Virus record (IMG/VR): IMGVR_UViG_3300025864_000004
Location: 1-50,950 of that record
Reading direction: 5' to 3' (one strand)
Origin: a virus
Length of the DNA: 50,950 nucleotides
This document shows, piece by piece, positions 1-50,950 of the stretch. Made by a program: the position numbers and the translations under genes. Below the pieces are notes generated by a model. It saw only the letters and a program-made list of their open reading frames with translations, was not told where the DNA came from and ran no database searches. Position 1 is the stretch's first letter. The number at the start of each line of letters is the position of its first letter.

Positions 1-127
1 CAGCTTCTCTAGGCGCGGCATTTCGATACCGTCAAGAGTCCTCATGCGCTCATCGAAAAACATCCCGAACTCCTGCTTCTTCAGGTGCGTGGCCATATGC
101 CCAAGCGTCCCCAGAACTGTGTCGGAG
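1..127. repeat. Terminal direct repeat (left copy)
   Basis: These 127 bases are identical to 50824-50950. A 127-base exact overlap is what an assembler using k=127 leaves on a circular contig, so it is most likely an assembly overlap and not a biological terminal repeat. It lies inside a minus-strand gene whose frame is kept across the join. Confidence 0.95.
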
Positions 128-3100
128 AACTTTTTCGGCAGGTAGGTGAGGGCGTTCATGGCGGGGTTGCGCTCGATAGAGTACTGCACGGGGCCGTAGA
201 TGTTCTGCACGGTGGCGCTCTTGAGGTCCTTGGGGTCGATCTTGCCGGTGCGCAGGTGGCGCTCCGTTACGTTGTGGCTCATCATGGCGTGGATTTTACG
301 GTTGTACTCATCCTGAATACTCTTTATCCACGGCTTGTTGTCCAATCCCTGGGAAAGGAGTAGCGGGTCGAAAGCGTCGGGGTTGCGGGTGGGGAGCAGG
401 CCGGTCAGCTTGCGCCCGTCCGCACCAATGCCGCCGATGTAACGCGGATCGTTGTGCATCATGCGCCCAAGTTCTGCGTCGGCCATAGCTGACGCCTTGG
501 CTTTGTGCAGAGCAATCTGGTCGCGCTCGCTGAGGATTGGGGATGGTGCTGGCTTGGTTTTGTCAAGACTGCTGAGCGGGACGGACTCTTTTGGTGATCC
601 GGCTTTGAGCCGAGCGATTTCGGCCTCTATCTCCGACATTCTATCCATCGACGCCTTGACTTCGGCGGCGGGAAGGGTGACCGCCGGTCGAGTGGACCTC
701 TTCCCAAGAATCGCCACAAGATCGTCGGGGGATAGCTCAAGTCCGAAAAACTCATCGTTCAACAGCTCGGCCATAACGTCGATGTCCACCGGCTGCGGCC
801 TCTCCTGCAATTCTCTGACCGAGACGTTCTTCGTTCTCCTGCTCTTGAGCGTCCCCCCGAAGATTCCCTGCTTCCCTGCCAGCGGCATGTCCTCTTCGAC
901 GTGCCCCGCTACGGACTTGATGTCTATGCCGCCCATTTCGTTTATCCGCGCGATCAGGTCCTTGCGCGACTGGCCTTTGGTCAGGTCGGCAGGGGTTCTG
1001 TAATCCTTCCAATCCTGGTGTGCCGATGCGTCTCTGGAAAGAGTGTCGTAGCGGGAAAGATATTCCTGCTGAAGGTCAGCTATTTGCTGGTCCACACCGA
1101 CGCCCGGTGCTACATCGCCCGCCTTCGGAGGAGTAAGGTCCGACTTGTTGAGCGCCACCACTCGCCCGGACTCGGGACCAATATCTCCTGCCGCCTTCCT
1201 TCCCGTTACCTCACCAAACGTTGACTCGTAGACCACCGGGCTGGACCCGTCTTTAACCGCCTTCCGACGAGCATACTCCATGGCCTCTTTATAATCGTTG
1301 GTCCAGTTTTTCCCAGCGGATACGGCCCCCCCGGGGGCCTCAGCCGAAGTCGTTCCATGGTAGAGTTTGCCTCCAGAACTATCGACCTTCGGCGGCTTCA
1401 CCGTGACGGGAATCTTCGTCCGCTCGGCATCCGCCACAAGATCGGCGTATGCTGCGTCTCGCACTTCAAGCCAGTCTTTGACCGGCATGGACGTTTCGGC
1501 ATTGAAGGTCTTCAGTGACTGATGTACGCCCAGGTTCCGCGTCGTTACATCAGCAGCATCGGGGCCGATCTCGCCCCAGTCGGTCGCCCTCCCAAAGTCA
1601 GTGATGTCAAGGATGTTTGCACTGGTTTGGGGGCTACGCAGAACTGCCTCGGCAGCGTCGGTAGACATCGTGCTCTCAAAGCCGGGTAGCTTCTTCAGGC
1701 CCTTGATACCACCGACGGGGTTGACGCCGTTCAACATTCCTCTGAGCATCTCATCGGAGCCGATGATGGTGAACATGGTGCCCATTCGCGAGAGCCACAT
1801 ACGCTTGAAGGCAGAGTTGATGTCGGTGAGGTGGAGCCGTTTCTGGAGGATGGCCCAATCTTGCATACCCTTCCCACCGGAGAAGATGGCCAGTTCGGTG
1901 GGAGTGTAGTCGGGTGAGAAGGTCTTGCCGAACTGTGCCTCCGTGGCGGCTGTCGGCATACCGACAACCTGCGGGTCCATGATGTTGAGTTCGTGGATGG
2001 CGGCGTCTATGGAGGTCTGGGCACTCACCCGCTTCGCACCAAGAGAAGCGGCAGTCTTGGCGTCGGCCCCTACGAGCCGCTTATCAATGTCCTCCATGAC
2101 CTTGGTGGCGGCTCGCACCTTAACCAACACTGGTTCGGTGAGTTCCACCGGAAGACCAAGCGAGCCTTCCTCAAGACGGCCAGCTATAGTATCAGAGGGG
2201 TGGAGAAGGTAGCCGACTCGCGTGTCACGATTCTCTACCCCCACTCCCTTTCCACGGAATCGGCGCAGGAAGGAGTTCAGTTCATCGAGCTTCGTAGCCG
2301 CCCCTTCCTTGGGGACATGGGCGTTCTTGAGTGATGCTCGGGCACCCCTCAAGGCGGTCCCCACATCGCTCATAAGGCCAGGTCCCTTCAGCATCACGCC
2401 CGGAGCGGTAACTGAAGCTCCCTTGAAGAACTCCGCTGACACAGGCTGACTCCTGAAGTGCTTCTCAATGAGAGCGTTGAAGCCGGTCTTCTTGTGCGTC
2501 AGATAGCTGCGCACAGCCATCTCAGGGAAGTCAGCAGCGTCGAGGCGGGCCTTTATCATGCCGTCCACAAAGTCGTGGGCAACCTTGGAGTCGAGGCCCG
2601 CATAGCGCAGGGTACCAAGGACCTGATGCTCGGTGTCCACAACGGTGTCGAACACGCCCTCCGGCAGCGGTGCCATGAACGCCCTGTACCACGGAGCTAA
2701 CTTTGTGTCGCCGGTCATCTTGACGCGCAGGTTCTGCGCGACAGAGCGTGCGGTGAAGTGCGTATCGGGGTCGAAATACTTGGCCCCGAACTTATCGGGA
2801 CCATTCAGTTTTAGCAGCATCTCGTCAACGTTGTTAATCCCAGCGAGTTCTTTAGCCGCTCCGGGAGTGACGTTGTAGAGTTCCATGATTCGGGATGGAC
2901 TTGTCGCCGCCGTTAGAATCTCAGCGTGACTATTCACACCGAACGCCTTGAGTGCGGCGAGTGCCGGTGTGCTTTTTAGTACCCCACCGACTATCGCAGC
3001 CGAACCCGCCTGAAGGGGGAAGGTGAGTCCCGTGTCAATCCCGAACTGACCCCAAGCGGCGACGTACTCGTGTTTGGCCGGGTCCACCCCTATGTCGGAG

Positions 3101-5136
3101 AGATATTGGTACCAGAGACCGCGACCCTCACTCATCTTCCATGCCTTCGCGGCAGTCTCCAACATACTAGCATAGCCGTTGATGTGGTCCACAGCGTCCT
3201 GGTTGGGAAAGGTCTTGCCTGTCGGGTCGAGAGTTCCCACTAACTCCCCAGTAGACGGGTCCTTCGTGACCATGGGCACCCCAGGTTTGCCCGGCTTATA
3301 ATTAGGGTCAATCTTCAGGAGACTATCGATTCGATATGCAGCCGCAGCACGATTTGCTTCGGCGATGGTCCAAGAAACCCCCGCATTCAACTTCGCGAAC
3401 TGCTCACTCACGCCACCCTTGGTGCCCTTGATTATGGGACCGACTACGGGAGCTGTCTCGGGGGCGTTCCACATCCAATCCGCAGCCTTGCCGACGCCCT
3501 TGGCGTCGTAGGACATCCCCTTGGTAACGAAGTCGCCCAGCTTGCCCGAGGTGGCGATAAGGTGCCACACGACCTCGGGAGGGGCCTTCAGTGGGGCAAA
3601 GAAACGTGAGATGGCGGTACTCTTGCTAAGGCCCTGAGCCCCCGCCTGTTCGGCCTGCGGGAGGTTGACCGTGCCCCACTTCTTCGCATACCAGAGCGCA
3701 AACCCCGATTCGCTCACGCCAACCGGACGGGCCATCATGGAAGACTTATAGACGAAGGTGAGGAACTGGTCGTCGCCTATGCCCCCCATGTCCTGCGCGA
3801 GCTTCCCGGGTTCAGTCCCACCACCCTGTACGTTGGTGCGCTCCAATATCGCGCTGGCCTCACCCTTCTCATGGGGGTCTTTAGAGAACATTGCTGCCGC
3901 AAGGTTGGAGCCGTAGACGAACTGGTTGACCACGGAGACGTAGGGTAGGGCGGAGCCGATGGTGGGAATCACTCCGCTCTTGATCGGGGCGTACCCCCTC
4001 TCGGCAAGCGCCTTCTCTACTTCCTTCTTCTGCGCTTCGTCACGGCTCATGAACCAATCAAGATCACGAGCGCCCTGATAGACAGCCTCTGGCTTCTTGC
4101 CGAGGTACTCGTCCGGGTTCCACGCCACGTCCCTCGATCTTTCCATGGCCCCAGCAAATTTCTCGGGGAGATGCTTTATTTGGTTCCAAACTCCACCCGT
4201 ACCGAAACTCCAGAAGCCGGGATGGTTGCCCGTATCCGGGGGTGGAGCCTTGGAGAGGTCAGCCTTCTTGAACATGAGGTCAGCCTGTTCGCCCGTGAGT
4301 GCGATTGGCTGGTCTGTGGGGGGCGGAACTTTCGACGGATACTTATGCGTCTCCTGCATAAACTTCATCCACGCATCTGCACCGGGGGTACCAACTCCTG
4401 CCTGTAGTACATAGGGGGATGTGACTGAGGGATCAAGGTCGGTCATGGAGAGTCCGGCAGACAGTAGGTCTACCATCTTCTGCGGGCCGGGGATCGTGCC
4501 GGTAGCCTGCCACTGGCCGAGTGCTATGTCTCTGACTGGAGTGTCTGCGGGGGGCACGGGTAGGTCGGAAGTCCGCGGGGTAGGCGGAGCGGTGGCGGGG
4601 GTGGCCTGGTCCAAGGCTGTGGGCAACGGAGGGGCGGAGAGGATGTCGCTGCCACCGTTCTGAGCGTAGGAGTCGAGTACGCCCTGATACTTCTTGGTCG
4701 GCTCGGCCACGTTCTGCTCGTGAAAAGCGTGGTAGTCGAGTCCACCGGCACCGATGTTGACCTTCGCGCCGCTGGCATTCGGGACTGTCATGCCACCATG
4801 CTTCTTCAGTCCGTCAATCCAAGTTCGGGCGGTGTCGATAGCCTTCGACATCTCTTTGGCTTCCGGCTTCTTAGTCGTCCACGACAGGCGTTGCATGTAC
4901 TGAACGTCTTTGATAGTGAGCGACTTGCCCGCTTGTGACTTTTTCGCGATAGCCTTGAAGGGGGCGATGCTATTGACATGACCAGATACGCGCGGAGCCG
5001 CGTGCGGAGCGGCGGGTCGTGCTGCGGGCTGCTTCTTTGGAGGTATTCTCGCCCAGCCGTCCAGAGGAACCGCAGGCTTCTTCTTTTTCTTTGGGGGTCG
5101 GTACGCCTGTGGACCATGCGGACCAATAATCGCCAT
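1..5136 (-). CDS. Giant virion protein with ADP-ribosyltransferase-like domain (N-terminal part; continues at 50823)
   Basis: I read the whole stretch in frame and found no stop. Joined to 48583-50823 it makes one gene of 7377 nt, 2458 residues. The ATG at 5134-5136 follows the stop of the preceding gene by one base. The first ~60 residues are rich in Pro, Lys and Ala. Around residues 1255-1330 is a KLYHGT motif (Tyr1259, His1260) followed by NWTNDYKEAMEYARR and VVYESTFGEV, the pattern of ADP-ribosyltransferase (ART) domains in phage polyvalent proteins. The gene lies between portal and scaffold, where SPP1-like phages keep the MuF protein, which often carries toxin or ART tails. It is therefore probably a capsid-internal, injected protein. 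The role is inferred; the ART call is from motifs only. The window edge splits the gene, which is not truncated in the genome. Confidence 0.8.
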   Translation of the reverse strand, partial: MAIIGPHGPQAYRPPKKKKKPAVPLDGWARIPPKKQPAARPAAPHAAPRVSGHVNSIAPFKAIAKKSQAGKSLTIKDVQYMQRLSWTTKKPEAKEMSKAIDTARTWIDGLKKHGGMTVPNASGAKVNIGAGGLDYHAFHEQNVAEPTKKYQGVLDSYAQNGGSDILSAPPLPTALDQATPATAPPTPRTSDLPVPPADTPVRDIALGQWQATGTIPGPQKMVDLLSAGLSMTDLDPSVTSPYVLQAGVGTPGADAWMKFMQETHKYPSKVPPPTDQPIALTGEQADLMFKKADLSKAPPPDTGNHPGFWSFGTGGVWNQIKHLPEKFAGAMERSRDVAWNPDEYLGKKPEAVYQGARDLDWFMSRDEAQKKEVEKALAERGYAPIKSGVIPTIGSALPYVSVVNQFVYGSNLAAAMFSKDPHEKGEASAILERTNVQGGGTEPGKLAQDMGGIGDDQFLTFVYKSSMMARPVGVSESGFALWYAKKWGTVNLPQAEQAGAQGLSKSTAISRFFAPLKAPPEVVWHLIATSGKLGDFVTKGMSYDAKGVGKAADWMWNAPETAPVVGPIIKGTKGGVSEQFAKLNAGVSWTIAEANRAAAAYRIDSLLKIDPNYKPGKPGVPMVTKDPSTGELVGTLDPTGKTFPNQDAVDHINGYASMLETAAKAWKMSEGRGLWYQYLSDIGVDPAKHEYVAAWGQFGIDTGLTFPLQAGSAAIVGGVLKSTPALAALKAFGVNSHAEILTAATSPSRIMELYNVTPGAAKELAGINNVDEMLLKLNGPDKFGAKYFDPDTHFTARSVAQNLRVKMTGDTKLAPWYRAFMAPLPEGVFDTVVDTEHQVLGTLRYAGLDSKVAHDFVDGMIKARLDAADFPEMAVRSYLTHKKTGFNALIEKHFRSQPVSAEFFKGASVTAPGVMLKGPGLMSDVGTALRGARASLKNAHVPKEGAATKLDELNSFLRRFRGKGVGVENRDTRVGYLLHPSDTIAGRLEEGSLGLPVELTEPVLVKVRAATKVMEDIDKRLVGADAKTAASLGAKRVSAQTSIDAAIHELNIMDPQVVGMPTAATEAQFGKTFSPDYTPTELAIFSGGKGMQDWAILQKRLHLTDINSAFKRMWLSRMGTMFTIIGSDEMLRGMLNGVNPVGGIKGLKKLPGFESTMSTDAAEAVLRSPQTSANILDITDFGRATDWGEIGPDAADVTTRNLGVHQSLKTFNAETSMPVKDWLEVRDAAYADLVADAERTKIPVTVKPPKVDSSGGKLYHGTTSAEAPGGAVSAGKNWTNDYKEAMEYARRKAVKDGSSPVVYESTFGEVTGRKAAGDIGPESGRVVALNKSDLTPPKAGDVAPGVGVDQQIADLQQEYLSRYDTLSRDASAHQDWKDYRTPADLTKGQSRKDLIARINEMGGIDIKSVAGHVEEDMPLAGKQGIFGGTLKSRRTKNVSVRELQERPQPVDIDVMAELLNDEFFGLELSPDDLVAILGKRSTRPAVTLPAAEVKASMDRMSEIEAEIARLKAGSPKESVPLSSLDKTKPAPSPILSERDQIALHKAKASAMADAELGRMMHNDPRYIGGIGADGRKLTGLLPTRNPDAFDPLLLSQGLDNKPWIKSIQDEYNRKIHAMMSHNVTERHLRTGKIDPKDLKSATVQNIYGPVQYSIERNPAMNALTYLPKKFSDTVLGTLGHMATHLKKQEFGMFFDERMRTLDGIEMPRLEKL

Positions 5137-5137
5137 G

Positions 5138-5515
5138 TCAGCCCTGCATCTTGAAGAACGGTGTGTCCGCCTTTACCTTGACGGCAATAGCCTGATACCT
5201 TTGTGCGGCAACGCTGGCGTAGTATTTGAGCCACGGCCCTGCGTCGGGAGCAGCAGCCTTCTGGGAGAGAACTTGAGCCGTCTTCATGGCCCGTGCCATC
5301 TCGCTCATAATGTTCTGGTGTTCCAGTGGGACGCCGGGGGTGGGGACGGGTGATCCGGACGGGGCCGTCCCACCCCCTCGCTGCCCCTCAAGGGGCTTCG
5401 GATTCCCCGTCATCGGAGTTGTAGTGGTGGCCTTCTTTAGGCGGTCGATAGTCGATACGTCGCCGTATTGTTTCGTTTGATTCACGCTAATTGGCGAGGA
5501 ACCTACTCCAGCCAT
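5138..5515 (-). CDS. Small virion-region protein, 125 aa
   Basis: I do not recognise a family. The N-terminal half is low-complexity and rich in Pro, Gly, Thr and Ser (about residues 28-65). The C-terminal half looks helical, with an Ala- and Lys-rich stretch. The start ATG shares its A with the TAA stop of the upstream 76-aa gene (TAATG), so translation is probably coupled. It sits between portal and the giant protein, so a structural or assembly role is likely, but nothing in the sequence proves it. Confidence 0.75.
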   Translation of the reverse strand: MAGVGSSPISVNQTKQYGDVSTIDRLKKATTTTPMTGNPKPLEGQRGGGTAPSGSPVPTPGVPLEHQNIMSEMARAMKTAQVLSQKAAAPDAGPWLKYYASVAAQRYQAIAVKVKADTPFFKMQG

Positions 5516-5745
5516 TATGCCTGCTTTGTCCCGTGAGGATCGCTATACCACGGCATCCTGACGGTTCTACGCTTCCTACCCGCATTAGGAATCCCCCTCT
5601 GAGGGGGGGGTGGGTCTTCCTTGGACTGCTTGTAGGTCTTTGGGACCGTATCGTAATCCCTCAATTTGGGTTTAGCCGGTGGCTTGTTGGGGCCGGGCAT
5701 ACCCGGCGGCGTGTAGTGAAGTTTGCTACCTTTTATTTTGGCCAT
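5515..5745 (-). CDS. Small basic proline-rich protein, 76 aa
   Basis: A short protein rich in Pro, Lys and Arg with no recognised domain. The ATG at 5745 overlaps the portal TGA (TGATG) and is preceded by a good Shine-Dalgarno (SD) sequence (AGGAGGTGG) inside the end of the portal gene. It is part of the head operon and is probably co-translated with portal. No function is proposed. Confidence 0.75.
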   Translation of the reverse strand: MAKIKGSKLHYTPPGMPGPNKPPAKPKLRDYDTVPKTYKQSKEDPPPPQRGIPNAGRKRRTVRMPWYSDPHGTKQA

Positions 5746-7988
5746 CACTGACCACCTCCTACCAGTGCAGCGAGTTCAGGCGGAAGTCCGCCGGGAGATG
5801 GACCAGCAGGTGGTGCCCCTCCTTCGGGGGGCGTTTGTGGGGGTCCGTTAGCAGTGGAGCCTGTTTGTTCTCCGCCCGCCACCTGCGTCGTCTGTTCGTC
5901 AGGACTAGGAGCGCCCTGCTTGAATTGGAGGTGCCCATAGACCTCGGGTACCTTCTCGGCAGCCCGCGTGATGGTGCCCTGGTCCTGCGGGTCTGTTATC
6001 CAGACCGTTACGGTCCAGTTGTCGGATGCGAACTTCTCGGGAGCTATGAACGGATCGCCGCCGAACCAGACGCTACCCTTCAGCTTGGGGATGCCCCGGA
6101 AGAACTCTTCGAGGATGCTGATGAGTTGATTGGTCGGGTCGGTGCTACCGTTCGCGCCCGCCGTGGCCGGAGGAGCTGCGCCCTCGGGGCTTGGGGGCGC
6201 TCCGGTCTCGCCCATGAAGCCGCGCTCCAGACCGTAGTTGGTCTGTTGCTGGTCGGCCAGCGGACTGTTGGCAGTCATCCCACTATTAGCGACCTGTTGA
6301 CTCATGGCGAGACCCTCAGCCTTCCACTTGCGGTCACGGTCGATAGCGGCACGGGTGCGCTTCTTGTTGGTGATCTGTGGGAGATCGTCGGCAACGGAGT
6401 CCCAGTCGATGAGTTCGTTCTGGTAGAGCTGCATCAGTTCCACGGCGTTGCCCTGCCGGTCCATGTAGCTCTGAGCAGCAAGGTAAACTTCAATCTCAGT
6501 CCACATCTGGCCGTTGACAACGAAGTCGGCGGGAGTGGCCTCGATGTAGTATGTGACCTTGTTCTTTGAGCCCGAGAGCTTCAGCGTGCCGCTGGCACCG
6601 GGGAAGTCCTTCCACATCATCAGCATGTACTTGATAACCTGCTTCCACGCACTCATCACAATGTCGAGGCGAGTCTGCATCCGTGCGGCGATGGGACCGA
6701 GCTGGGCGTTGAAACCCTTGCCCGTGATGATGGAGCCGCCACCCTCAGAGCGCAGGACTGCGGGGTTGTCGGCAATCAGGTCGAACCACGACTGGAGAGT
6801 GCTACCGAGCTGCCAGAAGGCGTTGGGCAGTGCTATGGGGCCGAGCACCTCAGCAGCGCCGTTGGGTCCCATCGTGGCCACGCCGCCCTTTCCGATAGCA
6901 AGGTCCGGGGGCACGTTGAGCGGGTCCTTGATAACGATGGTCGGCTTGACCATCGCGGAGGCCATCTCGTCAGTCAGACTCATATGGTAGTTGATTTGCT
7001 TGGCGACGGGAATGGCGTCCTTCATCTCATTACCGCCAAAGATCATGCCGGGGAGGCCGAGAGCACCGACGCAGACGATGGGCACGATTCCCATGAGATT
7101 CTTGACCGGGTTATGCGCCCACTCCTTACCGTCAAGGACGGTGTAGAAGTTCTCCTCGTCGATCATCTGGATTACCTCTACGTCGTTCCTGCCAATGTAC
7201 TTCTTGTTGCCCCAACGTGCCTCGATGTCGTTGCCGTTCATAACCTCCATCCACAGGGCTTTGGTCAGTTCCAGTCCGTCCACGTCGTAGGACACTGGAT
7301 AGAAGTCTTGAGGAGTCCTCGTGAAGATGCGCGGGCACTCGTGCCGGAAGTCGGGCCACACACCGATAACAGCTCCGTCCATAGCGCACATGGACCACGC
7401 GATGTCACGGCAACGCTTGGGCATGTTGCTGAAGGCGAGGAGTGAGGAAATGGCCTGTTCCAGCCGGTCGGCAAAGTCGATACCCCAGTCCTGCCCGGTG
7501 TCACCCGTGGAGGCAGCAATGCCGGGAGGAAGTGGTCCGGGGGGCGCTGGGCCGATTGGGCCAGCAGGCATAGCCTCTGGACCTGGAGCCGGTGGGCTCG
7601 CACCCAGGCCCCCCGGAAGTGCTGTCAGGCTCGGAGGACCTGACGTTGCTCCAATGGCGCTGGGGGAAGCACCCGGAGCCAGTTGCGGCGGCGGCTCGAT
7701 AACTCGTACCGTGGGAGGCAGTGCGAGGAACGCCACCTTATTCTCGATAGCAGGCTTAATGAGGTTGATCGGAGTGGTGAGCTGAGTATCCTCTTCCCCC
7801 TCTTTGGGAGTGAAGACCGAAGAGAGAGCCTTCTGGATACCGCTCATGAAACCCTGCTTCTTCGTCTCATTGAGGGTGGAACCGGCATAGAACTTGAGCA
7901 CCTCGTCGTAAGATGAGTTACGAGCTGCATCGCGCTCCTTGAGCTGCCCATACAAGTCTGTAACCATCTTAATGCCACTAGTCGCCAT
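5745..7988 (-). CDS. Portal protein, 747 aa
   Basis: The dodecameric portal forms the DNA channel at one head vertex and docks the terminase. The gene directly follows terL in the usual packaging-gene order. The length (747 aa) suits large podovirus-type portals. The central part (about residues 180-500) has the alternating strands and helices of portal proteins. There are Pro/Gly/Ala-rich insertions at about residues 110-165 and 595-620 and another at the C-terminus, probably disordered. It has its own promoter at 8041. The ATG at 7986-7988 has a GGGGGT-like SD sequence. The call rests on gene order, size and general resemblance; I see no single diagnostic motif. Confidence 0.85.
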   Translation of the reverse strand: MATSGIKMVTDLYGQLKERDAARNSSYDEVLKFYAGSTLNETKKQGFMSGIQKALSSVFTPKEGEEDTQLTTPINLIKPAIENKVAFLALPPTVRVIEPPPQLAPGASPSAIGATSGPPSLTALPGGLGASPPAPGPEAMPAGPIGPAPPGPLPPGIAASTGDTGQDWGIDFADRLEQAISSLLAFSNMPKRCRDIAWSMCAMDGAVIGVWPDFRHECPRIFTRTPQDFYPVSYDVDGLELTKALWMEVMNGNDIEARWGNKKYIGRNDVEVIQMIDEENFYTVLDGKEWAHNPVKNLMGIVPIVCVGALGLPGMIFGGNEMKDAIPVAKQINYHMSLTDEMASAMVKPTIVIKDPLNVPPDLAIGKGGVATMGPNGAAEVLGPIALPNAFWQLGSTLQSWFDLIADNPAVLRSEGGGSIITGKGFNAQLGPIAARMQTRLDIVMSAWKQVIKYMLMMWKDFPGASGTLKLSGSKNKVTYYIEATPADFVVNGQMWTEIEVYLAAQSYMDRQGNAVELMQLYQNELIDWDSVADDLPQITNKKRTRAAIDRDRKWKAEGLAMSQQVANSGMTANSPLADQQQTNYGLERGFMGETGAPPSPEGAAPPATAGANGSTDPTNQLISILEEFFRGIPKLKGSVWFGGDPFIAPEKFASDNWTVTVWITDPQDQGTITRAAEKVPEVYGHLQFKQGAPSPDEQTTQVAGGEQTGSTANGPPQTPPEGGAPPAGPSPGGLPPELAALVGGGQ

Positions 7989-8040
7989 GCGGGACCCCCT
8001 GCTTCAATAAGAACCTCCAAGAATGTTTACTTTCTCATCT

Positions 8041-8065
8041 ATTATACCACAGGTCTGAATAACGT
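8041..8065 (-). promoter_or_regulatory. Late promoter for portal/head operon
   Basis: On the minus strand this reads CCTGTGGTATAATAG: a perfect -10 (complement of 8041-8046) with an extended TGTGG. It resembles the other late promoters near 38279, 46097 and 48569. Transcription would start near 8034, giving a ~46-nt leader for portal. Confidence 0.75.
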
Positions 8066-8068
8066 AGG

Positions 8069-9835
8069 TTAGTCGAACGCAGGGTTGTGGATCATTGTCC
8101 CACTACCCCCCTTGGTAAACCATGACTTGAAGTCCTTGCTAGCGTCGCGGATGGGAACCTGCGCCAACCATAGGCTCATCACAAGGTCGCAGGTACCCTT
8201 TGGATACATGAGCATCTCACCGATGAAAGTCTCTGCTTTTGCCTCGTCTGCCGGTGTAGCGTAGGGGATTCTAAAGCGTCCGTTCTGTAGCATCTCTCCC
8301 ATGGCGAATACCCCAGACTCCGGGTCTGTCTTGTTGTTTCCCGTATATGATGGCCGTATAAGGTTCTTGTCTACATATGGCTTCATCCTATCGTTGTCGA
8401 TAATCCACTTTCCGAAAGCATTCTTCTCTACGGTAGCCGTTGCGTAGTGGTATTTCGCATAGAATCCGGGGATGCCGTACATGGGATTACCTTCAAGGAG
8501 ATGGTCCAGCATTCTGTCAAAGTTATCCTGCAACTTGAGGTAGTCAATGAGGTAGATTCTACGTTCTGGGTCGGTCTTGTCATGTCCCAGCACCACATAT
8601 GCCGCATAGGCACTCCATCTAGACTTAGAACCGCTTGCAGGGTCGAATCCAAGGAGTATCTCCCATCTTGAGTCGGTTTCTCCAAAAGAGCGGTCTGTAT
8701 CGAGACAGCCGGGATGACTGATGGTCTGCCCGTTGACCTCTTCGTCGTGCCCGCGAATCCAAGCCTCACGGAAAGCCATCTCTTCCTCATTGAACGAAAT
8801 GTTCCGAAGGCGTTTATTGTACGCGATGGTCCCAAGAGATAGGCGCAGCGAGTCCAGAGCCGCCGGTTTCAGCATCTTGTCGGATAGCGAGATAGAGCAC
8901 TTCTTGTCTTTCCAGCAGTCGAACTTGATACAGGTGAACGTGGGGTCGCGCATAACCATCGCGTAGAAGGCTTCGGGGTGAAAGATCGTCCCAACGATTC
9001 CCGTGCCCCAGTACCGAGCCGTATTTGACCAAGTGAGTCTCTGGGGCACCTTAACCTGATCGTTCTTATCGCGCTCCCAAAGTGGCCGGGCAGAGGTGAG
9101 TGGACCGATGCGCACCCACTCCAGGAACTTGCCCCGCATATCTGGGGTCCGGGCGGTATCGGGGGTCTCAACGTCGTCGATGTAGACCTGATCGGATCGC
9201 TTGCCAAGTTCAGCGTGGGAGTTGGTACCGTAAAACTCGAAGTTCTCCCGAACATCGCGCCACTGGCGCTGCTGGACGGAGAATGCGTTGTTACTCCACG
9301 GAACCGCCTTATCCACTGGCATGAACTCCCCAAAATCCTTGACTAGACGTGGATTGGTGAGTTCCCTGCGGATGCTGGTTGAGAAGCTGAAAGCCTCAGT
9401 TTCGTTCTTTCCGATAAACTGTAGGCGAGCGTTCGGGTTATCACAGATTGACATGACGGGGATGGCTCGCGTGGATACCACGGTCGTCTTCCCAAACCCC
9501 GCTGGCCAGAGTATAAGCGCATTAGGTTTCCCCATCTCTCCGGGTTTGTCGAAGTAGTAGGGTGAGAAGCCGGGTTTACCGGCGTGCTGTATCCATCCGT
9601 TCTCGAAGAGCCACTCCATCTTTGCCTCATGGATGAACCGATATGCCTCTTCCTCGGTACGGAAGCGCCCTCGCAACACCTTCATAGAAAACACTTGGTA
9701 GGGGTCTAGCTCCAGATCGAGGTATTGGCGGGCGAACAGCTCCTCTGCGTTGTCCGAGTCGAGAAGCATGTACTTGTAGAGCTTCTCGTCGTCAATATTT
9801 CTCAGGGCAACGTCGGGGTCCTTGCTCGTGGGCAA
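8069..9835 (-). CDS. terL: Terminase large subunit (TerL), 588 aa
   Basis: The DNA-packaging motor: an ATPase that pumps DNA into the prohead, plus a nuclease that cuts concatemers. The Walker A motif is at residues 111-118 (PAGFGKTT) and the Walker B is at 217-223 (VYIDDVE). The RNase H-like nuclease begins with LLGFDPASG, whose first acidic residue is Asp398. The 588-residue length is normal. The apparent start is TTG at 9833-9835, since two stops lie just upstream and the next ATG is residue 23. A GGGAG sequence lies ~17 nt upstream, so the start is not certain. It lies 8 nt after a 55-aa gene, in the terS-terL-portal order. Confidence 0.95.
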   Translation of the reverse strand: MPTSKDPDVALRNIDDEKLYKYMLLDSDNAEELFARQYLDLELDPYQVFSMKVLRGRFRTEEEAYRFIHEAKMEWLFENGWIQHAGKPGFSPYYFDKPGEMGKPNALILWPAGFGKTTVVSTRAIPVMSICDNPNARLQFIGKNETEAFSFSTSIRRELTNPRLVKDFGEFMPVDKAVPWSNNAFSVQQRQWRDVRENFEFYGTNSHAELGKRSDQVYIDDVETPDTARTPDMRGKFLEWVRIGPLTSARPLWERDKNDQVKVPQRLTWSNTARYWGTGIVGTIFHPEAFYAMVMRDPTFTCIKFDCWKDKKCSISLSDKMLKPAALDSLRLSLGTIAYNKRLRNISFNEEEMAFREAWIRGHDEEVNGQTISHPGCLDTDRSFGETDSRWEILLGFDPASGSKSRWSAYAAYVVLGHDKTDPERRIYLIDYLKLQDNFDRMLDHLLEGNPMYGIPGFYAKYHYATATVEKNAFGKWIIDNDRMKPYVDKNLIRPSYTGNNKTDPESGVFAMGEMLQNGRFRIPYATPADEAKAETFIGEMLMYPKGTCDLVMSLWLAQVPIRDASKDFKSWFTKGGSGTMIHNPAFD

Positions 9836-9843
9836 CTTGGTCG

Positions 9844-10011
9844 CTATTTCGACTCCCAGAACGAACAGTAGTCATCATCGGACACGAATACATCGAATAT
9901 TGAGCAAATCGTGTCCTCAATACTCACGAGTTGCCCCTCGAAGTCCTCGATACGGACCATCTCTCGGTCTTGGAATTTGCAGTCCCTACATAATCCCTTC
10001 AATTCCCTCAC
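9844..10011 (-). CDS. Tiny Cys-containing protein between terS and terL, 55 aa
   Basis: A GTG-started frame of 55 codons overlaps the stop of the preceding frame (GTGA) and ends 8 nt before terL. It has a CRDC knuckle near residue 8 and a further Cys near residue 49 in an acidic C-terminus (DDDYCSFWE). Its tight coupling to both neighbours supports translation. It might be a small packaging accessory protein, but I do not recognise it. Confidence 0.6.
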   Translation of the reverse strand: MRELKGLCRDCKFQDREMVRIEDFEGQLVSIEDTICSIFDVFVSDDDYCSFWESK

Positions 10012-10187
10012 TTCTGCTCACGTTCTAGGAGGTGATTGTGGACTATAGCCACTAGCCAAAGAGCACGCTCAATCTGAGAACTATCCTCTGCCCCGATGTC
10101 CAGTGTCGGATCGTCCAGAATCCTGTTCAGTGCCCAGACGATCTCTTGAGTGTCGTTACTCCAGATGGTCGGCCCCCTTGTGAGCAA
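10008..10187 (-). CDS. Tiny helical protein after terS, 59 aa
   Basis: An open frame runs to a TGA that overlaps the GTG of the next gene. The only standard start is TTG at 10187, giving 59 residues and a 32-nt overlap with terS. An AAGGGGG sequence lies before codon 8, so the true start could be later and non-standard. The protein is acidic and predicted helical (an RALWLVAIVHNHLL helix). The family is unknown. Confidence 0.5.
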   Translation of the reverse strand: MLTRGPTIWSNDTQEIVWALNRILDDPTLDIGAEDSSQIERALWLVAIVHNHLLEREQK

Positions 10188-10815
10188 GGTCTAAGGCGTC
10201 GATACGGTCGCGTTCACGTTCAAGAGAGGCCCTGTAGTCGTCCATTAGCTTCTGACGAGCAATGGGGTCCTGTACGGATTCGAGCAGCTTGTCGGACTTG
10301 ATGTCGGGCTCCTCCCCCATTTTCGACAGGGTGATCCCAGCGTCGAGCACCACTTTGACCATTTTCAGGAGTTGTTCGGTACTCAGTGAGTGAGGATAGT
10401 ACTTGACCCGCTCATATAGGCTGCGGAGTGCCTCTCCGCCCACTTCTCGCCACAAATGGTGCTCGTAGTCACGGCGAAAGAGGGGATCGGTGCGACGAAT
10501 CCGATAAAGTTCGACCTGTTCCCAGAAATAGTCGTCGTTATCGAGGTATTTGTTGAACATTTCGCAACTTTGACCGCGATAACCAGCGCGGCGCATGACT
10601 TCCGTCTTGTTCGGCACGATATTGCCATCTGAGTCGTGCTGTTTCCGCGTCCCAGGACCGTAGACCCACTCATCTGCTTCCATGCAGACGTAGGCCGCAG
10701 CAGCCATTTCGGTAGAAACCTTCTTCTTTTCCCGTTTCAGTGCAGTCGGCTTCCCAATAGGCCGCTTTGCTGGGGTCGGGTAATCGTCAGAGGTATTGGT
10801 GAGTTCTCTAGGCAT
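10156..10815 (-). CDS. terS: Probable terminase small subunit (TerS), 219 aa
   Basis: First gene of the late unit, just upstream of terL. The protein is highly charged and helical, with an N-terminal Lys/Arg-rich tail, a central region that could hold a DNA-binding HTH (around residues 50-80), and a long helical, acidic/basic C-terminus. This fits small terminase proteins, which recognise pac or cos and regulate TerL. The promoter -10 ends only 8 nt before the ATG, so the mRNA would be leaderless or nearly so. The call is mainly from position and general features. Confidence 0.65.
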   Translation of the reverse strand: MPRELTNTSDDYPTPAKRPIGKPTALKREKKKVSTEMAAAAYVCMEADEWVYGPGTRKQHDSDGNIVPNKTEVMRRAGYRGQSCEMFNKYLDNDDYFWEQVELYRIRRTDPLFRRDYEHHLWREVGGEALRSLYERVKYYPHSLSTEQLLKMVKVVLDAGITLSKMGEEPDIKSDKLLESVQDPIARQKLMDDYRASLERERDRIDALDLAHKGADHLE

Positions 10816-10823
10816 CTGTAAGC

Positions 10824-10857
10824 ATTATACCACGAATATTTGTTTAGTCTACCATCC
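10824..10857 (-). promoter_or_regulatory. Promoter for terS/terL (GGATGGTAG box + extended -10)
   Basis: The minus strand has GGATGGTAG (complement of 10849-10857), exactly 19 nt, then TATAAT (complement of 10824-10829) preceded by CGTGG. It has both the box shared by six other promoters and the extended -10 of the late promoters. The expected start point is ~10817, leaving 1-2 nt before the terS ATG. Confidence 0.8.
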
Positions 10858-10871
10858 TTCAGCCAGAACAC

Positions 10872-10905
10872 GGATGGTTGCGCTTTTCCAAGAGTTTGCT
10901 ATACT
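10872..10905 (+). promoter_or_regulatory. Promoter of plus-strand left operon
   Basis: GGATGGTTG (10872-10880), 19 nt, then TATACT (10900-10905); TTGCGC at 10878-10883 can serve as a -35 with a 16-nt spacer. It is back-to-back with the terS promoter: the two boxes are mirror copies separated by 14 nt, so one regulator dimer could touch both. Confidence 0.8.
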
Positions 10906-10937
10906 GCTCTTAGGTAAGAGCCCCTTAAGAGCTTAAG
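10906..10937. promoter_or_regulatory. Candidate operator: inverted repeats at the transcription start
   Basis: GCTCTTA (10906-10912), GG, TAAGAGC (10915-10921) is a perfect 7-bp inverted repeat starting right after the -10. CTTAAGAGCTTAAG follows at 10924-10937 and reuses the TTAAGAG half-site. The position over the start site suits a repressor operator or a hairpin at the mRNA 5' end. No binding protein is identified. Confidence 0.5.
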
Positions 10938-10954
10938 CATTACAGGAGGTATGT

Positions 10955-11314
10955 ATGAAGTTCTTTTCACCCCTTTCTATTTCCCGGTTACGCTATGCAG
11001 TCTTCTTCTTACTCTCCTTACCGCTGCTCTTGCTCTTGCTTAAGTACTTAATGGAGGGTTTTGCACGCGCGCGCGTTCCGGCGGCAGCGTCAACGAAGGA
11101 CTGGGAGACCCTGGACGATCTGAAGGACGATCTGAAGTTGCAGCGCGCCAGACGGGCCATGGAAAAGGTGAGGCTCGACAGTTCAGCCTTCAGGACGGTG
11201 GCGGCGCTTACCGGGAAGGAAGACAGAACACACCCCCTGTCGGAGGTGCTCTGGGATGCGGGATACGACATGTGCGCCAAAAAACCAGCCACCTGGGCCA
11301 TGTGGTTCACATGA
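10955..11314 (+). CDS. Membrane-anchored small protein, 119 aa
   Basis: The ATG follows a strong SD sequence (AGGAGGT). Residues about 11-32 form one hydrophobic membrane helix (VFFLLSLPLLLLLLKYLM) preceded by Arg. The rest is a charged helical domain (DDLKDDLKLQRARRAMEK), presumably cytoplasmic or periplasmic. It is the first gene of the plus-strand operon behind the 10872 promoter. Superinfection exclusion or envelope interaction would be typical for such a protein in this place, but that is speculation; no family is recognised. Confidence 0.75.
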   Translation: MKFFSPLSISRLRYAVFFLLSLPLLLLLLKYLMEGFARARVPAAASTKDWETLDDLKDDLKLQRARRAMEKVRLDSSAFRTVAALTGKEDRTHPLSEVLWDAGYDMCAKKPATWAMWFT

Positions 11315-11382
11315 CCGTCCTCTACGTCATCCTCGCCCTACTCGTGACTATTTTCATCTTGGGGGTTGTGAACATTGACTAG
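11311..11382 (+). CDS. Single-membrane-segment peptide, 23 aa
   Basis: ATG overlaps the stop of the upstream gene (ATGA). Almost the whole peptide is a hydrophobic helix (VLYVILALLVTIFILGVV). It resembles the 23-aa peptide encoded at 32735-32806. Its end overlaps the start of the next gene. It is too short for family assignment; coupling and composition argue that it is real. Confidence 0.55.
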   Translation: MTVLYVILALLVTIFILGVVNID

Positions 11383-11659
11383 TTATCGGGACCGCTGTGA
11401 AGCCGAGTCGCAGACTGGGTACCCCGCCTTCCCCTGTCCGCGTTGTGGTTACGACGACTGGTGGGTCCATCGTCCATACCGGAAGTCAAAGCGCGACCGT
11501 CCACCACTGTGGACAGCGGAATGTTGGCACTGTCACGTCATCGAGACGGCCCACCACGTCGATGGTGGTTGGCTCTACATGCACCAGTACAGCAAGCATC
11601 CCGGCTCTTTGCACGACTTCGTACAGGAACACTCAAAATATCTTAGGGAGACGACATGA
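11375..11659 (+). CDS. Zinc-ribbon protein, 94 aa
   Basis: The TTG start lies inside the end of the 23-aa gene, with GGGGGT upstream as a possible SD sequence. Two Cys pairs, CPRC (near residue 21) and CWHC (near residue 50), form a four-Cys zinc ribbon with aromatic and basic residues between. The C-terminal part is rich in His and Tyr. It is one of more than twenty small zinc-binding proteins in this genome. The function is unknown; nucleic-acid binding is possible. Confidence 0.65.
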   Translation: MTSYRDRCEAESQTGYPAFPCPRCGYDDWWVHRPYRKSKRDRPPLWTAECWHCHVIETAHHVDGGWLYMHQYSKHPGSLHDFVQEHSKYLRETT

Positions 11660-11889
11660 AACACAAAGACCGCGTTCGCATAAAGTTTGGCAAGACCGAC
11701 CTCGACAATCTGGCACAAGTCATATACGACGAGTTTCACGGTCACGACGCATTCTCCACCGGGTACGGCCCGCCCTGGAAACTCTATTCCAAGGAGAAGC
11801 ACGACGTTGTGGTTGAGGAGTTCCGCACTGCTGCCGAAGCCGCAATCTTAGCCTTCAACGACGGCGACCTGTACGAATACGACTTTTGA
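11656..11889 (+). CDS. Hypothetical protein, 77 aa
   Basis: The ATG overlaps the previous stop (ATGA); a GGGAG SD sequence precedes it. It is a small mixed acidic/basic protein ending EYDF with no recognised domain. It is coupled to the downstream phosphoesterase through a TTGA overlap. Confidence 0.7.
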   Translation: MKHKDRVRIKFGKTDLDNLAQVIYDEFHGHDAFSTGYGPPWKLYSKEKHDVVVEEFRTAAEAAILAFNDGDLYEYDF

Positions 11890-12410
11890 CCATCTTCCTA
11901 ACCTCAGACCTCCATTTGGACCATTGGGCCGAATGGTTGCAAGAACAGCGGTATGAGTTCTGCACCGCCGGCGAGATGAATGGCGTCCTGATCGGGAACA
12001 TCTTGGAGACGGTCAAGCCGACCGACGAACTGTATGTCCTCGGTGATTTCGCGTTCAACCCCAATACATTCGACGCCTACGCATCTGCACTTGAGAGCGC
12101 CTGCACGGTCAAGTGGATTCACGGGAATCACGACCCCAAGCGGCGGCACGACCCGCTGGCTGATGATTTCCGGCACAACAGACGCCACTACTACGTCTGC
12201 CACTATCCGTGGCAGTCATTCAGGCCGAATACAGTCATGCTGCACGGCCACACACACAACGGCCCGGTTGAACCGTCAAGGGATTCAAGACAGTTGAACA
12301 GGTTCGACGTGGGCGTGGACACGGTTTGGGACGGACGCAGGTATTACCCAGTGTCGATTGAGCAGATCGAAACGCGAATTCAGAACTCCTACTTCGAGCA
12401 TTCCGAATGA
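11886..12410 (+). CDS. Calcineurin-like metallophosphoesterase, 174 aa
   Basis: A two-metal hydrolase of phosphoesters. All the family blocks are present in order: DLHLDHW near residue 8, GDFA near 53, GNHD near 80, and HGHTHNG near 119. The TTG start overlaps the previous stop (TTGA). The length is close to other compact phage phosphoesterases. Substrates for such phage enzymes are usually unknown (nucleotides, DNA ends or cyclic nucleotides). A second, unrelated-size phosphoesterase lies at 30621-31448. Confidence 0.88.
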   Translation: MTIFLTSDLHLDHWAEWLQEQRYEFCTAGEMNGVLIGNILETVKPTDELYVLGDFAFNPNTFDAYASALESACTVKWIHGNHDPKRRHDPLADDFRHNRRHYYVCHYPWQSFRPNTVMLHGHTHNGPVEPSRDSRQLNRFDVGVDTVWDGRRYYPVSIEQIETRIQNSYFEHSE

Positions 12411-12853
12411 CCGTCACGGAGCAGACCAAAACACGACAGGTTGCCAACAGGCTGTACTACGCGCTGAATCGCGAGAGCGTACGGGCACAGCAGCGTGCCT
12501 ACCACGAGCTGCACGGGATTATTCGATGGGACAGATGTGCCCGGCGATACAAGTGGTACAAGGCCAACCTGAACATCCTGAAGGCCGCGCAGGGTTGCGA
12601 CGACTGCGGCACTCATGTCAGACGGCTCAACCACCACCACACTGACCCGACTACCAAGAGATATGACGTGTCGTCGATGTATGGTTACTCGGTTGAAGTC
12701 TTTCTCGACGAGGTTGCTAAATGCAAGGTCCTCTGTTACTCGTGCCACATGCGACTCCACCGAAACCCGTGTTCAGTCGGTGTTCAGAGCACGCAAAAAA
12801 GTACGTGTTCAGGCACGTCGTCAATCTCAGACGGGGGCACGACCACTCGGTAG
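12407..12853 (+). CDS. HNH endonuclease-like protein, 148 aa
   Basis: ATG overlaps the previous stop (ATGA). The HNH core runs from GCDDCG (near residue 63) through LNHHHTDPTTKRYDVSSMY to VLCYSCHMRLH, giving two zinc CxxC pairs and the His-His-Asn/Asp type active site. It is a close paralogue of the protein at 32330-32647 and a distant one of that at 44296-44613. Such free-standing HNH genes are usually homing endonucleases. The last ~25 codons are low-complexity and contain three of the GTGTTCAG repeats of the candidate attP, so the gene end and the attachment site overlap. Confidence 0.8.
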   Translation: MTVTEQTKTRQVANRLYYALNRESVRAQQRAYHELHGIIRWDRCARRYKWYKANLNILKAAQGCDDCGTHVRRLNHHHTDPTTKRYDVSSMYGYSVEVFLDEVAKCKVLCYSCHMRLHRNPCSVGVQSTQKSTCSGTSSISDGGTTTR

Positions 12854-12922
12854 CTACTGAACCTCGACAACGCCAAGCGCGCCGGGGTGGCTGCTATTGT
12901 GTCCACAAAGTGTTCAGTCGGT
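12769..12922. other. attP: Candidate attP region with integrase-type repeats
   Basis: GTGTTCAGTCGGT occurs at 12769-12781 and again at 12910-12922, and the core GTGTTCAG also at 12780-12787 and 12805-12812. Repeated short sites next to int are typical arm- or core-type integrase sites. The right copy is inside the last codons of int and the left ones inside the HNH gene end. The exact crossover core cannot be identified without the host site. Confidence 0.5.
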
Positions 12923-13898
12923 TAACAGCGTCATCCTGCATGGAGGGGATTACATGGCAATAGATCGCGAGTGTGGTGCCGATGTGGGCGTGCCCGAGGC
13001 GTTCCTGTATGACGCGAGGGTTGACGCCTGCGGCCATGAGCATTGTGGCGTGACTGTGCCGCAGTCCATGAAAAGTGATTGGGATGCCAAGGTTTCTTGC
13101 AAGTATAGTGAACTGGTGCGTGACGGTTTCAGGAGCCATGGGAACCACAGGCTCGTCTGGCACCCCCCGATCACCGAGATAGCGGAGGGTGATGAGAGGG
13201 AAGGGTACGCGACGTGGCCTGCCGGTCTTGGGGGGCTTCCATATTCCCCGCCAAAGGGACCCAGAAACCGTTATGACGCTTGGGCCTACATCACGCCACC
13301 GCAGCCCGCAAACCTCCCCGCGTCTGAGACCACATGTGGCTGCAAGGACGATAGCCCTCTGAAGAGCACCCTCGCTACCATCAATGAGACTCTGAATGTC
13401 ATCGCGGCCAATAACCGCCATATCGAACGGTTGATACTTCGGTGCAGTTACCTTATCGAGCGGATTGAAGGCGAATACCTCTCGCTTGACCCCATCTCTG
13501 AATGAGGCCCGCATAACGTGATGATGACTACTCAGAGTTGCCGTGCTGTACTGCTTCTTGCTCGCGTAGTAGTGCTCAAAGACGGTGGGGGTCAGGTCCC
13601 TGAGTTTGAAGTGTCCAAGGTCGGGTTTGAGATGCTTGTTGACGACGGAGCGGTAAACCGACTCAGTAGCGGGAGCAAGACGCAGTGACGCAATCCATTC
13701 ATCCAGCCAATCAGCAAACAACATATCGGAGGTGTGATGCTTATTAGAAAGCTCACGCGTAATCCATTCGTTGGCCTCAAACTTGGTCCGAAAGGTCTTC
13801 TTCTCCCGAATCGGTACCCGCTTGCCATCGTCCATCCGGGAACCAAGGTAAAGACGAGCCTCCCACTTCCCACCGAACTTTCTGACCGAACTACCCAT
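12894..13898 (-). CDS. int: Tyrosine-family integrase, 334 aa
   Basis: Site-specific recombinase that inserts the phage DNA at the host attachment site. An AP2-like arm-binding start (residues 1-50), a SAM-like core-binding domain (~58-112) and a catalytic domain follow each other. The catalytic residues are visible: Arg192 in CGLRRGE, His277 and Arg280 in HGLRH, His303 in LGHAHIG, and Tyr313 in the AIYCHV motif. The ATG at 13898 is chosen because AGGAGGAG lies just upstream; an ATG at 13937 is in frame but overlaps the divergent promoter. The gene stands alone on the minus strand among plus-strand genes. Confidence 0.95.
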   Translation of the reverse strand: MGSSVRKFGGKWEARLYLGSRMDDGKRVPIREKKTFRTKFEANEWITRELSNKHHTSDMLFADWLDEWIASLRLAPATESVYRSVVNKHLKPDLGHFKLRDLTPTVFEHYYASKKQYSTATLSSHHHVMRASFRDGVKREVFAFNPLDKVTAPKYQPFDMAVIGRDDIQSLIDGSEGALQRAIVLAATCGLRRGEVCGLRWRDVGPSVITVSGSLWRGIWKPPKTGRPRRVPFPLITLRYLGDRGVPDEPVVPMAPETVTHQFTILARNLGIPITFHGLRHSHATMLMAAGVNPRVIQERLGHAHIGTTLAIYCHVIPSMQDDAVNRLNTLWTQ

Positions 13899-13911
13899 GA
13901 CTCCTCCTAGT

Positions 13912-13945
13912 GGATAGTGGCGTTGTTTCCGACTCATGGTATAAT
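13912..13945 (+). promoter_or_regulatory. Promoter (GGATAGTGG box + TATAAT)
   Basis: GGATAGTGG (13912-13920), 19 nt, TATAAT (13940-13945). The last 16 bases, CGACTCATGGTATAAT, are identical to those of the promoter at 14488. It drives the two genes that follow and lies head-to-head with int. Confidence 0.8.
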
Positions 13946-13979
13946 TAAGTTACAGGAAAAAGCAAGGGAAGGACACATA

Positions 13980-14090
13980 GTGGCGAAAAAGAAGGATGCG
14001 ACGTGGACCGGGAAGGCTAACCCGTTCGCCAAGAAGGTCGAGCAGAAGACCATCAAGTGCCCGAAGTGCGGCGCGACGATCAAGGTTTGA
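13980..14090 (+). CDS. Mini zinc-knuckle protein, 36 aa
   Basis: A GTG start after an AAGGGAAGGA SD sequence and a promoter 35 nt upstream. The peptide is very basic (MAKKKDATW start) and ends with CPKCGATIKV, half of a zinc ribbon. Its stop overlaps the TTG of the next gene (TTGA). It might dimerise around one zinc ion. The function is unknown. Confidence 0.65.
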   Translation: MAKKKDATWTGKANPFAKKVEQKTIKCPKCGATIKV

Positions 14091-14458
14091 GTAAGGAGCG
14101 TGACATCACCAGTACCCTGCGCAAGTTTGCCGATGGCATCTACGTGGGCTCCTCGGTGGACATCAGGCTGGGAGTGACGACCATCGACGTGCGCAGGCTC
14201 CCCGAGTCGCCGTGGCACGCCGCAGACATCAAGAAGTCTGTTGTCGATATGTTCATGCGCGCCATCCACCAAGCCGTACAGGATGGTGAAGTTCTCATCT
14301 CCTGCACCTACGGGGTCAACCGTGCTCCCTGCGTTGCCAAGCTGTACTGCATCGGAGCGGGACTGGAATTCAACTGGGCAGGCTCTTTCCCCAACAAGTC
14401 GTGGCGGGAGTACGTCCAGAAGAACTATGACTACTACCAGAAGAATGCGTGGGCATGA
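14087..14458 (+). CDS. Protein phosphatase-like protein (Cys-X5-Arg), 123 aa
   Basis: Near residue 70 the sequence ISCTYGVNRAP contains the Cys-X5-Arg P-loop of tyrosine/dual-specificity phosphatases. It is followed by a helix (CVAKLYCI), as in that fold, and preceded by an acidic-loop region (SPWHAADIKK). The residue before the catalytic Cys is Ser where His is usual, so activity is uncertain. The TTG start overlaps the previous stop. With the 36-aa protein it forms a two-gene unit near int; a role in lysogeny or signalling is only a guess. Confidence 0.65.
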   Translation: MSKERDITSTLRKFADGIYVGSSVDIRLGVTTIDVRRLPESPWHAADIKKSVVDMFMRAIHQAVQDGEVLISCTYGVNRAPCVAKLYCIGAGLEFNWAGSFPNKSWREYVQKNYDYYQKNAWA

Positions 14459-14459
14459 C

Positions 14460-14493
14460 AGATGGCAGCGTTATATCCGACTCATGGTATAAT
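14460..14493 (+). promoter_or_regulatory. Promoter (AGATGGCAG box + TATAAT)
   Basis: AGATGGCAG (14460-14468), 19 nt, TATAAT (14488-14493), with GCGTTATATCCGACTCATGG between the two. It is nearly a duplicate of the promoter at 13912. It drives the 86-aa zinc-ribbon gene. Confidence 0.78.
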
Positions 14494-14522
14494 AAAGTGA
14501 CAAGACAATCAAGGAGGTCAAC

Positions 14523-14783
14523 ATGACGGATACGAAGGTGTGGGAGAAAAAGGCTCTCAGCCCAGACCAAGCGGTACAAACAGAAAAGAAGTGGCCGGTG
14601 AAGGAAGAGAGGAAGGCCCCAGTCGCCCCAGAGAAGAATGAGCGGGTGGCCCTCTCTCCCGATCAGGCCGTGAAAACCGTGAAGAAGTCAGAAAAGCCGA
14701 AGAAGGTGACGTGTCTCTCCTGTGGAGACTCATACTCAGATGATCGCGAGACCTGTCCCGCGTGTGGGGTGCAGAAGAACTAA
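14523..14783 (+). CDS. Zinc-ribbon protein with duplicated ALSPDQAV motif, 86 aa
   Basis: A strong SD sequence (AAGGAGGT) precedes the ATG. The octapeptide ALSPDQAV occurs twice (near residues 11 and 43) in a Lys/Glu-rich linker, suggesting an internal duplication. The C-terminus is a four-Cys zinc ribbon, CLSCGDSYSDDRETCPACG. It is transcribed from its own promoter and ended by a hairpin cluster. The repeated motif may be a peptide docking site; no family is known to me. Confidence 0.75.
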   Translation: MTDTKVWEKKALSPDQAVQTEKKWPVKEERKAPVAPEKNERVALSPDQAVKTVKKSEKPKKVTCLSCGDSYSDDRETCPACGVQKN

Positions 14784-14791
14784 GAACCGTT

Positions 14792-14860
14792 GCCGGTCGC
14801 TACCGGCGTGGACGGCGAATGCCGTCGCGGGGCGGTTCCGAAGTTGCTCGGGGCCGCCCC
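14792..14860. terminator. Three consecutive hairpins between convergent genes
   Basis: GCCGGT-CGCT-ACCGGC (14792-14807), GACGGC-GAAT-GCCGTC (14811-14826) and GGGGCGG...CCGCCCC (14829-14835 with 14854-14860) follow each other. All are perfect stems, and none has a clear U-run. They lie between a plus-strand and a minus-strand gene that converge, so a bidirectional terminator is the simplest reading; a structured RNA is the alternative. Confidence 0.6.
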
Positions 14861-14924
14861 TGCTTCTTCCCCTCAGAGTACACCTTTTCCCACGAATCAG
14901 AGACCTTAGCCGAGACTTCAGCGC

Positions 14925-15335
14925 TCACGAGGGTACGGGTAGCCTTGAGCCGTTTTCCTCGCTCAACACACTACCTTTCACAACTCCCTCACCCGCAACT
15001 ATGGTGGCGTGCAAGTTGTCTGCCCCACCACCTACTCGACCACGCCTAGCCTTGCCCGCACAACTCATGGAGCAGTACTTGGAGCCCTGCTTCACCTGTT
15101 TCATAGTCAGCTTGTTGAAGCAGCCCGATCTTGCACAGATGGTGTCGGAGTAGGGTCCCTTGCGGAGTATTGGCCTCTTATTTCCAGTTAACGACACATT
15201 ATCGACCGGCGGGGTAATAACTTCTGGTGATGACGCTTCCGGGCTAACCTTAACGACGGGCTGCCCAGCAAGTACGGTTAAGGCATTCCTCACCTCTTCC
15301 GCAGTTCCTCTGAGATGAATGACTACTTGTTCCAC
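14925..15335 (-). CDS. Zinc-finger protein on the opposite strand, 136 aa
   Basis: The GTG at 15335 follows AGGGAGA, a good SD sequence; the frame stays open further upstream but into the divergent promoter. The N-terminal ~25 residues look like a short alpha/beta unit (VVIHLRGTAEEVRNALTVL), followed by a Pro/Val linker. A treble-clef-like zinc motif follows: CARSGC near residue 65 and KYCSMSC near 85, then a basic patch (GKARRGRVGG). It is the only minus-strand gene besides int in this block and is divergent from the 15357 promoter, so a regulatory role (lysogeny switch) is possible but unproven. Confidence 0.65.
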   Translation of the reverse strand: MEQVVIHLRGTAEEVRNALTVLAGQPVVKVSPEASSPEVITPPVDNVSLTGNKRPILRKGPYSDTICARSGCFNKLTMKQVKQGSKYCSMSCAGKARRGRVGGGADNLHATIVAGEGVVKGSVLSEENGSRLPVPS

Positions 15336-15356
15336 GGAGTCTCCCTTAGTTGAGAT

Positions 15357-15390
15357 GGATGGTAGAGAGTTGAGTGACTCATGGTACAAT
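15357..15390 (+). promoter_or_regulatory. Promoter (GGATGGTAG box + TACAAT)
   Basis: GGATGGTAG (15357-15365), 19 nt ending GACTCATGG, then TACAAT (15385-15390). It belongs to the same family as the promoters at 13912 and 14460. It overlaps the region just upstream of the divergent 136-aa gene. Confidence 0.8.
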
Positions 15391-15420
15391 AAGTAGGGAA
15401 AAATAGTCAAGGAGATCATT

Positions 15421-15708
15421 GTGAGCGAACTCGAAGATGCGCAGCGTGAGTACGTCAAGAACTCGTATACGACGGAGGACGGCACACCCATTGTCACTAA
15501 GGCGTATGCTGATGACTACATTGCCGCTCTGGAGGCTGAGAACGAGGGGCTGAAGTGCTGCGGGAACTGCGGCAACCTTGACTGGGACGACTGCGACATG
15601 GACGGCATGTGCCACTTCAGCCGCGAGCATGACCACGACATCGAGATGGTGAGGCCGTGGCTATCCTGCCACTTTGCCCGATCCCGCTGGGCGAGGAGGA
15701 AGCCGTGA
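15421..15708 (+). CDS. Cysteine-rich acidic protein, 95 aa
   Basis: The GTG start follows AAGGAGA. The N-terminal half is helical and acidic. The second half has CCGNCG, a Cys and CHFSREHDHD, a candidate Cys/His zinc site, then a Trp/Arg-rich tail. It is first in a unit behind the 15357 promoter. Its Cys pattern (pairs followed by a C-x2 H-rich stretch) is seen in many phage accessory proteins of unknown role. Confidence 0.7.
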   Translation: MSELEDAQREYVKNSYTTEDGTPIVTKAYADDYIAALEAENEGLKCCGNCGNLDWDDCDMDGMCHFSREHDHDIEMVRPWLSCHFARSRWARRKP

Positions 15709-15807
15709 ACCCCGACTCAATTGAGTTGTCCAAGAATATCGGATAACTGCCACAAAAATATTTTCAGAAAGAGGCACTCATCTTACATAGTCAAGGAGGA
15801 ACAAGTA

Positions 15808-16077
15808 ATGCGCTGGTACCCTTTCGATCCAGCCAGGGGCTACAGGCAGAAGCGCCCACCCGAGAAAAGGGTCGTCCTCTGTTGCATACCACAAGGCCGA
15901 GGTCTCCCTCCGGTACTCGCCGCTGGGTATCGGAAAAATCATGCCGGTGAGAAGTCTGAGCCGTATTTCGTCATCCCGGGCCTGGGGGGAGTTCCCACAG
16001 CTTGGTGTGACTGTCTGCCAGATGCGGAAGCGAGCGAGTTCTGGGGCACCCAGAATAACTCCCCAAAAAATATATAG
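15808..16077 (+). CDS. DUF551-like small protein, 89 aa
   Basis: AAGGAGG lies 9 nt before the ATG at 15808; in-frame codons upstream have no such site. The pattern VVLCCIPQGRG... then VPTAWCDCLPDAE resembles the ends of DUF551 phage proteins (a strand, a loop, then THWMPLPEPP-like). The resemblance is loose. A degenerate ACTCAT..TACAT element ~30 nt upstream may be a fourth copy of the local promoter family. Confidence 0.6.
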   Translation: MRWYPFDPARGYRQKRPPEKRVVLCCIPQGRGLPPVLAAGYRKNHAGEKSEPYFVIPGLGGVPTAWCDCLPDAEASEFWGTQNNSPKNI

Positions 16078-16136
16078 AAAAGGACCACCCTTCCTACCAC
16101 TGGGTTGCTCCTAAAGAGTAGGGGGGGTCTGAGTGG

Positions 16137-16349
16137 ATGCTGAGTTGCCGGGGCTGTGGCCGCATCCTCGGGGCTGTGGCTTTGCCCATGTTCCCCGGGG
16201 GGAGGGGCGGACCGCCAGCTAAAGCACCCCGCCTCTGTTGTTGCGTGTGTAATCACACAGAATATGTGCATGTGCAGGTAGATCGTGCCCGCGCTTGCTG
16301 GTGGGAGCCCCCCCTCCCTAATGCATTAGTGCAATGTATGTATGCATAG
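16137..16349 (+). CDS. Possible zinc-ribbon protein, 70 aa
   Basis: The ATG follows a GGGGGGT stretch. CRGCGRILG near the start and CCCVCNH near residue 35 form a plausible four-Cys ribbon like its neighbours. The last ~20 residues look unstructured and their DNA contains a 12-bp palindrome, CTAATGCATTAG (16318-16329). The frame could be chance within a regulatory region; the Cys pattern is the only positive evidence. Confidence 0.4.
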   Translation: MLSCRGCGRILGAVALPMFPGGRGGPPAKAPRLCCCVCNHTEYVHVQVDRARACWWEPPLPNALVQCMYA

Positions 16350-16435
16350 TATTGTGTGCATGTGTGTGATATGCATGTGCTATTGTGTGCATGTATGTGT
16401 GCTTAGTTAGGCAAGCCTAACGCATATGGTTAGGC
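16350..16435. repeat. TG-rich direct repeats and inverted repeats (candidate control/origin site)
   Basis: TATTGTGTGCATGTGTGTG (16350-16368) and TATTGTGTGCATGTATGTG (16381-16399) are 19-base direct repeats with one difference. GTTAGGC-AA-GCCTAAC (16406-16421) is a perfect 7-bp inverted repeat, and GTTAGGC recurs at 16429-16435. No gene is visible. Such clusters of palindromes and repeats are typical of origins or regulator sites. Confidence 0.6.
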
Positions 16436-16792
16436 ACACCTATGCATCACGCCCATGCCCTATGCTACTGCCTTCCCTGCTACATACGGGACAAGGGTAG
16501 TAAGAGTGGGTGCGACTCGGGCAAGCGCATGCAAGATCGCCCTATATGGAAGCCCTATATAAGGCCCCTCTATAGAAGGCCCCTATAGGAAGGCCCTATA
16601 TAAAGGCCCCTATATGGAAGCCTTTCTATAGAAGACTTTCCCTGTCCCGATTCGCTTTCTGAGTCATTCCTTAACAATCCCGTTTCTGCTAGGCTCGACT
16701 TATGCAAGATTGGATTTGCTTATACAGTCTAGGAGATGTACTATGTGGGCAGACTTAAGCTAAAGAAATCAAACGCAAACAGGAGGAAGATC
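16436..16792. other. Non-coding stretch upstream of plus-strand genes
   Basis: I see no convincing gene between 16350 and 16792. This part holds the seven-copy repeat (16539-16635) and a run with TTTGCTTATAC near 16717-16727 that may be the -10 of a promoter for the gene at 16793, though no good -35 or GGATGG box is present. Confidence 0.6.
16539..16635. repeat. Seven-copy TATA-centred tandem repeat (iteron-like)
   Basis: Seven units of 12-16 bp run head to tail: GCCCTATATGGAA, GCCCTATATAAG, GCCCCTCTATAGAAG, GCCCCTATAGGAAG, GCCCTATATAAAG, GCCCCTATATGGAA, GCCTTTCTATAGAAG. Each has a GGCC-C start, a self-complementary TATA core and a GAAG end. Length and core vary, unlike a CRISPR. Best guess: an iteron array for a replication initiator or a partition/regulator site. 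Confidence 0.7.
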
Positions 16793-17017
16793 ATGAACAT
16801 ACGACGCAATCTCTGGCAGGATGAACGCATCGCCTATCGGTCGGCAATCTACCGCCGCGCTACGTTGCGCTCCATGATCAACGATCACAATGCAGGCACA
16901 TTCGACCTTGACGGCCCGCACTTGAATTATTGCATGGACGGTATTTGCGCAGAGACACAAAGCGCACGGAGTATCCTCTACCGCACCCGCGCCCGTGTTC
17001 TCGGGTACAGCCGCTAA
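16793..17017 (+). CDS. Basic hypothetical protein, 74 aa
   Basis: The start is chosen at the ATG preceded by AGGAGGA; an in-frame ATG at 16736 is possible but overlaps its SD sequence. The first half is Arg-rich and helical (RRNLWQDERIAYRSAIYRR). The second half has a single CxxxxC (CMDGIC). It is the first gene after the repeat region. No family is recognised. Confidence 0.65.
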   Translation: MNIRRNLWQDERIAYRSAIYRRATLRSMINDHNAGTFDLDGPHLNYCMDGICAETQSARSILYRTRARVLGYSR

Positions 17018-17075
17018 CCTCATCACATACGAAGCCCACCGGCTCTTGAGGGAGCCTTTGGGCTGCCAAGACCCA

Positions 17076-17089
17076 CCCAGCCAAGGGAG
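17076..17089 (+). promoter_or_regulatory. Start-associated leader motif CCCAGCCAAGGGAG
   Basis: The 14-base motif ends 5 nt before the ATG at 17095 and includes the SD sequence (GGGAG). Copies stand before the starts at 18959, 20848 and 29745, with an orphan at 18907. A GGCTC...GAGCC hairpin (17041-17056) lies upstream. Confidence 0.65.
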
Positions 17090-17094
17090 CAGCC

Positions 17095-17280
17095 ATGACA
17101 GCACAGCACAAAGCCGAGAAGACCGCCCGGCAGCTAGCTTTTGCAGCCGCGCTCGCAAGCTGGCAACGGCTCGACGGTACGCGAAGCGACCTAGGCTCAG
17201 CCATGAGACTTGCAGCGATCCGCAACAACGGAACCACGCACACAGCAGCCCCGCTTGTCGTCAACGAAACTCGGAACTAG
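17095..17280 (+). CDS. Small helical protein, 61 aa
   Basis: The start is fixed by the GGGAG SD sequence in the shared leader motif. The protein is Ala/Arg-rich and probably helical over its first 45 residues, ending with Thr/Asn-rich residues. No domain is recognised. The next mini-gene starts 9 nt after its stop. Confidence 0.65.
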   Translation: MTAQHKAEKTARQLAFAAALASWQRLDGTRSDLGSAMRLAAIRNNGTTHTAAPLVVNETRN

Positions 17281-17289
17281 GAGGATGCC

Positions 17290-17346
17290 GTGATTTGCCC
17301 AAAAAGACCACACAAACAATGCCCGTTCTGTCAAGGTCACCACTAA
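17290..17346 (+). CDS. Mini zinc-knuckle peptide, 18 aa
   Basis: GTG preceded by AGGAGG at ideal distance opens an 18-codon frame containing CPKRPHKQCPFCQGHH: three Cys and three His, enough to bind zinc. Its length is below normal annotation limits, but the SD sequence, the neighbouring spacing and the composition match the zinc-ribbon genes around it. Confidence 0.45.
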   Translation: MICPKRPHKQCPFCQGHH

Positions 17347-17358
17347 GGAGCAGGGAAC

Positions 17359-17625
17359 ATGACTGAGAATCAAAACACCATCGACCCCAAGCGCCGCGCC
17401 GAAATACTCGCCAGAGCTTCAGGCAACGATACGCACGCACTACCGAATCACTGCGCTACCTGCGGGCATTACCGCGAATGGCACCGCTGCCTTGTTGGCG
17501 GCGTAAGCAAGCCCCGTAAGGCTGCCGACATCGCTTGTCACCTCTACACCACCGAACGTGCTAGCGACATGATCGACGACGGTTACGGCATCAGGGCGCG
17601 CGGTGGGCTGGTGTACTTCGGGTGA
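17359..17625 (+). CDS. Cysteine-containing protein, 88 aa
   Basis: ATG with AAGGAGCAGGG upstream. CATCGHYREWHRCLVGG (near residues 32-48) is a Cys/His zinc site, followed by a Lys/Arg stretch and another Cys-His (CHLY). This compact pattern is common in phage accessory proteins. It is coupled to the next gene by TGATG. Confidence 0.7.
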   Translation: MTENQNTIDPKRRAEILARASGNDTHALPNHCATCGHYREWHRCLVGGVSKPRKAADIACHLYTTERASDMIDDGYGIRARGGLVYFG

Positions 17626-17789
17626 TGATTGACGCACCCCTACATATCTTCGACACGTCCGAGTACATCGGGCAGGGTAAGCAGGCTACGCTAGATATAG
17701 CCATTGATGAGAGTGCGACGCAGGGCAGGGCTGAGGCTCCTCAGCAGAAGGCTAAGCAGATGCCCGGGCAGACGGAAATGGAGAGCTGA
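17625..17789 (+). CDS. Hypothetical protein, 54 aa
   Basis: The ATG overlaps the previous TGA (TGATG). A short N-terminal strand-rich part (APLHIFDTSEYIGQGKQATLD) precedes a Gln/Ala/Glu-rich tail, probably disordered. The next gene begins 4 nt after its stop. No family is recognised. Confidence 0.6.
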   Translation: MIDAPLHIFDTSEYIGQGKQATLDIAIDESATQGRAEAPQQKAKQMPGQTEMES

Positions 17790-17793
17790 GAAC

Positions 17794-18051
17794 ATGCGCC
17801 AGTATTCCAAGGACCCCATGGGCGCAGAGTTTGTATACGCCATCGCGGGAAAACGCGAAACCGACCAAGCGACAGTAGGTGTCCGGGTCACGTTCGCAAG
17901 TGACGTTTATTACACGACGTGGAGGATCGACGGGAGCACCGTATACCGTCGCCAGTACAGCGGACGCAACCTGCGACACCTAAATCAGGTAATAACCGAC
18001 CTCCGCGAGGGTTTGCCGAGCTACTCAGAACAGGGAGCGTGGAAGACGTGA
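17794..18051 (+). CDS. Hypothetical protein, 85 aa
   Basis: ATG with GGAG upstream in the end of the previous gene. The middle (ATVGVRVTFASDVYYTTWRID) suggests a small beta-sheet domain followed by a helix (LRHLNQVITDL). Its stop overlaps the GTG of the following gene, which encodes a protein of similar composition. No function is known. Confidence 0.65.
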   Translation: MRQYSKDPMGAEFVYAIAGKRETDQATVGVRVTFASDVYYTTWRIDGSTVYRRQYSGRNLRHLNQVITDLREGLPSYSEQGAWKT

Positions 18052-18260
18052 AGCAATCACGGCACGTATACGGCAGGCACATAAGAGACACCGAAGCAGA
18101 ACGCGCGTGGAGCGTGGCCACGTGCCACGACGAAGGAACAGCGGCCCTGATAGCTGCGCTCCTGAACGCTCACGCCGAAGACAACAAGAGTATGGTGGTC
18201 CGTTACGGCACAACGTCACTCAAGCTCGCACCATTCAAATACGACGGAGGAGCGTTCTAA
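18048..18260 (+). CDS. Hypothetical protein, 70 aa
   Basis: GTG overlaps the previous stop (GTGA) and has GGGAG 10 nt upstream. The AERAWSVATCHDEGTAALIAALLNAH segment resembles the small phage domain in which a strand WxVATxxxE is followed by a helix that counts as an 'AxxIxxALN' unit. It may share ancestry with its upstream neighbour. No function is assigned. Confidence 0.65.
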   Translation: MKQSRHVYGRHIRDTEAERAWSVATCHDEGTAALIAALLNAHAEDNKSMVVRYGTTSLKLAPFKYDGGAF

Positions 18261-18323
18261 CCAACAGTAAAGACGGTGAATCTGTCAACAGGCTTTGCCA
18301 AACGCGAGACAGGAGTACGCACC

Positions 18324-18650
18324 ATGAGCGAAGACACCAGCACACTGAGAGGATTGCTAGCAGACTTCCGAGACACACTCGAAACGGACCGCGATAACAT
18401 CCTAGAATCCTCCGAGCCCGAAGACGTGTTACACGAGTACGCCGACTCCGCCGTACCGGTCTACACGGCCGACCTCATGCGACTGGCTGCTGATGATATC
18501 GGGCTGGCAACAGCCGAGCCCGAGTGCGGCCCTGCGTTTGACGGCTCACCTACTCCCGCGAACATTATCACAGCGAACGTGTATGAGGCCTTGCTCGCTG
18601 AGGGGTACGAATGGCTGCGCGAGGTGCAGGACGAGGACGACGACGACTAA
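18324..18650 (+). CDS. Acidic helical protein, 108 aa
   Basis: The start is set by AGGAG 9 nt upstream of the ATG; an earlier in-frame start lacks one. The protein is strongly acidic with a DEDDDD end. It has helical segments DVLHEYADSAVPVYTADLMRLAAD and NVYEALLAEGYEWLREV, a helix-Pro-helix layout seen in several phage hypothetical proteins. Acidic small phage proteins can mimic DNA or bind host proteins, but no evidence points to a target. Confidence 0.7.
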   Translation: MSEDTSTLRGLLADFRDTLETDRDNILESSEPEDVLHEYADSAVPVYTADLMRLAADDIGLATAEPECGPAFDGSPTPANIITANVYEALLAEGYEWLREVQDEDDDD

Positions 18651-18657
18651 CTGACGC

Positions 18658-18687
18658 TTGACTACGCACCGCCATCGGGTGTAGGAT
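18658..18687 (+). promoter_or_regulatory. Sigma70-type promoter
   Basis: TTGACT (18658-18663), 18 nt, TAGGAT (18682-18687), 27 nt upstream of the ATG at 18714. It lacks the GGATGG box of the other promoters. It would drive the long run of small genes to 22198. Confidence 0.55.
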
Positions 18688-18713
18688 TGACCAAAGGCTA
18701 ACGGAGGGACACC

Positions 18714-18860
18714 ATGCGCGCTATAGAGGATATGGAAATCAAGGAAATCATCCGCCTAATGCTCACCGATTGGGACAGGTTCACCGATCAAGAACGTGAA
18801 GATGCTATTACCGAAGCCGCAACCGAGTTTCTAGACCGCCGCCATCGGGTTGCCGGGTAA
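18714..18860 (+). CDS. Small acidic protein, 48 aa
   Basis: ATG follows GGAGGGACACC, a good SD sequence, just after a promoter. The protein is a probable helix pair (MEIKEIIRLMLTDWDRFTDQEREDAITEAATEFLDRRH split by a turn), acidic, with no recognised domain. A long GC hairpin follows its stop. Confidence 0.65.
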   Translation: MRAIEDMEIKEIIRLMLTDWDRFTDQEREDAITEAATEFLDRRHRVAG

Positions 18861-18870
18861 ACTGGAGAGT

Positions 18871-18900
18871 GAGGGTCGGGGGTTCGCGCCCCCGGCCCTC
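18871..18900 (+). other. 12-bp GC-rich hairpin in a leader
   Basis: The left arm GAGGGTCGGGGG (18871-18882) pairs with the right arm CCCCCGGCCCTC (18889-18900) through one G-U pair, with a TTCGCG loop. It has no U-run, so it is a weak terminator at best. It lies just before two copies of the CCCAGCCAAG leader motif, much as a hairpin precedes the motif of ssb. The T-arm-like look is discussed among rejected items. Confidence 0.65.
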
Positions 18901-18906
18901 CGTCCA

Positions 18907-18952
18907 CCCAGCCAAGAGCAGACCGAGACAGTGTACACCCAGCCAAGAGGAG
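18907..18952 (+). promoter_or_regulatory. Two copies of the CCCAGCCAAG leader motif
   Basis: CCCAGCCAAGAG at 18907-18918 and CCCAGCCAAGAGGAG at 18938-18952. The second supplies the SD sequence for the ATG at 18959; the first has no start codon behind it and may be a duplication remnant. Confidence 0.65.
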
Positions 18953-18958
18953 ACACAA

Positions 18959-19147
18959 ATGAGCGATACTTGCAAAGCCTGCGGCCTGCCCATTACTGGC
19001 ACACGCGGCGAGACGACGCACACACTAGAGCACCGTGACGGCACACGAACCGTCGCAAAGGACCCCGGCCCGTATCACTACCCCGCTTGTATGCCACCTA
19101 TCGCGTGGAACCACGTGCGGCCCGTATCGGTGGTGCGCAATGTTTAG
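18959..19147 (+). CDS. Zinc-binding small protein, 62 aa
   Basis: The start is fixed by AGAGGAG in the leader motif. CKACGLPITGTRGETTHTLEHRDG followed by YHYPAC is a typical Cys-pair/His/Cys zinc site (split here at the Gly-rich turn). It overlaps the start of the membrane peptide at 19140. Confidence 0.7.
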   Translation: MSDTCKACGLPITGTRGETTHTLEHRDGTRTVAKDPGPYHYPACMPPIAWNHVRPVSVVRNV

Positions 19148-19250
19148 GATCACAAGCGCAGCCGATGTCATCGCGTGGTGTCTGTTCACCACCGCCACCG
19201 CCGTTATCCTGCTCGACCTTTGCATACTGTTCTGGCTGGCAGCGCCATGA
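19140..19250 (+). CDS. Single-membrane-segment peptide, 36 aa
   Basis: ATG lies inside the end of the previous gene and its stop overlaps the next ATG (ATGA). Residues 11-33 are a hydrophobic helix (VIAWCLFTTATAVILLDLC). No other feature is seen. It is one of five such mini membrane peptides in the genome. Confidence 0.55.
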   Translation: MFRITSAADVIAWCLFTTATAVILLDLCILFWLAAP

Positions 19251-19441
19251 CTGCCACCGCCACCCAGGAGTTGTGCTGCCCAAATTGCGGAGCTGACTCC
19301 CACTGCTCCCGCCTTTGTGACGAGCGAGGAGACTGGGGAGCTGCCGATCAGGTAGTCACCTGCAATATGTGTGGGAACGTGTACGGTCACGCCGTGCCTG
19401 TCAGGTACATCATCGAGGCTTGGAAGGTAGGGACACCATGA
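19247..19441 (+). CDS. Zinc-ribbon protein, 64 aa
   Basis: ATGA overlap with the previous gene. CCPNCG near residue 10 and CNMCGNVYGH near 40 form a four-Cys ribbon with intervening CSRLCDERGDWG. The C-terminus (VPVRYIIEAW) is a short strand/helix. It resembles Lar-like and other small phage zinc ribbons, but no specific function is recognised. Confidence 0.72.
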   Translation: MTATATQELCCPNCGADSHCSRLCDERGDWGAADQVVTCNMCGNVYGHAVPVRYIIEAWKVGTP

Positions 19442-19611
19442 GCACAATCGCTTGCCCGCGATGTCTAATGGCTATGCGTGCGCCGTCGTTTGTGGATAAC
19501 GGCGCGTGGCCTTGGGTTCTGTGTGCTACGTGCGCTGCCAAGCTGGACCCCGACGGTTGGTATCTTGAGTCGGGCGACCAAGAGTTCGACTCCGAGGGGA
19601 GCACGACGTGA
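19438..19611 (+). CDS. Zinc-ribbon protein, 57 aa
   Basis: ATG overlaps the previous stop. CPRC near residue 6 and CATC near 31 make the ribbon, with a Trp-rich loop (NGAWPWVL). It has an acidic tail. Coupled by GTGA to the next gene. Confidence 0.7.
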   Translation: MSTIACPRCLMAMRAPSFVDNGAWPWVLCATCAAKLDPDGWYLESGDQEFDSEGSTT

Positions 19612-19892
19612 GCACTATCAACAGGGAAGAGGCCGGTGTTTCCGTGCTCCCTTCCGACATCAGCGAGGTCCACGTACACGTCACGACGACCGACGCTCAC
19701 ATCCTGCCGTTCTGTGGCGGTATGAGGCTGTACTTTGACATCAACTCCTCGGAAACGCTTGACGACTTGATCGAGTCACTTATCGAGGCTCGCGCACTGG
19801 TCACGGTTGAGGCTAACAGGAGATGGACGGAAGAGATCAAGATCGACGCAGACAGCGAGTTAGTGGGCAATCCGAGGGAAGAGGCAGCATGA
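19608..19892 (+). CDS. Hypothetical protein, 94 aa
   Basis: GTG overlaps the previous TGA; the sequence GGAGCACGACGTGAGC around the start also occurs at the minus-strand starts at 22514 and 23023. The N-terminal part is strand-rich (EVHVHVTTTDAHILPFCGGMRLYFDI) and the C-terminal part helical (DDLIESLIEARALVTVEANRRW). No family is recognised. Confidence 0.68.
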   Translation: MSTINREEAGVSVLPSDISEVHVHVTTTDAHILPFCGGMRLYFDINSSETLDDLIESLIEARALVTVEANRRWTEEIKIDADSELVGNPREEAA

Positions 19893-20143
19893 GTGCTGTT
19901 GACGAGTATGAGGCCGTGAGGCATGACATCAACCACAGCGGGTTCCCGCCATTCAGCGGGGAGCAGATGTCTCGTATTCGTGACGCTGCCGACGCCGCTA
20001 TCGCTCAACTGACGTGGATGCTGGACACCTTTATGCACAACCGGACAAGGTACATGAAGATTCGGGGCGGGTACGCCGACATCTTCAATCTCGTGAAGCA
20101 GGACTTAGCGGACGATTACGAGAGGCGATTCGATGATGACTGA
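19889..20143 (+). CDS. Helical hypothetical protein, 84 aa
   Basis: ATG overlaps the previous stop (ATGA). Three helices are likely, including RIRDAADAAIAQLTWMLDTF; the C-terminus is acidic (RRFDDD). The next gene overlaps its last 11 bases. The function is unknown. Confidence 0.68.
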   Translation: MSAVDEYEAVRHDINHSGFPPFSGEQMSRIRDAADAAIAQLTWMLDTFMHNRTRYMKIRGGYADIFNLVKQDLADDYERRFDDD

Positions 20144-20297
20144 CGAAGAACGCGACTCTTGGGAGTGGGACCGTTACCAACAGCACATGCACCAACTGGA
20201 GGTAGAGGAAGCCGAGAAGGATCGCATCATAGATGAGGCGTTTCTGGCCTACGAGGCTGAGGGTTTCGAGGAAGAGGTGGAGGTGCCCGCATGTTGA
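20133..20297 (+). CDS. Highly acidic helical peptide, 54 aa
   Basis: Tandem ATGs within the end of the preceding gene open a 54-codon frame ending TGTTGA, overlapping the next ATG. More than a third of the residues are Glu or Asp; it is probably one long helix (HQLEVEEAEKDRIIDEAF). The partner is unknown. Confidence 0.58.
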   Translation: MMTDEERDSWEWDRYQQHMHQLEVEEAEKDRIIDEAFLAYEAEGFEEEVEVPAC

Positions 20298-20545
20298 CCT
20301 GTGGATCATGCACGGATAAGGACTGCCCCGATACTGGGACCAGCCACACGGCTTGTGACGTATTTACCCAAGACGACATCGAGGAAGCGCTCCCAGACTG
20401 GCAGCCCACGCTAGCAGACTTTGAGAAGCTTGAGAAGCTTTACATCGAGAGCCTGGACGAAGTTACCCGACTTGAGGCTCGTATCGCAGGCTTTGAGAAA
20501 GCTATAGCCGAGCTGGTGCGCTGGGCGCAGGATGAAACGCCATGA
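20291..20545 (+). CDS. Cys-rich N-terminus plus coiled coil, 84 aa
   Basis: ATG overlaps the previous gene. CGSCTDKDCP and a later Cys form an N-terminal zinc site, followed by an acidic helix and a coiled coil (LYIESLDEVTRLEARIAGFE). It combines the two recurring themes of this genome, small zinc sites and short coiled coils. Confidence 0.7.
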   Translation: MLTCGSCTDKDCPDTGTSHTACDVFTQDDIEEALPDWQPTLADFEKLEKLYIESLDEVTRLEARIAGFEKAIAELVRWAQDETP

Positions 20546-20766
20546 GCGCCCCATGGGGAGACAATAGCAGACCCGACAACGGTTGCGGCTTCTGCTCCGA
20601 CTTCCAGCGCATGAAGGACGACCCCGAGGTTTGCTGGGGATGTCCCCACGACCCCAGTGAGGAGGCTTCAGCGCTCGGCTACTCCGAGTTCGAGTGCCCG
20701 GTGTGTGGCGCTCCCGGCAGGGGCTGTACCACCTGCCTAGCCGAACTGAGATGCGACGTAGCATGA
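20542..20766 (+). CDS. Cysteine-rich zinc protein, 74 aa
   Basis: ATGA overlap. Nine Cys residues in 74: CGFCSDF, CWGCPHD, CPVCGAPGRGC and CLAELRC. This is enough for two zinc ions; the end resembles a rubredoxin-like knuckle. The stop overlaps the next mini-gene. The function is unknown. Confidence 0.7.
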   Translation: MSAPWGDNSRPDNGCGFCSDFQRMKDDPEVCWGCPHDPSEEASALGYSEFECPVCGAPGRGCTTCLAELRCDVA

Positions 20767-20828
20767 TCTGGATATACGCAGCCATACTAATTATAGGCTG
20801 GCGCATCTTCGTCGGCCACTACCACTAA
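20763..20828 (+). CDS. Single-membrane-segment peptide, 21 aa
   Basis: ATGA overlap with the Cys-rich gene; MIWIYAAILIIGWRIFVGHY is almost entirely hydrophobic. It is followed immediately by a leader motif. Its small size makes the call tentative. Confidence 0.5.
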   Translation: MIWIYAAILIIGWRIFVGHYH

Positions 20829-20842
20829 CCCAGCCAAGGGAG
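20829..20842 (+). promoter_or_regulatory. Start-associated leader motif CCCAGCCAAGGGAG
   Basis: Identical 14 bases to 17076-17089, ending 5 nt before the GTG at 20848; it provides the SD sequence. Confidence 0.65.
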
Positions 20843-20847
20843 CAGAC

Positions 20848-21030
20848 GTGGAAACCATGTACAAGACGGCACCGCCGATTGAAGAGACAGAGCTAGAGTT
20901 CTGGCGTCGCAAGGCTCAGGACCGCGCAACCTTCATCGCTGAGCAGGAGGCCACGATCCTCAAGCTGAGGGGCCTATTTGATGACATCCGTGATATTTGC
21001 GAAGAGGAGATTGGGGAGCCGCTCCGATGA
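20848..21030 (+). CDS. Coiled-coil peptide, 60 aa
   Basis: GTG is placed 5 nt after the leader motif; an ATG three codons later is also possible. After an acidic N-terminus a heptad-like helix runs to the end (LEFWRRKAQDRATFIAEQEA and on). Its stop overlaps the next ATG. Confidence 0.62.
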   Translation: METMYKTAPPIEETELEFWRRKAQDRATFIAEQEATILKLRGLFDDIRDICEEEIGEPLR

Positions 21031-21290
21031 GCGCGCTCGACGAACTGCGGGATGCGATGGTCGGCCTCGCTCTCGACCTCACGCAGTCACACAGCGATGC
21101 GGGGTACGCAGAGCGCTTTGGCTGCAACCGCTGCATCGCCCTGCTCGACGCCTTCGAGGCCGTGCATCCGGGGCTGGTGGATGGGACGTGGAAGTGTTCG
21201 TGCGGCTCCGTGTATAAGCAGTACAGAGCCCTGTCCCAGGACGGTAGCGGGTTCACTACTTGCTACGCTTGCGCCAAGGAGTCGAAATGA
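21027..21290 (+). CDS. Zinc-ribbon protein, 87 aa
   Basis: ATGA overlap. A helical N-terminal part contains CNRC (near residue 31) and is followed by CSCGSVYKQY and CYACAKESK near the end. The middle (DAFEAVHPGLVDGTWKCSCG) resembles phage zinc-ribbon proteins with a leading helix. The function is unknown. Confidence 0.68.
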   Translation: MSALDELRDAMVGLALDLTQSHSDAGYAERFGCNRCIALLDAFEAVHPGLVDGTWKCSCGSVYKQYRALSQDGSGFTTCYACAKESK

Positions 21291-21703
21291 GGGAATCGCT
21301 ATCGTCCACGCGGGGCAAGATAGGCGGGAGCAGGTACAGCCCGCTAACGGCTACTTCGATCGCACGGGGCGGCGCAAACGTCCAGTATGTGCCCATCGAG
21401 CGCCGCTGCGCTTGCGGGAACCTGCTAAGCGGCTACAACCTAGAGCTATACTGTGAGGTGTGCCTGAAGAAGCGGAGCCTTGCTGAGACGGCACCCAGGC
21501 CCAAGGGTGGCTCCATCGTGCCGGAGGTGCGGGAGCGCCTGCTCAGTCACCCCGACTTCACCGACTACTATGGATACTATCGGAGTCTGGGCTGGTCACA
21601 CAAAAATGTGGACTGCGCCATGAGCGCTGCTAGGCGGTATTTCGCCCGAAGAGGTGTGATGCTGATAAGCCAGCGGGGCAAGGGGTACAGGCTTGACACC
21701 TAG
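21287..21703 (+). CDS. Zinc ribbon plus winged-helix-like protein, 138 aa
   Basis: The ATG overlaps the previous stop and has AAGGAG upstream. After a basic start, CACGN near residue 45 and CEVC near 60 form a zinc knuckle. The C-terminal half has helices (VPEVRERLLSH, KNVDCAMSAARRYFARRG) and an end VMLISQRGKGYRLD that looks like a wing. It might bind DNA, perhaps as an early regulator. No named family is recognised. Confidence 0.65.
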   Translation: MRESLSSTRGKIGGSRYSPLTATSIARGGANVQYVPIERRCACGNLLSGYNLELYCEVCLKKRSLAETAPRPKGGSIVPEVRERLLSHPDFTDYYGYYRSLGWSHKNVDCAMSAARRYFARRGVMLISQRGKGYRLDT

Positions 21704-21756
21704 CAGCCGCCAGGACTACACTACGCAACGATAATAGGCGAGAAGGGAGGTTTGTC

Positions 21757-22044
21757 ATGCCTAGGCCGAAGGTAACGGTAGACGATGTACCCGTTGAGCA
21801 ATACTACAGCGGGGCCGTGATCTGTGAGACGTTCGGATTTGGTGCCGTGTACCTATCGAAGTTGAAGCGAGAGCCAGGGTTTCCTTATCTACCGCTGCCC
21901 GGTGGAGAGGCACGCTATCGCATCAGCGAGCTTGAGGAATGGTTTCGAGCACACGGTAGAGATGGCGAAGGTAAGAGGCACGCGGCGCAGGCTGCCCGCG
22001 CCAAGGTTGCGCGCGCCGCAATCGGGAAGAACGGCAAGAGATAG
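21757..22044 (+). CDS. Excisionase/MerR-like helix-turn-helix protein, 95 aa
   Basis: A good SD sequence (AAGGGAGG) precedes the ATG. SGAVICETFGFGAVYLSKLK looks like the first helices of an HTH_17-type domain, and GEARYRISELEEWFRAHG is the characteristic recognition strand and C-terminal helix of excisionase/MerR-like proteins. A basic Ala/Lys/Arg tail follows. It could be the recombination directionality factor for int or a transcription regulator; it is the clearest DNA-binding fold in the plus-strand block. Confidence 0.68.
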   Translation: MPRPKVTVDDVPVEQYYSGAVICETFGFGAVYLSKLKREPGFPYLPLPGGEARYRISELEEWFRAHGRDGEGKRHAAQAARAKVARAAIGKNGKR

Positions 22045-22054
22045 GAGGGAGAGC

Positions 22055-22198
22055 TTGCCAACCACCGCCTGTATGCACTGTGGCACTGAGGAGGGTTTGG
22101 AGCCCGTGGTCACGTTCGAGGGGTACGTCTGTGAAGACTGTAGAACGGACCCGGCACTAAGGGACGGAGCGGTGCTGAGAGAGACGCTCGCAGCTTAA
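22055..22198 (+). CDS. Zinc-ribbon protein, 47 aa
   Basis: TTG start with AGGAGGGAG upstream. CMHCGTEEGLEPVVTFEG then YVCEDCR is a minimal four-Cys zinc ribbon. It is the last gene of the plus-strand run, just before the terminator. Confidence 0.65.
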   Translation: MPTTACMHCGTEEGLEPVVTFEGYVCEDCRTDPALRDGAVLRETLAA

Positions 22199-22201
22199 CG
22201 A

Positions 22202-22238
22202 GAAGAGGGGGCTAGGGTATTTCCCCGGCCCCCTCTTC
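22202..22238. terminator. Bidirectional terminator hairpin
   Basis: GAAGAGGGGGC (22202-22212) pairs perfectly with GCCCCCTCTTC (22228-22238), an 11-bp stem with a further GGG/CCC inside the loop. Plus-strand genes end at 22198 and minus-strand genes end at 22239, so it separates convergent operons. Confidence 0.85.
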
Positions 22239-22514
22239 CTACCTACGGGAACTCATCGGGCGCTCATCGGGGCGGGCACGGAGGTCTGCAAGCACCATCT
22301 CGTCATCGACGATGAGGTCTATATCTGCGACTCTGCGATACTCACCTACCATCAAGAGCAGCATCCGGTCCCGCTCCGCCAGCGCGGCCTCCAGCTCGGC
22401 GATGGCCGCGTCAGCTGCGTTCATGCCGCGCAAGACATCCTGGAGGTCTAGCGTTCCGGTGCCATCTTTCCACGCGGCCCACGCCATCGCCGCTGGTCCC
22501 TGTTCCGTGCTCAC
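22239..22514 (-). CDS. Coiled-coil protein, 91 aa (paralogue family)
   Basis: GTG with GAGGAG upstream; an open frame extends further but without an SD sequence. The central IAELEAALAERDRMLLLM is a leucine-zipper-like coiled coil shared with proteins at 24743, 26394, 28846 and 22652. The 28-base leader (complement of 22512-22539) is nearly identical to that of the 27-aa gene at 23279. It is the last gene of the replication operon. Confidence 0.68.
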   Translation of the reverse strand: MSTEQGPAAMAWAAWKDGTGTLDLQDVLRGMNAADAAIAELEAALAERDRMLLLMVGEYRRVADIDLIVDDEMVLADLRARPDERPMSSRR

Positions 22515-22651
22515 GTCGTGCTCCTCTGATTGATTTGCCTGTGGTAATCTATCCTCATGTTCAACCTCGCTGATAGCCTGTTTCAAGTGCGTGAGCGGTC
22601 GGTGGCGGCGCTGAATGCGGCGGTGGTGGAGGCGGGGAAGCGGGCAGAGGG

Positions 22652-23023
22652 CTAGTCCCTCTCTGCGTCGTACCCCTTCATAGCGGCGGCGATGACAGAC
22701 TGCAGCCGCTTGGCCTCCGACTCGGCCTTCAGTTTTGCCCTGCAGTATTGGAGTATGAGTTTCCCGGCGTTGACCTCAGACGCTTCGTGCAGCCGTTGTT
22801 CTTCAGCCAGCTCGCCCTCGGCCTGCTCCTTGTTCCCCCGCTCGTGGTACATCGTCGCCATGGCTTCGTCGCGCTCCGCCTCCAGCTCGGCGATGCGGGA
22901 GTGGATGCGGCGCAGCGCACAGTACGGGCACTTGTCCTCCTCCACGTCTTGCGGGTGACCCTCGGCTGGTAGGTAGTCGTAGACCAAGCCGAAGTCTTCT
23001 TCCTGTGGCGTCAGGTCGCTCAC
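22652..23023 (-). CDS. Zinc-knuckle coiled-coil protein, 123 aa
   Basis: GTG start overlapping the previous gene's stop, with GAGGAGCACGAC upstream. An acidic N-terminus contains CPYC near residue 34. The rest is a long coiled coil beginning RIAELEAERDEA. It belongs to the IAELEA paralogue family. A 137-nt gap without a minus-strand gene follows. Confidence 0.7.
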   Translation of the reverse strand: MSDLTPQEEDFGLVYDYLPAEGHPQDVEEDKCPYCALRRIHSRIAELEAERDEAMATMYHERGNKEQAEGELAEEQRLHEASEVNAGKLILQYCRAKLKAESEAKRLQSVIAAAMKGYDAERD

Positions 23024-23211
23024 GTCGTGCTCCTCTCGGTCTTCAGGGCCGCCAGTTCGGACTCAGCCCGTTCGGCGCGTTCTATTTGTTCGGCAAGGGC
23101 GGCTTTGGCGGCAAAGGCCACCGCTCCAGCGGTCACTCTGAAGCAGAAGGACTCTCTCACTAGGCTTTGGAACGCTTGCCAGGCCGGGTACTCGCTCACG
23201 ACAGCCTCCAT
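23020..23211 (-). CDS. Small helical protein, 63 aa
   Basis: The ATG at 23211 has GGTGGAG upstream and lies inside the end of the membrane peptide gene. The protein is Ala/Glu-rich, with a C-terminal coiled coil (AEQIERAERAESELAAL) like its neighbours. Confidence 0.62.
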   Translation of the reverse strand: MEAVVSEYPAWQAFQSLVRESFCFRVTAGAVAFAAKAALAEQIERAERAESELAALKTERSTT

Positions 23212-23279
23212 ATCTCCACCGCGCAGCAGAAGATGAAGACTCCGGCAACGATGCCGATGATCTGCGCCAAGACAATCAC
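23196..23279 (-). CDS. Single-membrane-segment peptide, 27 aa
   Basis: The GTG follows GAGGGGGACGAC. IIGIVAGVFIFCCAVEIW is one hydrophobic helix. The leader (complement of 23277-23304) matches the leader of the gene at 22514 in 26 of 28 bases. It overlaps the start of the next gene. Confidence 0.55.
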   Translation of the reverse strand: MIVLAQIIGIVAGVFIFCCAVEIWRLS

Positions 23280-23345
23280 GTCGTCCCCCTCTGATTGATT
23301 TGCCCTCTGAGATACGCTCCAAGCACTCTGTACCCTCTGAAGCCA

Positions 23346-23684
23346 TCAAGTCACCTTAGAGGTGCTCGAAACGGCCACTTTTGCGGCTCCTGTGGGCCTA
23401 AAAGTAGGTGCTCGTCCAGTGCGAAACGGGAAAAGATAACAGGTGGTGGCAGAACACGCTTTTACCTCGTCGTAAGGCCGGTTTGCCTTCTCAACGCTTC
23501 CGTCGCTCAGCCGCCAGTCAGACTCGTGCCCGCCCTGACAGGTCCAGCAGAAGTGCCGGATCGCCTGTCCACGCGTGAGGGTCTTCCCCGTCAGGTTCCC
23601 GTAGCCTGAGCTAACGGAGTCAAAGTCCTCAACAACGTAGCCAGTGGTGACTCTCACCTTGGGCTTGCGTGCTCGCGTTGCCAT
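23346..23684 (-). CDS. Phage zinc-finger protein, 112 aa
   Basis: After a basic N-terminus, HFCWTCQGGH (near residue 45) and VKACSATTCYLFPFRTGR (near 75) form the C-x2-C / C-x4-C pattern followed by 'YLFPFRTG'. That pattern is common in small phage proteins near replication or methylase genes. Its start overlaps the upstream gene by 31 nt. Function unknown; nucleic-acid binding is probable. Confidence 0.72.
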   Translation of the reverse strand: MATRARKPKVRVTTGYVVEDFDSVSSGYGNLTGKTLTRGQAIRHFCWTCQGGHESDWRLSDGSVEKANRPYDEVKACSATTCYLFPFRTGRAPTFRPTGAAKVAVSSTSKVT

Positions 23685-23911
23685 TCCCTTGCTGCTCCTT
23701 CCATGCTAAGACTGGAATACACGTCCATCAAATCCAGCATGTACGATAGCTTCTCAACCTGACGCGCAAGCTTGACTATGCGAGTCTCATAAGCAAGCTT
23801 AGAGTAGCCATCATCCATGTGATGCGTTATGCACTGGTGCCCATCACGATTAAGAACCACATTGGGCCAGAGCATAGGTGGCGACCCGCCGACTGGTGAT
23901 GCCTTGTTCAT
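23654..23911 (-). CDS. Hypothetical protein, 85 aa
   Basis: ATG overlaps the previous stop. The N-terminal 35 residues are mixed; the rest is helical (YETRIVKLARQVEKLSYMLD). It has a 31-nt overlap with the downstream zinc-finger gene. No domain is recognised. Confidence 0.65.
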   Translation of the reverse strand: MNKASPVGGSPPMLWPNVVLNRDGHQCITHHMDDGYSKLAYETRIVKLARQVEKLSYMLDLMDVYSSLSMEGAAREWQREHASPR

Positions 23912-24186
23912 GTCGCCACCTTCAGGCGGCTCTGTAGACCAGATTCAATGCGGTGCAGGCTGCTTTCTTCCCCCCGGATCAACTTCATCGTGTATTCCAA
24001 ATCTGCCATCTCCTCTTCATCTTCGCACTCACAGAGCGTCATTCGCAGGTTTCGCTTCGTTAGGTAGAGTTGCATCAGCTCCCCGATCACGTACCCCAAC
24101 GCCTTGTCCGACTGGTCGATTGACGCCGACGCAGAGTCCTCGGGCGTCATGTATCCGTTTAGGTTCTCCCGATCAGTTACAGGCAT
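23908..24186 (-). CDS. Helical hypothetical protein, 92 aa
   Basis: ATG lies within the end of the HNH gene upstream. The protein is mostly helical and acidic (CECEDEEEMADLEYTMKLI). Its end overlaps the next ATG. It may be a coiled-coil partner protein of the replication operon. Confidence 0.65.
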   Translation of the reverse strand: MPVTDRENLNGYMTPEDSASASIDQSDKALGYVIGELMQLYLTKRNLRMTLCECEDEEEMADLEYTMKLIRGEESSLHRIESGLQSRLKVAT

Positions 24187-24460
24187 GATTCTCCTTTACC
24201 ATCTTGTGAAGCAGGCGTATGAAGTCGTGGTAGACCTTCCCCGCTGCCTCTAGCTGGGTTAGTACTTGATGGTCACCCTCGTGGGCAAGATTGTGGTGCG
24301 TCCTGCACAGGGGCACCATCTCCAGCAGGCCATCCCCCGCACCCTGCCCCTTGCGCAATGGCCAGTGATGGGGATCACAAGGCGTGTAGCCGCAAAGCAG
24401 GCAACTCCTAGCGCGGGTCCACTTCCTATTTGCTATGTCCGTAGATGTCATCGCCACCAT
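24173..24460 (-). CDS. HNH-type nuclease, 95 aa
   Basis: The start chosen is the ATG at 24460, preceded by AAAGGAG. CLLCGYTPCDPHHWPLRKG, EMVPLCRTHHNLAH gives the Cys-pair, central His-His and the final Cys-x2-His-His of small HNH domains (as in phage RecA-associated or 'NinG-like' HNH proteins). Unlike the other four HNH genes, it sits within the recombination/replication operon next to VRR-NUC, so a recombination role is possible. Confidence 0.7.
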   Translation of the reverse strand: MVAMTSTDIANRKWTRARSCLLCGYTPCDPHHWPLRKGQGAGDGLLEMVPLCRTHHNLAHEGDHQVLTQLEAAGKVYHDFIRLLHKMVKENHACN

Positions 24461-24750
24461 CCCTTCTCCTTTCCGCAAACTAGAAACTCCTCGGTGCTGT
24501 GTATGATCCAATACAGGCTGCCGTTCCGCGTAGCACTCTGCTCAAAGACCCTCTGCGGCTCGGACTGCTTGTTCCTGTCAACCTTTGTTTCTACGTATAA
24601 AGTAGTATTGTGTCCAAACAAAACTAGGTCTGCGTGTCCTTTTTTCATGTAGGTTTTGGGCTGGCTTCGAGTCTGGTTGACCGGCCACACCTCGAAGCCC
24701 AGCCTCTCGGCGTACTCGGCCAGCTCTGCGCAGAACTTGGATTCACTCAC
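24448..24750 (-). CDS. VRR-NUC-type nuclease, 100 aa
   Basis: A PD-(D/E)xK nuclease of Holliday-junction-resolvase type. An N-terminal helix (SKFCAELAEYAERLGF) is followed by GHADLVLFG and YVETKVDRNKQSEPQ, giving the catalytic Asp, Glu and Lys, then QRVFEQSA...GSLYWIIHS. The length matches VRR-NUC stand-alone proteins. GTG start overlapping the upstream gene's end. It may resolve replication or recombination intermediates before packaging. Confidence 0.82.
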   Translation of the reverse strand: MSESKFCAELAEYAERLGFEVWPVNQTRSQPKTYMKKGHADLVLFGHNTTLYVETKVDRNKQSEPQRVFEQSATRNGSLYWIIHSTEEFLVCGKEKGWWR

Positions 24751-25132
24751 GGGCGCGCCAATCATCGAAGATGCCGAGTGCAATTGACAGCCCCTCCCAC
24801 TCAGCACTGTCTCCATACAATGCCGCCTCTTGCTTTCGCCTGACGATGGATAGCCTGAAACCCTCAAGCCGCCTGTCCCGCTCCGCCAGTGCGGCCTCGG
24901 CCTGCTTCAAATCTTCTCCCGCTTCCTTGACGACGCTTGCAAGTCCCGAGATGATGCCGTTGTCGGTCTTGTTCTCCGCCTCCAGCGCGGCGATGCGGGC
25001 TTTCAAAGTCTCTGTCTCTTTGCAAATGGCACCCAGCGACTCGAACGCCTCAGCCTGGTCGCCTGTCAGCGGAACGACCGCATGGACCTCGTCCATGAAT
25101 TGAAAGTGCCTGCCTACTTTGCGAGTGCTCAT
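24743..25132 (-). CDS. Coiled-coil protein, 129 aa (paralogue family)
   Basis: The ATG overlaps the dnaB stop (TGATG). The middle is a long coiled coil with IAALEAENK and QAEAALAERDRRLEGF, closely matching the 91-aa protein at 22239. The N-terminal ~50 residues (VHAVVPLTGDQAEAFESLG) also recur in the 167-aa protein (NHVVAPLTAMETEAVKALG). It may form hetero-oligomers with paralogues. Confidence 0.72.
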   Translation of the reverse strand: MSTRKVGRHFQFMDEVHAVVPLTGDQAEAFESLGAICKETETLKARIAALEAENKTDNGIISGLASVVKEAGEDLKQAEAALAERDRRLEGFRLSIVRRKQEAALYGDSAEWEGLSIALGIFDDWRARE

Positions 25133-26397
25133 CAGAAGTTCTCCAATCTGCAAAAACTAGGAAGCCAGAGTAGGTCCACCGATCCGGTACGACCATGCCG
25201 GTTCTTCGCCACGTGAACGGAGATCGTCTTCGCTCCGCCTTCTTCTTGGGGCTGGGACAGCAGAAGAACCGTGTCGGCGTCCTGCTCAAGAGAACCCGAC
25301 TCACGGAGCTGGGAGAGCTTTGGCTTGCCGTCACCGAGGGGTGACTCAGACTCGCGGTTGAGCTGGGAGAGTGCCAGCACCGGACAGTGCAGCTCCCGAG
25401 CCAACGCCTTCAGCTCTCTGCTAATTGACGACACCTCAACGAAGCGTGACTCCTGCCTACTACCGTGAGTGAGAAGCTGAAGGTAGTCAACAACGATCAG
25501 CCTGACCCGCTTACGGGCGGCAAGCTGCCGGGCTCTGCTCTTGAGTGATAGCAGGGTGAGTGAGGGGTTGTCGATGATCTCCATGTCGAGAGCCGAAAAC
25601 ACGTCGTGACTCTTCATGAGCCTAGATGTCTGCTCATGCCCGAGGTTACGGGAGCGCACGCAGGTGAGGGACACGTTGGCGATGGCGCACAGTATCCGCT
25701 CCGTCAGCTCGGCTTTGCTCATTTCCAGGCTGAAGAAGGCCACCGTGCCCTCGCTCGCCACGTTACGGGCGATGTTGAGGGCAAGGCTGGTCTTCCCTAT
25801 GCCGGGCCGAGCCCCGATGAGCATGAGGTTGCCGTTGTACATGCCCGTGGTCTGTTCGTCCAAGGCGGCGAAGCCGGTACTCACGGTGTCTGGTGCCTTC
25901 TTCTCAATACACTCATCGATGATGGTCGCAGCCACGCTCTTGAGCGACTCCGTATCGGATGCCACGTTGGGCCTCAGCCTGTAGACCCTGGCCTCAGCCG
26001 CGTCCAGCAGAATCCCCGGCTCGTCACTCGTCTTGTAGCCCAGCTCAACGATCTCGTGCCCGGCACGAATGAGGTCACGCTGGGTAGCCGTAGCCTTGAC
26101 AATGCCCGCATAGTGGGTAGCGTTTGTAGCCACGGGGCAGGACTCAGCTAGTGTGTGGATGTAGCCGCCATCATCGGGGAACTTGGCGCTGATCGTAACC
26201 GTGTCTGCGCTCCCGGTGTTGGAAGTCCAAGCGCCCAGGATACTCTCAAAGATACTCCCGTTGATGTCCTTGTAGAAGTCCCTCGCAACGACCATATCGC
26301 TGACCACGCCTATAGCATCCGGGTTGACCAGCATGGCACCTAAAAGTGCCTGCTCCGCCTTCAGATCGTGCGGCGGGACCAGGGTCGTGGTTGTCAA
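25132..26397 (-). CDS. dnaB: Replicative DNA helicase, DnaB family, 421 aa
   Basis: Hexameric 5'-3' helicase that unwinds the replication fork. An N-terminal helical domain (residues ~10-110) is followed by a RecA-like domain with Walker A at 195-203 (GARPGIGKTS), EMSKAELTERIL, Walker B LIVVDYLQLL, the LSQLNR loop and RESGSLEQDADTVLLL. The length is slightly short of bacterial DnaB. The TTG start overlaps the upstream stop. No phage polymerase or primase is seen, so the phage must recruit host enzymes. Confidence 0.95.
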   Translation of the reverse strand: MTTTTLVPPHDLKAEQALLGAMLVNPDAIGVVSDMVVARDFYKDINGSIFESILGAWTSNTGSADTVTISAKFPDDGGYIHTLAESCPVATNATHYAGIVKATATQRDLIRAGHEIVELGYKTSDEPGILLDAAEARVYRLRPNVASDTESLKSVAATIIDECIEKKAPDTVSTGFAALDEQTTGMYNGNLMLIGARPGIGKTSLALNIARNVASEGTVAFFSLEMSKAELTERILCAIANVSLTCVRSRNLGHEQTSRLMKSHDVFSALDMEIIDNPSLTLLSLKSRARQLAARKRVRLIVVDYLQLLTHGSRQESRFVEVSSISRELKALARELHCPVLALSQLNRESESPLGDGKPKLSQLRESGSLEQDADTVLLLSQPQEEGGAKTISVHVAKNRHGRTGSVDLLWLPSFCRLENF

Positions 26398-26897
26398 GCC
26401 GTCTCCCTCTTCTCCATCTCAGCCTTCGCCAGGTTCTGCTCCGTGAGCCACAGTTTTGCCTGCGCTTGCGCCAGTTCGGCCTCGGCCTGCTCGGCACGGT
26501 GTAGCGCATCTCCCGCCTCCAGCAGTGGGCCGAGCGCCTTGACCGCCTCAGTTTCCATCGCAGTCAACGGTGCGACTACGTGGTTGAGTTCCTCAATCCG
26601 TGCATCCAGCTCGGCGATGCGCCTCATCAACTCATTCTCCGGTCGCTCTTCGCACTCTTCAGCGTGGGCCAGCATGACGTTGATGTCCTTCTCCATCGTG
26701 GTCCCGCAGAAGATGCAGATGCTCGTTTTGGCTGCCGCCTCCAGTTCGGCAATGTACTCCCCCCGAGACTCGTACAGCTTATTGGTGCAGTGCAGCGTAA
26801 GGGCCTGGGCCTTGGCCTCCGCATCCAGCGTGGCAATGCGGGCGAGGAGCCCCTCCTGCTCGCGGAAACCCCTTCGGGAAGCTGCTGCGCTGCTCAC
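26394..26897 (-). CDS. Coiled-coil protein with C2HC zinc site, 167 aa
   Basis: GTG overlaps the preceding stop (GTGA). Coiled-coil segments at both ends; in the middle CIFCGTTMEKDINVMLAHAEEC gives Cys-Cys-His-Cys zinc ligands. The segment LNHVVAPLTAMETEAVKALGP matches the N-terminus of the 129-aa paralogue. It sits between the Cas4-like nuclease and dnaB. Confidence 0.7.
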   Translation of the reverse strand: MSSAAASRRGFREQEGLLARIATLDAEAKAQALTLHCTNKLYESRGEYIAELEAAAKTSICIFCGTTMEKDINVMLAHAEECEERPENELMRRIAELDARIEELNHVVAPLTAMETEAVKALGPLLEAGDALHRAEQAEAELAQAQAKLWLTEQNLAKAEMEKRETA

Positions 26898-27796
26898 GAG
26901 ATCACCACCGGATGTAGCATCTCTTCAGCATGAGTCTCTCCCCACCGCGACAGCTTCTCCACGTCGGCAGCCTTCTTCACAGTCCAACCATGCAGCTCGT
27001 CGAGCACGGCCCATGTGCTCTTGCTCGTGTCGGGCTTGCAGGTGCCCGCGTAGTCACAGTAGCCACACTGCCAATCAGGCTCACAGCTTATGGTTTTTCC
27101 GTAACTCCTTAGCTGTAGCACCTTGTCGAGCTTCGGGGGCAAGTGACCCACGCCCTCAAAGGATACGTAGGCGCGGGCCTCTTCCAGCTCGTCCATAAGC
27201 GCTGTCATCTCGGCTTTGACAAGGGGCACCGCGTACTCGTTCGGCTCGCCAGAGCCATCACGACTCACGTACCACAGTAGTGGCATGGCGTCCAACTCGT
27301 ACTCCTTCACCAGCTCCCAGTGGTAAGAAGATGCCTGATGGACATGGGGCACCTTGGGGAGCGTGTAGTTGGATGCGTTTCCCCGGTGTGTTTTGACCTC
27401 GGTGATGCGCCGGCTGCCGTCAAGCTCCACGATCAGGTCGGTGCGGCCACCCCAGTTCTGACGACCCGCAAACGGTACCGGAGTCTGGTGGGAGATGAGC
27501 CATCCCTTCCACATGAAGGCAGCGGTCAGCATGGCCTCGATAAACTCAGCAACGTCGTACATGCGAGCTGCGTTACGCTTAGCCTCTGGAGATTCATAGT
27601 CCTTGGTGGTGGAGAGTAACCGATAACAAACTTGCCTCGGGCACTTCCCAATATCTGTTGCATACAGGCGAAATGGGTCCCGAACCTTTTCAACTTTAGG
27701 CTCTAGGAAAACATTGTAAAAACACAATCCAGCTTCCTTGTCTCCAGCTTGCCGCGCTTGGAGAAACTCGTCATAAACATTTGCGAGGAGAGTCAT
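26894..27796 (-). CDS. Cas4/RecB-like PD-(D/E)xK exonuclease, 300 aa
   Basis: A nuclease of the Cas4/RecB family, often with an Fe-S cluster. Seen: IGKCPRQVCYRLL near residue 52 (first Cys), GGRTDLIVEL and ITEVKTHR (catalytic Asp, Glu, Lys), a QASSYHW motif (the family QxxxY), and QCGYCDYAGTC near the C-terminus (remaining Cys). All four cluster Cys and the catalytic motifs are therefore present. There is no CRISPR array here; in phages such proteins act in end resection and recombination. ATG overlaps the HNH stop. Confidence 0.85.
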   Translation of the reverse strand: MTLLANVYDEFLQARQAGDKEAGLCFYNVFLEPKVEKVRDPFRLYATDIGKCPRQVCYRLLSTTKDYESPEAKRNAARMYDVAEFIEAMLTAAFMWKGWLISHQTPVPFAGRQNWGGRTDLIVELDGSRRITEVKTHRGNASNYTLPKVPHVHQASSYHWELVKEYELDAMPLLWYVSRDGSGEPNEYAVPLVKAEMTALMDELEEARAYVSFEGVGHLPPKLDKVLQLRSYGKTISCEPDWQCGYCDYAGTCKPDTSKSTWAVLDELHGWTVKKAADVEKLSRWGETHAEEMLHPVVIS

Positions 27797-28251
27797 ACGG
27801 ACACCCACTTTTTTCCACAGACAATGAGGCTAACCATTGATTGAGATACGCCATACAGCGTGGCAATTTCTACCTGCGTAAACCCAGCATTCACAAGGTA
27901 TCGGATGGACCGAACGTTTTCGCTGGAGAGCTTGGCCTGTCCGTGCCGCTCGCCCCTTATGTCGGGGACCACACCCCGACCCTTCCCATTCATGTCCCTC
28001 ATGTTGTCGGCTTGAGTACCAAGGAAAAGATGTCCGGGCTTCACGCAGCCAGGATTGTCGCAACGATGAAGGACGCACATGCTCTCCGGAATCTCACCCA
28101 CGAATAGCCCATACGCCACTCGATGAGCATATTCAGCCCTGCCGTTGCCATCGTAGATGCTGCCATAGCCCGATGCATACTTACCGGCAGTCCACTCCCA
28201 GCAGTCGTCGCCTATGAGAACCTTCTCTGCAAACCTCTCAAGCAGCGTCAT
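27793..28251 (-). CDS. HNH_3 endonuclease with C-terminal HTH, 152 aa
   Basis: The N-terminal part matches HNH_3 homing endonucleases: CWEWTAGKYASGYG, then AHRVAYGLFVGEIPE, VLHRCDNPGCVKPGHLFLGT and NMRDM. The C-terminal ~45 residues (AKLSSENVRSIRYLVNAG, QVEIATLYGVSQSMVSLI) are a helix-turn-helix, typical of this family. ATG overlaps the upstream stop. It is a probable selfish homing gene lodged between the methylase and nuclease genes. Confidence 0.9.
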   Translation of the reverse strand: MTLLERFAEKVLIGDDCWEWTAGKYASGYGSIYDGNGRAEYAHRVAYGLFVGEIPESMCVLHRCDNPGCVKPGHLFLGTQADNMRDMNGKGRGVVPDIRGERHGQAKLSSENVRSIRYLVNAGFTQVEIATLYGVSQSMVSLIVCGKKWVSV

Positions 28252-28379
28252 TTTTTACCCCACCCTTTCTTCTTTTTCTTGACCGGCTTTGGGAACGCAA
28301 CTCCGCTGTAGTCCATCTTCGGACCCTCAACTATCTTCTTGGGAAACTTCTCCGGCAGCTTGTCGGGTACCTTCTTCAT
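28248..28379 (-). CDS. Lysine-rich peptide, 43 aa
   Basis: ATG overlaps the methylase stop (TGATG) and its stop overlaps the HNH ATG (ATGA). Nearly 40% Lys/Pro, with a KKKKKGWGKK end; likely disordered and nucleic-acid binding. No family. Confidence 0.6.
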   Translation of the reverse strand: MKKVPDKLPEKFPKKIVEGPKMDYSGVAFPKPVKKKKKGWGKK

Positions 28380-28849
28380 CAGAACTCCCGGTCGCATTCG
28401 TATCGTGCCGGTACGCCGGTGCCGAACACCACAACTGCGCTAGGGAACGGGGCTCTGTCTGTCTTGCCTTCCTGCTGGAAGTAGACTCGCCCGCGGATGA
28501 ACGTCACGTCACCCTTCATACAGTAGTCGTGCCACCATGCCGTATCCGTGCGGCTCGGGACGAGACAGACAACGATCTCTGCGTCTCCACTGGAACACGA
28601 CTCGTAGGCTTTGCGAAGCCACTTTCCAATCTGCCTTCCATATGGCGGATTCATAAACACCCGCCCGGTCCACCGTTGCGATAGGCCATCCTCAATAGCG
28701 GTGAAGTGCTCGTCGCACTTTGTGTTGTAATCGGTGCAGCACGGGTCAAGCGTGAAGGGACCGTATTGTGCATTCAACTCGCCGAACAGACCGTGTGGGG
28801 TCGCCCACTCACTCGTGGTGCTACTCATCATGCCGGGGTTGATACTCAT
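28379..28849 (-). CDS. Phage DNA N-6-adenine methyltransferase (Dam-like), 156 aa
   Basis: Modifies adenine in DNA, probably to protect against host restriction. The start is the ATG at 28849, where GGAGAAGGGG precedes it and the previous stop overlaps. EWATPHGLFGELNAQYGPFTLD is a typical N-terminal signature (shown here only in part), followed by DPCC, FMNPPYGR (the catalytic NPPY) and VCLVPSRTDTAWWHDY. The length suits the phage N-6-adenine-methyltransferase family. Confidence 0.9.
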   Translation of the reverse strand: MSINPGMMSSTTSEWATPHGLFGELNAQYGPFTLDPCCTDYNTKCDEHFTAIEDGLSQRWTGRVFMNPPYGRQIGKWLRKAYESCSSGDAEIVVCLVPSRTDTAWWHDYCMKGDVTFIRGRVYFQQEGKTDRAPFPSAVVVFGTGVPARYECDREF

Positions 28850-29103
28850 ACCAGCCCCTTCTCCCCGAGCTTCCATTGCAGGCTTGCCACCTCGGCCACG
28901 ACCTCGCTCGCCAGAATCACCGGGTCGTCGCAAGGTCCACCCCCAAGCTCGCTCAATGTGGCGCGCATGACATTGTCGACGGAGATTCGTTCAGCCTTCA
29001 GCCGCTCGTTCTCCGCCTCCAGATCAGCGATGCGGTCGTTGGCAAGGTGGCACTCCAAGGCGGAGAACATCACCTTGTGGAATGGCGGTAGCAGATTGCT
29101 CAC
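28846..29103 (-). CDS. Coiled-coil protein, 85 aa (paralogue family)
   Basis: GTG start with AAGGAGAG upstream. RIADLEAENERLKAERI is a leucine-zipper motif shared with the other IAELEA proteins. The C-terminal part is acidic and helical. It overlaps the methylase start. Confidence 0.68.
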   Translation of the reverse strand: MSNLLPPFHKVMFSALECHLANDRIADLEAENERLKAERISVDNVMRATLSELGGGPCDDPVILASEVVAEVASLQWKLGEKGLV

Positions 29104-29127
29104 CGTGTGCTCTCCTTCATCTTACTA

Positions 29128-29745
29128 TCAAAATGGTATGTCGTCATCGTCGCTAGCAGCAGGGGCCTGCATATCAGCGAGGCTCACAGGGGCTTGGCTG
29201 AGAACACTTCCATCGCCTGCTCCAGTAGTATCTGGAAAGGTGGCGGCCGGAGTCATGTCTGCCCACGCCAGCACCTTGTCACAGTAGGAAAGGAAGTCGT
29301 CTTCTGTCGGCGCGTTGCCGGCGTAAAGCGTGGCTACCGCAGAAGCGATCTCCTGACGTTGAATCTGCACGGGGGTACGGAACTGACCCTCCTTGCTGAA
29401 GGACGCGCTGCCGCCGGTGCTGCTGCCGCTGCTGTCGCCCGTCCACTTCTCCTTCTGCGGGAACGTGTAGGCTTCTCCGGGCTGGGCGGGCACGGCCTCA
29501 TTGATGAACTTCATCATGGTGCCGGGATGGTTGGTGGACTCAACCACGTCGTAGCTGATCTTGATGCGAGCACCGATGGTCATAATGGCGGCGCAGTTGA
29601 CGTTGCCCTGCTTCGCATTGTAGTTCCACGTGAACTGACTACCGCAAGTGAGCTTTACCTTGGTCGGGGGGTTCCCGCCCTGAGTTATCTGCACGTTCTC
29701 AACGCTGATGACGGCTATGGCGTTCTTAACGGGCTGAAAGTCCAT
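29128..29745 (-). CDS. ssb: Single-stranded DNA-binding protein, 205 aa
   Basis: Coats ssDNA at the fork. The C-terminus ends DDDDIPF, the acidic tip by which bacterial SSBs recruit partner proteins. The N-terminal ~110 residues are strand-rich (KNAIAVISVENVQITQGG, KVKLTCGSQFTWNYN), consistent with an OB fold, followed by a Gly/Ser linker. The start is the ATG at 29745 behind AAAGGAG of the leader motif. First gene of the replication operon, with its own promoter and a leader hairpin. Confidence 0.82.
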   Translation of the reverse strand: MDFQPVKNAIAVISVENVQITQGGNPPTKVKLTCGSQFTWNYNAKQGNVNCAAIMTIGARIKISYDVVESTNHPGTMMKFINEAVPAQPGEAYTFPQKEKWTGDSSGSSTGGSASFSKEGQFRTPVQIQRQEIASAVATLYAGNAPTEDDFLSYCDKVLAWADMTPAATFPDTTGAGDGSVLSQAPVSLADMQAPAASDDDDIPF

Positions 29746-29749
29746 CTCT

Positions 29750-29787
29750 CTCCTTTGGCTGGGAAAGCCCGCCGTAGCGGGCCTCCC
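29750..29787 (-). promoter_or_regulatory. ssb leader: hairpin plus CCCAGCCAAAGGAG motif
   Basis: On the minus strand GCCCGC-TACG-GCGGGC (complement of 29767-29782), flanked by GGGA/TCCC, forms a stable hairpin followed by TTTCCC. It is immediately followed by CCCAGCCAAAGGAG (complement of 29750-29763), which ends 4 nt before the ATG. The hairpin could attenuate transcription or mark the start. Confidence 0.65.
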
Positions 29788-29804
29788 GTTAGTCTTCTGT
29801 AAGC

Positions 29805-29838
29805 ATCCTAGCACACTAAGTGATGTCCGCTACCATCC
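29805..29838 (-). promoter_or_regulatory. Promoter of ssb-dnaB operon
   Basis: GGATGGTAG (complement of 29830-29838), exactly 19 nt, TAGGAT (complement of 29805-29810). The first transcribed bases, ATGCTTACAGA, are the same as downstream of the terS -10. It should drive the whole replication operon down to 22239. Confidence 0.8.
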
Positions 29839-29841
29839 TCT

Positions 29842-30045
29842 TTACGGCTTCGCGTTGATAATCTCCATAAATTTGGCCAGCGCAGAACGGAATCCAATGG
29901 ACAGAGCACCGATCTGAACAATCAAAAGGCCCAGGTGGTCCGGGTTTGGTACGATCTTCTCGTAAGCAAGCACGCCGTAGACAATGGAAACCACGGCGAT
30001 GATGTAGGTCTTGTTGCCGGACAGAAAGTCGGACAATTGCTTCAT
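29842..30045 (-). CDS. Small membrane protein, 67 aa (holin-like)
   Basis: The ATG overlaps the previous stop (ATGA) with a GGGGGT SD sequence. Residues ~12-30 (TYIIAVVSIVYGVLAY) and ~40-55 (LGLLIVQIGALSIGF) are two hydrophobic segments, with short charged ends. This layout fits small class II holins and also phage membrane proteins of unknown role. It is the last gene of the lysis-side unit, 1.6 kb from the endolysin, so a holin role is only possible. Confidence 0.62.
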   Translation of the reverse strand: MKQLSDFLSGNKTYIIAVVSIVYGVLAYEKIVPNPDHLGLLIVQIGALSIGFRSALAKFMEIINAKP

Positions 30046-30326
30046 TTTCTCACCCCCCACCACGGATCGTTGGAAACGAGTACCCCATACAGCGCTACCT
30101 CCAGCGCCATGATCGTGTCGTGCCTGAGTTCTAGGTACATAGATGCGTTGATGGCCTCAATAACCTCGTGCAGAAGTACGGACGCCTGAGTTTCCGGATG
30201 CTGGTCGGGGTCGATGGTGATGTCTTGACGACAGTTGCAGCAGGCCCCCGTGGCATCGTCGCCCATGGGCTGCACGGTGACGGTGTACACCCTGTCGCAT
30301 ATCTTGACGGTAGGCGGGAGCCCCAT
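30042..30326 (-). CDS. HExxE-containing putative metalloprotein, 94 aa
   Basis: TGATG overlap sets the ATG at 30326. An N-terminal sheet (TVKICDRVYTVTVQPM) with CCNC is followed by SVLLHEVIEAINASMYLEL and a helix (IMALEVALYGVL). LLHEVIEA resembles the metal-binding helix of zincin-like phage proteins, but the third ligand His of HExxH is replaced by Glu. It may bind metal without being a protease. Confidence 0.68.
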   Translation of the reverse strand: MGLPPTVKICDRVYTVTVQPMGDDATGACCNCRQDITIDPDQHPETQASVLLHEVIEAINASMYLELRHDTIMALEVALYGVLVSNDPWWGVRK

Positions 30327-30484
30327 CAGGCTGTCTGCATCGCTGGGAAGTAGCTGATGCACGCGCAGACACCCTTGCCCAGGTGCTCCGCTGCCGGGCA
30401 CCCATTCTGTCCGTGCCGACAGGTGCGGCACACGTCAGGGTCCTTGACGTAAGGGCGGGGCCTGGGTTTTGCTACACTCTTCAC
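30326..30484 (-). CDS. Small Cys-rich protein, 52 aa
   Basis: GTG overlaps the upstream stop (GTGA). After a basic start, CRTCRHGQNGC and CAC form a zinc-binding cluster. Similar in design to the 47-aa protein encoded upstream. Confidence 0.62.
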   Translation of the reverse strand: MKSVAKPRPRPYVKDPDVCRTCRHGQNGCPAAEHLGKGVCACISYFPAMQTA

Positions 30485-30624
30485 TCGTTCACCTGTTCCT
30501 TGCGGAGATAGTCCTTGGTACAGCCGTGCCACGCTAACCTACACTGCTTGGTGACTTCGCATTTGCCGATAGGCCGTTCCTCCTGCTTGAAATACATGCA
30601 TGTCAAGCACTCTTTACGCTTCAT
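30481..30624 (-). CDS. Small Cys-rich protein, 47 aa
   Basis: ATG overlaps the phosphoesterase stop (ATGA). CLTCMYFKQEERPIGKC, then CRLAWHGC: four to five Cys for one zinc ion, in the 'ECxxCxxFK...GxC' style of many small phage proteins. Its stop overlaps the next GTG. Confidence 0.65.
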   Translation of the reverse strand: MKRKECLTCMYFKQEERPIGKCEVTKQCRLAWHGCTKDYLRKEQVNE

Positions 30625-31448
30625 AGTCGGCCCTCCACGTGGACTTTGTTCCGAATAGGCGTAAAGACGAGGCGGGGAGTGAGCAGGACCGTGGGGCTGT
30701 AGTCCTTGGCCTCGCCGTAGCAGTTACGATCTTTGGCGTAGGTTTGTAGGTACGATGCTGAGTGGCAGACCCAGCTCACCCGGTCCACGAGGTCCTCTAC
30801 ATTCTTACGTCGCGAGAGACTGGCAACGGGCTGCAAGAAGCAGCGGTGAGAGTGGCCCCTGACCAACAGGTCAACATCCTTGAAGTGCGTGAGCTTCTTG
30901 GTCATGCTGGTGATCCCAGCCCCGTCTGACTGCGGCACCGCCGACCCGTGAGCACTGTTGATTACGAACTCGGCAACGTGCTTGTTCTTGTCCTTGAACT
31001 GGAGCGTCGTGGTACACATTCCTTCGCTATATACATCCTCGATGCCCATTCGCTGACACATGTCACGACCCACCTCGGTGCCGTTCCACTTGTCGAGATA
31101 CTCCTCGTGGTTGCCTCGGTGGAATACCAAACACTTTCCGGCAATAGGACCGAAAAACTCTGCTCCATCACGCTTCACCTCGTCACTCATTTTGTCGGTT
31201 CGCTCTGGGGGGATGATGCTGTAGTCGATGGCCTTGCTGTCCCAGCGGCGTGAGTCCTTCGGATCAATGCAGTCATGGGAATCACCCGCCTGTATCCAGA
31301 GAGCGTGGGAGTCGCTCAGGATGGAGTCGCGCACCATGTTCATGCGACCCTTGTCGGCGTTGACGTTGCCCCTGTGCTGGTCCCCGAACAGGGTGAGGGT
31401 GAAGACATCTCCGGGCTCATAGTTGATTACTTTTGTGATGAACTTCAT
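30621..31448 (-). CDS. Metallophosphoesterase, 275 aa
   Basis: Calcineurin-like fold with FGDQHRGN near residue 22, AGDSHD near 54, HRGNHEEY near 110 and RGHSHR near 198, i.e. all metal-binding blocks. The length is close to phage proteins resembling the Mre11/SbcD nuclease core, so DNA phosphodiester hydrolysis is possible. It is unrelated in size to the 174-aa enzyme at 11886. ATG overlaps the previous stop (TGATG). Confidence 0.85.
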   Translation of the reverse strand: MKFITKVINYEPGDVFTLTLFGDQHRGNVNADKGRMNMVRDSILSDSHALWIQAGDSHDCIDPKDSRRWDSKAIDYSIIPPERTDKMSDEVKRDGAEFFGPIAGKCLVFHRGNHEEYLDKWNGTEVGRDMCQRMGIEDVYSEGMCTTTLQFKDKNKHVAEFVINSAHGSAVPQSDGAGITSMTKKLTHFKDVDLLVRGHSHRCFLQPVASLSRRKNVEDLVDRVSWVCHSASYLQTYAKDRNCYGEAKDYSPTVLLTPRLVFTPIRNKVHVEGRL

Positions 31449-31642
31449 CAGTCGAAGTCGCGACCAGCGACCATCTTCTCGGGCCGTGGCTTTCTACAAG
31501 CCGGGTCCTGATGGTCAGTAAAGAACGCACACTCCATAGGGCTGGGCTCCCCCCAAAGCTCGCGATACCCACGCATGGCAAGCACTATGAACGCGCACTT
31601 GTGGTGGTGGGCGCAGCACTGCTCACAGTGGATTAAGCTCAC
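31448..31642 (-). CDS. Cys/His-rich protein, 64 aa
   Basis: GTG overlaps the endolysin stop (GTGA). HCEQCCAHHHKC is a dense Cys/His cluster, and two more Cys lie in the C-terminal half (MECAFF, DPACR). Probably a zinc protein. Its TGA overlaps the phosphoesterase ATG. Confidence 0.62.
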   Translation of the reverse strand: MSLIHCEQCCAHHHKCAFIVLAMRGYRELWGEPSPMECAFFTDHQDPACRKPRPEKMVAGRDFD

Positions 31643-32316
31643 TGCGTGATCTTGCCGAAGTGATAGAACTTTCCGGGACACGCCGTGCTGTTCCCGCTCA
31701 TGTTCTTGTGCTGCCAGTCAGGTCGTCCGTACTTCTTGTTCAGGTAGCGGTGGACTGCCTGCGCGGCCTTGAGCTGCGCGGTCGGCATGTCATCGTGTGC
31801 CTCGTAGTTCCCCTCAAGACAGACGCCGATGCAATCGTTGTGGCCGAGGCAGTGAGCGCCCATGGTGTTCTCGGGGCGACCGGCGTAGACCTTGCCGTCG
31901 CGGCGGATGTAAAGGGTGTAGGCGATGCCGCGGTCTCCAATCTTCACGTGGTAGGCGTGAATCTCCTCGGGGCTACCAAATCCGGCGGCGTGATGCCAGA
32001 CGGTGCCCGGAGGACCGCCCCGCCGCGCGACCGGCGCACCGTTCCATTTGTAGTCCGGATGGATGATGTGGAGCGGAGGAAGCAGGTTCGGGAACAACTG
32101 GGCCACCAGCTCCTTCGTCTTCTGCGTCGACTGCAACACCGGCTTGCCGTGCTTGTGCATGTGTCCAGAGACACGCCATGCTAGCGTGCGCTTCCCCGTG
32201 CCCCACACGGGGACTAGCGTACTCACCTTGGGTACGGCTATCGTCCCCCGCGTACACCCAAGGTGGTTCTCGGCATAGATCAGCATCTTCTTCGTTGTGG
32301 CAATGTTCGTCGGCAC
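31639..32316 (-). CDS. Endolysin: N-acetylmuramoyl-L-alanine amidase, 225 aa
   Basis: Cleaves the sugar-peptide bond of peptidoglycan for host lysis. The C-terminal ~130 residues match Amidase_2/PGRP: VWHHAAG (zinc His), IAYTLYIRRDGKVYAGRPE, GAHCLGHN, IGVCLEGNY and NSTACPGKF (zinc Cys). The N-terminal ~85 residues may bind the wall. The GTG at 32316 is chosen because GAGGGAGG lies 6 nt upstream; an ATG at 32322 is too close to it. It follows an HNH gene that splits it from the holin candidates. Confidence 0.88.
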   Translation of the reverse strand: MPTNIATTKKMLIYAENHLGCTRGTIAVPKVSTLVPVWGTGKRTLAWRVSGHMHKHGKPVLQSTQKTKELVAQLFPNLLPPLHIIHPDYKWNGAPVARRGGPPGTVWHHAAGFGSPEEIHAYHVKIGDRGIAYTLYIRRDGKVYAGRPENTMGAHCLGHNDCIGVCLEGNYEAHDDMPTAQLKAAQAVHRYLNKKYGRPDWQHKNMSGNSTACPGKFYHFGKITQ

Positions 32317-32329
32317 AAGCATCCTCCCT

Positions 32330-32647
32330 CTAGTTTGTGTTGACATTCAGAATTTTGTGGCGAGCCTTGTGACACGGCCTGCACAGGACAACGCAAGCCT
32401 CCAGCTCCTCTTCGAGTGAATCGATGGAGAAGTGATACATCCGGGATATGTTGTATCTCTTGGTGGACGGATCGACATGGTGATGTTCCAGCAAGCCCTC
32501 GTGCGTCTCGCAGTCCTCGCAGCCGCTGACAGTTCTCAGTATCTGGAGCCATTCGGCGAACTCTGCGTACTCCCCCTTGTCCTCCTCCCGGTGTTCTACG
32601 CGATAGGCTCTACTGTAAGCACGATGCACTACGCTACACTGTGGCAA
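32330..32647 (-). CDS. HNH endonuclease-like protein, 105 aa
   Basis: TTG with GGAGGGAAG upstream. GCEDCETHEG, LEHHHVDPSTKRYNISRMY and VVLCRPCHKARH make an HNH core whose sequence closely follows the protein at 12407, so the two are recent paralogues or related homing genes. It lies between the lysis genes directly behind a promoter. Confidence 0.82.
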   Translation of the reverse strand: MPQCSVVHRAYSRAYRVEHREEDKGEYAEFAEWLQILRTVSGCEDCETHEGLLEHHHVDPSTKRYNISRMYHFSIDSLEEELEACVVLCRPCHKARHKILNVNTN

Positions 32648-32683
32648 GGCTTCCCTCCACTTCTTCTAGTTTACCCTAGCCTT

Positions 32684-32717
32684 ATTGTAGCATGAAAAAG
32701 GGCCGCGTCAACCATCC
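32684..32717 (-). promoter_or_regulatory. Promoter of the lysis-side unit (GGATGGTTG box + TACAAT)
   Basis: GGATGGTTG (complement of 32709-32717), 19 nt ending TCATGC, TACAAT (complement of 32684-32689). TTGACG lies 16 nt before the -10, a fair -35. Downstream bases AAGGCTAGGG resemble those after the 15385 -10. Confidence 0.78.
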
Positions 32718-32734
32718 GCAACCCCTTTGTAGAG

Positions 32735-32806
32735 CTAGATATGTCTTAGCAGAACGACCGCGATAACTACGACAACGAGTACGATGAGTACGGTCTCAAG
32801 AGACAT
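32735..32806 (-). CDS. Single-membrane-segment peptide, 23 aa
   Basis: ATG with a perfect SD sequence (AGGAGGTG). TVLIVLVVVVIAVVLL is one membrane helix. It is placed between a holin candidate and the endolysin, so a lysis accessory role (holin, antiholin or pinholin partner) is reasonable. Confidence 0.6.
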   Translation of the reverse strand: MSLETVLIVLVVVVIAVVLLRHI

Positions 32807-32816
32807 GGAGCACCTC

Positions 32817-33173
32817 CTATTGGCTGAGCAGGATGATGATCGTGACTGCGGCGGCGGCGGTGGAGATGGCGAACCCAACGCCGTAGAGGGTGGCCTTACT
32901 ACCCTCTCCACGACCCGCACCCTTCTCCGCGCGGGTACTTAGGTCGCTGATCCGTTCGTCCTGTTGTGCTGAGCGAGCGGAGGCGAGAATCTCAGCCTTG
33001 TCGTTGGCCTTCTCTGCCGCCGTGAGGGCGAGGCCGGTGGCGTCCTCCTGAGCCTTGAATCGGTCCTCAATGCGAGCCCATTGAGCCTCGGAAACGTCCT
33101 TGAGCGCTTCTACCGCAACCACGAGCGATGCCACCCGCGCGACCATCTCTTCTCTGAATGCCTGCTCCGTCAC
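32817..33173 (-). CDS. Coiled coil with C-terminal membrane anchor, 118 aa (holin candidate)
   Basis: ATG overlaps the tail gene stop (ATGA). Residues 1-85 form a coiled coil rich in Ala, Glu and Lys; residues ~92-117 are a membrane helix (GVGFAISTAAAAVTIIILL). Many phages carry such a protein just downstream of the tail genes and upstream of the endolysin, where it is annotated as holin-like. The function is inferred. Confidence 0.65.
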   Translation of the reverse strand: MTEQAFREEMVARVASLVVAVEALKDVSEAQWARIEDRFKAQEDATGLALTAAEKANDKAEILASARSAQQDERISDLSTRAEKGAGRGEGSKATLYGVGFAISTAAAAVTIIILLSQ

Positions 33174-35137
33174 GACTGCTCCCGAACGACGATCTTGGCC
33201 AAGCCGCTCGGACCCTCGGAGGAGGAGGTGGGCGCAGGCGTGAACTCCACTGTCTCGATTGCTCCTTGGTAGACACCGGCGAACCTATCCTCAAAGGTGG
33301 CCCGCTCGTTGGCGGTGGCGTAGAGGAACCTCAGCGCCGTCTCTGGGTCCCCCCCCCACTTACCAGCGTTCGCCCCGCTCCTGCAATCAAGAGAGTAGGT
33401 GTGCTTCTTGTTCTTTACGAAGTTCCAGATGACGTTGATACCGTGAACAAGCGGAGAGATAGCCTTGGTGTAGTCAGGGGTCATCCCCATAGTCGTCTCG
33501 ATGGAGTAGCCCTGTTGGTCAATCGGGAAGCGGGTTTCCTGCGGACTGTAGGCTTGTCCATTGGCTGTACCGTACACACCGTCTATCAGCCAGCTCATAG
33601 GTCTGACGGTAGCCCCGTCTGGAAGTACGTCGTGCGACACTGAGACGTACCTGAAGTCCTTCTTCATTGAGCCGGTGTGGAATGTGGTCGGTGACTGCGT
33701 GATCCAGCCGATGTCGTTGTATCCACCAGCGGTTAGCGCCCAGCCGACACTGTGGTTGTAGAGAACCAGGCCCGCCGTCCCGGCAGTCGTCACGTTGACG
33801 GGGATAGAAAAGGTCGTATCGCTTACCCTCGTTGCCACGTATGAGCCGTTGATGAGGGGCACGGAGCCCACGCTTCCAGCTATCACTACCACCTGAGCCG
33901 TGGCGGCTGGAATGCCGTGGGCTGCTGACGTGGTGACAATGGTTGGGTTAGCCAGAGTGTTGCCCGTGATGGTGAGAATCATGGCGTCCTCACCTTTGGA
34001 GTACGGAGCAAATAGCCTTCCCGCTCGATAGGCGAGTGAGGGGCGGAAGATACTCGTGCTTAGTGATGGAGAAGTCGCGACAGCATCGGCAGTCTTATAG
34101 CGTATGATAACGACGCCCGAGCCACCCGCACCACCGGCGTACTGCGCACCCGTCCCGCCACCCCCACCTCCGGTATTGATGATTCCTGGGTTTCCCCAAC
34201 CCTCATACGGACTTCTACCCGCACCCCCGCCGTGCCGTGCCCCACCACCGGAACCCACGCCGAACATACCGCCGCCGCCGCCGCCTGCGTAACCCACCAT
34301 TTGACCGGACATACCGCTGACAAATCCAGTCCCACCGTCACCAGCTTTTCGCGGAGTGGTGGAGAATGTGCCATTGGGGCTGTAGGCGGTCCCATTCGCA
34401 TTTGTTGCATACGCCCTAACGTAGTAAAGCGTGGATGGTTCCAGTCCGGTCTGAGTAAATGAGAACTCTCCAACCCCCCCCGCACCCCCAACGGTGCTTG
34501 CCCCCGAGTTCGGAAATTTAGCGACACAAAAACCCACGGCTGAAATAGCCGATCCCCCATCGCCCCCAACATTTCCCGCCAACGAAACAGTCGTAGATGT
34601 CGCTCCAGAAAAGGTGACATTTACTACATTCGTCGGAACAGTTGTTCCATTGGGAGCCGGAGGAGGGGGAGGAGCTGGAGCGACGTAGGGCTCATACGTT
34701 ATGCTGACCGTTATCTGGTCAATATGGACGTTGACCGCTGCTCCTGTAGTTCTGCCGACATCCACCCCGAGGCTTAGATAGCCCGGATCATTCGCCTGTG
34801 CGGGGGTACACAGGGTCCTGTAAGCGCCATCACTTACCCATCTTCCCGATACGGCACCCGTATCGTAGGCGATGGTCGACCCTTGGAGACTAAGGTATAT
34901 GTAACTTCCCGTATTACTTCCCCACCAATAAGCAGCCCCAGAAATCCCAGTAATGGTGGCGTTGAGGGGTATGGAGAAGCCGAAGTTGGAAGAGATCGCA
35001 GTGTTCGCTGCATCACCAGCCCGAAGATTGCAGGTAGCGAGATAGGAGTCTCTATTCTGAAGGAAACTTGGGCTGAAGTTGGTCCACCGTGAACCGGGAA
35101 TTGTCGAACCAGCGGTCCTAGTTACCGTTACTGACAT
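33170..35137 (-). CDS. Tail fibre/spike protein, 655 aa (module + C-terminal half of Gly-rich domain)
   Basis: Residues 1-150 are a beta-rich module related to the N-terminus of the 723-aa protein. A Pro linker (153-163) and a complete Fn3-like domain (~168-262, with TGLEPSTLYYVRAYATNANG) follow. Residues 276-348 are the second half of a phage Gly-rich fibre domain, ending GGAGGSGVVIIRYK; its first half is at the end of the upstream 584-aa protein. The remaining ~300 residues are a tail domain resembling virion components that contact the adaptor. The start overlaps the upstream stop (TAATG). Probably host recognition. Confidence 0.75.
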   Translation of the reverse strand: MSVTVTRTAGSTIPGSRWTNFSPSFLQNRDSYLATCNLRAGDAANTAISSNFGFSIPLNATITGISGAAYWWGSNTGSYIYLSLQGSTIAYDTGAVSGRWVSDGAYRTLCTPAQANDPGYLSLGVDVGRTTGAAVNVHIDQITVSITYEPYVAPAPPPPPAPNGTTVPTNVVNVTFSGATSTTVSLAGNVGGDGGSAISAVGFCVAKFPNSGASTVGGAGGVGEFSFTQTGLEPSTLYYVRAYATNANGTAYSPNGTFSTTPRKAGDGGTGFVSGMSGQMVGYAGGGGGGMFGVGSGGGARHGGGAGRSPYEGWGNPGIINTGGGGGGTGAQYAGGAGGSGVVIIRYKTADAVATSPSLSTSIFRPSLAYRAGRLFAPYSKGEDAMILTITGNTLANPTIVTTSAAHGIPAATAQVVVIAGSVGSVPLINGSYVATRVSDTTFSIPVNVTTAGTAGLVLYNHSVGWALTAGGYNDIGWITQSPTTFHTGSMKKDFRYVSVSHDVLPDGATVRPMSWLIDGVYGTANGQAYSPQETRFPIDQQGYSIETTMGMTPDYTKAISPLVHGINVIWNFVKNKKHTYSLDCRSGANAGKWGGDPETALRFLYATANERATFEDRFAGVYQGAIETVEFTPAPTSSSEGPSGLAKIVVREQS

Positions 35138-36891
35138 TAGCTTGCCTGCCCCGCTTGTCCAGCAGCACCCTTGCCGCCGCCTCCACCCGCAGGATACGGT
35201 GCGACGATGCTGCCCGAGCTACCGCCCGCGTGGCCCTCAGTGGCAGCGCCACCAGCATGTTGCGCGGCGCTATCGGCACCGCCACCTCCGCCGGAAGCAC
35301 CCGCACCACCCTGCGCTGCATTCTTGCCACCATACCCCCCGCCATTTGCGGTGTATGTACCGAAAACGCTGGCGACCCCAACAGTCCCATTTGCAGTCAG
35401 TACCGCGCCACCGGCACCACCGTCACCAACAGTAACCGTCATACTCCCGCTGACTGCCTGTACTCCCGAGAGGACACTGCCCCCGCCGCCGCCACCAGAG
35501 GAGCCCCCGCCGCCGCCGCCGACCACAAGAACCTCTGCGTTGATGGGGGATAACAGGTTGCCGTACTTATCAACACGGGGAGGACATACCAGCGTCCCCG
35601 AACCAGTAAAGGTGTGAATCGTGTACTCTCCAACGGTTGTGATGACGCCTCCAGTTGGAAGTACGTCGCTTGCCGTCTCGGTGGTGATTCGCGCATCGGA
35701 CCCCGCGCCGATGAAGTCGAAGACGTGGGAGTGTCCACCGTCGTCAATGTCCCAGCGATAGCAATCCCTCTCGGTGAGGAAGTACTCGTCCTTGACGCCG
35801 ATACATGCCGCCCTGATCCTGTTGTCGTTGCTAACGTCTGTGGGAATCTCCGTCTTCTCGGGCTCGTCGCCGATCTCAAACAGAAGGGCCGACATTCCAC
35901 CGGCAAGTCTGTAGACAGCTCCCTTGCCCACATTGGGGATTTGGCTCTCGAAGTATCCGCCAACATCAACGTTGCCAAGGTAGCCCACGGCACAGGTAGC
36001 GATGTAGCTGGCGGGGAACTCAGCACTCTGTTCCGTGGTCATGGTCGAAGCCGCCGAGTCGTAGGTCAGCTTGTAGACATACGACCTACCATTCTGTGCG
36101 ACTACCCAGTACACGGCGTTCCCAGCCGACACCAGGGCGATAGACAGGTTTGTGCCGTTGAGGAAGGCGGGCGTCTTCTGCGTGTAAACCCCGGTTGTGG
36201 AGTCCACCAGTCCCGCCCCGAGGGCTGTCGCACCGAAGAGGAAGCCTCCGTTATAGGCCAGATGTTCGATGGGAGAGGTCGTGCCGGTGGTCCCGAACTT
36301 CGCGAAGGTTCCGACCCCCGCGCCTTTGTTGGACCAGATGCCCGTTGATGCACCGCCGGGAACACTGAAGTAGAGGCTTGTGCCGTCAGTAGTAAACCCA
36401 CCTATCGTAGAACTGATCGCGGTACCGCCAATGGTGGCGCTACTCCACGTTGCGCCGTCATCGGGGGTGTATTTGAGTGTGCCGAGAGAGCCCCCCAGCC
36501 AGATGTAGCCTATGGCCGAGAAGATAGGACCAGCGGTGTTCATTGCCTCGGTGCTCACCACGGGACGAAGCAGCTTGAGCTGCCCCTTTGTGGAAACGTC
36601 AACGTAGGAGCTTTCAAGGTATCGGGAGTATACCGAGGACTCTGAGTCTAGGGTCTTCTGGCCCTCACCCTGAATCCAGTCAAGGTGCGTAATGGCCTTG
36701 TCACCCTCCGTGTCCCTTACGTCGTACTGCCCACCCGCCTGAGTTGGCGTGGACATAGCGGCATTGAGGGGAACATTGGGGGAGGTTGCGGCATGGACGA
36801 CGGCAGGCTGAGTCGGATCGAACACGTAGTCGACGGACGTATCGTCCTGGTCCGTGATGCGGAGGTCGGCACCCCTAAGCGTGTCGGTCAC
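35137..36891 (-). CDS. Tail protein with beta-propeller-like body and N-terminal half of Gly-rich domain, 584 aa
   Basis: Residues ~90-400 have repeated strand pairs (GYIWLGGSLGTLKYTPDDGATWSS style, cut here) typical of beta-propeller tail proteins comparable to podoviral nozzle proteins. From ~425, YTIHTFTGSGTL and VLVVGGGGGGSS start the Gly-rich fibre domain, but the protein ends at GQAGQAS without the usual VVIIRY closing strand, which is instead in the next gene. The GTG start overlaps the previous stop. Propeller and nozzle roles are inference. Confidence 0.7.
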   Translation of the reverse strand: MTDTLRGADLRITDQDDTSVDYVFDPTQPAVVHAATSPNVPLNAAMSTPTQAGGQYDVRDTEGDKAITHLDWIQGEGQKTLDSESSVYSRYLESSYVDVSTKGQLKLLRPVVSTEAMNTAGPIFSAIGYIWLGGSLGTLKYTPDDGATWSSATIGGTAISSTIGGFTTDGTSLYFSVPGGASTGIWSNKGAGVGTFAKFGTTGTTSPIEHLAYNGGFLFGATALGAGLVDSTTGVYTQKTPAFLNGTNLSIALVSAGNAVYWVVAQNGRSYVYKLTYDSAASTMTTEQSAEFPASYIATCAVGYLGNVDVGGYFESQIPNVGKGAVYRLAGGMSALLFEIGDEPEKTEIPTDVSNDNRIRAACIGVKDEYFLTERDCYRWDIDDGGHSHVFDFIGAGSDARITTETASDVLPTGGVITTVGEYTIHTFTGSGTLVCPPRVDKYGNLLSPINAEVLVVGGGGGGSSGGGGGGSVLSGVQAVSGSMTVTVGDGGAGGAVLTANGTVGVASVFGTYTANGGGYGGKNAAQGGAGASGGGGGADSAAQHAGGAATEGHAGGSSGSIVAPYPAGGGGGKGAAGQAGQAS

Positions 36892-37397
36892 GAGCCCGCC
36901 TCATAGGTCGCGGTAAACGATATACCGTCTCCAACCCCAAAAGTAAACGGATGTGTAGCATCTACAACCGAGTGGTAGTTGTAGGTCGGTTCTTGGTAGA
37001 TTAGTTGGAACTCTTTGTTCACTCCGTCATCGTGGTTGATTAAGAGTGCGCCCGTCTGGGAACTACTTCCCGAGTTAAGGAGGTAGGCGGTCCCGGCCAG
37101 AATAGGTACACCACTGGATGGAGCAGCAACGGGGGCCGAAAGGCCAACAGTCCCACTGATGGATGTGCTGCTACCAAGGACCAGGGTGAGATATGCGTGA
37201 ACTAGTTTCCCAATCTGTGTATATCGAGCAACTAGAGTACCGTTACCCAGTGTTAGGTTGGTCCATGTGGGTGTCCACGCCTGAAAGACGCCGGGCACGG
37301 TGGGTGTCACCGGAATGGGGTTCCCAACATATCCATGGGCGGGGCAAATCTCCCCGGCGAGGGGGCGTCCGCAATACTTGCACTTCTCGTTGCTCAC
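36888..37397 (-). CDS. Tail protein with zinc ribbon and beta-sandwich, 169 aa
   Basis: GTG overlaps the stop of the adaptor gene (GTGA). CKYCGRPLAGEICPAHG at the N-terminus is a zinc knuckle. The rest (WTPTWTNLTLGNGTLVARY, then IGKLVHAYLTLVLGSST) is a beta-sandwich common in phage tail and collar proteins. A receptor-binding or decoration role is likely. Confidence 0.7.
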   Translation of the reverse strand: MSNEKCKYCGRPLAGEICPAHGYVGNPIPVTPTVPGVFQAWTPTWTNLTLGNGTLVARYTQIGKLVHAYLTLVLGSSTSISGTVGLSAPVAAPSSGVPILAGTAYLLNSGSSSQTGALLINHDDGVNKEFQLIYQEPTYNYHSVVDATHPFTFGVGDGISFTATYEAGS

Positions 37398-38227
37398 CGA
37401 CTCATCCAAGGCGGCATACGACTGGCGGCAATCTGCAACTGGTAGCGCATCATCCATGCCTGCGTGCCGTCAGCTATCTGACGCGGCGAGAGTGTTCCGA
37501 CGCCCTGCGTGTTGACGGCAATGTCGGAGCGGATACGGGGAGCTATCTTCTGAGTCAGGAGGTACCAACATGCGTAGGAGATGATCGGGTCCTTAGCCCG
37601 CGTCGGCAGACCGGCGGTCGTCTCTAGTGTGCTGGTGGTGGCGGTCAGTAGGGCGGGGCGGTTGATGCAGCGCACCCGCATGAACCCGGTGGGGGCACCG
37701 AAGAAGCGCAGTGTCAGATGGTCCCCGTCGCCCAGCCATTCGTACTTGCTACGCGCCATCTTCGTGTAGGCCCCGGTGGCGTCGGCGCGAGTCTCAACGG
37801 CGGTGACGAACTGCGTCGCCGGGTCCAGCGCATACTCATAGCTGTCGGGCACGATGGCGATACTGGTGTCAGCCTTGGCTGTGTAGAAGGCTGGAAAGAG
37901 GTTGTCGATAGCGGCGTTGATGGCCTGTTCCACGGTACGGGTCCGCCAGTACAGGTACTTGTAGGTTACGCGCACGGTGACGCCACCAGACGGAGCAGCC
38001 GTGAACGTGATGGTGCCCGTCTCGTAGTCCATCGTGAAGGCCGTGGTCACGGCGTCATCGAGCGTAACGACCAGTGTGCCGGTAGTGTCCGAAACTACGT
38101 AGCCCATGGGGGCGATGAGATAGCTGCTCGTGGTACCGTCTGCCACCGTCTCCGCTAGCCCGTTCATGGCGACATTCTCAAGCTCATCGTTCACCAGACT
38201 AACGAGGTCGTTTCGAGTTACACTCAT
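37394..38227 (-). CDS. Probable head-tail adaptor protein, 277 aa
   Basis: An N-terminal helical part (RNDLVSLVNDELENVAMNG) is followed by a small beta domain, then helix VEQAINAAIDNLFPAFY and a C-terminal helical region. This is the layout of adaptor (gp4/gp11-like) proteins that sit under the portal in short-tailed phages. The start overlaps the previous gene (ATGA). It is the first gene behind the 38279 promoter. The call is by layout, not by motif. Confidence 0.55.
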   Translation of the reverse strand: MSVTRNDLVSLVNDELENVAMNGLAETVADGTTSSYLIAPMGYVVSDTTGTLVVTLDDAVTTAFTMDYETGTITFTAAPSGGVTVRVTYKYLYWRTRTVEQAINAAIDNLFPAFYTAKADTSIAIVPDSYEYALDPATQFVTAVETRADATGAYTKMARSKYEWLGDGDHLTLRFFGAPTGFMRVRCINRPALLTATTSTLETTAGLPTRAKDPIISYACWYLLTQKIAPRIRSDIAVNTQGVGTLSPRQIADGTQAWMMRYQLQIAASRMPPWMSR

Positions 38228-40395
38228 ATCTTCGCGACCCCCTTGTTTGGTAATAATTCTATTTCGTTGCTTATGTCTATTATACCACGACTATTCGTAA
38301 GTGGTCTTAGCGTACCCGCTATATCCATTCCACCTGCACCGCCTATTTTCTTGTGCGGCCTAAAGTGTGTGAAGACGGTACCGCTACCGGCTACCGAGGT
38401 CTTCGCCGTGGTCACTACACCGATGCCAAGGCCCGGTGGGCGGCCAGTGCCGATCACACCAGCAGCGCCCGTGGTCAGCGAGCCGATGCCGTGAACCCCT
38501 TCCCTGCCAGTCCCGGCGGTGGCCATGGCGGCAGTGCGGAGTGAGCCCGCGCCCGCGACCTTCTCTATCCCCGTCCCGATAGCCCTTGCCTTGGCAGTGG
38601 TGACGACTCCTACACCGTGATTCTGGAGATGGCCCGTACCGACGATTCGTGGTGCGCCGACCGTCAGCGCTCCGGTGCCGCTAGTCTTCTCGCTGCCGAT
38701 GCCCGCGATGCGAGCGGTACCCGTCGTGAGTGCGCCGACGCCCTCTGTGGACGACGTGACGGTGGCCTCGCCTACGCCAGCAACAGCAACCTTGCCCGTT
38801 GTGACGGTGCCCCAGCCCGAAACATCGGTACCGTCCCCGAAGAGGTCGAAGCCGTCAGGGATAACCAGCACGTCGCTTATGTAGTAGATGCCCTCGGGGA
38901 AGTAGAGCTGCGTGACACCGAGCGACACTGCTGCGGAGACAGCATCCTCGATGGCCGCAAGGTCATCAGTCGCACCGTCGCCAACAGCGCCGTAGTCCTT
39001 GACATTGACGGCATCGAGCCCGATCCCGGCGAGACTTGTCGCACCGACCCTTAGCGCACCGGCACCCGATATTGCGCCGGGCTCCGTCGCCGCGCCAGAG
39101 CCCGCAACCCGTGCGGCTCCGGCGGAGAGAGCGCCCGTACCAACAGCCCTGAGCTTCCCGACGCCCGCAACAGCCGATGCCGCTGACCTGAGCGTACCGC
39201 TGCCGACGAAGTGCGCGCTGCCGACGCCGGTAGCCTTCATCGCCGCAGCGGTGAGCGCACCCGCACCCGCAAAGTGGACCGCGCCGCTGCCGGTGGCCGT
39301 AGCCGTCCCGGTCGTCGCGGTACCAGTGCCGATGTTCCTGAGCTTGCCTGCCGCGCTGAGGCGAGCGGCCCCAGTCATCAGCGTGCCGCTGCCCGCCGTC
39401 TTCTCGCTGCCAACGCCTGCGGCCGTGGCCCTGGCTGTCGTGAGCGCACCAGAGCCGGAGACCTTCGGCGTGACGGTACCAGCCCCAGCGACGGACGCCT
39501 TGCCTGTCGTCAGTGCTCCCGTACCGGAGACGACCAGCTTTCCCGCTCCCGCCACAACCGCAGCGGCTACCAGCAGCACGGCAACGCCCTTGATGATGTG
39601 CTTGCCTGTGCCTGCGGCCTTGGCCGCGCCTGCGGTGAGCGTGCCCGTGCCCGAAATCTTTACGGTGCCGCTACCCGCTATCGCCGCAGCCCCGGCAGTG
39701 ACGGCACCGCTGCCGCCCGGCGTACCCCCTATTGTGTCGAAGTCGAGTTCGTCACCGTAGGCGGTGCCGCTAGAGTTCGTCGCGTAGGAACGGACGTGAT
39801 AGGTGGTGTCGGCGTCGAGCCCGGTCAGCTCGCTGGCGAAGTTGACGATGACGTTGCCGGTTCCCGCAATTGCAGCCTTGCCGGTGGTGAGCGTCCCGCC
39901 TCCGCCAAGGATAGTGTAGGTGACGGTGACTCTCACGAAGTCCAGCGACCACACCCTAGATGTGGTGGCGCTACCGGTGGCTGCTCGCGTCCTTACTCTC
40001 AGGCCTGTCGACCCGGTGGCGTTCAGTTCGCCTGCGGTCGGCAGGCTGGTGGTAATGGTCTGCGTGACCGTGTACTCGGTGTTGGTAGCAGCCGGTGTGC
40101 CCGTCGCCTCAGTACCTACGGCGGTAGTGCCGCCCTTGAAGAGCTGCACGCCGAAGACATTGCCTGTGATGAGGGCGCTGATCTTGTAGATGGACGCAAC
40201 GGCAACCTGGCTGATGATTGCGCCGGTAGGAATGGCGAACCCGAAGTCGGAGTAGTAGTTGAGGTCCGACTCATTCCTGACTACTGAGGTGATGGTGGCG
40301 AACGATGTGTCGTCAGCGTACCCGTAGGTCGGGTTCGTCCAGGCGACTGCCCCAGACTGGTATCCGGCTGGATAGTTGGGGCCGACGCTAGCCAT
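38224..40395 (-). CDS. Repeat-rich tail fibre protein, 723 aa
   Basis: Residues 1-162: beta module related to the start of the 655-aa protein. Residues ~178-223: second half of an Fn3-like domain (ELTGLDADTTYHVRSYATNS), whose first half closes the upstream 293-aa protein. Residues 230-460 and 527-680 hold about 18 repeats of ~20 aa with the consensus GTGALTTGAAxVAGTGxxxx. Between them, 462-525, is a pectate-lyase-3 cap (NVKDYGAVGDGATDD... LYFPEGIYYISD) with no beta-helix behind it. The C-terminus overlaps a promoter. Likely a long flexible fibre; the fold of the repeat is unknown to me. Confidence 0.72.
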   Translation of the reverse strand: MASVGPNYPAGYQSGAVAWTNPTYGYADDTSFATITSVVRNESDLNYYSDFGFAIPTGAIISQVAVASIYKISALITGNVFGVQLFKGGTTAVGTEATGTPAATNTEYTVTQTITTSLPTAGELNATGSTGLRVRTRAATGSATTSRVWSLDFVRVTVTYTILGGGGTLTTGKAAIAGTGNVIVNFASELTGLDADTTYHVRSYATNSSGTAYGDELDFDTIGGTPGGSGAVTAGAAAIAGSGTVKISGTGTLTAGAAKAAGTGKHIIKGVAVLLVAAAVVAGAGKLVVSGTGALTTGKASVAGAGTVTPKVSGSGALTTARATAAGVGSEKTAGSGTLMTGAARLSAAGKLRNIGTGTATTGTATATGSGAVHFAGAGALTAAAMKATGVGSAHFVGSGTLRSAASAVAGVGKLRAVGTGALSAGAARVAGSGAATEPGAISGAGALRVGATSLAGIGLDAVNVKDYGAVGDGATDDLAAIEDAVSAAVSLGVTQLYFPEGIYYISDVLVIPDGFDLFGDGTDVSGWGTVTTGKVAVAGVGEATVTSSTEGVGALTTGTARIAGIGSEKTSGTGALTVGAPRIVGTGHLQNHGVGVVTTAKARAIGTGIEKVAGAGSLRTAAMATAGTGREGVHGIGSLTTGAAGVIGTGRPPGLGIGVVTTAKTSVAGSGTVFTHFRPHKKIGGAGGMDIAGTLRPLTNSRGIIDISNEIELLPNKGVAKI
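38279..38303 (-). promoter_or_regulatory. Late promoter inside the end of the 723-aa gene
   Basis: The minus strand reads CACTTACGAATAGTCGTGG then TATAAT (complement of 38279-38284). It should drive the adaptor and tail genes from 38227. It has the AATAGTCGTGG extended -10 shared with 46097 and terS. Confidence 0.75.
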
Positions 40396-41276
40396 CAGTC
40401 GCTCGTGTGGCTATCTGCGATGGTCGGCGTGCCGGTCGTGTTCCAGCAGACTCCACGGGCGGTGATCGTCGCTCCGCCGTCGCTAGTTATGCTGCCTCCG
40501 CTGGTGGCCGAGTCGGCGGCGATAGCGCTGATGGCCGTGGTGGTGAGGGTGGGGGCGCTGGAGTCTGTGCTGGCAGCGAGTACACCGGCTGCGTAGTTGG
40601 CCGCCACGTCGCCCGACGTGAGGGCTGCCGAGTAGAGGCGCAGGGTGGCCGTTGAGTGAATGCAGTAGGTGAGCCAACCGGCATTGGCCCCAAGAGCACC
40701 CTTGATGAAAGCGGCTAGTGTCCCGCCCCCGATAGCAGCAGGTGTGCCAACCCCGGCACCGTCCACATACGCAGTCCAGTAACCGCCGCCTGCCGTGACC
40801 ACGATGTGGTGCATCGCGCCGTCGTCTATTGCTGCCGTCCCGTTCACGATGGCGTCAGTGCTCGCCACCACGAAGTGCGTCTCTAGATGATGCGAGGTAA
40901 CGCGGATGTCGACGGCGTTGGCGTAGCTGGAATCACACCAGCCCAGTATGCCGAGGCTTCCACCTGCGTTGGACGGTAGCGCCGACCACGTTTCAATAGA
41001 GAACGTCTTGGTCGCGAACGTGCTGTTGAGACCCAGGGTCAACGGTACGTCGTCGTTCGTGGCGTCGAACACCATCCGGTAGGGATCGCCAGATGTGCCG
41101 GACCCCGCCCATCCCGAGGAAGTCGTCCAACCGAATGTCGTAATCGAGCCGCTGTCGTAGCTGCCCTCCAGGTCGTCCCACACACTCGTTGGGTCGGCGT
41201 TGTTACCGGGCGCGGTACCAGCCTTAGCGAGCCTGCCGACGTACTCGGCGACCAGGTTGGCAGTGACGAGTGCCAT
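40395..41276 (-). CDS. LamG/concanavalin-like tail protein, 293 aa, ending in half an Fn3 domain
   Basis: Residues ~1-230 are a LamG-like jelly roll (FSIETWSALPSNAG, MHHIVVTAGGGYWTAYVDG, LRLYSAALTSGDVAANYAAG). Residues ~240-293 are the first half of an Fn3-like repeat (SATSGGSITSDGGATITARG, ending PTIADSHTSD). The stop overlaps the next start (TGATG). A carbohydrate-binding spike component is likely. Confidence 0.75.
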   Translation of the reverse strand: MALVTANLVAEYVGRLAKAGTAPGNNADPTSVWDDLEGSYDSGSITTFGWTTSSGWAGSGTSGDPYRMVFDATNDDVPLTLGLNSTFATKTFSIETWSALPSNAGGSLGILGWCDSSYANAVDIRVTSHHLETHFVVASTDAIVNGTAAIDDGAMHHIVVTAGGGYWTAYVDGAGVGTPAAIGGGTLAAFIKGALGANAGWLTYCIHSTATLRLYSAALTSGDVAANYAAGVLAASTDSSAPTLTTTAISAIAADSATSGGSITSDGGATITARGVCWNTTGTPTIADSHTSD

Positions 41277-42535
41277 CAGGGGCTCACGGTGTTGCCTGAG
41301 ACGGTGTTGCCTGAGCCGCTGACCGTCCAGTTGTCGGTGGGATCGCCGCCGGTCACGGTGTTGCTGGTGATGACGCAGTTGTCGCCGGTCGACTGGAAGA
41401 CGTAGGCACCTGCGTCGGCGGAGTGCGTGATGACGTTATCGGTGATGGTGCAGCCCGCGCCGCCATTGTTGACGAAGTAGGGCGACCATGAGCTGTGAAC
41501 GATGCTGTAGGGATCGTCGGTGCCGTCGATTGTGCAGCCGTGCATGGTGTTCGGGCCGGGAGCCTGGAAGTAGACCACCGCTTCCCTGCCGTCCGAGAAT
41601 GTGCAGTCCTGAACGATAACGTTGGCGGCACCCTTCTCTACGATGACGTTACCGTTCCACTGCGGGCTGGGACCGTAGCCGTGCCCGTAGAAGCGGCAAT
41701 TCTTCACCGTGCTGTAGCCTCCGCTCGGTGCCCCGTTGTCGGTGCGAGCCATGCCCGAGTAGTCGATGCTGGCGCACTCCCCGGGGTAGAATGTGCAGCC
41801 GTCGAAGTCGATGTTGTAGAAGGCGTTCTGGCTGCGCGTCGCGTTGGTGTAGTCGACCCACATCTCAATGGCGAAGTGGTGGCCGTCGATGGCCCACTCG
41901 CAGTTGTTGAAAGCGATGTCGTGGACGCTGGTCTCGCCGGATAGGGGGCTGGCCTTGATGGCCACGTTGACAAAGTTGTCCGCCTCATGGCCGCTGGCCG
42001 GTGTGCCTGCGTTGGCCTCGAAGTAGCAGTTGTCGAAGGTAATCCCAGAGACCGTCCAGTTCACGCCCTGCCAGGGGCCTCCGATGCAGACCATGATTGC
42101 GGGGTTCGGGTTATTCCCACCCACGTCCGTGCCCCCGCCCCCCGTGAATCGGCATCTCGCAAAGGTAGTGCCGCTGATGGTCTTGAGGGAGAAGCATTGG
42201 CCCGTCGCCCCGAGCTTGAGGTCGGTGAACGAGCCGTTACTGCCCGCGCTGATGGGACCCTTGATCCAAGCCGTCGATCCTGAGCCGATCAGGTTGGCAT
42301 AACTGGGAACGGTGAGCCGCGAGGCCAGATAATAGTCGCCCGGCGGGAAGTAGACGGGAGCGCTGCCAGCCGCCGTGATGGCGCTCTGGATGTGGGCCAC
42401 GTCATCGGTCGTGCCGTCGGCGTGCGCCCCGTAGTCCATGACGTTGAAGAACGGCACGAGTGTGTCGATGATGATGTCGGTGAACGTGCAGCCAGCGCCG
42501 TACTCCACGGTCCCGGCGATCCGTGATAGTGCCAT
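41276..42535 (-). CDS. Pectate-lyase-3-like tail spike, 419 aa
   Basis: A right-handed parallel beta-helix, the usual fold of capsule-degrading spikes. FFNVMDYGAHADGTTDD (near residue 30) and VYFPPGDYYLASRLTVP are the N-terminal cap. Then many short rungs (FDNCYFEAN, FYNIDFDGCTFYPG, VIVQDCTFSDG, CTITDNVITHS) run to GNTVSGNTVSP. The first 25 residues look like a beta-helix rung belonging to the preceding cap. ATG overlaps the previous stop (TAATG). Substrate unknown. Confidence 0.85.
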   Translation of the reverse strand: MALSRIAGTVEYGAGCTFTDIIIDTLVPFFNVMDYGAHADGTTDDVAHIQSAITAAGSAPVYFPPGDYYLASRLTVPSYANLIGSGSTAWIKGPISAGSNGSFTDLKLGATGQCFSLKTISGTTFARCRFTGGGGTDVGGNNPNPAIMVCIGGPWQGVNWTVSGITFDNCYFEANAGTPASGHEADNFVNVAIKASPLSGETSVHDIAFNNCEWAIDGHHFAIEMWVDYTNATRSQNAFYNIDFDGCTFYPGECASIDYSGMARTDNGAPSGGYSTVKNCRFYGHGYGPSPQWNGNVIVEKGAANVIVQDCTFSDGREAVVYFQAPGPNTMHGCTIDGTDDPYSIVHSSWSPYFVNNGGAGCTITDNVITHSADAGAYVFQSTGDNCVITSNTVTGGDPTDNWTVSGSGNTVSGNTVSP

Positions 42536-42879
42536 TACGAAGTCGCTCCCTGGAAGTGTGTATTGGCGGGCACCTGCAATGTGCTGCCCAGTTTGTAAAT
42601 ACCTACGGGGAAGAAAACGACTGCGCCCAGCGCCGCAGCGACGGTCGCGCGTATTGCAGACACGTCGTCGCTCACGCCGTCACCCCTGGCTCCGTAGTCC
42701 TTGACGTTGCATCCGACGGGGGTAGGCGTGGGCGTTGGGGTAGGGGTAGGCGTCGGAGTGGGGTGCGGCGTGGGGTGCGGCTTCTGGGGCTTCGCGGACG
42801 CAGATGCCCCGAACGCCGCAACGCCCCCGACGACGATCCCGACGTAGCTGATGAACTGCCTGCGCGTGATGCAGGCCAT
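42535..42879 (-). CDS. TAT-type signal, (PT)n linker and truncated pectate-lyase cap, 114 aa
   Basis: The N-terminus ITRRQF followed by a hydrophobic stretch and an ASASA-K site is a twin-arginine (TAT) signal peptide, which is odd for a phage tail gene. Then ~9 Pro-Thr pairs (residues ~35-53) and a pectate-lyase-3 cap: NVKDYGARGDGVSDD, VFFPVGIYKLGSTLQVPA, ending FQGATS. No beta-helix follows in this frame; the next gene continues it. It could be an exported, lysogeny-expressed protein or the front of a split spike. Confidence 0.7.
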   Translation of the reverse strand: MACITRRQFISYVGIVVGGVAAFGASASAKPQKPHPTPHPTPTPTPTPTPTPTPVGCNVKDYGARGDGVSDDVSAIRATVAAALGAVVFFPVGIYKLGSTLQVPANTHFQGATS

Positions 42880-42882
42880 GCC

Positions 42883-43323
42883 TTACGCCTGGTCTATAGG
42901 CACACTCAGGGTGAGGGCAGTGATGTCGACCTGAGAACCCGTGGCGATGACGGCGCTGTTGAGCACGAGGTCGTCGCCCGCTGTTCCGGAACACGTGCCC
43001 TGTAGCACGACGGCAGCCGAGCCGTTGATGACGCGGAAGTGGGTAGCGGCTGAGGCGTTGCCGGTGGCGTGCGGGTCGGAGACCGTAGCGGTGAGGGCGG
43101 CGTCCGAGGTGTGCGTGCCTGCCGTGTAGGAAGCAGCACCCCAGAATGCGCCTGCGGCGGCGCATGTGGCGACTTCCGTCGCGGCTGCGTCGTTGGCGTG
43201 GGTCGGCTCGGCGCCGGTGTAGATGACGAGAGTGCCGTTGCCGCCGGAATCGGCGAGGTCGGCGATGGTGTTGCAGGCAGCAGTTGCAGCAGCCTGGCTT
43301 ACTCTACAGTGGTGGGCGGCCAT
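42883..43323 (-). CDS. Phage structural protein (small tail/head component), 146 aa
   Basis: Resembles a widespread family of phage virion proteins: a helical start (AATAACNTIADLADSGGNG), then TLVIYTGAEPTHAND, ATHFRVINGSAAVVLQG and LVLNSAVIATGSQVDITALT. All are beta strands in the same order as in that family. ATG overlaps the previous stop (TAATG). Exact place in the virion unknown. Confidence 0.75.
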   Translation of the reverse strand: MAAHHCRVSQAAATAACNTIADLADSGGNGTLVIYTGAEPTHANDAAATEVATCAAAGAFWGAASYTAGTHTSDAALTATVSDPHATGNASAATHFRVINGSAAVVLQGTCSGTAGDDLVLNSAVIATGSQVDITALTLSVPIDQA

Positions 43324-43445
43324 TATTTATCACTCTCCTTTGAGTTGTCTGTCTTCGGCGGCGTGACGATTCCCACGCCTTTCATCTTTACCTTGAAGCC
43401 CCCAAAAAGCGGGATCACCGGGGCCTCTTTCTTTTCGTCTGCCAT
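43323..43445 (-). CDS. Hypothetical peptide, 40 aa
   Basis: The ATG follows GGAAGGGG and begins 1 nt after the preceding stop; its TAA overlaps the next ATG. A Lys-rich peptide, APVIPLFGGFKVKMKGVGIV in the middle, with no recognised family. It may be a small head or decoration protein. Confidence 0.58.
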   Translation of the reverse strand: MADEKKEAPVIPLFGGFKVKMKGVGIVTPPKTDNSKESDK

Positions 43446-43446
43446 G

Positions 43447-43782
43447 TCAGCCCCTTCCGATGAAGCCGCCGACCGTTACGAAGGCGCCCACGCTGGCACC
43501 ATCGCTAGTCAGGGTGAGAGCCGTGTTCGAGGCCAGCTTCTTGGGAGTCTTGAACATGACGTTAGACGCGCCGTTTATGCCGAGAGCGAGTTTCCACTTA
43601 GCGGTGGTGGTGCCCTGTTCAAGGGTGAAGGTTCTGGCGGTCGCCCCACCGAAGACCCCGATGTCCGTAATGTAAATCGCGAGACCCGTCCCCGGAGCGG
43701 CGACGAAGCTGGTATCTGCCCAAGCCGTGTCCTGTCCAAGCTCCACGCTGAACTCGTTGTTATTCCCGTGCTGTTGACTCAT
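43447..43782 (-). CDS. Small structural protein, 111 aa
   Basis: ATG with AAGGAGGG upstream. Strand-rich (GLAIYITDIGVFGGATARTF, ALTLTSDGASVGAFVTVGGF), compatible with a jelly-roll/Ig-type decoration or fibre-knob fold. Follows a hairpin after the 136-aa head gene. No specific family. Confidence 0.65.
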   Translation of the reverse strand: MSQQHGNNNEFSVELGQDTAWADTSFVAAPGTGLAIYITDIGVFGGATARTFTLEQGTTTAKWKLALGINGASNVMFKTPKKLASNTALTLTSDGASVGAFVTVGGFIGRG

Positions 43783-43845
43783 GTTCCCTCCTTGAGACCC
43801 TCGCGCTGGAACTTCTCAGCACCAGCAGGGTCGAGTTGAAGTAGT

Positions 43846-43874
43846 AGGGCGGGGAGCTTTACGCCCCCCGCCCT
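43846..43874 (-). terminator. 9-bp hairpin between head genes
   Basis: AGGGCGGGG (43846-43854) pairs perfectly with CCCCGCCCT (43866-43874) across an 11-nt loop. No U-run follows, so it may only partly terminate or may protect mRNA 3' ends, lowering expression of genes after the capsid proteins. Confidence 0.6.
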
Positions 43875-43881
43875 TGTAGTT

Positions 43882-44292
43882 TCAGTAACCGATTGCGAAG
43901 CCGGTCACAACGAAGCCGTCAACGACCTCGGTATCGTCGGCCGTCTTCACAAGGCCGGTAGTGCCGGCCGCAGCGTAGGTGGCCGCATAGACGTGGATCA
44001 CTCCGGTCGCTGGAGCGCCGTTTGTGGCGGGAATGTAGACTGCCGGATATGCCAGGTCGCCAGTAGTCCGCGCCGGATCGTGGAGCGCACTAACAACAGC
44101 CATAAGCACCTTGTTGGGAAACAGCGCCGACAGGTTGAGAGTAAATCCACCAACGGGGACCCTCCCCGTACCAGCGGTAGCCGTGAATGCCTTGATGGAA
44201 GCGCCAGGCATGTTCTTGATGCCGCCACAGGACTGGACCAGCTTATTGCTGAGACCAGTAACCTCTGCGACTGTCAGGGTAGTGTTAGCCAT
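43882..44292 (-). CDS. Probable capsid-associated protein, 136 aa
   Basis: The second head gene after the capsid, with an HNH gene in between. Strand-rich C-terminal half (VIHVYAATYAAAGTTGL), Gly/Ala/Thr composition. A decoration (head-stabilising) protein is the most likely role by place and size. GGAGGT supplied by the end of the HNH gene is its SD sequence. Confidence 0.62.
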   Translation of the reverse strand: MANTTLTVAEVTGLSNKLVQSCGGIKNMPGASIKAFTATAGTGRVPVGGFTLNLSALFPNKVLMAVVSALHDPARTTGDLAYPAVYIPATNGAPATGVIHVYAATYAAAGTTGLVKTADDTEVVDGFVVTGFAIGY

Positions 44293-44295
44293 GAC

Positions 44296-44613
44296 TCAGA
44301 CCTCCACCTTCATAGTATTCATAGTGCCAACCTCCTGTTTTGAATGGTATTCAGCGTGACAGTTTCTACAAAGCACAATGCACTTTGCTATTTCTCTGTT
44401 CAGCTTTTCCCAACTTACGTTGTTGTTCACAAGAACAGAGACAGCCTTGGCCTTCTTCTCGTCGCCCGTGTGGTGAAAGTCGAGGGCATCCGAACAAGCC
44501 TCGTAACCACACCACACGCACCCCGATTCCATCTTTACTTCCTTGATGTAAGCACGGCGAAGCAGTCGTCTTTCGTTGTTTGCAGCGCTCTGCTTATCCG
44601 AAGGCCAAGGCAT
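44296..44613 (-). CDS. HNH endonuclease gene inserted between head genes, 105 aa
   Basis: GCVWCGYEACSDALDFHHTG (near residue 31) and CIVLCRNCHAEYH (near 82) form an HNH domain with two zinc Cys pairs. The ATG at 44613 has no SD sequence. The last 8 codons have their own AGGAGG and ATG, which looks like the original leader of the downstream gene. This fits insertion of a homing gene next to the capsid gene. Confidence 0.85.
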   Translation of the reverse strand: MPWPSDKQSAANNERRLLRRAYIKEVKMESGCVWCGYEACSDALDFHHTGDEKKAKAVSVLVNNNVSWEKLNREIAKCIVLCRNCHAEYHSKQEVGTMNTMKVEV

Positions 44614-44623
44614 AAACTATCTG

Positions 44624-45925
44624 CTAAACCCAAGTAATATACTGGAGACTAGCGTGGCTCTTGGCACCGTCGAGAACCTTGACGCCCAGTTCACCGAGGT
44701 AACGCTGCTTCCAAGCATCGGTACCGTCAGGAGTGCTGGTGTCAATGCCCCACTCCATCTTCACGAAGGGACGGAACTCAGTCAGGAACACCTTCTTGGT
44801 GTTGATGATGAAGAGGTCCGACCTGGAACAGTTCATGCAGGGAACAAGCTCCATCTCGACGCCGAGGTCCGTTTCAAGGGACTTCAGCGCGCGACCCCAC
44901 TTGGTCTCCGCCTGCGTAATACGCACCTTGTCGGCACCGAACCCAGAAATGGTACGGATGTTGTTGGGATGAGAGACCAGAATAAGCGGGTCACTCATGT
45001 CGTTACCCACACTCATCAGGTTAGCAATAAGCTGACTGATGGCGCTCTCGGTGACCACCTTGGTAGCATAGTCAACAAGACCGTTCGTGTATGAGGCAGC
45101 AACGTTCTGGAACTGCTGGAAACCCTTCGTGGTGCGGGCGTAGGCGTCAGTACCCTGCCAGGCGTCAGCCTCGGTATCTGCACCCTGAGAAGCGGAGGCA
45201 CCGGGGTTGACGGCCCCATACAGAAGCATGGACTCAATCTCGTTCTTCAGCTCAACGAGCCTATTATCAAACTGACTCTGGAGAGAGTCGGCAGCAATAA
45301 GACGCTTGCTGGCGAGCTGTGAGCCAGAGACAGTCAGGTAGAAGTCCATGATCTGCGTGTAGTTAGCCGCAAGGGTAACGTCCGTGTACTTGTTCTCATC
45401 CGGCGAAGAACCTTCTTGCTTCGGAGAGGCAAGAATCTCGTAGGTGTCCGTCGCGGTATGAGCGGTGCTGCCCTCGTCGACTGTAGAGCCAACGGGCTGA
45501 GCGTAGTTACGTTTGACGGTAATGTCGCCAGCGGCCCCGGTGCCTACGGCCACCGTCACCCGCATAATCTCGTTAGCACCATAGGTGCCGACGGGAGTAG
45601 CTCTGGAGACGTTTCGGATCAGCGAACCAGCCTGAATCGTCAGGCCGATGCCGCTGGTGTTGCCACCGATTTTACCGGCCGTAGCAGAGCCGACAATCGC
45701 CGTGCCGCCCGTACCAGTGGGGGCATCGGAAACGAAGGTGCGGCCACGGGTGTTCGCCGTTTCCCACTCGTACTTGGTACCATCGACAGGCACCTTGGGG
45801 AAGCGGTCAACGAGCTGCGACTTAGCGCAGATCATCGGGTAGAGAACGCTGTCGATGTTTCGTGAAAAGGTGTTGGCAGTCTTATCGTAGGACGCTACAT
45901 CAACACCCGGAGTTGGATAGGCCAT
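44624..45925 (-). CDS. Major capsid protein, SU10/DUF5309-like, 433 aa
   Basis: Forms the icosahedral shell (HK97 fold). The sequence follows the SU10-like family: an N-terminal arm, KYEWETANTRGRTFVSDAP, then NYTQIMDFYLTVSGSQ, a spine helix NRLVELKNEIESMLLYGAVN, and a C-terminal VFLTEFRPFVKMEWGID part. It follows scaffold, has a strong SD sequence (AAAGGAGG), its own promoter and a long structured leader, all fitting the most abundant virion protein. Assignment to the family is from memory of its pattern. Confidence 0.9.
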   Translation of the reverse strand: MAYPTPGVDVASYDKTANTFSRNIDSVLYPMICAKSQLVDRFPKVPVDGTKYEWETANTRGRTFVSDAPTGTGGTAIVGSATAGKIGGNTSGIGLTIQAGSLIRNVSRATPVGTYGANEIMRVTVAVGTGAAGDITVKRNYAQPVGSTVDEGSTAHTATDTYEILASPKQEGSSPDENKYTDVTLAANYTQIMDFYLTVSGSQLASKRLIAADSLQSQFDNRLVELKNEIESMLLYGAVNPGASASQGADTEADAWQGTDAYARTTKGFQQFQNVAASYTNGLVDYATKVVTESAISQLIANLMSVGNDMSDPLILVSHPNNIRTISGFGADKVRITQAETKWGRALKSLETDLGVEMELVPCMNCSRSDLFIINTKKVFLTEFRPFVKMEWGIDTSTPDGTDAWKQRYLGELGVKVLDGAKSHASLQYITWV

Positions 45926-45934
45926 AGTTGATGA

Positions 45935-46017
45935 CCTCCTTTGTGTGCGCCAATTCGGCGCTTCATTGGTTCATGCACTGCGTGTTGCGAGCGACTCAGC
46001 ATGAACTCCAAAGGAGG
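45935..46017 (-). promoter_or_regulatory. Capsid mRNA leader with anti-Shine-Dalgarno
   Basis: The SD sequence CAAAGGAGG (complement of 45935-45943) is exactly complementary to CCTCCTTTG (complement of 46009-46017) 65 nt upstream in the same leader. Between them GCGCC-GAATT-GGCGC is a further hairpin. Pairing would hide the SD sequence; melting, a ribosome or a protein could release it. The translational control is inferred. Confidence 0.6.
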
Positions 46018-46096
46018 AGATTCGCTTACGTAATGTTACTCAAGCAAGGACCGGCATTGAGCTAACAATTACTTCGTCGTGTAAAGCTCTATCTCT

Positions 46097-46121
46097 ATTA
46101 TAACACAACTATTTGTGACTA
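46097..46121 (-). promoter_or_regulatory. Late promoter of the capsid unit
   Basis: Minus strand: TAGTCACAAATAGTTGTGT then TATAAT (complement of 46097-46102). Gives a ~165-nt leader before the capsid ATG. Same AAATAGT-type sequence as 38279 and terS. Confidence 0.75.
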
Positions 46122-46682
46122 ACCGAAGAGCGGACCTCCCAGCCTATCACCGTCCATAAGTGCAGCCAGAGCAGCTCGCGAGTCACCCTTGGCGATCTTG
46201 TCCGCGATAATCTTCTCTTCGTCGGTGGGAGCTGGTGCGACTACGCCAACGGGAGAACCAGAGACGCCCCAAGCAACTCTCGCCTTAGCGGCAGCGTCAA
46301 CCTTTGCCTCCTGCTCATACTTCTCCATCTCTTTCTGCATGACCTTGGATTTTTCCCTGACCATACCGGCCATGCGAGCAAGTGACTCCATGTCTTTTAT
46401 GTCTGCGGAGACTGTCTTGAAGAGGTCTTTCTCCAGCTCGTTCGCACCGGAAAGGAACTTCTCTTTGGCGTTCTGCACCATCGTAGTGTCAAACTTCTTC
46501 TGCAAGTTATCTACACGAGCAGACAGTTTCTTTGCGAGCTTGTCTTCCTTCTCGGCCACCACTTCGGCCTCTTCCTCTTCCGCTTCGTATTCCTCAGCGT
46601 CGTCTTCCGGCTCTTCGATTCCGAGAACGCTCCAAATCGACTCTTCCTGCTCTTCTTCTGGCTGGGCTGCTTCTTCCGTCAT
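46119..46682 (-). CDS. Scaffolding protein, 187 aa
   Basis: Directs capsid assembly and leaves the prohead before or during packaging. The N-terminal ~45 residues are extremely acidic (AEEYEAEEEEAEVV), followed by a long coiled coil (EDKLAKKLSARVDNLQKKF and on) and a short hydrophobic C-terminus (GDRLGGPLFG) suited to shell binding. It lies directly before the capsid gene. Size and composition are typical. Confidence 0.8.
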   Translation of the reverse strand: MTEEAAQPEEEQEESIWSVLGIEEPEDDAEEYEAEEEEAEVVAEKEDKLAKKLSARVDNLQKKFDTTMVQNAKEKFLSGANELEKDLFKTVSADIKDMESLARMAGMVREKSKVMQKEMEKYEQEAKVDAAAKARVAWGVSGSPVGVVAPAPTDEEKIIADKIAKGDSRAALAALMDGDRLGGPLFG

Positions 46683-46691
46683 GGTATTCTC

Positions 46692-48539
46692 CTAGACCTT
46701 CTGAGTGATTAGACCTGAACCTTGCTGTTCCTGTGTTCTGTAGGGGGTGGCATTGGACTGTAGGTAAGCTTTCTGTTGTGCCAGAGCATCTTGCATCTTC
46801 TTCCTAAGCAAACCTCCCTGGGTCTTATCAACCAAATCCGTAGCGGTGGCAACATCTGCCTGCTCGCCACTCTGCCAGCCGTATGCTTCCTTTTGTTGCG
46901 CGAATTGCTGTACGTGTTGCGTGAAGTCAGTCACCGTGTTACCGCTGTGGAGGAAATCCCTCTCAAGGTCTTGAGGCATTTGCAACCCCGCGTCCGCAAA
47001 GGCGTTCACGAAACCCGTCTTGTACTCGTTGTAGAGAAGTGGGTCAGTCATAGCCGCGTTGCCCGCTCCCTGCTGTCCCGCCGCGAAGGCGTCCCAGTTA
47101 CCGTACTGACTCTTGAACTCGTTGGTATTCTTCACTTGGTCGAATAGTTGGATGGGGTCCGTATATGAGCCGGTGGCGTAGACGTTCCGAAGAGACTCAT
47201 CGGGCACTGCATTCTCCCCAAAGGTTTTCTTCCAATAGAGGTCGAAGCTAGCCGTGTCATTCCGGTAGGCGTCGGTGAGCCTGTATTGCCCGTATTCCTT
47301 CTTCACGGTCATATTGAATAGGGCGTCACTCCAGTTGCCCTCGGTGGCCCTCTTTAGTAGTGCATCAGAAATAACTGCTCCAGTGTCACCGAGTATCTCC
47401 TTCCAGAGCGTGCCGTATGTATCACGGGCCGCACCCTGTTCCGCGCGGTAGGAGAGGATATTTACCTTCTCCTCGGGAATACCGCTCTCACGTTGCTTTG
47501 TTTCCCACGCAGCATAGTCGGGGTTCAGTTCCATGAACGCCGGTAGGTCCTTCATGTCGGTGTTGCTGAATGTGGCAAAGTCCATGCTACCGACACGGTA
47601 CTTGGACATCAGGGCCTCGTCATACTTGCCCTGGTACTTGGTCCCGGCAAAGATGGAGTCCCAATTCGTCTTGAACTCATCGTCGCGCGGCTTACCCATC
47701 GTAGTCTTCCAGGCGTCGCCAGAGGTTAGGTTGAGTGTGAACTGAGTCTCGTCCCAATTGCCCTTGAGGGCGGCGAGAATAAATGCGTCGTCCACGATGT
47801 TGGTCTTCATGTCGGCGCGGTACTTCGCCTCTAGGGTCGACTTGGCGGTCACAAATGCACCGGCAGCCTCAAGGGATGACTTGAATGTCTGAGTGTGCTG
47901 CGCCAGAGCGAACCACTCGTCGAAGCCCTTAAACTGCTTATTGAACGACTTACTCTTGGCTACGACTTTGCCAAAGAACTTGGCCTCATCGTTCTTCTCG
48001 GGATCAGCCAAACCAAACTTGGTAAGCAGCCCCGGCATATCCTTCATGGACTTGTAGTCTTGTCCGAGAAGGGTTTTCAGTTGGTCTCCAAGGCTCTTCA
48101 CTCGGTCGTAGAAGAGCTTAGTGTCCTTGTAGTGCTTCGCGTCGTTCTTGCGTACCCATGTCTCTAGGGCGTCAGTGGAATACACGCCCTTCTTGGATAT
48201 GATGATGTCGAGAAGCGCCTTGGGGATGCCCGATTTGCCCCTTACGAGATCCTGGTAGGCCCGCTCCCAGCGGTCCTTCCAACCCTTCTTCTGATCAGCC
48301 TTCGCCTTTATCTCAGCAGCAGAGGGACCACTCGGCTTGGCGGGAGCGCTCGGGGCATGTCCGCCGCCGCCGCTTGGAGCGGGTGACCCGCCACCACCGC
48401 CGCCGCCTCCCGGGGAGCCGCCGCCGCCAGTGCCGCCACCGGGGGAGGCGGGCGATCCACCACCGCCACCGCCCCCACCGCCTGTGCCGGGCTTTTTGGT
48501 ATAGTGTGCGCCAATCATGGGCCATTCAAGAAATCTCAA
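46692..48539 (-). CDS. Virion-associated repeat protein, 615 aa
   Basis: TTG with GGAGGTG 6 nt upstream. Residues 18-75 are a Gly/Ser/Pro-rich linker. The rest has three diverged ~110-residue repeats (about 104-212, 246-350, 389-487) marked by GNWDxxxF, xFxxxWxxxF and a YAAWE/WDAF end. It lies between the giant protein and scaffold and has its own promoter, so an internal virion or ejection protein is likely. No known family. Confidence 0.72.
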   Translation of the reverse strand: MRFLEWPMIGAHYTKKPGTGGGGGGGGGSPASPGGGTGGGGSPGGGGGGGGSPAPSGGGGHAPSAPAKPSGPSAAEIKAKADQKKGWKDRWERAYQDLVRGKSGIPKALLDIIISKKGVYSTDALETWVRKNDAKHYKDTKLFYDRVKSLGDQLKTLLGQDYKSMKDMPGLLTKFGLADPEKNDEAKFFGKVVAKSKSFNKQFKGFDEWFALAQHTQTFKSSLEAAGAFVTAKSTLEAKYRADMKTNIVDDAFILAALKGNWDETQFTLNLTSGDAWKTTMGKPRDDEFKTNWDSIFAGTKYQGKYDEALMSKYRVGSMDFATFSNTDMKDLPAFMELNPDYAAWETKQRESGIPEEKVNILSYRAEQGAARDTYGTLWKEILGDTGAVISDALLKRATEGNWSDALFNMTVKKEYGQYRLTDAYRNDTASFDLYWKKTFGENAVPDESLRNVYATGSYTDPIQLFDQVKNTNEFKSQYGNWDAFAAGQQGAGNAAMTDPLLYNEYKTGFVNAFADAGLQMPQDLERDFLHSGNTVTDFTQHVQQFAQQKEAYGWQSGEQADVATATDLVDKTQGGLLRKKMQDALAQQKAYLQSNATPYRTQEQQGSGLITQKV

Positions 48540-48568
48540 GCGTACACCTCCATAAGTAAGTCCTTATC

Positions 48569-48593
48569 ATTATACCACGGCTTTATTTACTCG
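48569..48593 (-). promoter_or_regulatory. Late promoter of the 615-aa gene and scaffold
   Basis: Minus strand: CGAGTAAATAAAGCCGTGG then TATAAT (complement of 48569-48574), overlapping the end of the giant gene. The leader to the TTG start is ~23 nt. Confidence 0.75.
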
Positions 48594-50950
48594 TGTCCAG
48601 CAAGTCATAGGCCAAGTTTCCACCTGCTGCCTTATCAGCTTCATCCCACTGCTGCTGGAAGCTCTTGCTGATAGGGGCCTTGGGATTGCTCCATGCGTGC
48701 AGGTTTTGTTTCACCCATCCCTGCATTTGGGTTCCAAACTTGGACTCTATCGTCCAGCCCTTGTACCAGCCGTAGGGGTTGTTCGTAGCCAGCAGCGACT
48801 TTCGCCCGCTCTCCGCAATGCGGAAGGTGAAGTCCCATCCAAGAGCACGCACGGCCTCTGGCCAGTTGGCCTGCAACTCAAGTGAAGCCTTCTGCTTGAG
48901 TTTCAGGATGGTCGTCGCCTTGACGACGCCGGGAGTGTTGTAGAGTGTGGTGCGCATCTTCTCCCACTCAGCCATCGTCTTCGGCTTCACGTCAACGAAA
49001 GCAGGTTTGTCGAGAGCGAGTTGGCCCGTGCCCAGGAGCTTGGGGGCGGTTGCCCCGATGTAGGGCGCGAGAACGGGGTTCTTCGTCTTCACGGTGTGAA
49101 TGTAGTCCTGTACTTTGTAATACTCGGCTTTGTATTCCTTGGTGGCGAACGTCAGCTTCTTTAGAGCCGCGCTGCGCTTGTCGATCTCGGTGAGAAAACC
49201 CAGCAGTTTGTTGCCAAGAACCTTGGGGTCGCGTCCCCTCTCACTCCAAGACTTATCGAAGAGCGTCCAGTCGTCAGCGTGGACGCTACTCTTGTATGGT
49301 GCCAGAGCAGCAGTGAGGAATCGGCGCTGCATATCGGCGATCTCCTTCTTGCGCATCCCCACATACTGATCGTAGCGCCGTGAGCCCTGCACAAGTTCCT
49401 TGCCGTAGAGTAGGCCCGAGCCCTCCAGCCGCTTCATTCCTTCGTAGTCACCCGGGCTGAGTTGCTGTTCATTCGTGCGGCCCAGCATGTCGGGGAAGAG
49501 GTAGGGGTTGGCAAAGAGGTGGGTCTCATGGGCCTGCTTCAGAACGGTGGTGTGCTCCCTGAGGCCCACGGCCCTGTTGTCCTTCAGTAGAAGGCGGTCC
49601 ATCTCGGCCTTGTGATCTGCATAGAACTTGGCCTGAAGCGGCTTGTAATACCAATCAACGAAAGGCATCTTCGGGTCGTTTACGGCATCCTTGGCCTGAC
49701 CCTTGCGTGCCTTGTACTTCGCCGCAAAGCCCTTGTCCCATATCTTCTTCTGCGCCTCGTATTCACGAGAGAGCACGTACTTATCAACATCGTTGTAGCG
49801 AGCCTTCATGTCGATGGCAACCATTTCCGCAGAGAGCGGTTTACCGGGTGGCGTAAGAATGGTTGCGTCCTTGGGAGCAGATTCATTCCGTGGACTGACA
49901 AGCGGGATGACCCAGCGATTCTTAGAGAGGTATTCGAGCTGCTTCTCGCCGTGAAGCTCCCACGACTTCTCAACGGGGCCGTACTCCGGGTAGTCGATGA
50001 GCACCTGGGCTTTGGCCTCGGGGGTGATGGCGGATAGGTATTTCCACTGCGCCTCCGCAATGCGGCCCATGTCCAGCGTCATCTTGTACCCCGGAAGACC
50101 GAACTGTGGCGGAATGTCTACCGTGGTCTTGGCCTTCGTTGCGCCCCAGCTTCCCGGGAGGGTCCACTGGAGGCCGCTCTTCCCAGCCTCCTGCACCCTG
50201 GCGGACTTGGTAGCGGCAGCAGCATTGATTCCCTTACCATCCGTCGTGACCGCCTGCACAACTATCTCCGCTACAATGCGCTTCTTGCGAGCAACGTCGA
50301 TCTGCGCGCTACCCGGATCGGGAATACCAACCTTCTTTTCCATGTCGTAGAACGTGCTCCCCACCGCTCCGTAGATTAGCGAGTCGAGCCAGCGCATCTC
50401 AGGGCCACCCGGCTCAAATCCATTGTTCATCTTCTTGTAGAAGGCGACCGCCTCGGGGTTCCCAGAGAATTGAGCCGCCCATTCGAAGGGCACGCTGATC
50501 GTGGGGGCCACCGGCGGCAGCCAGCTCTGACCGCTAGTGCCGCTGATTCCGGCAAAGAAGTTCATCGACTGCGGGTCCACCTGATTCCCCCCGATTATGG
50601 GAACACTGTCTGGGATTCGCACCGGGGGGACGGACGAAATTGCCTTCATCAACTGATGAGTACCGAAGGGGTGGGTTGCGAAACGCTTCGCCCACCACGT
50701 CAGGAACTGGCGGTAGGCGGGGAGGAACATGACGACGTTGCGCATGTTCTCTTCGACAAGTGTGCGACCGGAGAGGTAAGAGAGTTCGTCCGTCTTCGCG
50801 ACAGCGTACTTGCGGGACACATCCAGCTTCTCTAGGCGCGGCATTTCGATACCGTCAAGAGTCCTCATGCGCTCATCGAAAAACATCCCGAACTCCTGCT
50901 TCTTCAGGTGCGTGGCCATATGCCCAAGCGTCCCCAGAACTGTGTCGGAG
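48583..50950 (-). CDS. Giant virion protein (C-terminal part; begins at 5136 across the circular join)
   Basis: The frame enters from the right window edge and stops with TAA at 48583-48585. The last 127 bases duplicate the window start, and the phase is the same in both copies (7377 nt in all), so this is the end of the 2458-residue protein. The part is about 750 residues, mostly helical and rich in Lys, Trp and Tyr (WYYKPLQAKFYADHKAEMDR and similar), with no recognised enzyme motif. It has the look of an ejected inner-virion protein. The internal ATG at 50919 is not a needed start. Confidence 0.85.
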   Translation of the reverse strand, partial: SDTVLGTLGHMATHLKKQEFGMFFDERMRTLDGIEMPRLEKLDVSRKYAVAKTDELSYLSGRTLVEENMRNVVMFLPAYRQFLTWWAKRFATHPFGTHQLMKAISSVPPVRIPDSVPIIGGNQVDPQSMNFFAGISGTSGQSWLPPVAPTISVPFEWAAQFSGNPEAVAFYKKMNNGFEPGGPEMRWLDSLIYGAVGSTFYDMEKKVGIPDPGSAQIDVARKKRIVAEIVVQAVTTDGKGINAAAATKSARVQEAGKSGLQWTLPGSWGATKAKTTVDIPPQFGLPGYKMTLDMGRIAEAQWKYLSAITPEAKAQVLIDYPEYGPVEKSWELHGEKQLEYLSKNRWVIPLVSPRNESAPKDATILTPPGKPLSAEMVAIDMKARYNDVDKYVLSREYEAQKKIWDKGFAAKYKARKGQAKDAVNDPKMPFVDWYYKPLQAKFYADHKAEMDRLLLKDNRAVGLREHTTVLKQAHETHLFANPYLFPDMLGRTNEQQLSPGDYEGMKRLEGSGLLYGKELVQGSRRYDQYVGMRKKEIADMQRRFLTAALAPYKSSVHADDWTLFDKSWSERGRDPKVLGNKLLGFLTEIDKRSAALKKLTFATKEYKAEYYKVQDYIHTVKTKNPVLAPYIGATAPKLLGTGQLALDKPAFVDVKPKTMAEWEKMRTTLYNTPGVVKATTILKLKQKASLELQANWPEAVRALGWDFTFRIAESGRKSLLATNNPYGWYKGWTIESKFGTQMQGWVKQNLHAWSNPKAPISKSFQQQWDEADKAAGGNLAYDLLDTSK
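50824..50950. repeat. Terminal direct repeat (right copy)
   Basis: Exact copy of 1-127; the genome unit is 1-50823. Confidence 0.95.

Follow-up and report, generated by a model that had tools for sequence, protein, structure and literature searches.

The back-to-back control region at positions 10816-10954 of a 50,950-nt virus sequence (IMGVR_UViG_3300025864_000004, positions 1-50,950; hereafter the window, or G000 in genome comparisons) belongs to a regulon of promoters that carry one box, GGATGGTWG, in a fixed register upstream of the -10 element, and in related phages another box occupies the same place at orthologous promoters. With a probability of roughly 0.47, these boxes are operators of a phage-specific immunity repressor. 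The first-pass annotation had considered the interval as the place where a lytic/lysogenic or early/late switch could act. Phage-specific control of back-to-back promoters gains support from the recurrence of the box within the window and from two relatives with other boxes, whereas the picture of a single switch is too local, the region being one of at least five box promoters. Judged by position, a likelier seat of the lysis/lysogeny decision is the region beside the integrase, with the promoter at 15357 and the gene at 14925 (Table 1).

Table 1. Coordinates of promoter elements, genes and candidate regulators in the window.
Feature	Positions	Strand	Remarks
Presumed terminase small subunit gene, terS	10156-10815	-	219 aa; directly upstream of terL
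Extended -10 of terS promoter, TGGTATAAT	10824-10832	-	coordinates re-checked
terS promoter box, GGATGGTAG	10849-10857	-	21 nt between GGATGGT and -10; about -40 to -32
Plus-strand promoter box, GGATGGTTG	10872-10880	+	same register as terS box
Extended -10 of plus-strand promoter, TGCTATACT	10897-10905	+	coordinates re-checked
Two short inverted repeats, GCTCTTAGGTAAGAGC and CTTAAGAGCTTAAG	10906-10937		over predicted plus-strand start; possible local operator
119-aa ORF, one hydrophobic stretch	10955-11314	+	downstream of plus-strand promoter
Integrase gene	12894-13937	-	phrog_1, E 5.9e-65
Two-mismatch box GGATAGTGG, same register, consensus TGGTATAAT	13912-13945	+	36-aa zinc-ribbon-like ORF
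Two-mismatch box AGATGGCAG, same register, consensus TGGTATAAT	14460-14493	+	86-aa ORF 14523, sub-threshold zinc-ribbon match
Candidate immunity repressor gene, Cys-rich, 136 aa	14925-15335	-	by position only: beside 15357 promoter, integrase direction
Class A promoter, perfect box	15357-15390	+	ahead of ORF 15421, start of rightward early genes
Candidate box-binding regulator gene, Cys-rich N-part and winged-helix C-domain	21287-21703	+	near end of early genes
Class A promoter, perfect box, weak -10 TAGGAT	29805-29838	-	SSB-like gene 29128-29814; ortholog G001 13441-
Class A promoter, perfect box	32684-32717	-	ahead of HNH ORF and amidase endolysin gene 31639-32346

A box in register with extended -10 elements

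The interval separates the presumed terS gene on the minus strand from the plus-strand ORF 10955-11314, and its sequence is best explained by head-to-head sigma-70-type extended -10 promoters, which would serve the presumed terS-terL packaging genes on one side and a small membrane- or lysis-type ORF on the other. The elements described in the first-pass annotation were confirmed: mirror GGATGG boxes lie 14 nt apart (CCATCC at 10852-10857, GGATGG at 10872-10877, gap 10858-10871), divergent -10 hexamers flank them (TATAAT at 10829-10824 on the minus strand with TGG in front, TATACT at 10900-10905 on the plus strand with TGC in front) and perfect inverted repeats follow (GCTCTTA-GG-TAAGAGC at 10906-10921, CTTAAG-AG-CTTAAG at 10924-10937).

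The GGATGG boxes are part of the longer word GGATGGTWG, and at both promoters exactly 21 nt separate GGATGGT from the -10 hexamer. This places the box at about -40 to -32, where its last three bases coincide with the first half of the -35 position. Seven copies of GGATGGTWG were counted in the window against 0.74 expected, and five of them (10872+, 10857-, 15357+, 29838- and 32717-) have TGnTAnnnT in this register (binomial 3e-10, scored on TAnnnT alone), leaving only two perfect boxes (4220+ and 29525+) with no -10 in register. The perfect-box promoters precede the presumed terS, the plus-strand ORF, the early operon, an SSB-like gene whose product ends in DDDIPF, and the lysis genes. Two further sites with degenerate boxes keep the same register (Table 1).

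Unlike the mirror boxes taken alone, the tie between the box and the -10 geometry is far beyond chance. When 7-mers were ranked by how often they recur at one constant spacing (8-44 nt) ahead of -10-like sites, the commonest word in the window was GGATGGT, at distance 21 and four sites; the same search returned GAGGGTA/GGAGGGT at five sites in the relative G001 and ACGAGTG at three sites in the relative G007. Across 1000 dinucleotide shuffles per genome the maxima were 3 (G000), 3 (G001) and 2 (G007), the maximum of 3 for G000 being reached in two shuffles, and the observed count was reached in 0/1000 shuffles of each genome. Counted from the boxes, TGnTAnnnT occurs at one offset in 5/7 cases in G000 (21), 5/9 in G001 (21) and 3/7 in G007 (19), and at none of the other offsets from 8 to 40 scanned in these three genomes. 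As a control, viral contigs were scanned for divergent extended -10 pairs; at least 120 stretches matched, and the 121 pairs among the matches listed were inspected for words of at least 6 nt shared in register. Such words were found in 12 pairs among these matches, 10 being ordinary TTGACA-like -35s and G007 being one of the other two.

Some further observations concern individual sites. The promoters at 13912-13945, 14460-14493 and 15357-15390 have the flank GACTCATGGTA(T/C)AAT in common, as if duplicated. An HNH-endonuclease ORF (32330-32647) resembling a homing insertion separates the lysis promoter from the amidase endolysin gene, which in G001 directly follows its promoter. At 21239-21269 (+), just before the 21287 gene, GGACGGTAG differs from the box at one position and is spaced 18 nt, not 21, from TGCTACGCT; we take it as a chance occurrence, nothing alike preceding the 21287 homologs in G001, G002, G007 and G010.

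A second class of TGGTATAAT-like promoters, located at portal-side, capsid and other structural-region genes, carries no box. Four of these are found in the window (8049-, 46105-, 48577- and 38287-), with counterparts in the relatives. After the presumed capsid promoter (window 46105-, G001 27488-, G002 18965-, G007 18987+), a similar leader follows in all four phages, possibly a conserved leader element.

Orthologous promoters with other boxes

Relatives were gathered from viral-contig scans with terL (G001-G007) and via the candidate regulators (G008-G011). In G001, five promoters have the word GGAGGGTAR (GGAGGGTAG or GGAGGGTAA) in this register. Those of terS, the divergent gene, lysis and SSB are orthologous to perfect-box sites of the window; the fifth (48260+), with GGAGGGTAG, is the ortholog of the degenerate site at 13912+. 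Throughout the four pairs, the G000 boxes read GGATGG and the G001 boxes GGAGGG. Box base 4 differs at 5/5 sites, accompanied by one or two more changed bases at 4/5, and in the 16 nt behind the box only 4-9 positions match between the two phages. In G007, the word ACGAGTG ends 19 nt before the -10 at three promoters, those of terS, its divergent partner and lysis, and this word and the 9-bp box of G000 and G001 share the same end point; at its SSB promoter, ACAAGTG lies 20 nt before TATTGT, one nt further from the -10.

Four orthologous promoter pairs have changed their box together, and a third phage has yet another box at the corresponding places. One phage-specific reader is the simplest account of such a concerted change, in which nature has in effect exchanged the recognition signal of an entire regulon, making the change of specificity directly testable on a few promoters with two or three candidate proteins. 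A search of the open-licence literature, limited in depth, returned no description of the GGATGGTWG box or of a leaderless terS.

Among the additional relatives, G008 repeats the SSB and lysis sites of the window and G011 those of G007. G010, whose box is known from one promoter only, carries the SSB box of G001 inside a stretch of ~100 nt identical to G001, possibly the result of a recent exchange, and G009 ends short of the box-promoter genes. In G002, no box rose above random controls despite the same genes: 3/5 sites share a word (≤1 mismatch), and at least three sites with a shared word occurred in 79/300 random sets. Likewise, no 7-mer at a fixed distance exceeded the shuffles (30 each) in G004, G005 and the fragments G003 and G006, the count of 2 in G004 coming from its contig ends. 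Phage records searched with terL gave no match and those searched with DnaB and capsid for a host gave distant matches only; two scans of genome contigs for relatives returned none.

Repressor, activator or promoter ornament

We infer protein binding, repression, the identity of the reader, heteroimmunity and all transcription starts along the following lines. One phage-encoded DNA-binding protein would probably read all boxes, at packaging, early, replication (SSB) and lysis promoters. In the prophage, the box-bound immunity repressor would block sigma region 4 and hold the lytic promoters off; upon its loss, the box promoters would fire and terS would be translated from a leaderless mRNA. 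Related phages that changed box and reader together would then be heteroimmune.

A -35 is not required for an extended -10 promoter to fire, nor usually is an activator, which favors repression. It is further favored by the presence of an integrase, which points to a temperate lifestyle, together with the assignment of box promoters to early, replication, lysis and packaging genes. The repressor reading also draws on immunity systems in which the consensus of the binding site differs between related heteroimmune phages (PMC6550527), and asymmetric monomer sites of a phage immunity repressor are described in PMC9283540. The Cluster A mycobacteriophage (L5-type) repressor sites of these two sources resemble the boxes in being short, asymmetric and oriented, in occurring at several places of a temperate phage and in having a consensus that differs between related phages, those of the L5 type being heteroimmune. 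They differ in other respects. Stoperators would have most sites off promoters, where they stop elongation, whereas the sites of the window are mostly at promoters in one register; the window has five perfect and two degenerate promoter sites, not more than twenty; and neither a two-domain HTH repressor of the L5 kind nor any repressor-named family was matched by the ORFs scanned against Pfam and PHROGs, a set that covers part of the ORFs, the early ones least.

Against repression, the exact register and orientation would suit an activator in contact with RNA polymerase no less well, although the overlap of the box with the -35 position could equally impose the register on a repressor. G002 shows no box despite having the same genes, and no repeated box was seen in G003-G006. 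In addition, the four structural promoters have no box, so a repressor acting on the box alone would leave them on in the lysogen unless they are otherwise controlled.

These points lend weight to a tentative second reading that rivals the first closely. In it, a phage-encoded activator would recognize the box and dock next to the -35 contact or substitute for it. Early promoters with a consensus -10 would produce the activator, whereupon replication, lysis and packaging genes would be switched on. Register and orientation are indeed fixed at every box promoter, and the -35s are poor, with TAG or TAA and not TTG at -34 to -32 in 8/10 box sites of G000 and G001. The -10 is non-consensus at 9/10 box promoters of these two phages and TATAAT at 7/7 of their boxless promoters, a comparison biased by the picking of the latter by eye for a consensus-like -10 ahead of structural genes. 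Non-consensus -10s suggest compensation at the box promoters, with the reservation that boxless promoters can only be spotted by a strong -10, and in G007 the three perfect-box promoters and 3/4 of the picked boxless ones have the identical -10, TATACT, which speaks against activation. The two early promoters with degenerate boxes have the consensus TGGTATAAT, and the modeled winged-helix protein encoded at 21287, near the end of the early genes, would be a candidate activator. An activator would usually be dispensable at extended -10 promoters, and a change of box at all sites would be unexpected between phages with 93% identical terL.

Precedent for activation is offered by the T4 middle promoters, which have a -10 but, instead of a -35, a MotA box centred at -30 (PMC2988021 and PMC6755090). 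The likeness extends to the fixed register upstream of an often extended -10, in place of a proper -35, and to targets that include replication genes. The MotA box, however, lies 12±1 nt from the -10 and the box of G000, G001 and G007 ends 19 nt away; moreover, no match to MotA or AsiA was found among the ORFs scanned against Pfam and PHROGs, and the box changes between close relatives.

A more specific and rather doubtful proposal is a register-locked, sigma-adjacent regulator of an undescribed family, the 9-bp specificity of which was replaced across a regulon of 5-7 promoters between sister phages. It would represent an activator or a dual activator/repressor system, not a classical repressor, with box and reader evolving as a matched pair. 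We consider it very unlikely that the box is a lineage-specific promoter ornament, e.g., a -35 variant preferred by the sigma factor of the host or a sequence that was inherited but has no dedicated binder. The box does abut the -35 position, and TTG is present in 2/5 sites of the window, but orthologous promoters hold the register while carrying different boxes, the sequence behind the box has diverged and the box has not, and the same phage has boxless structural-gene promoters.

The mirror pair, candidate readers and the terS leader

The mirror boxes might instead form one paired operator, bound by a dimer or a bridging protein, for a local switch between terS and the plus operon. The dyad in the window is exact, and that of G001 is longer (TCTACCCTCC/GGAGGGTAGA). 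In addition, the divergent -10 hexamers are 70 (G000), 71 (G001), 59 (G002), 59 (G007) and 48 nt (G006) apart. These distances differ by roughly whole turns of the helix (Rayleigh p about 0.01, for five related genomes and a period chosen afterwards), suggestive of room for cooperation of both promoters on one DNA face. This result adds weight to a paired operator and takes slightly from the repressor reading. Nevertheless, such an operator is improbable. Half-sites of a palindromic dimer operator would keep a constant spacing, whereas the gap is 14 nt in G000, 15 nt in G001 and 7 nt in G007 and the distance of each box to its own -10 remains constant, which argues for a separate box at each promoter instead of one palindrome. 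Elsewhere in the window, box promoters have a single box. Moreover, shuffling of 139-nt regions yields a 7-bp inverted repeat with arms 5-30 nt apart in 13% of cases, so that the mirror boxes alone are unremarkable, and CCATCC-N14-GGATGG with up to two mismatches is expected 2.8 times in the window and was found once. The variable arm gap and the single boxes elsewhere likewise disfavor a single dyad operator and set the window apart from the operators of the lambda/434 type, with which it shares divergent promoters with mirror motifs and an operator sequence that differs between related phages.

The inverted repeats at 10906-10937 could be a local operator of the window phage only. Chance would yield one repeat with arms of at least 7 at P 0.039 and two with arms of at least 6 at P 0.009, and TAAGAGC occurs nowhere else in the window. 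In G001, G002, G006 and G007, the divergent leaders contained no inverted repeat with arms of at least 6 over their first 60 nt, which speaks against a conserved operator. An RNA element in the plus leader was likewise rejected (z 0.28, no Rfam match in 10300-11700).

Three small genes had been put forward in the first-pass annotation as sources of DNA-binding proteins. The 21287 product is a candidate winged-helix reader of the box based on its structural model (pLDDT about 85-92 over residues 81-138), which matches the N-domain of B. subtilis PurR with Z 9.1 and rmsd 1.8 over 65 aligned residues; Foldseek alone gave a best E of 0.17, and Pfam and PHROG gave no match. Its third helix differs between phages. 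For the 14925 product, the model was uninformative (mean pLDDT 42.7) and no family match was obtained. It contains a zinc-knuckle-like segment (C..GC.NKLT.KQV..G..YC..SCAG) that occurs once in G000 and G001 and apparently twice in G002 and G007. The excisionase-like 21757-22044 product, with a weak AlpA/RdfS-type sequence match (E about 0.1), is disfavored as a binder: G010 and G007 share nearly the same helix (SANYLGKLKRL), yet have different boxes.

A second feature that even distant relatives have in common is the arrangement at terS, an apparently leaderless, separately promoted gene. Homologs of terS, which had no PHROG match and is adjacent to a terL matching phrog_38, are found in six relatives, with proteins down to 44% identity in the comparison. 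The distance from the -10 to the terS ATG is 8, 7, 8, 6, 6, 7 and 6 nt in G000, G001, G002, G003, G004, G006 and G007, i.e., 6-8 nt in 7/7 genomes with the region, the contig of G005 beginning inside terL. With a start ~7 nt after the -10, the predicted leader comprises 0-2 nt, and the mRNA is probably leaderless. Leaderless phage mRNAs exist, e.g., lambda cI from PRM; as in that case, the terS ATG coincides with the predicted transcript start or is no more than 1-2 nt away from it, the difference being that here a presumed terminase small subunit gene is concerned and the arrangement is kept in 7/7 genomes.

On the divergent side, the counterpart of ORF 10955 in G001 is a 35-aa hydrophobic ORF, and those in G002 and G007 have a hydrophobic N-terminus and a sub-threshold SLT match. 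In the latter two, the gene holds two long overlapping frames (34221-34718 and 34228-34659 in G002, 3992-4507 and 4045-4500 in G007), both with a hydrophobic start and one with the sub-threshold SLT match. The word AAGAGCAAGAGC recurs near the terS/divergent and lysis promoters (window 11037-, G001 43575- and 16083-, G002 34192- and 10243+, G007 29339-) and is also found away from promoters in several genomes. Finally, the long stretch at 16080-16750 of the window holds no convincing gene and contains TGTGTGCATG-like and CCTATATGGAAGGCC-like repeats; it is possibly an origin or attachment region, and a similar-looking stretch is located at the contig start of G001.
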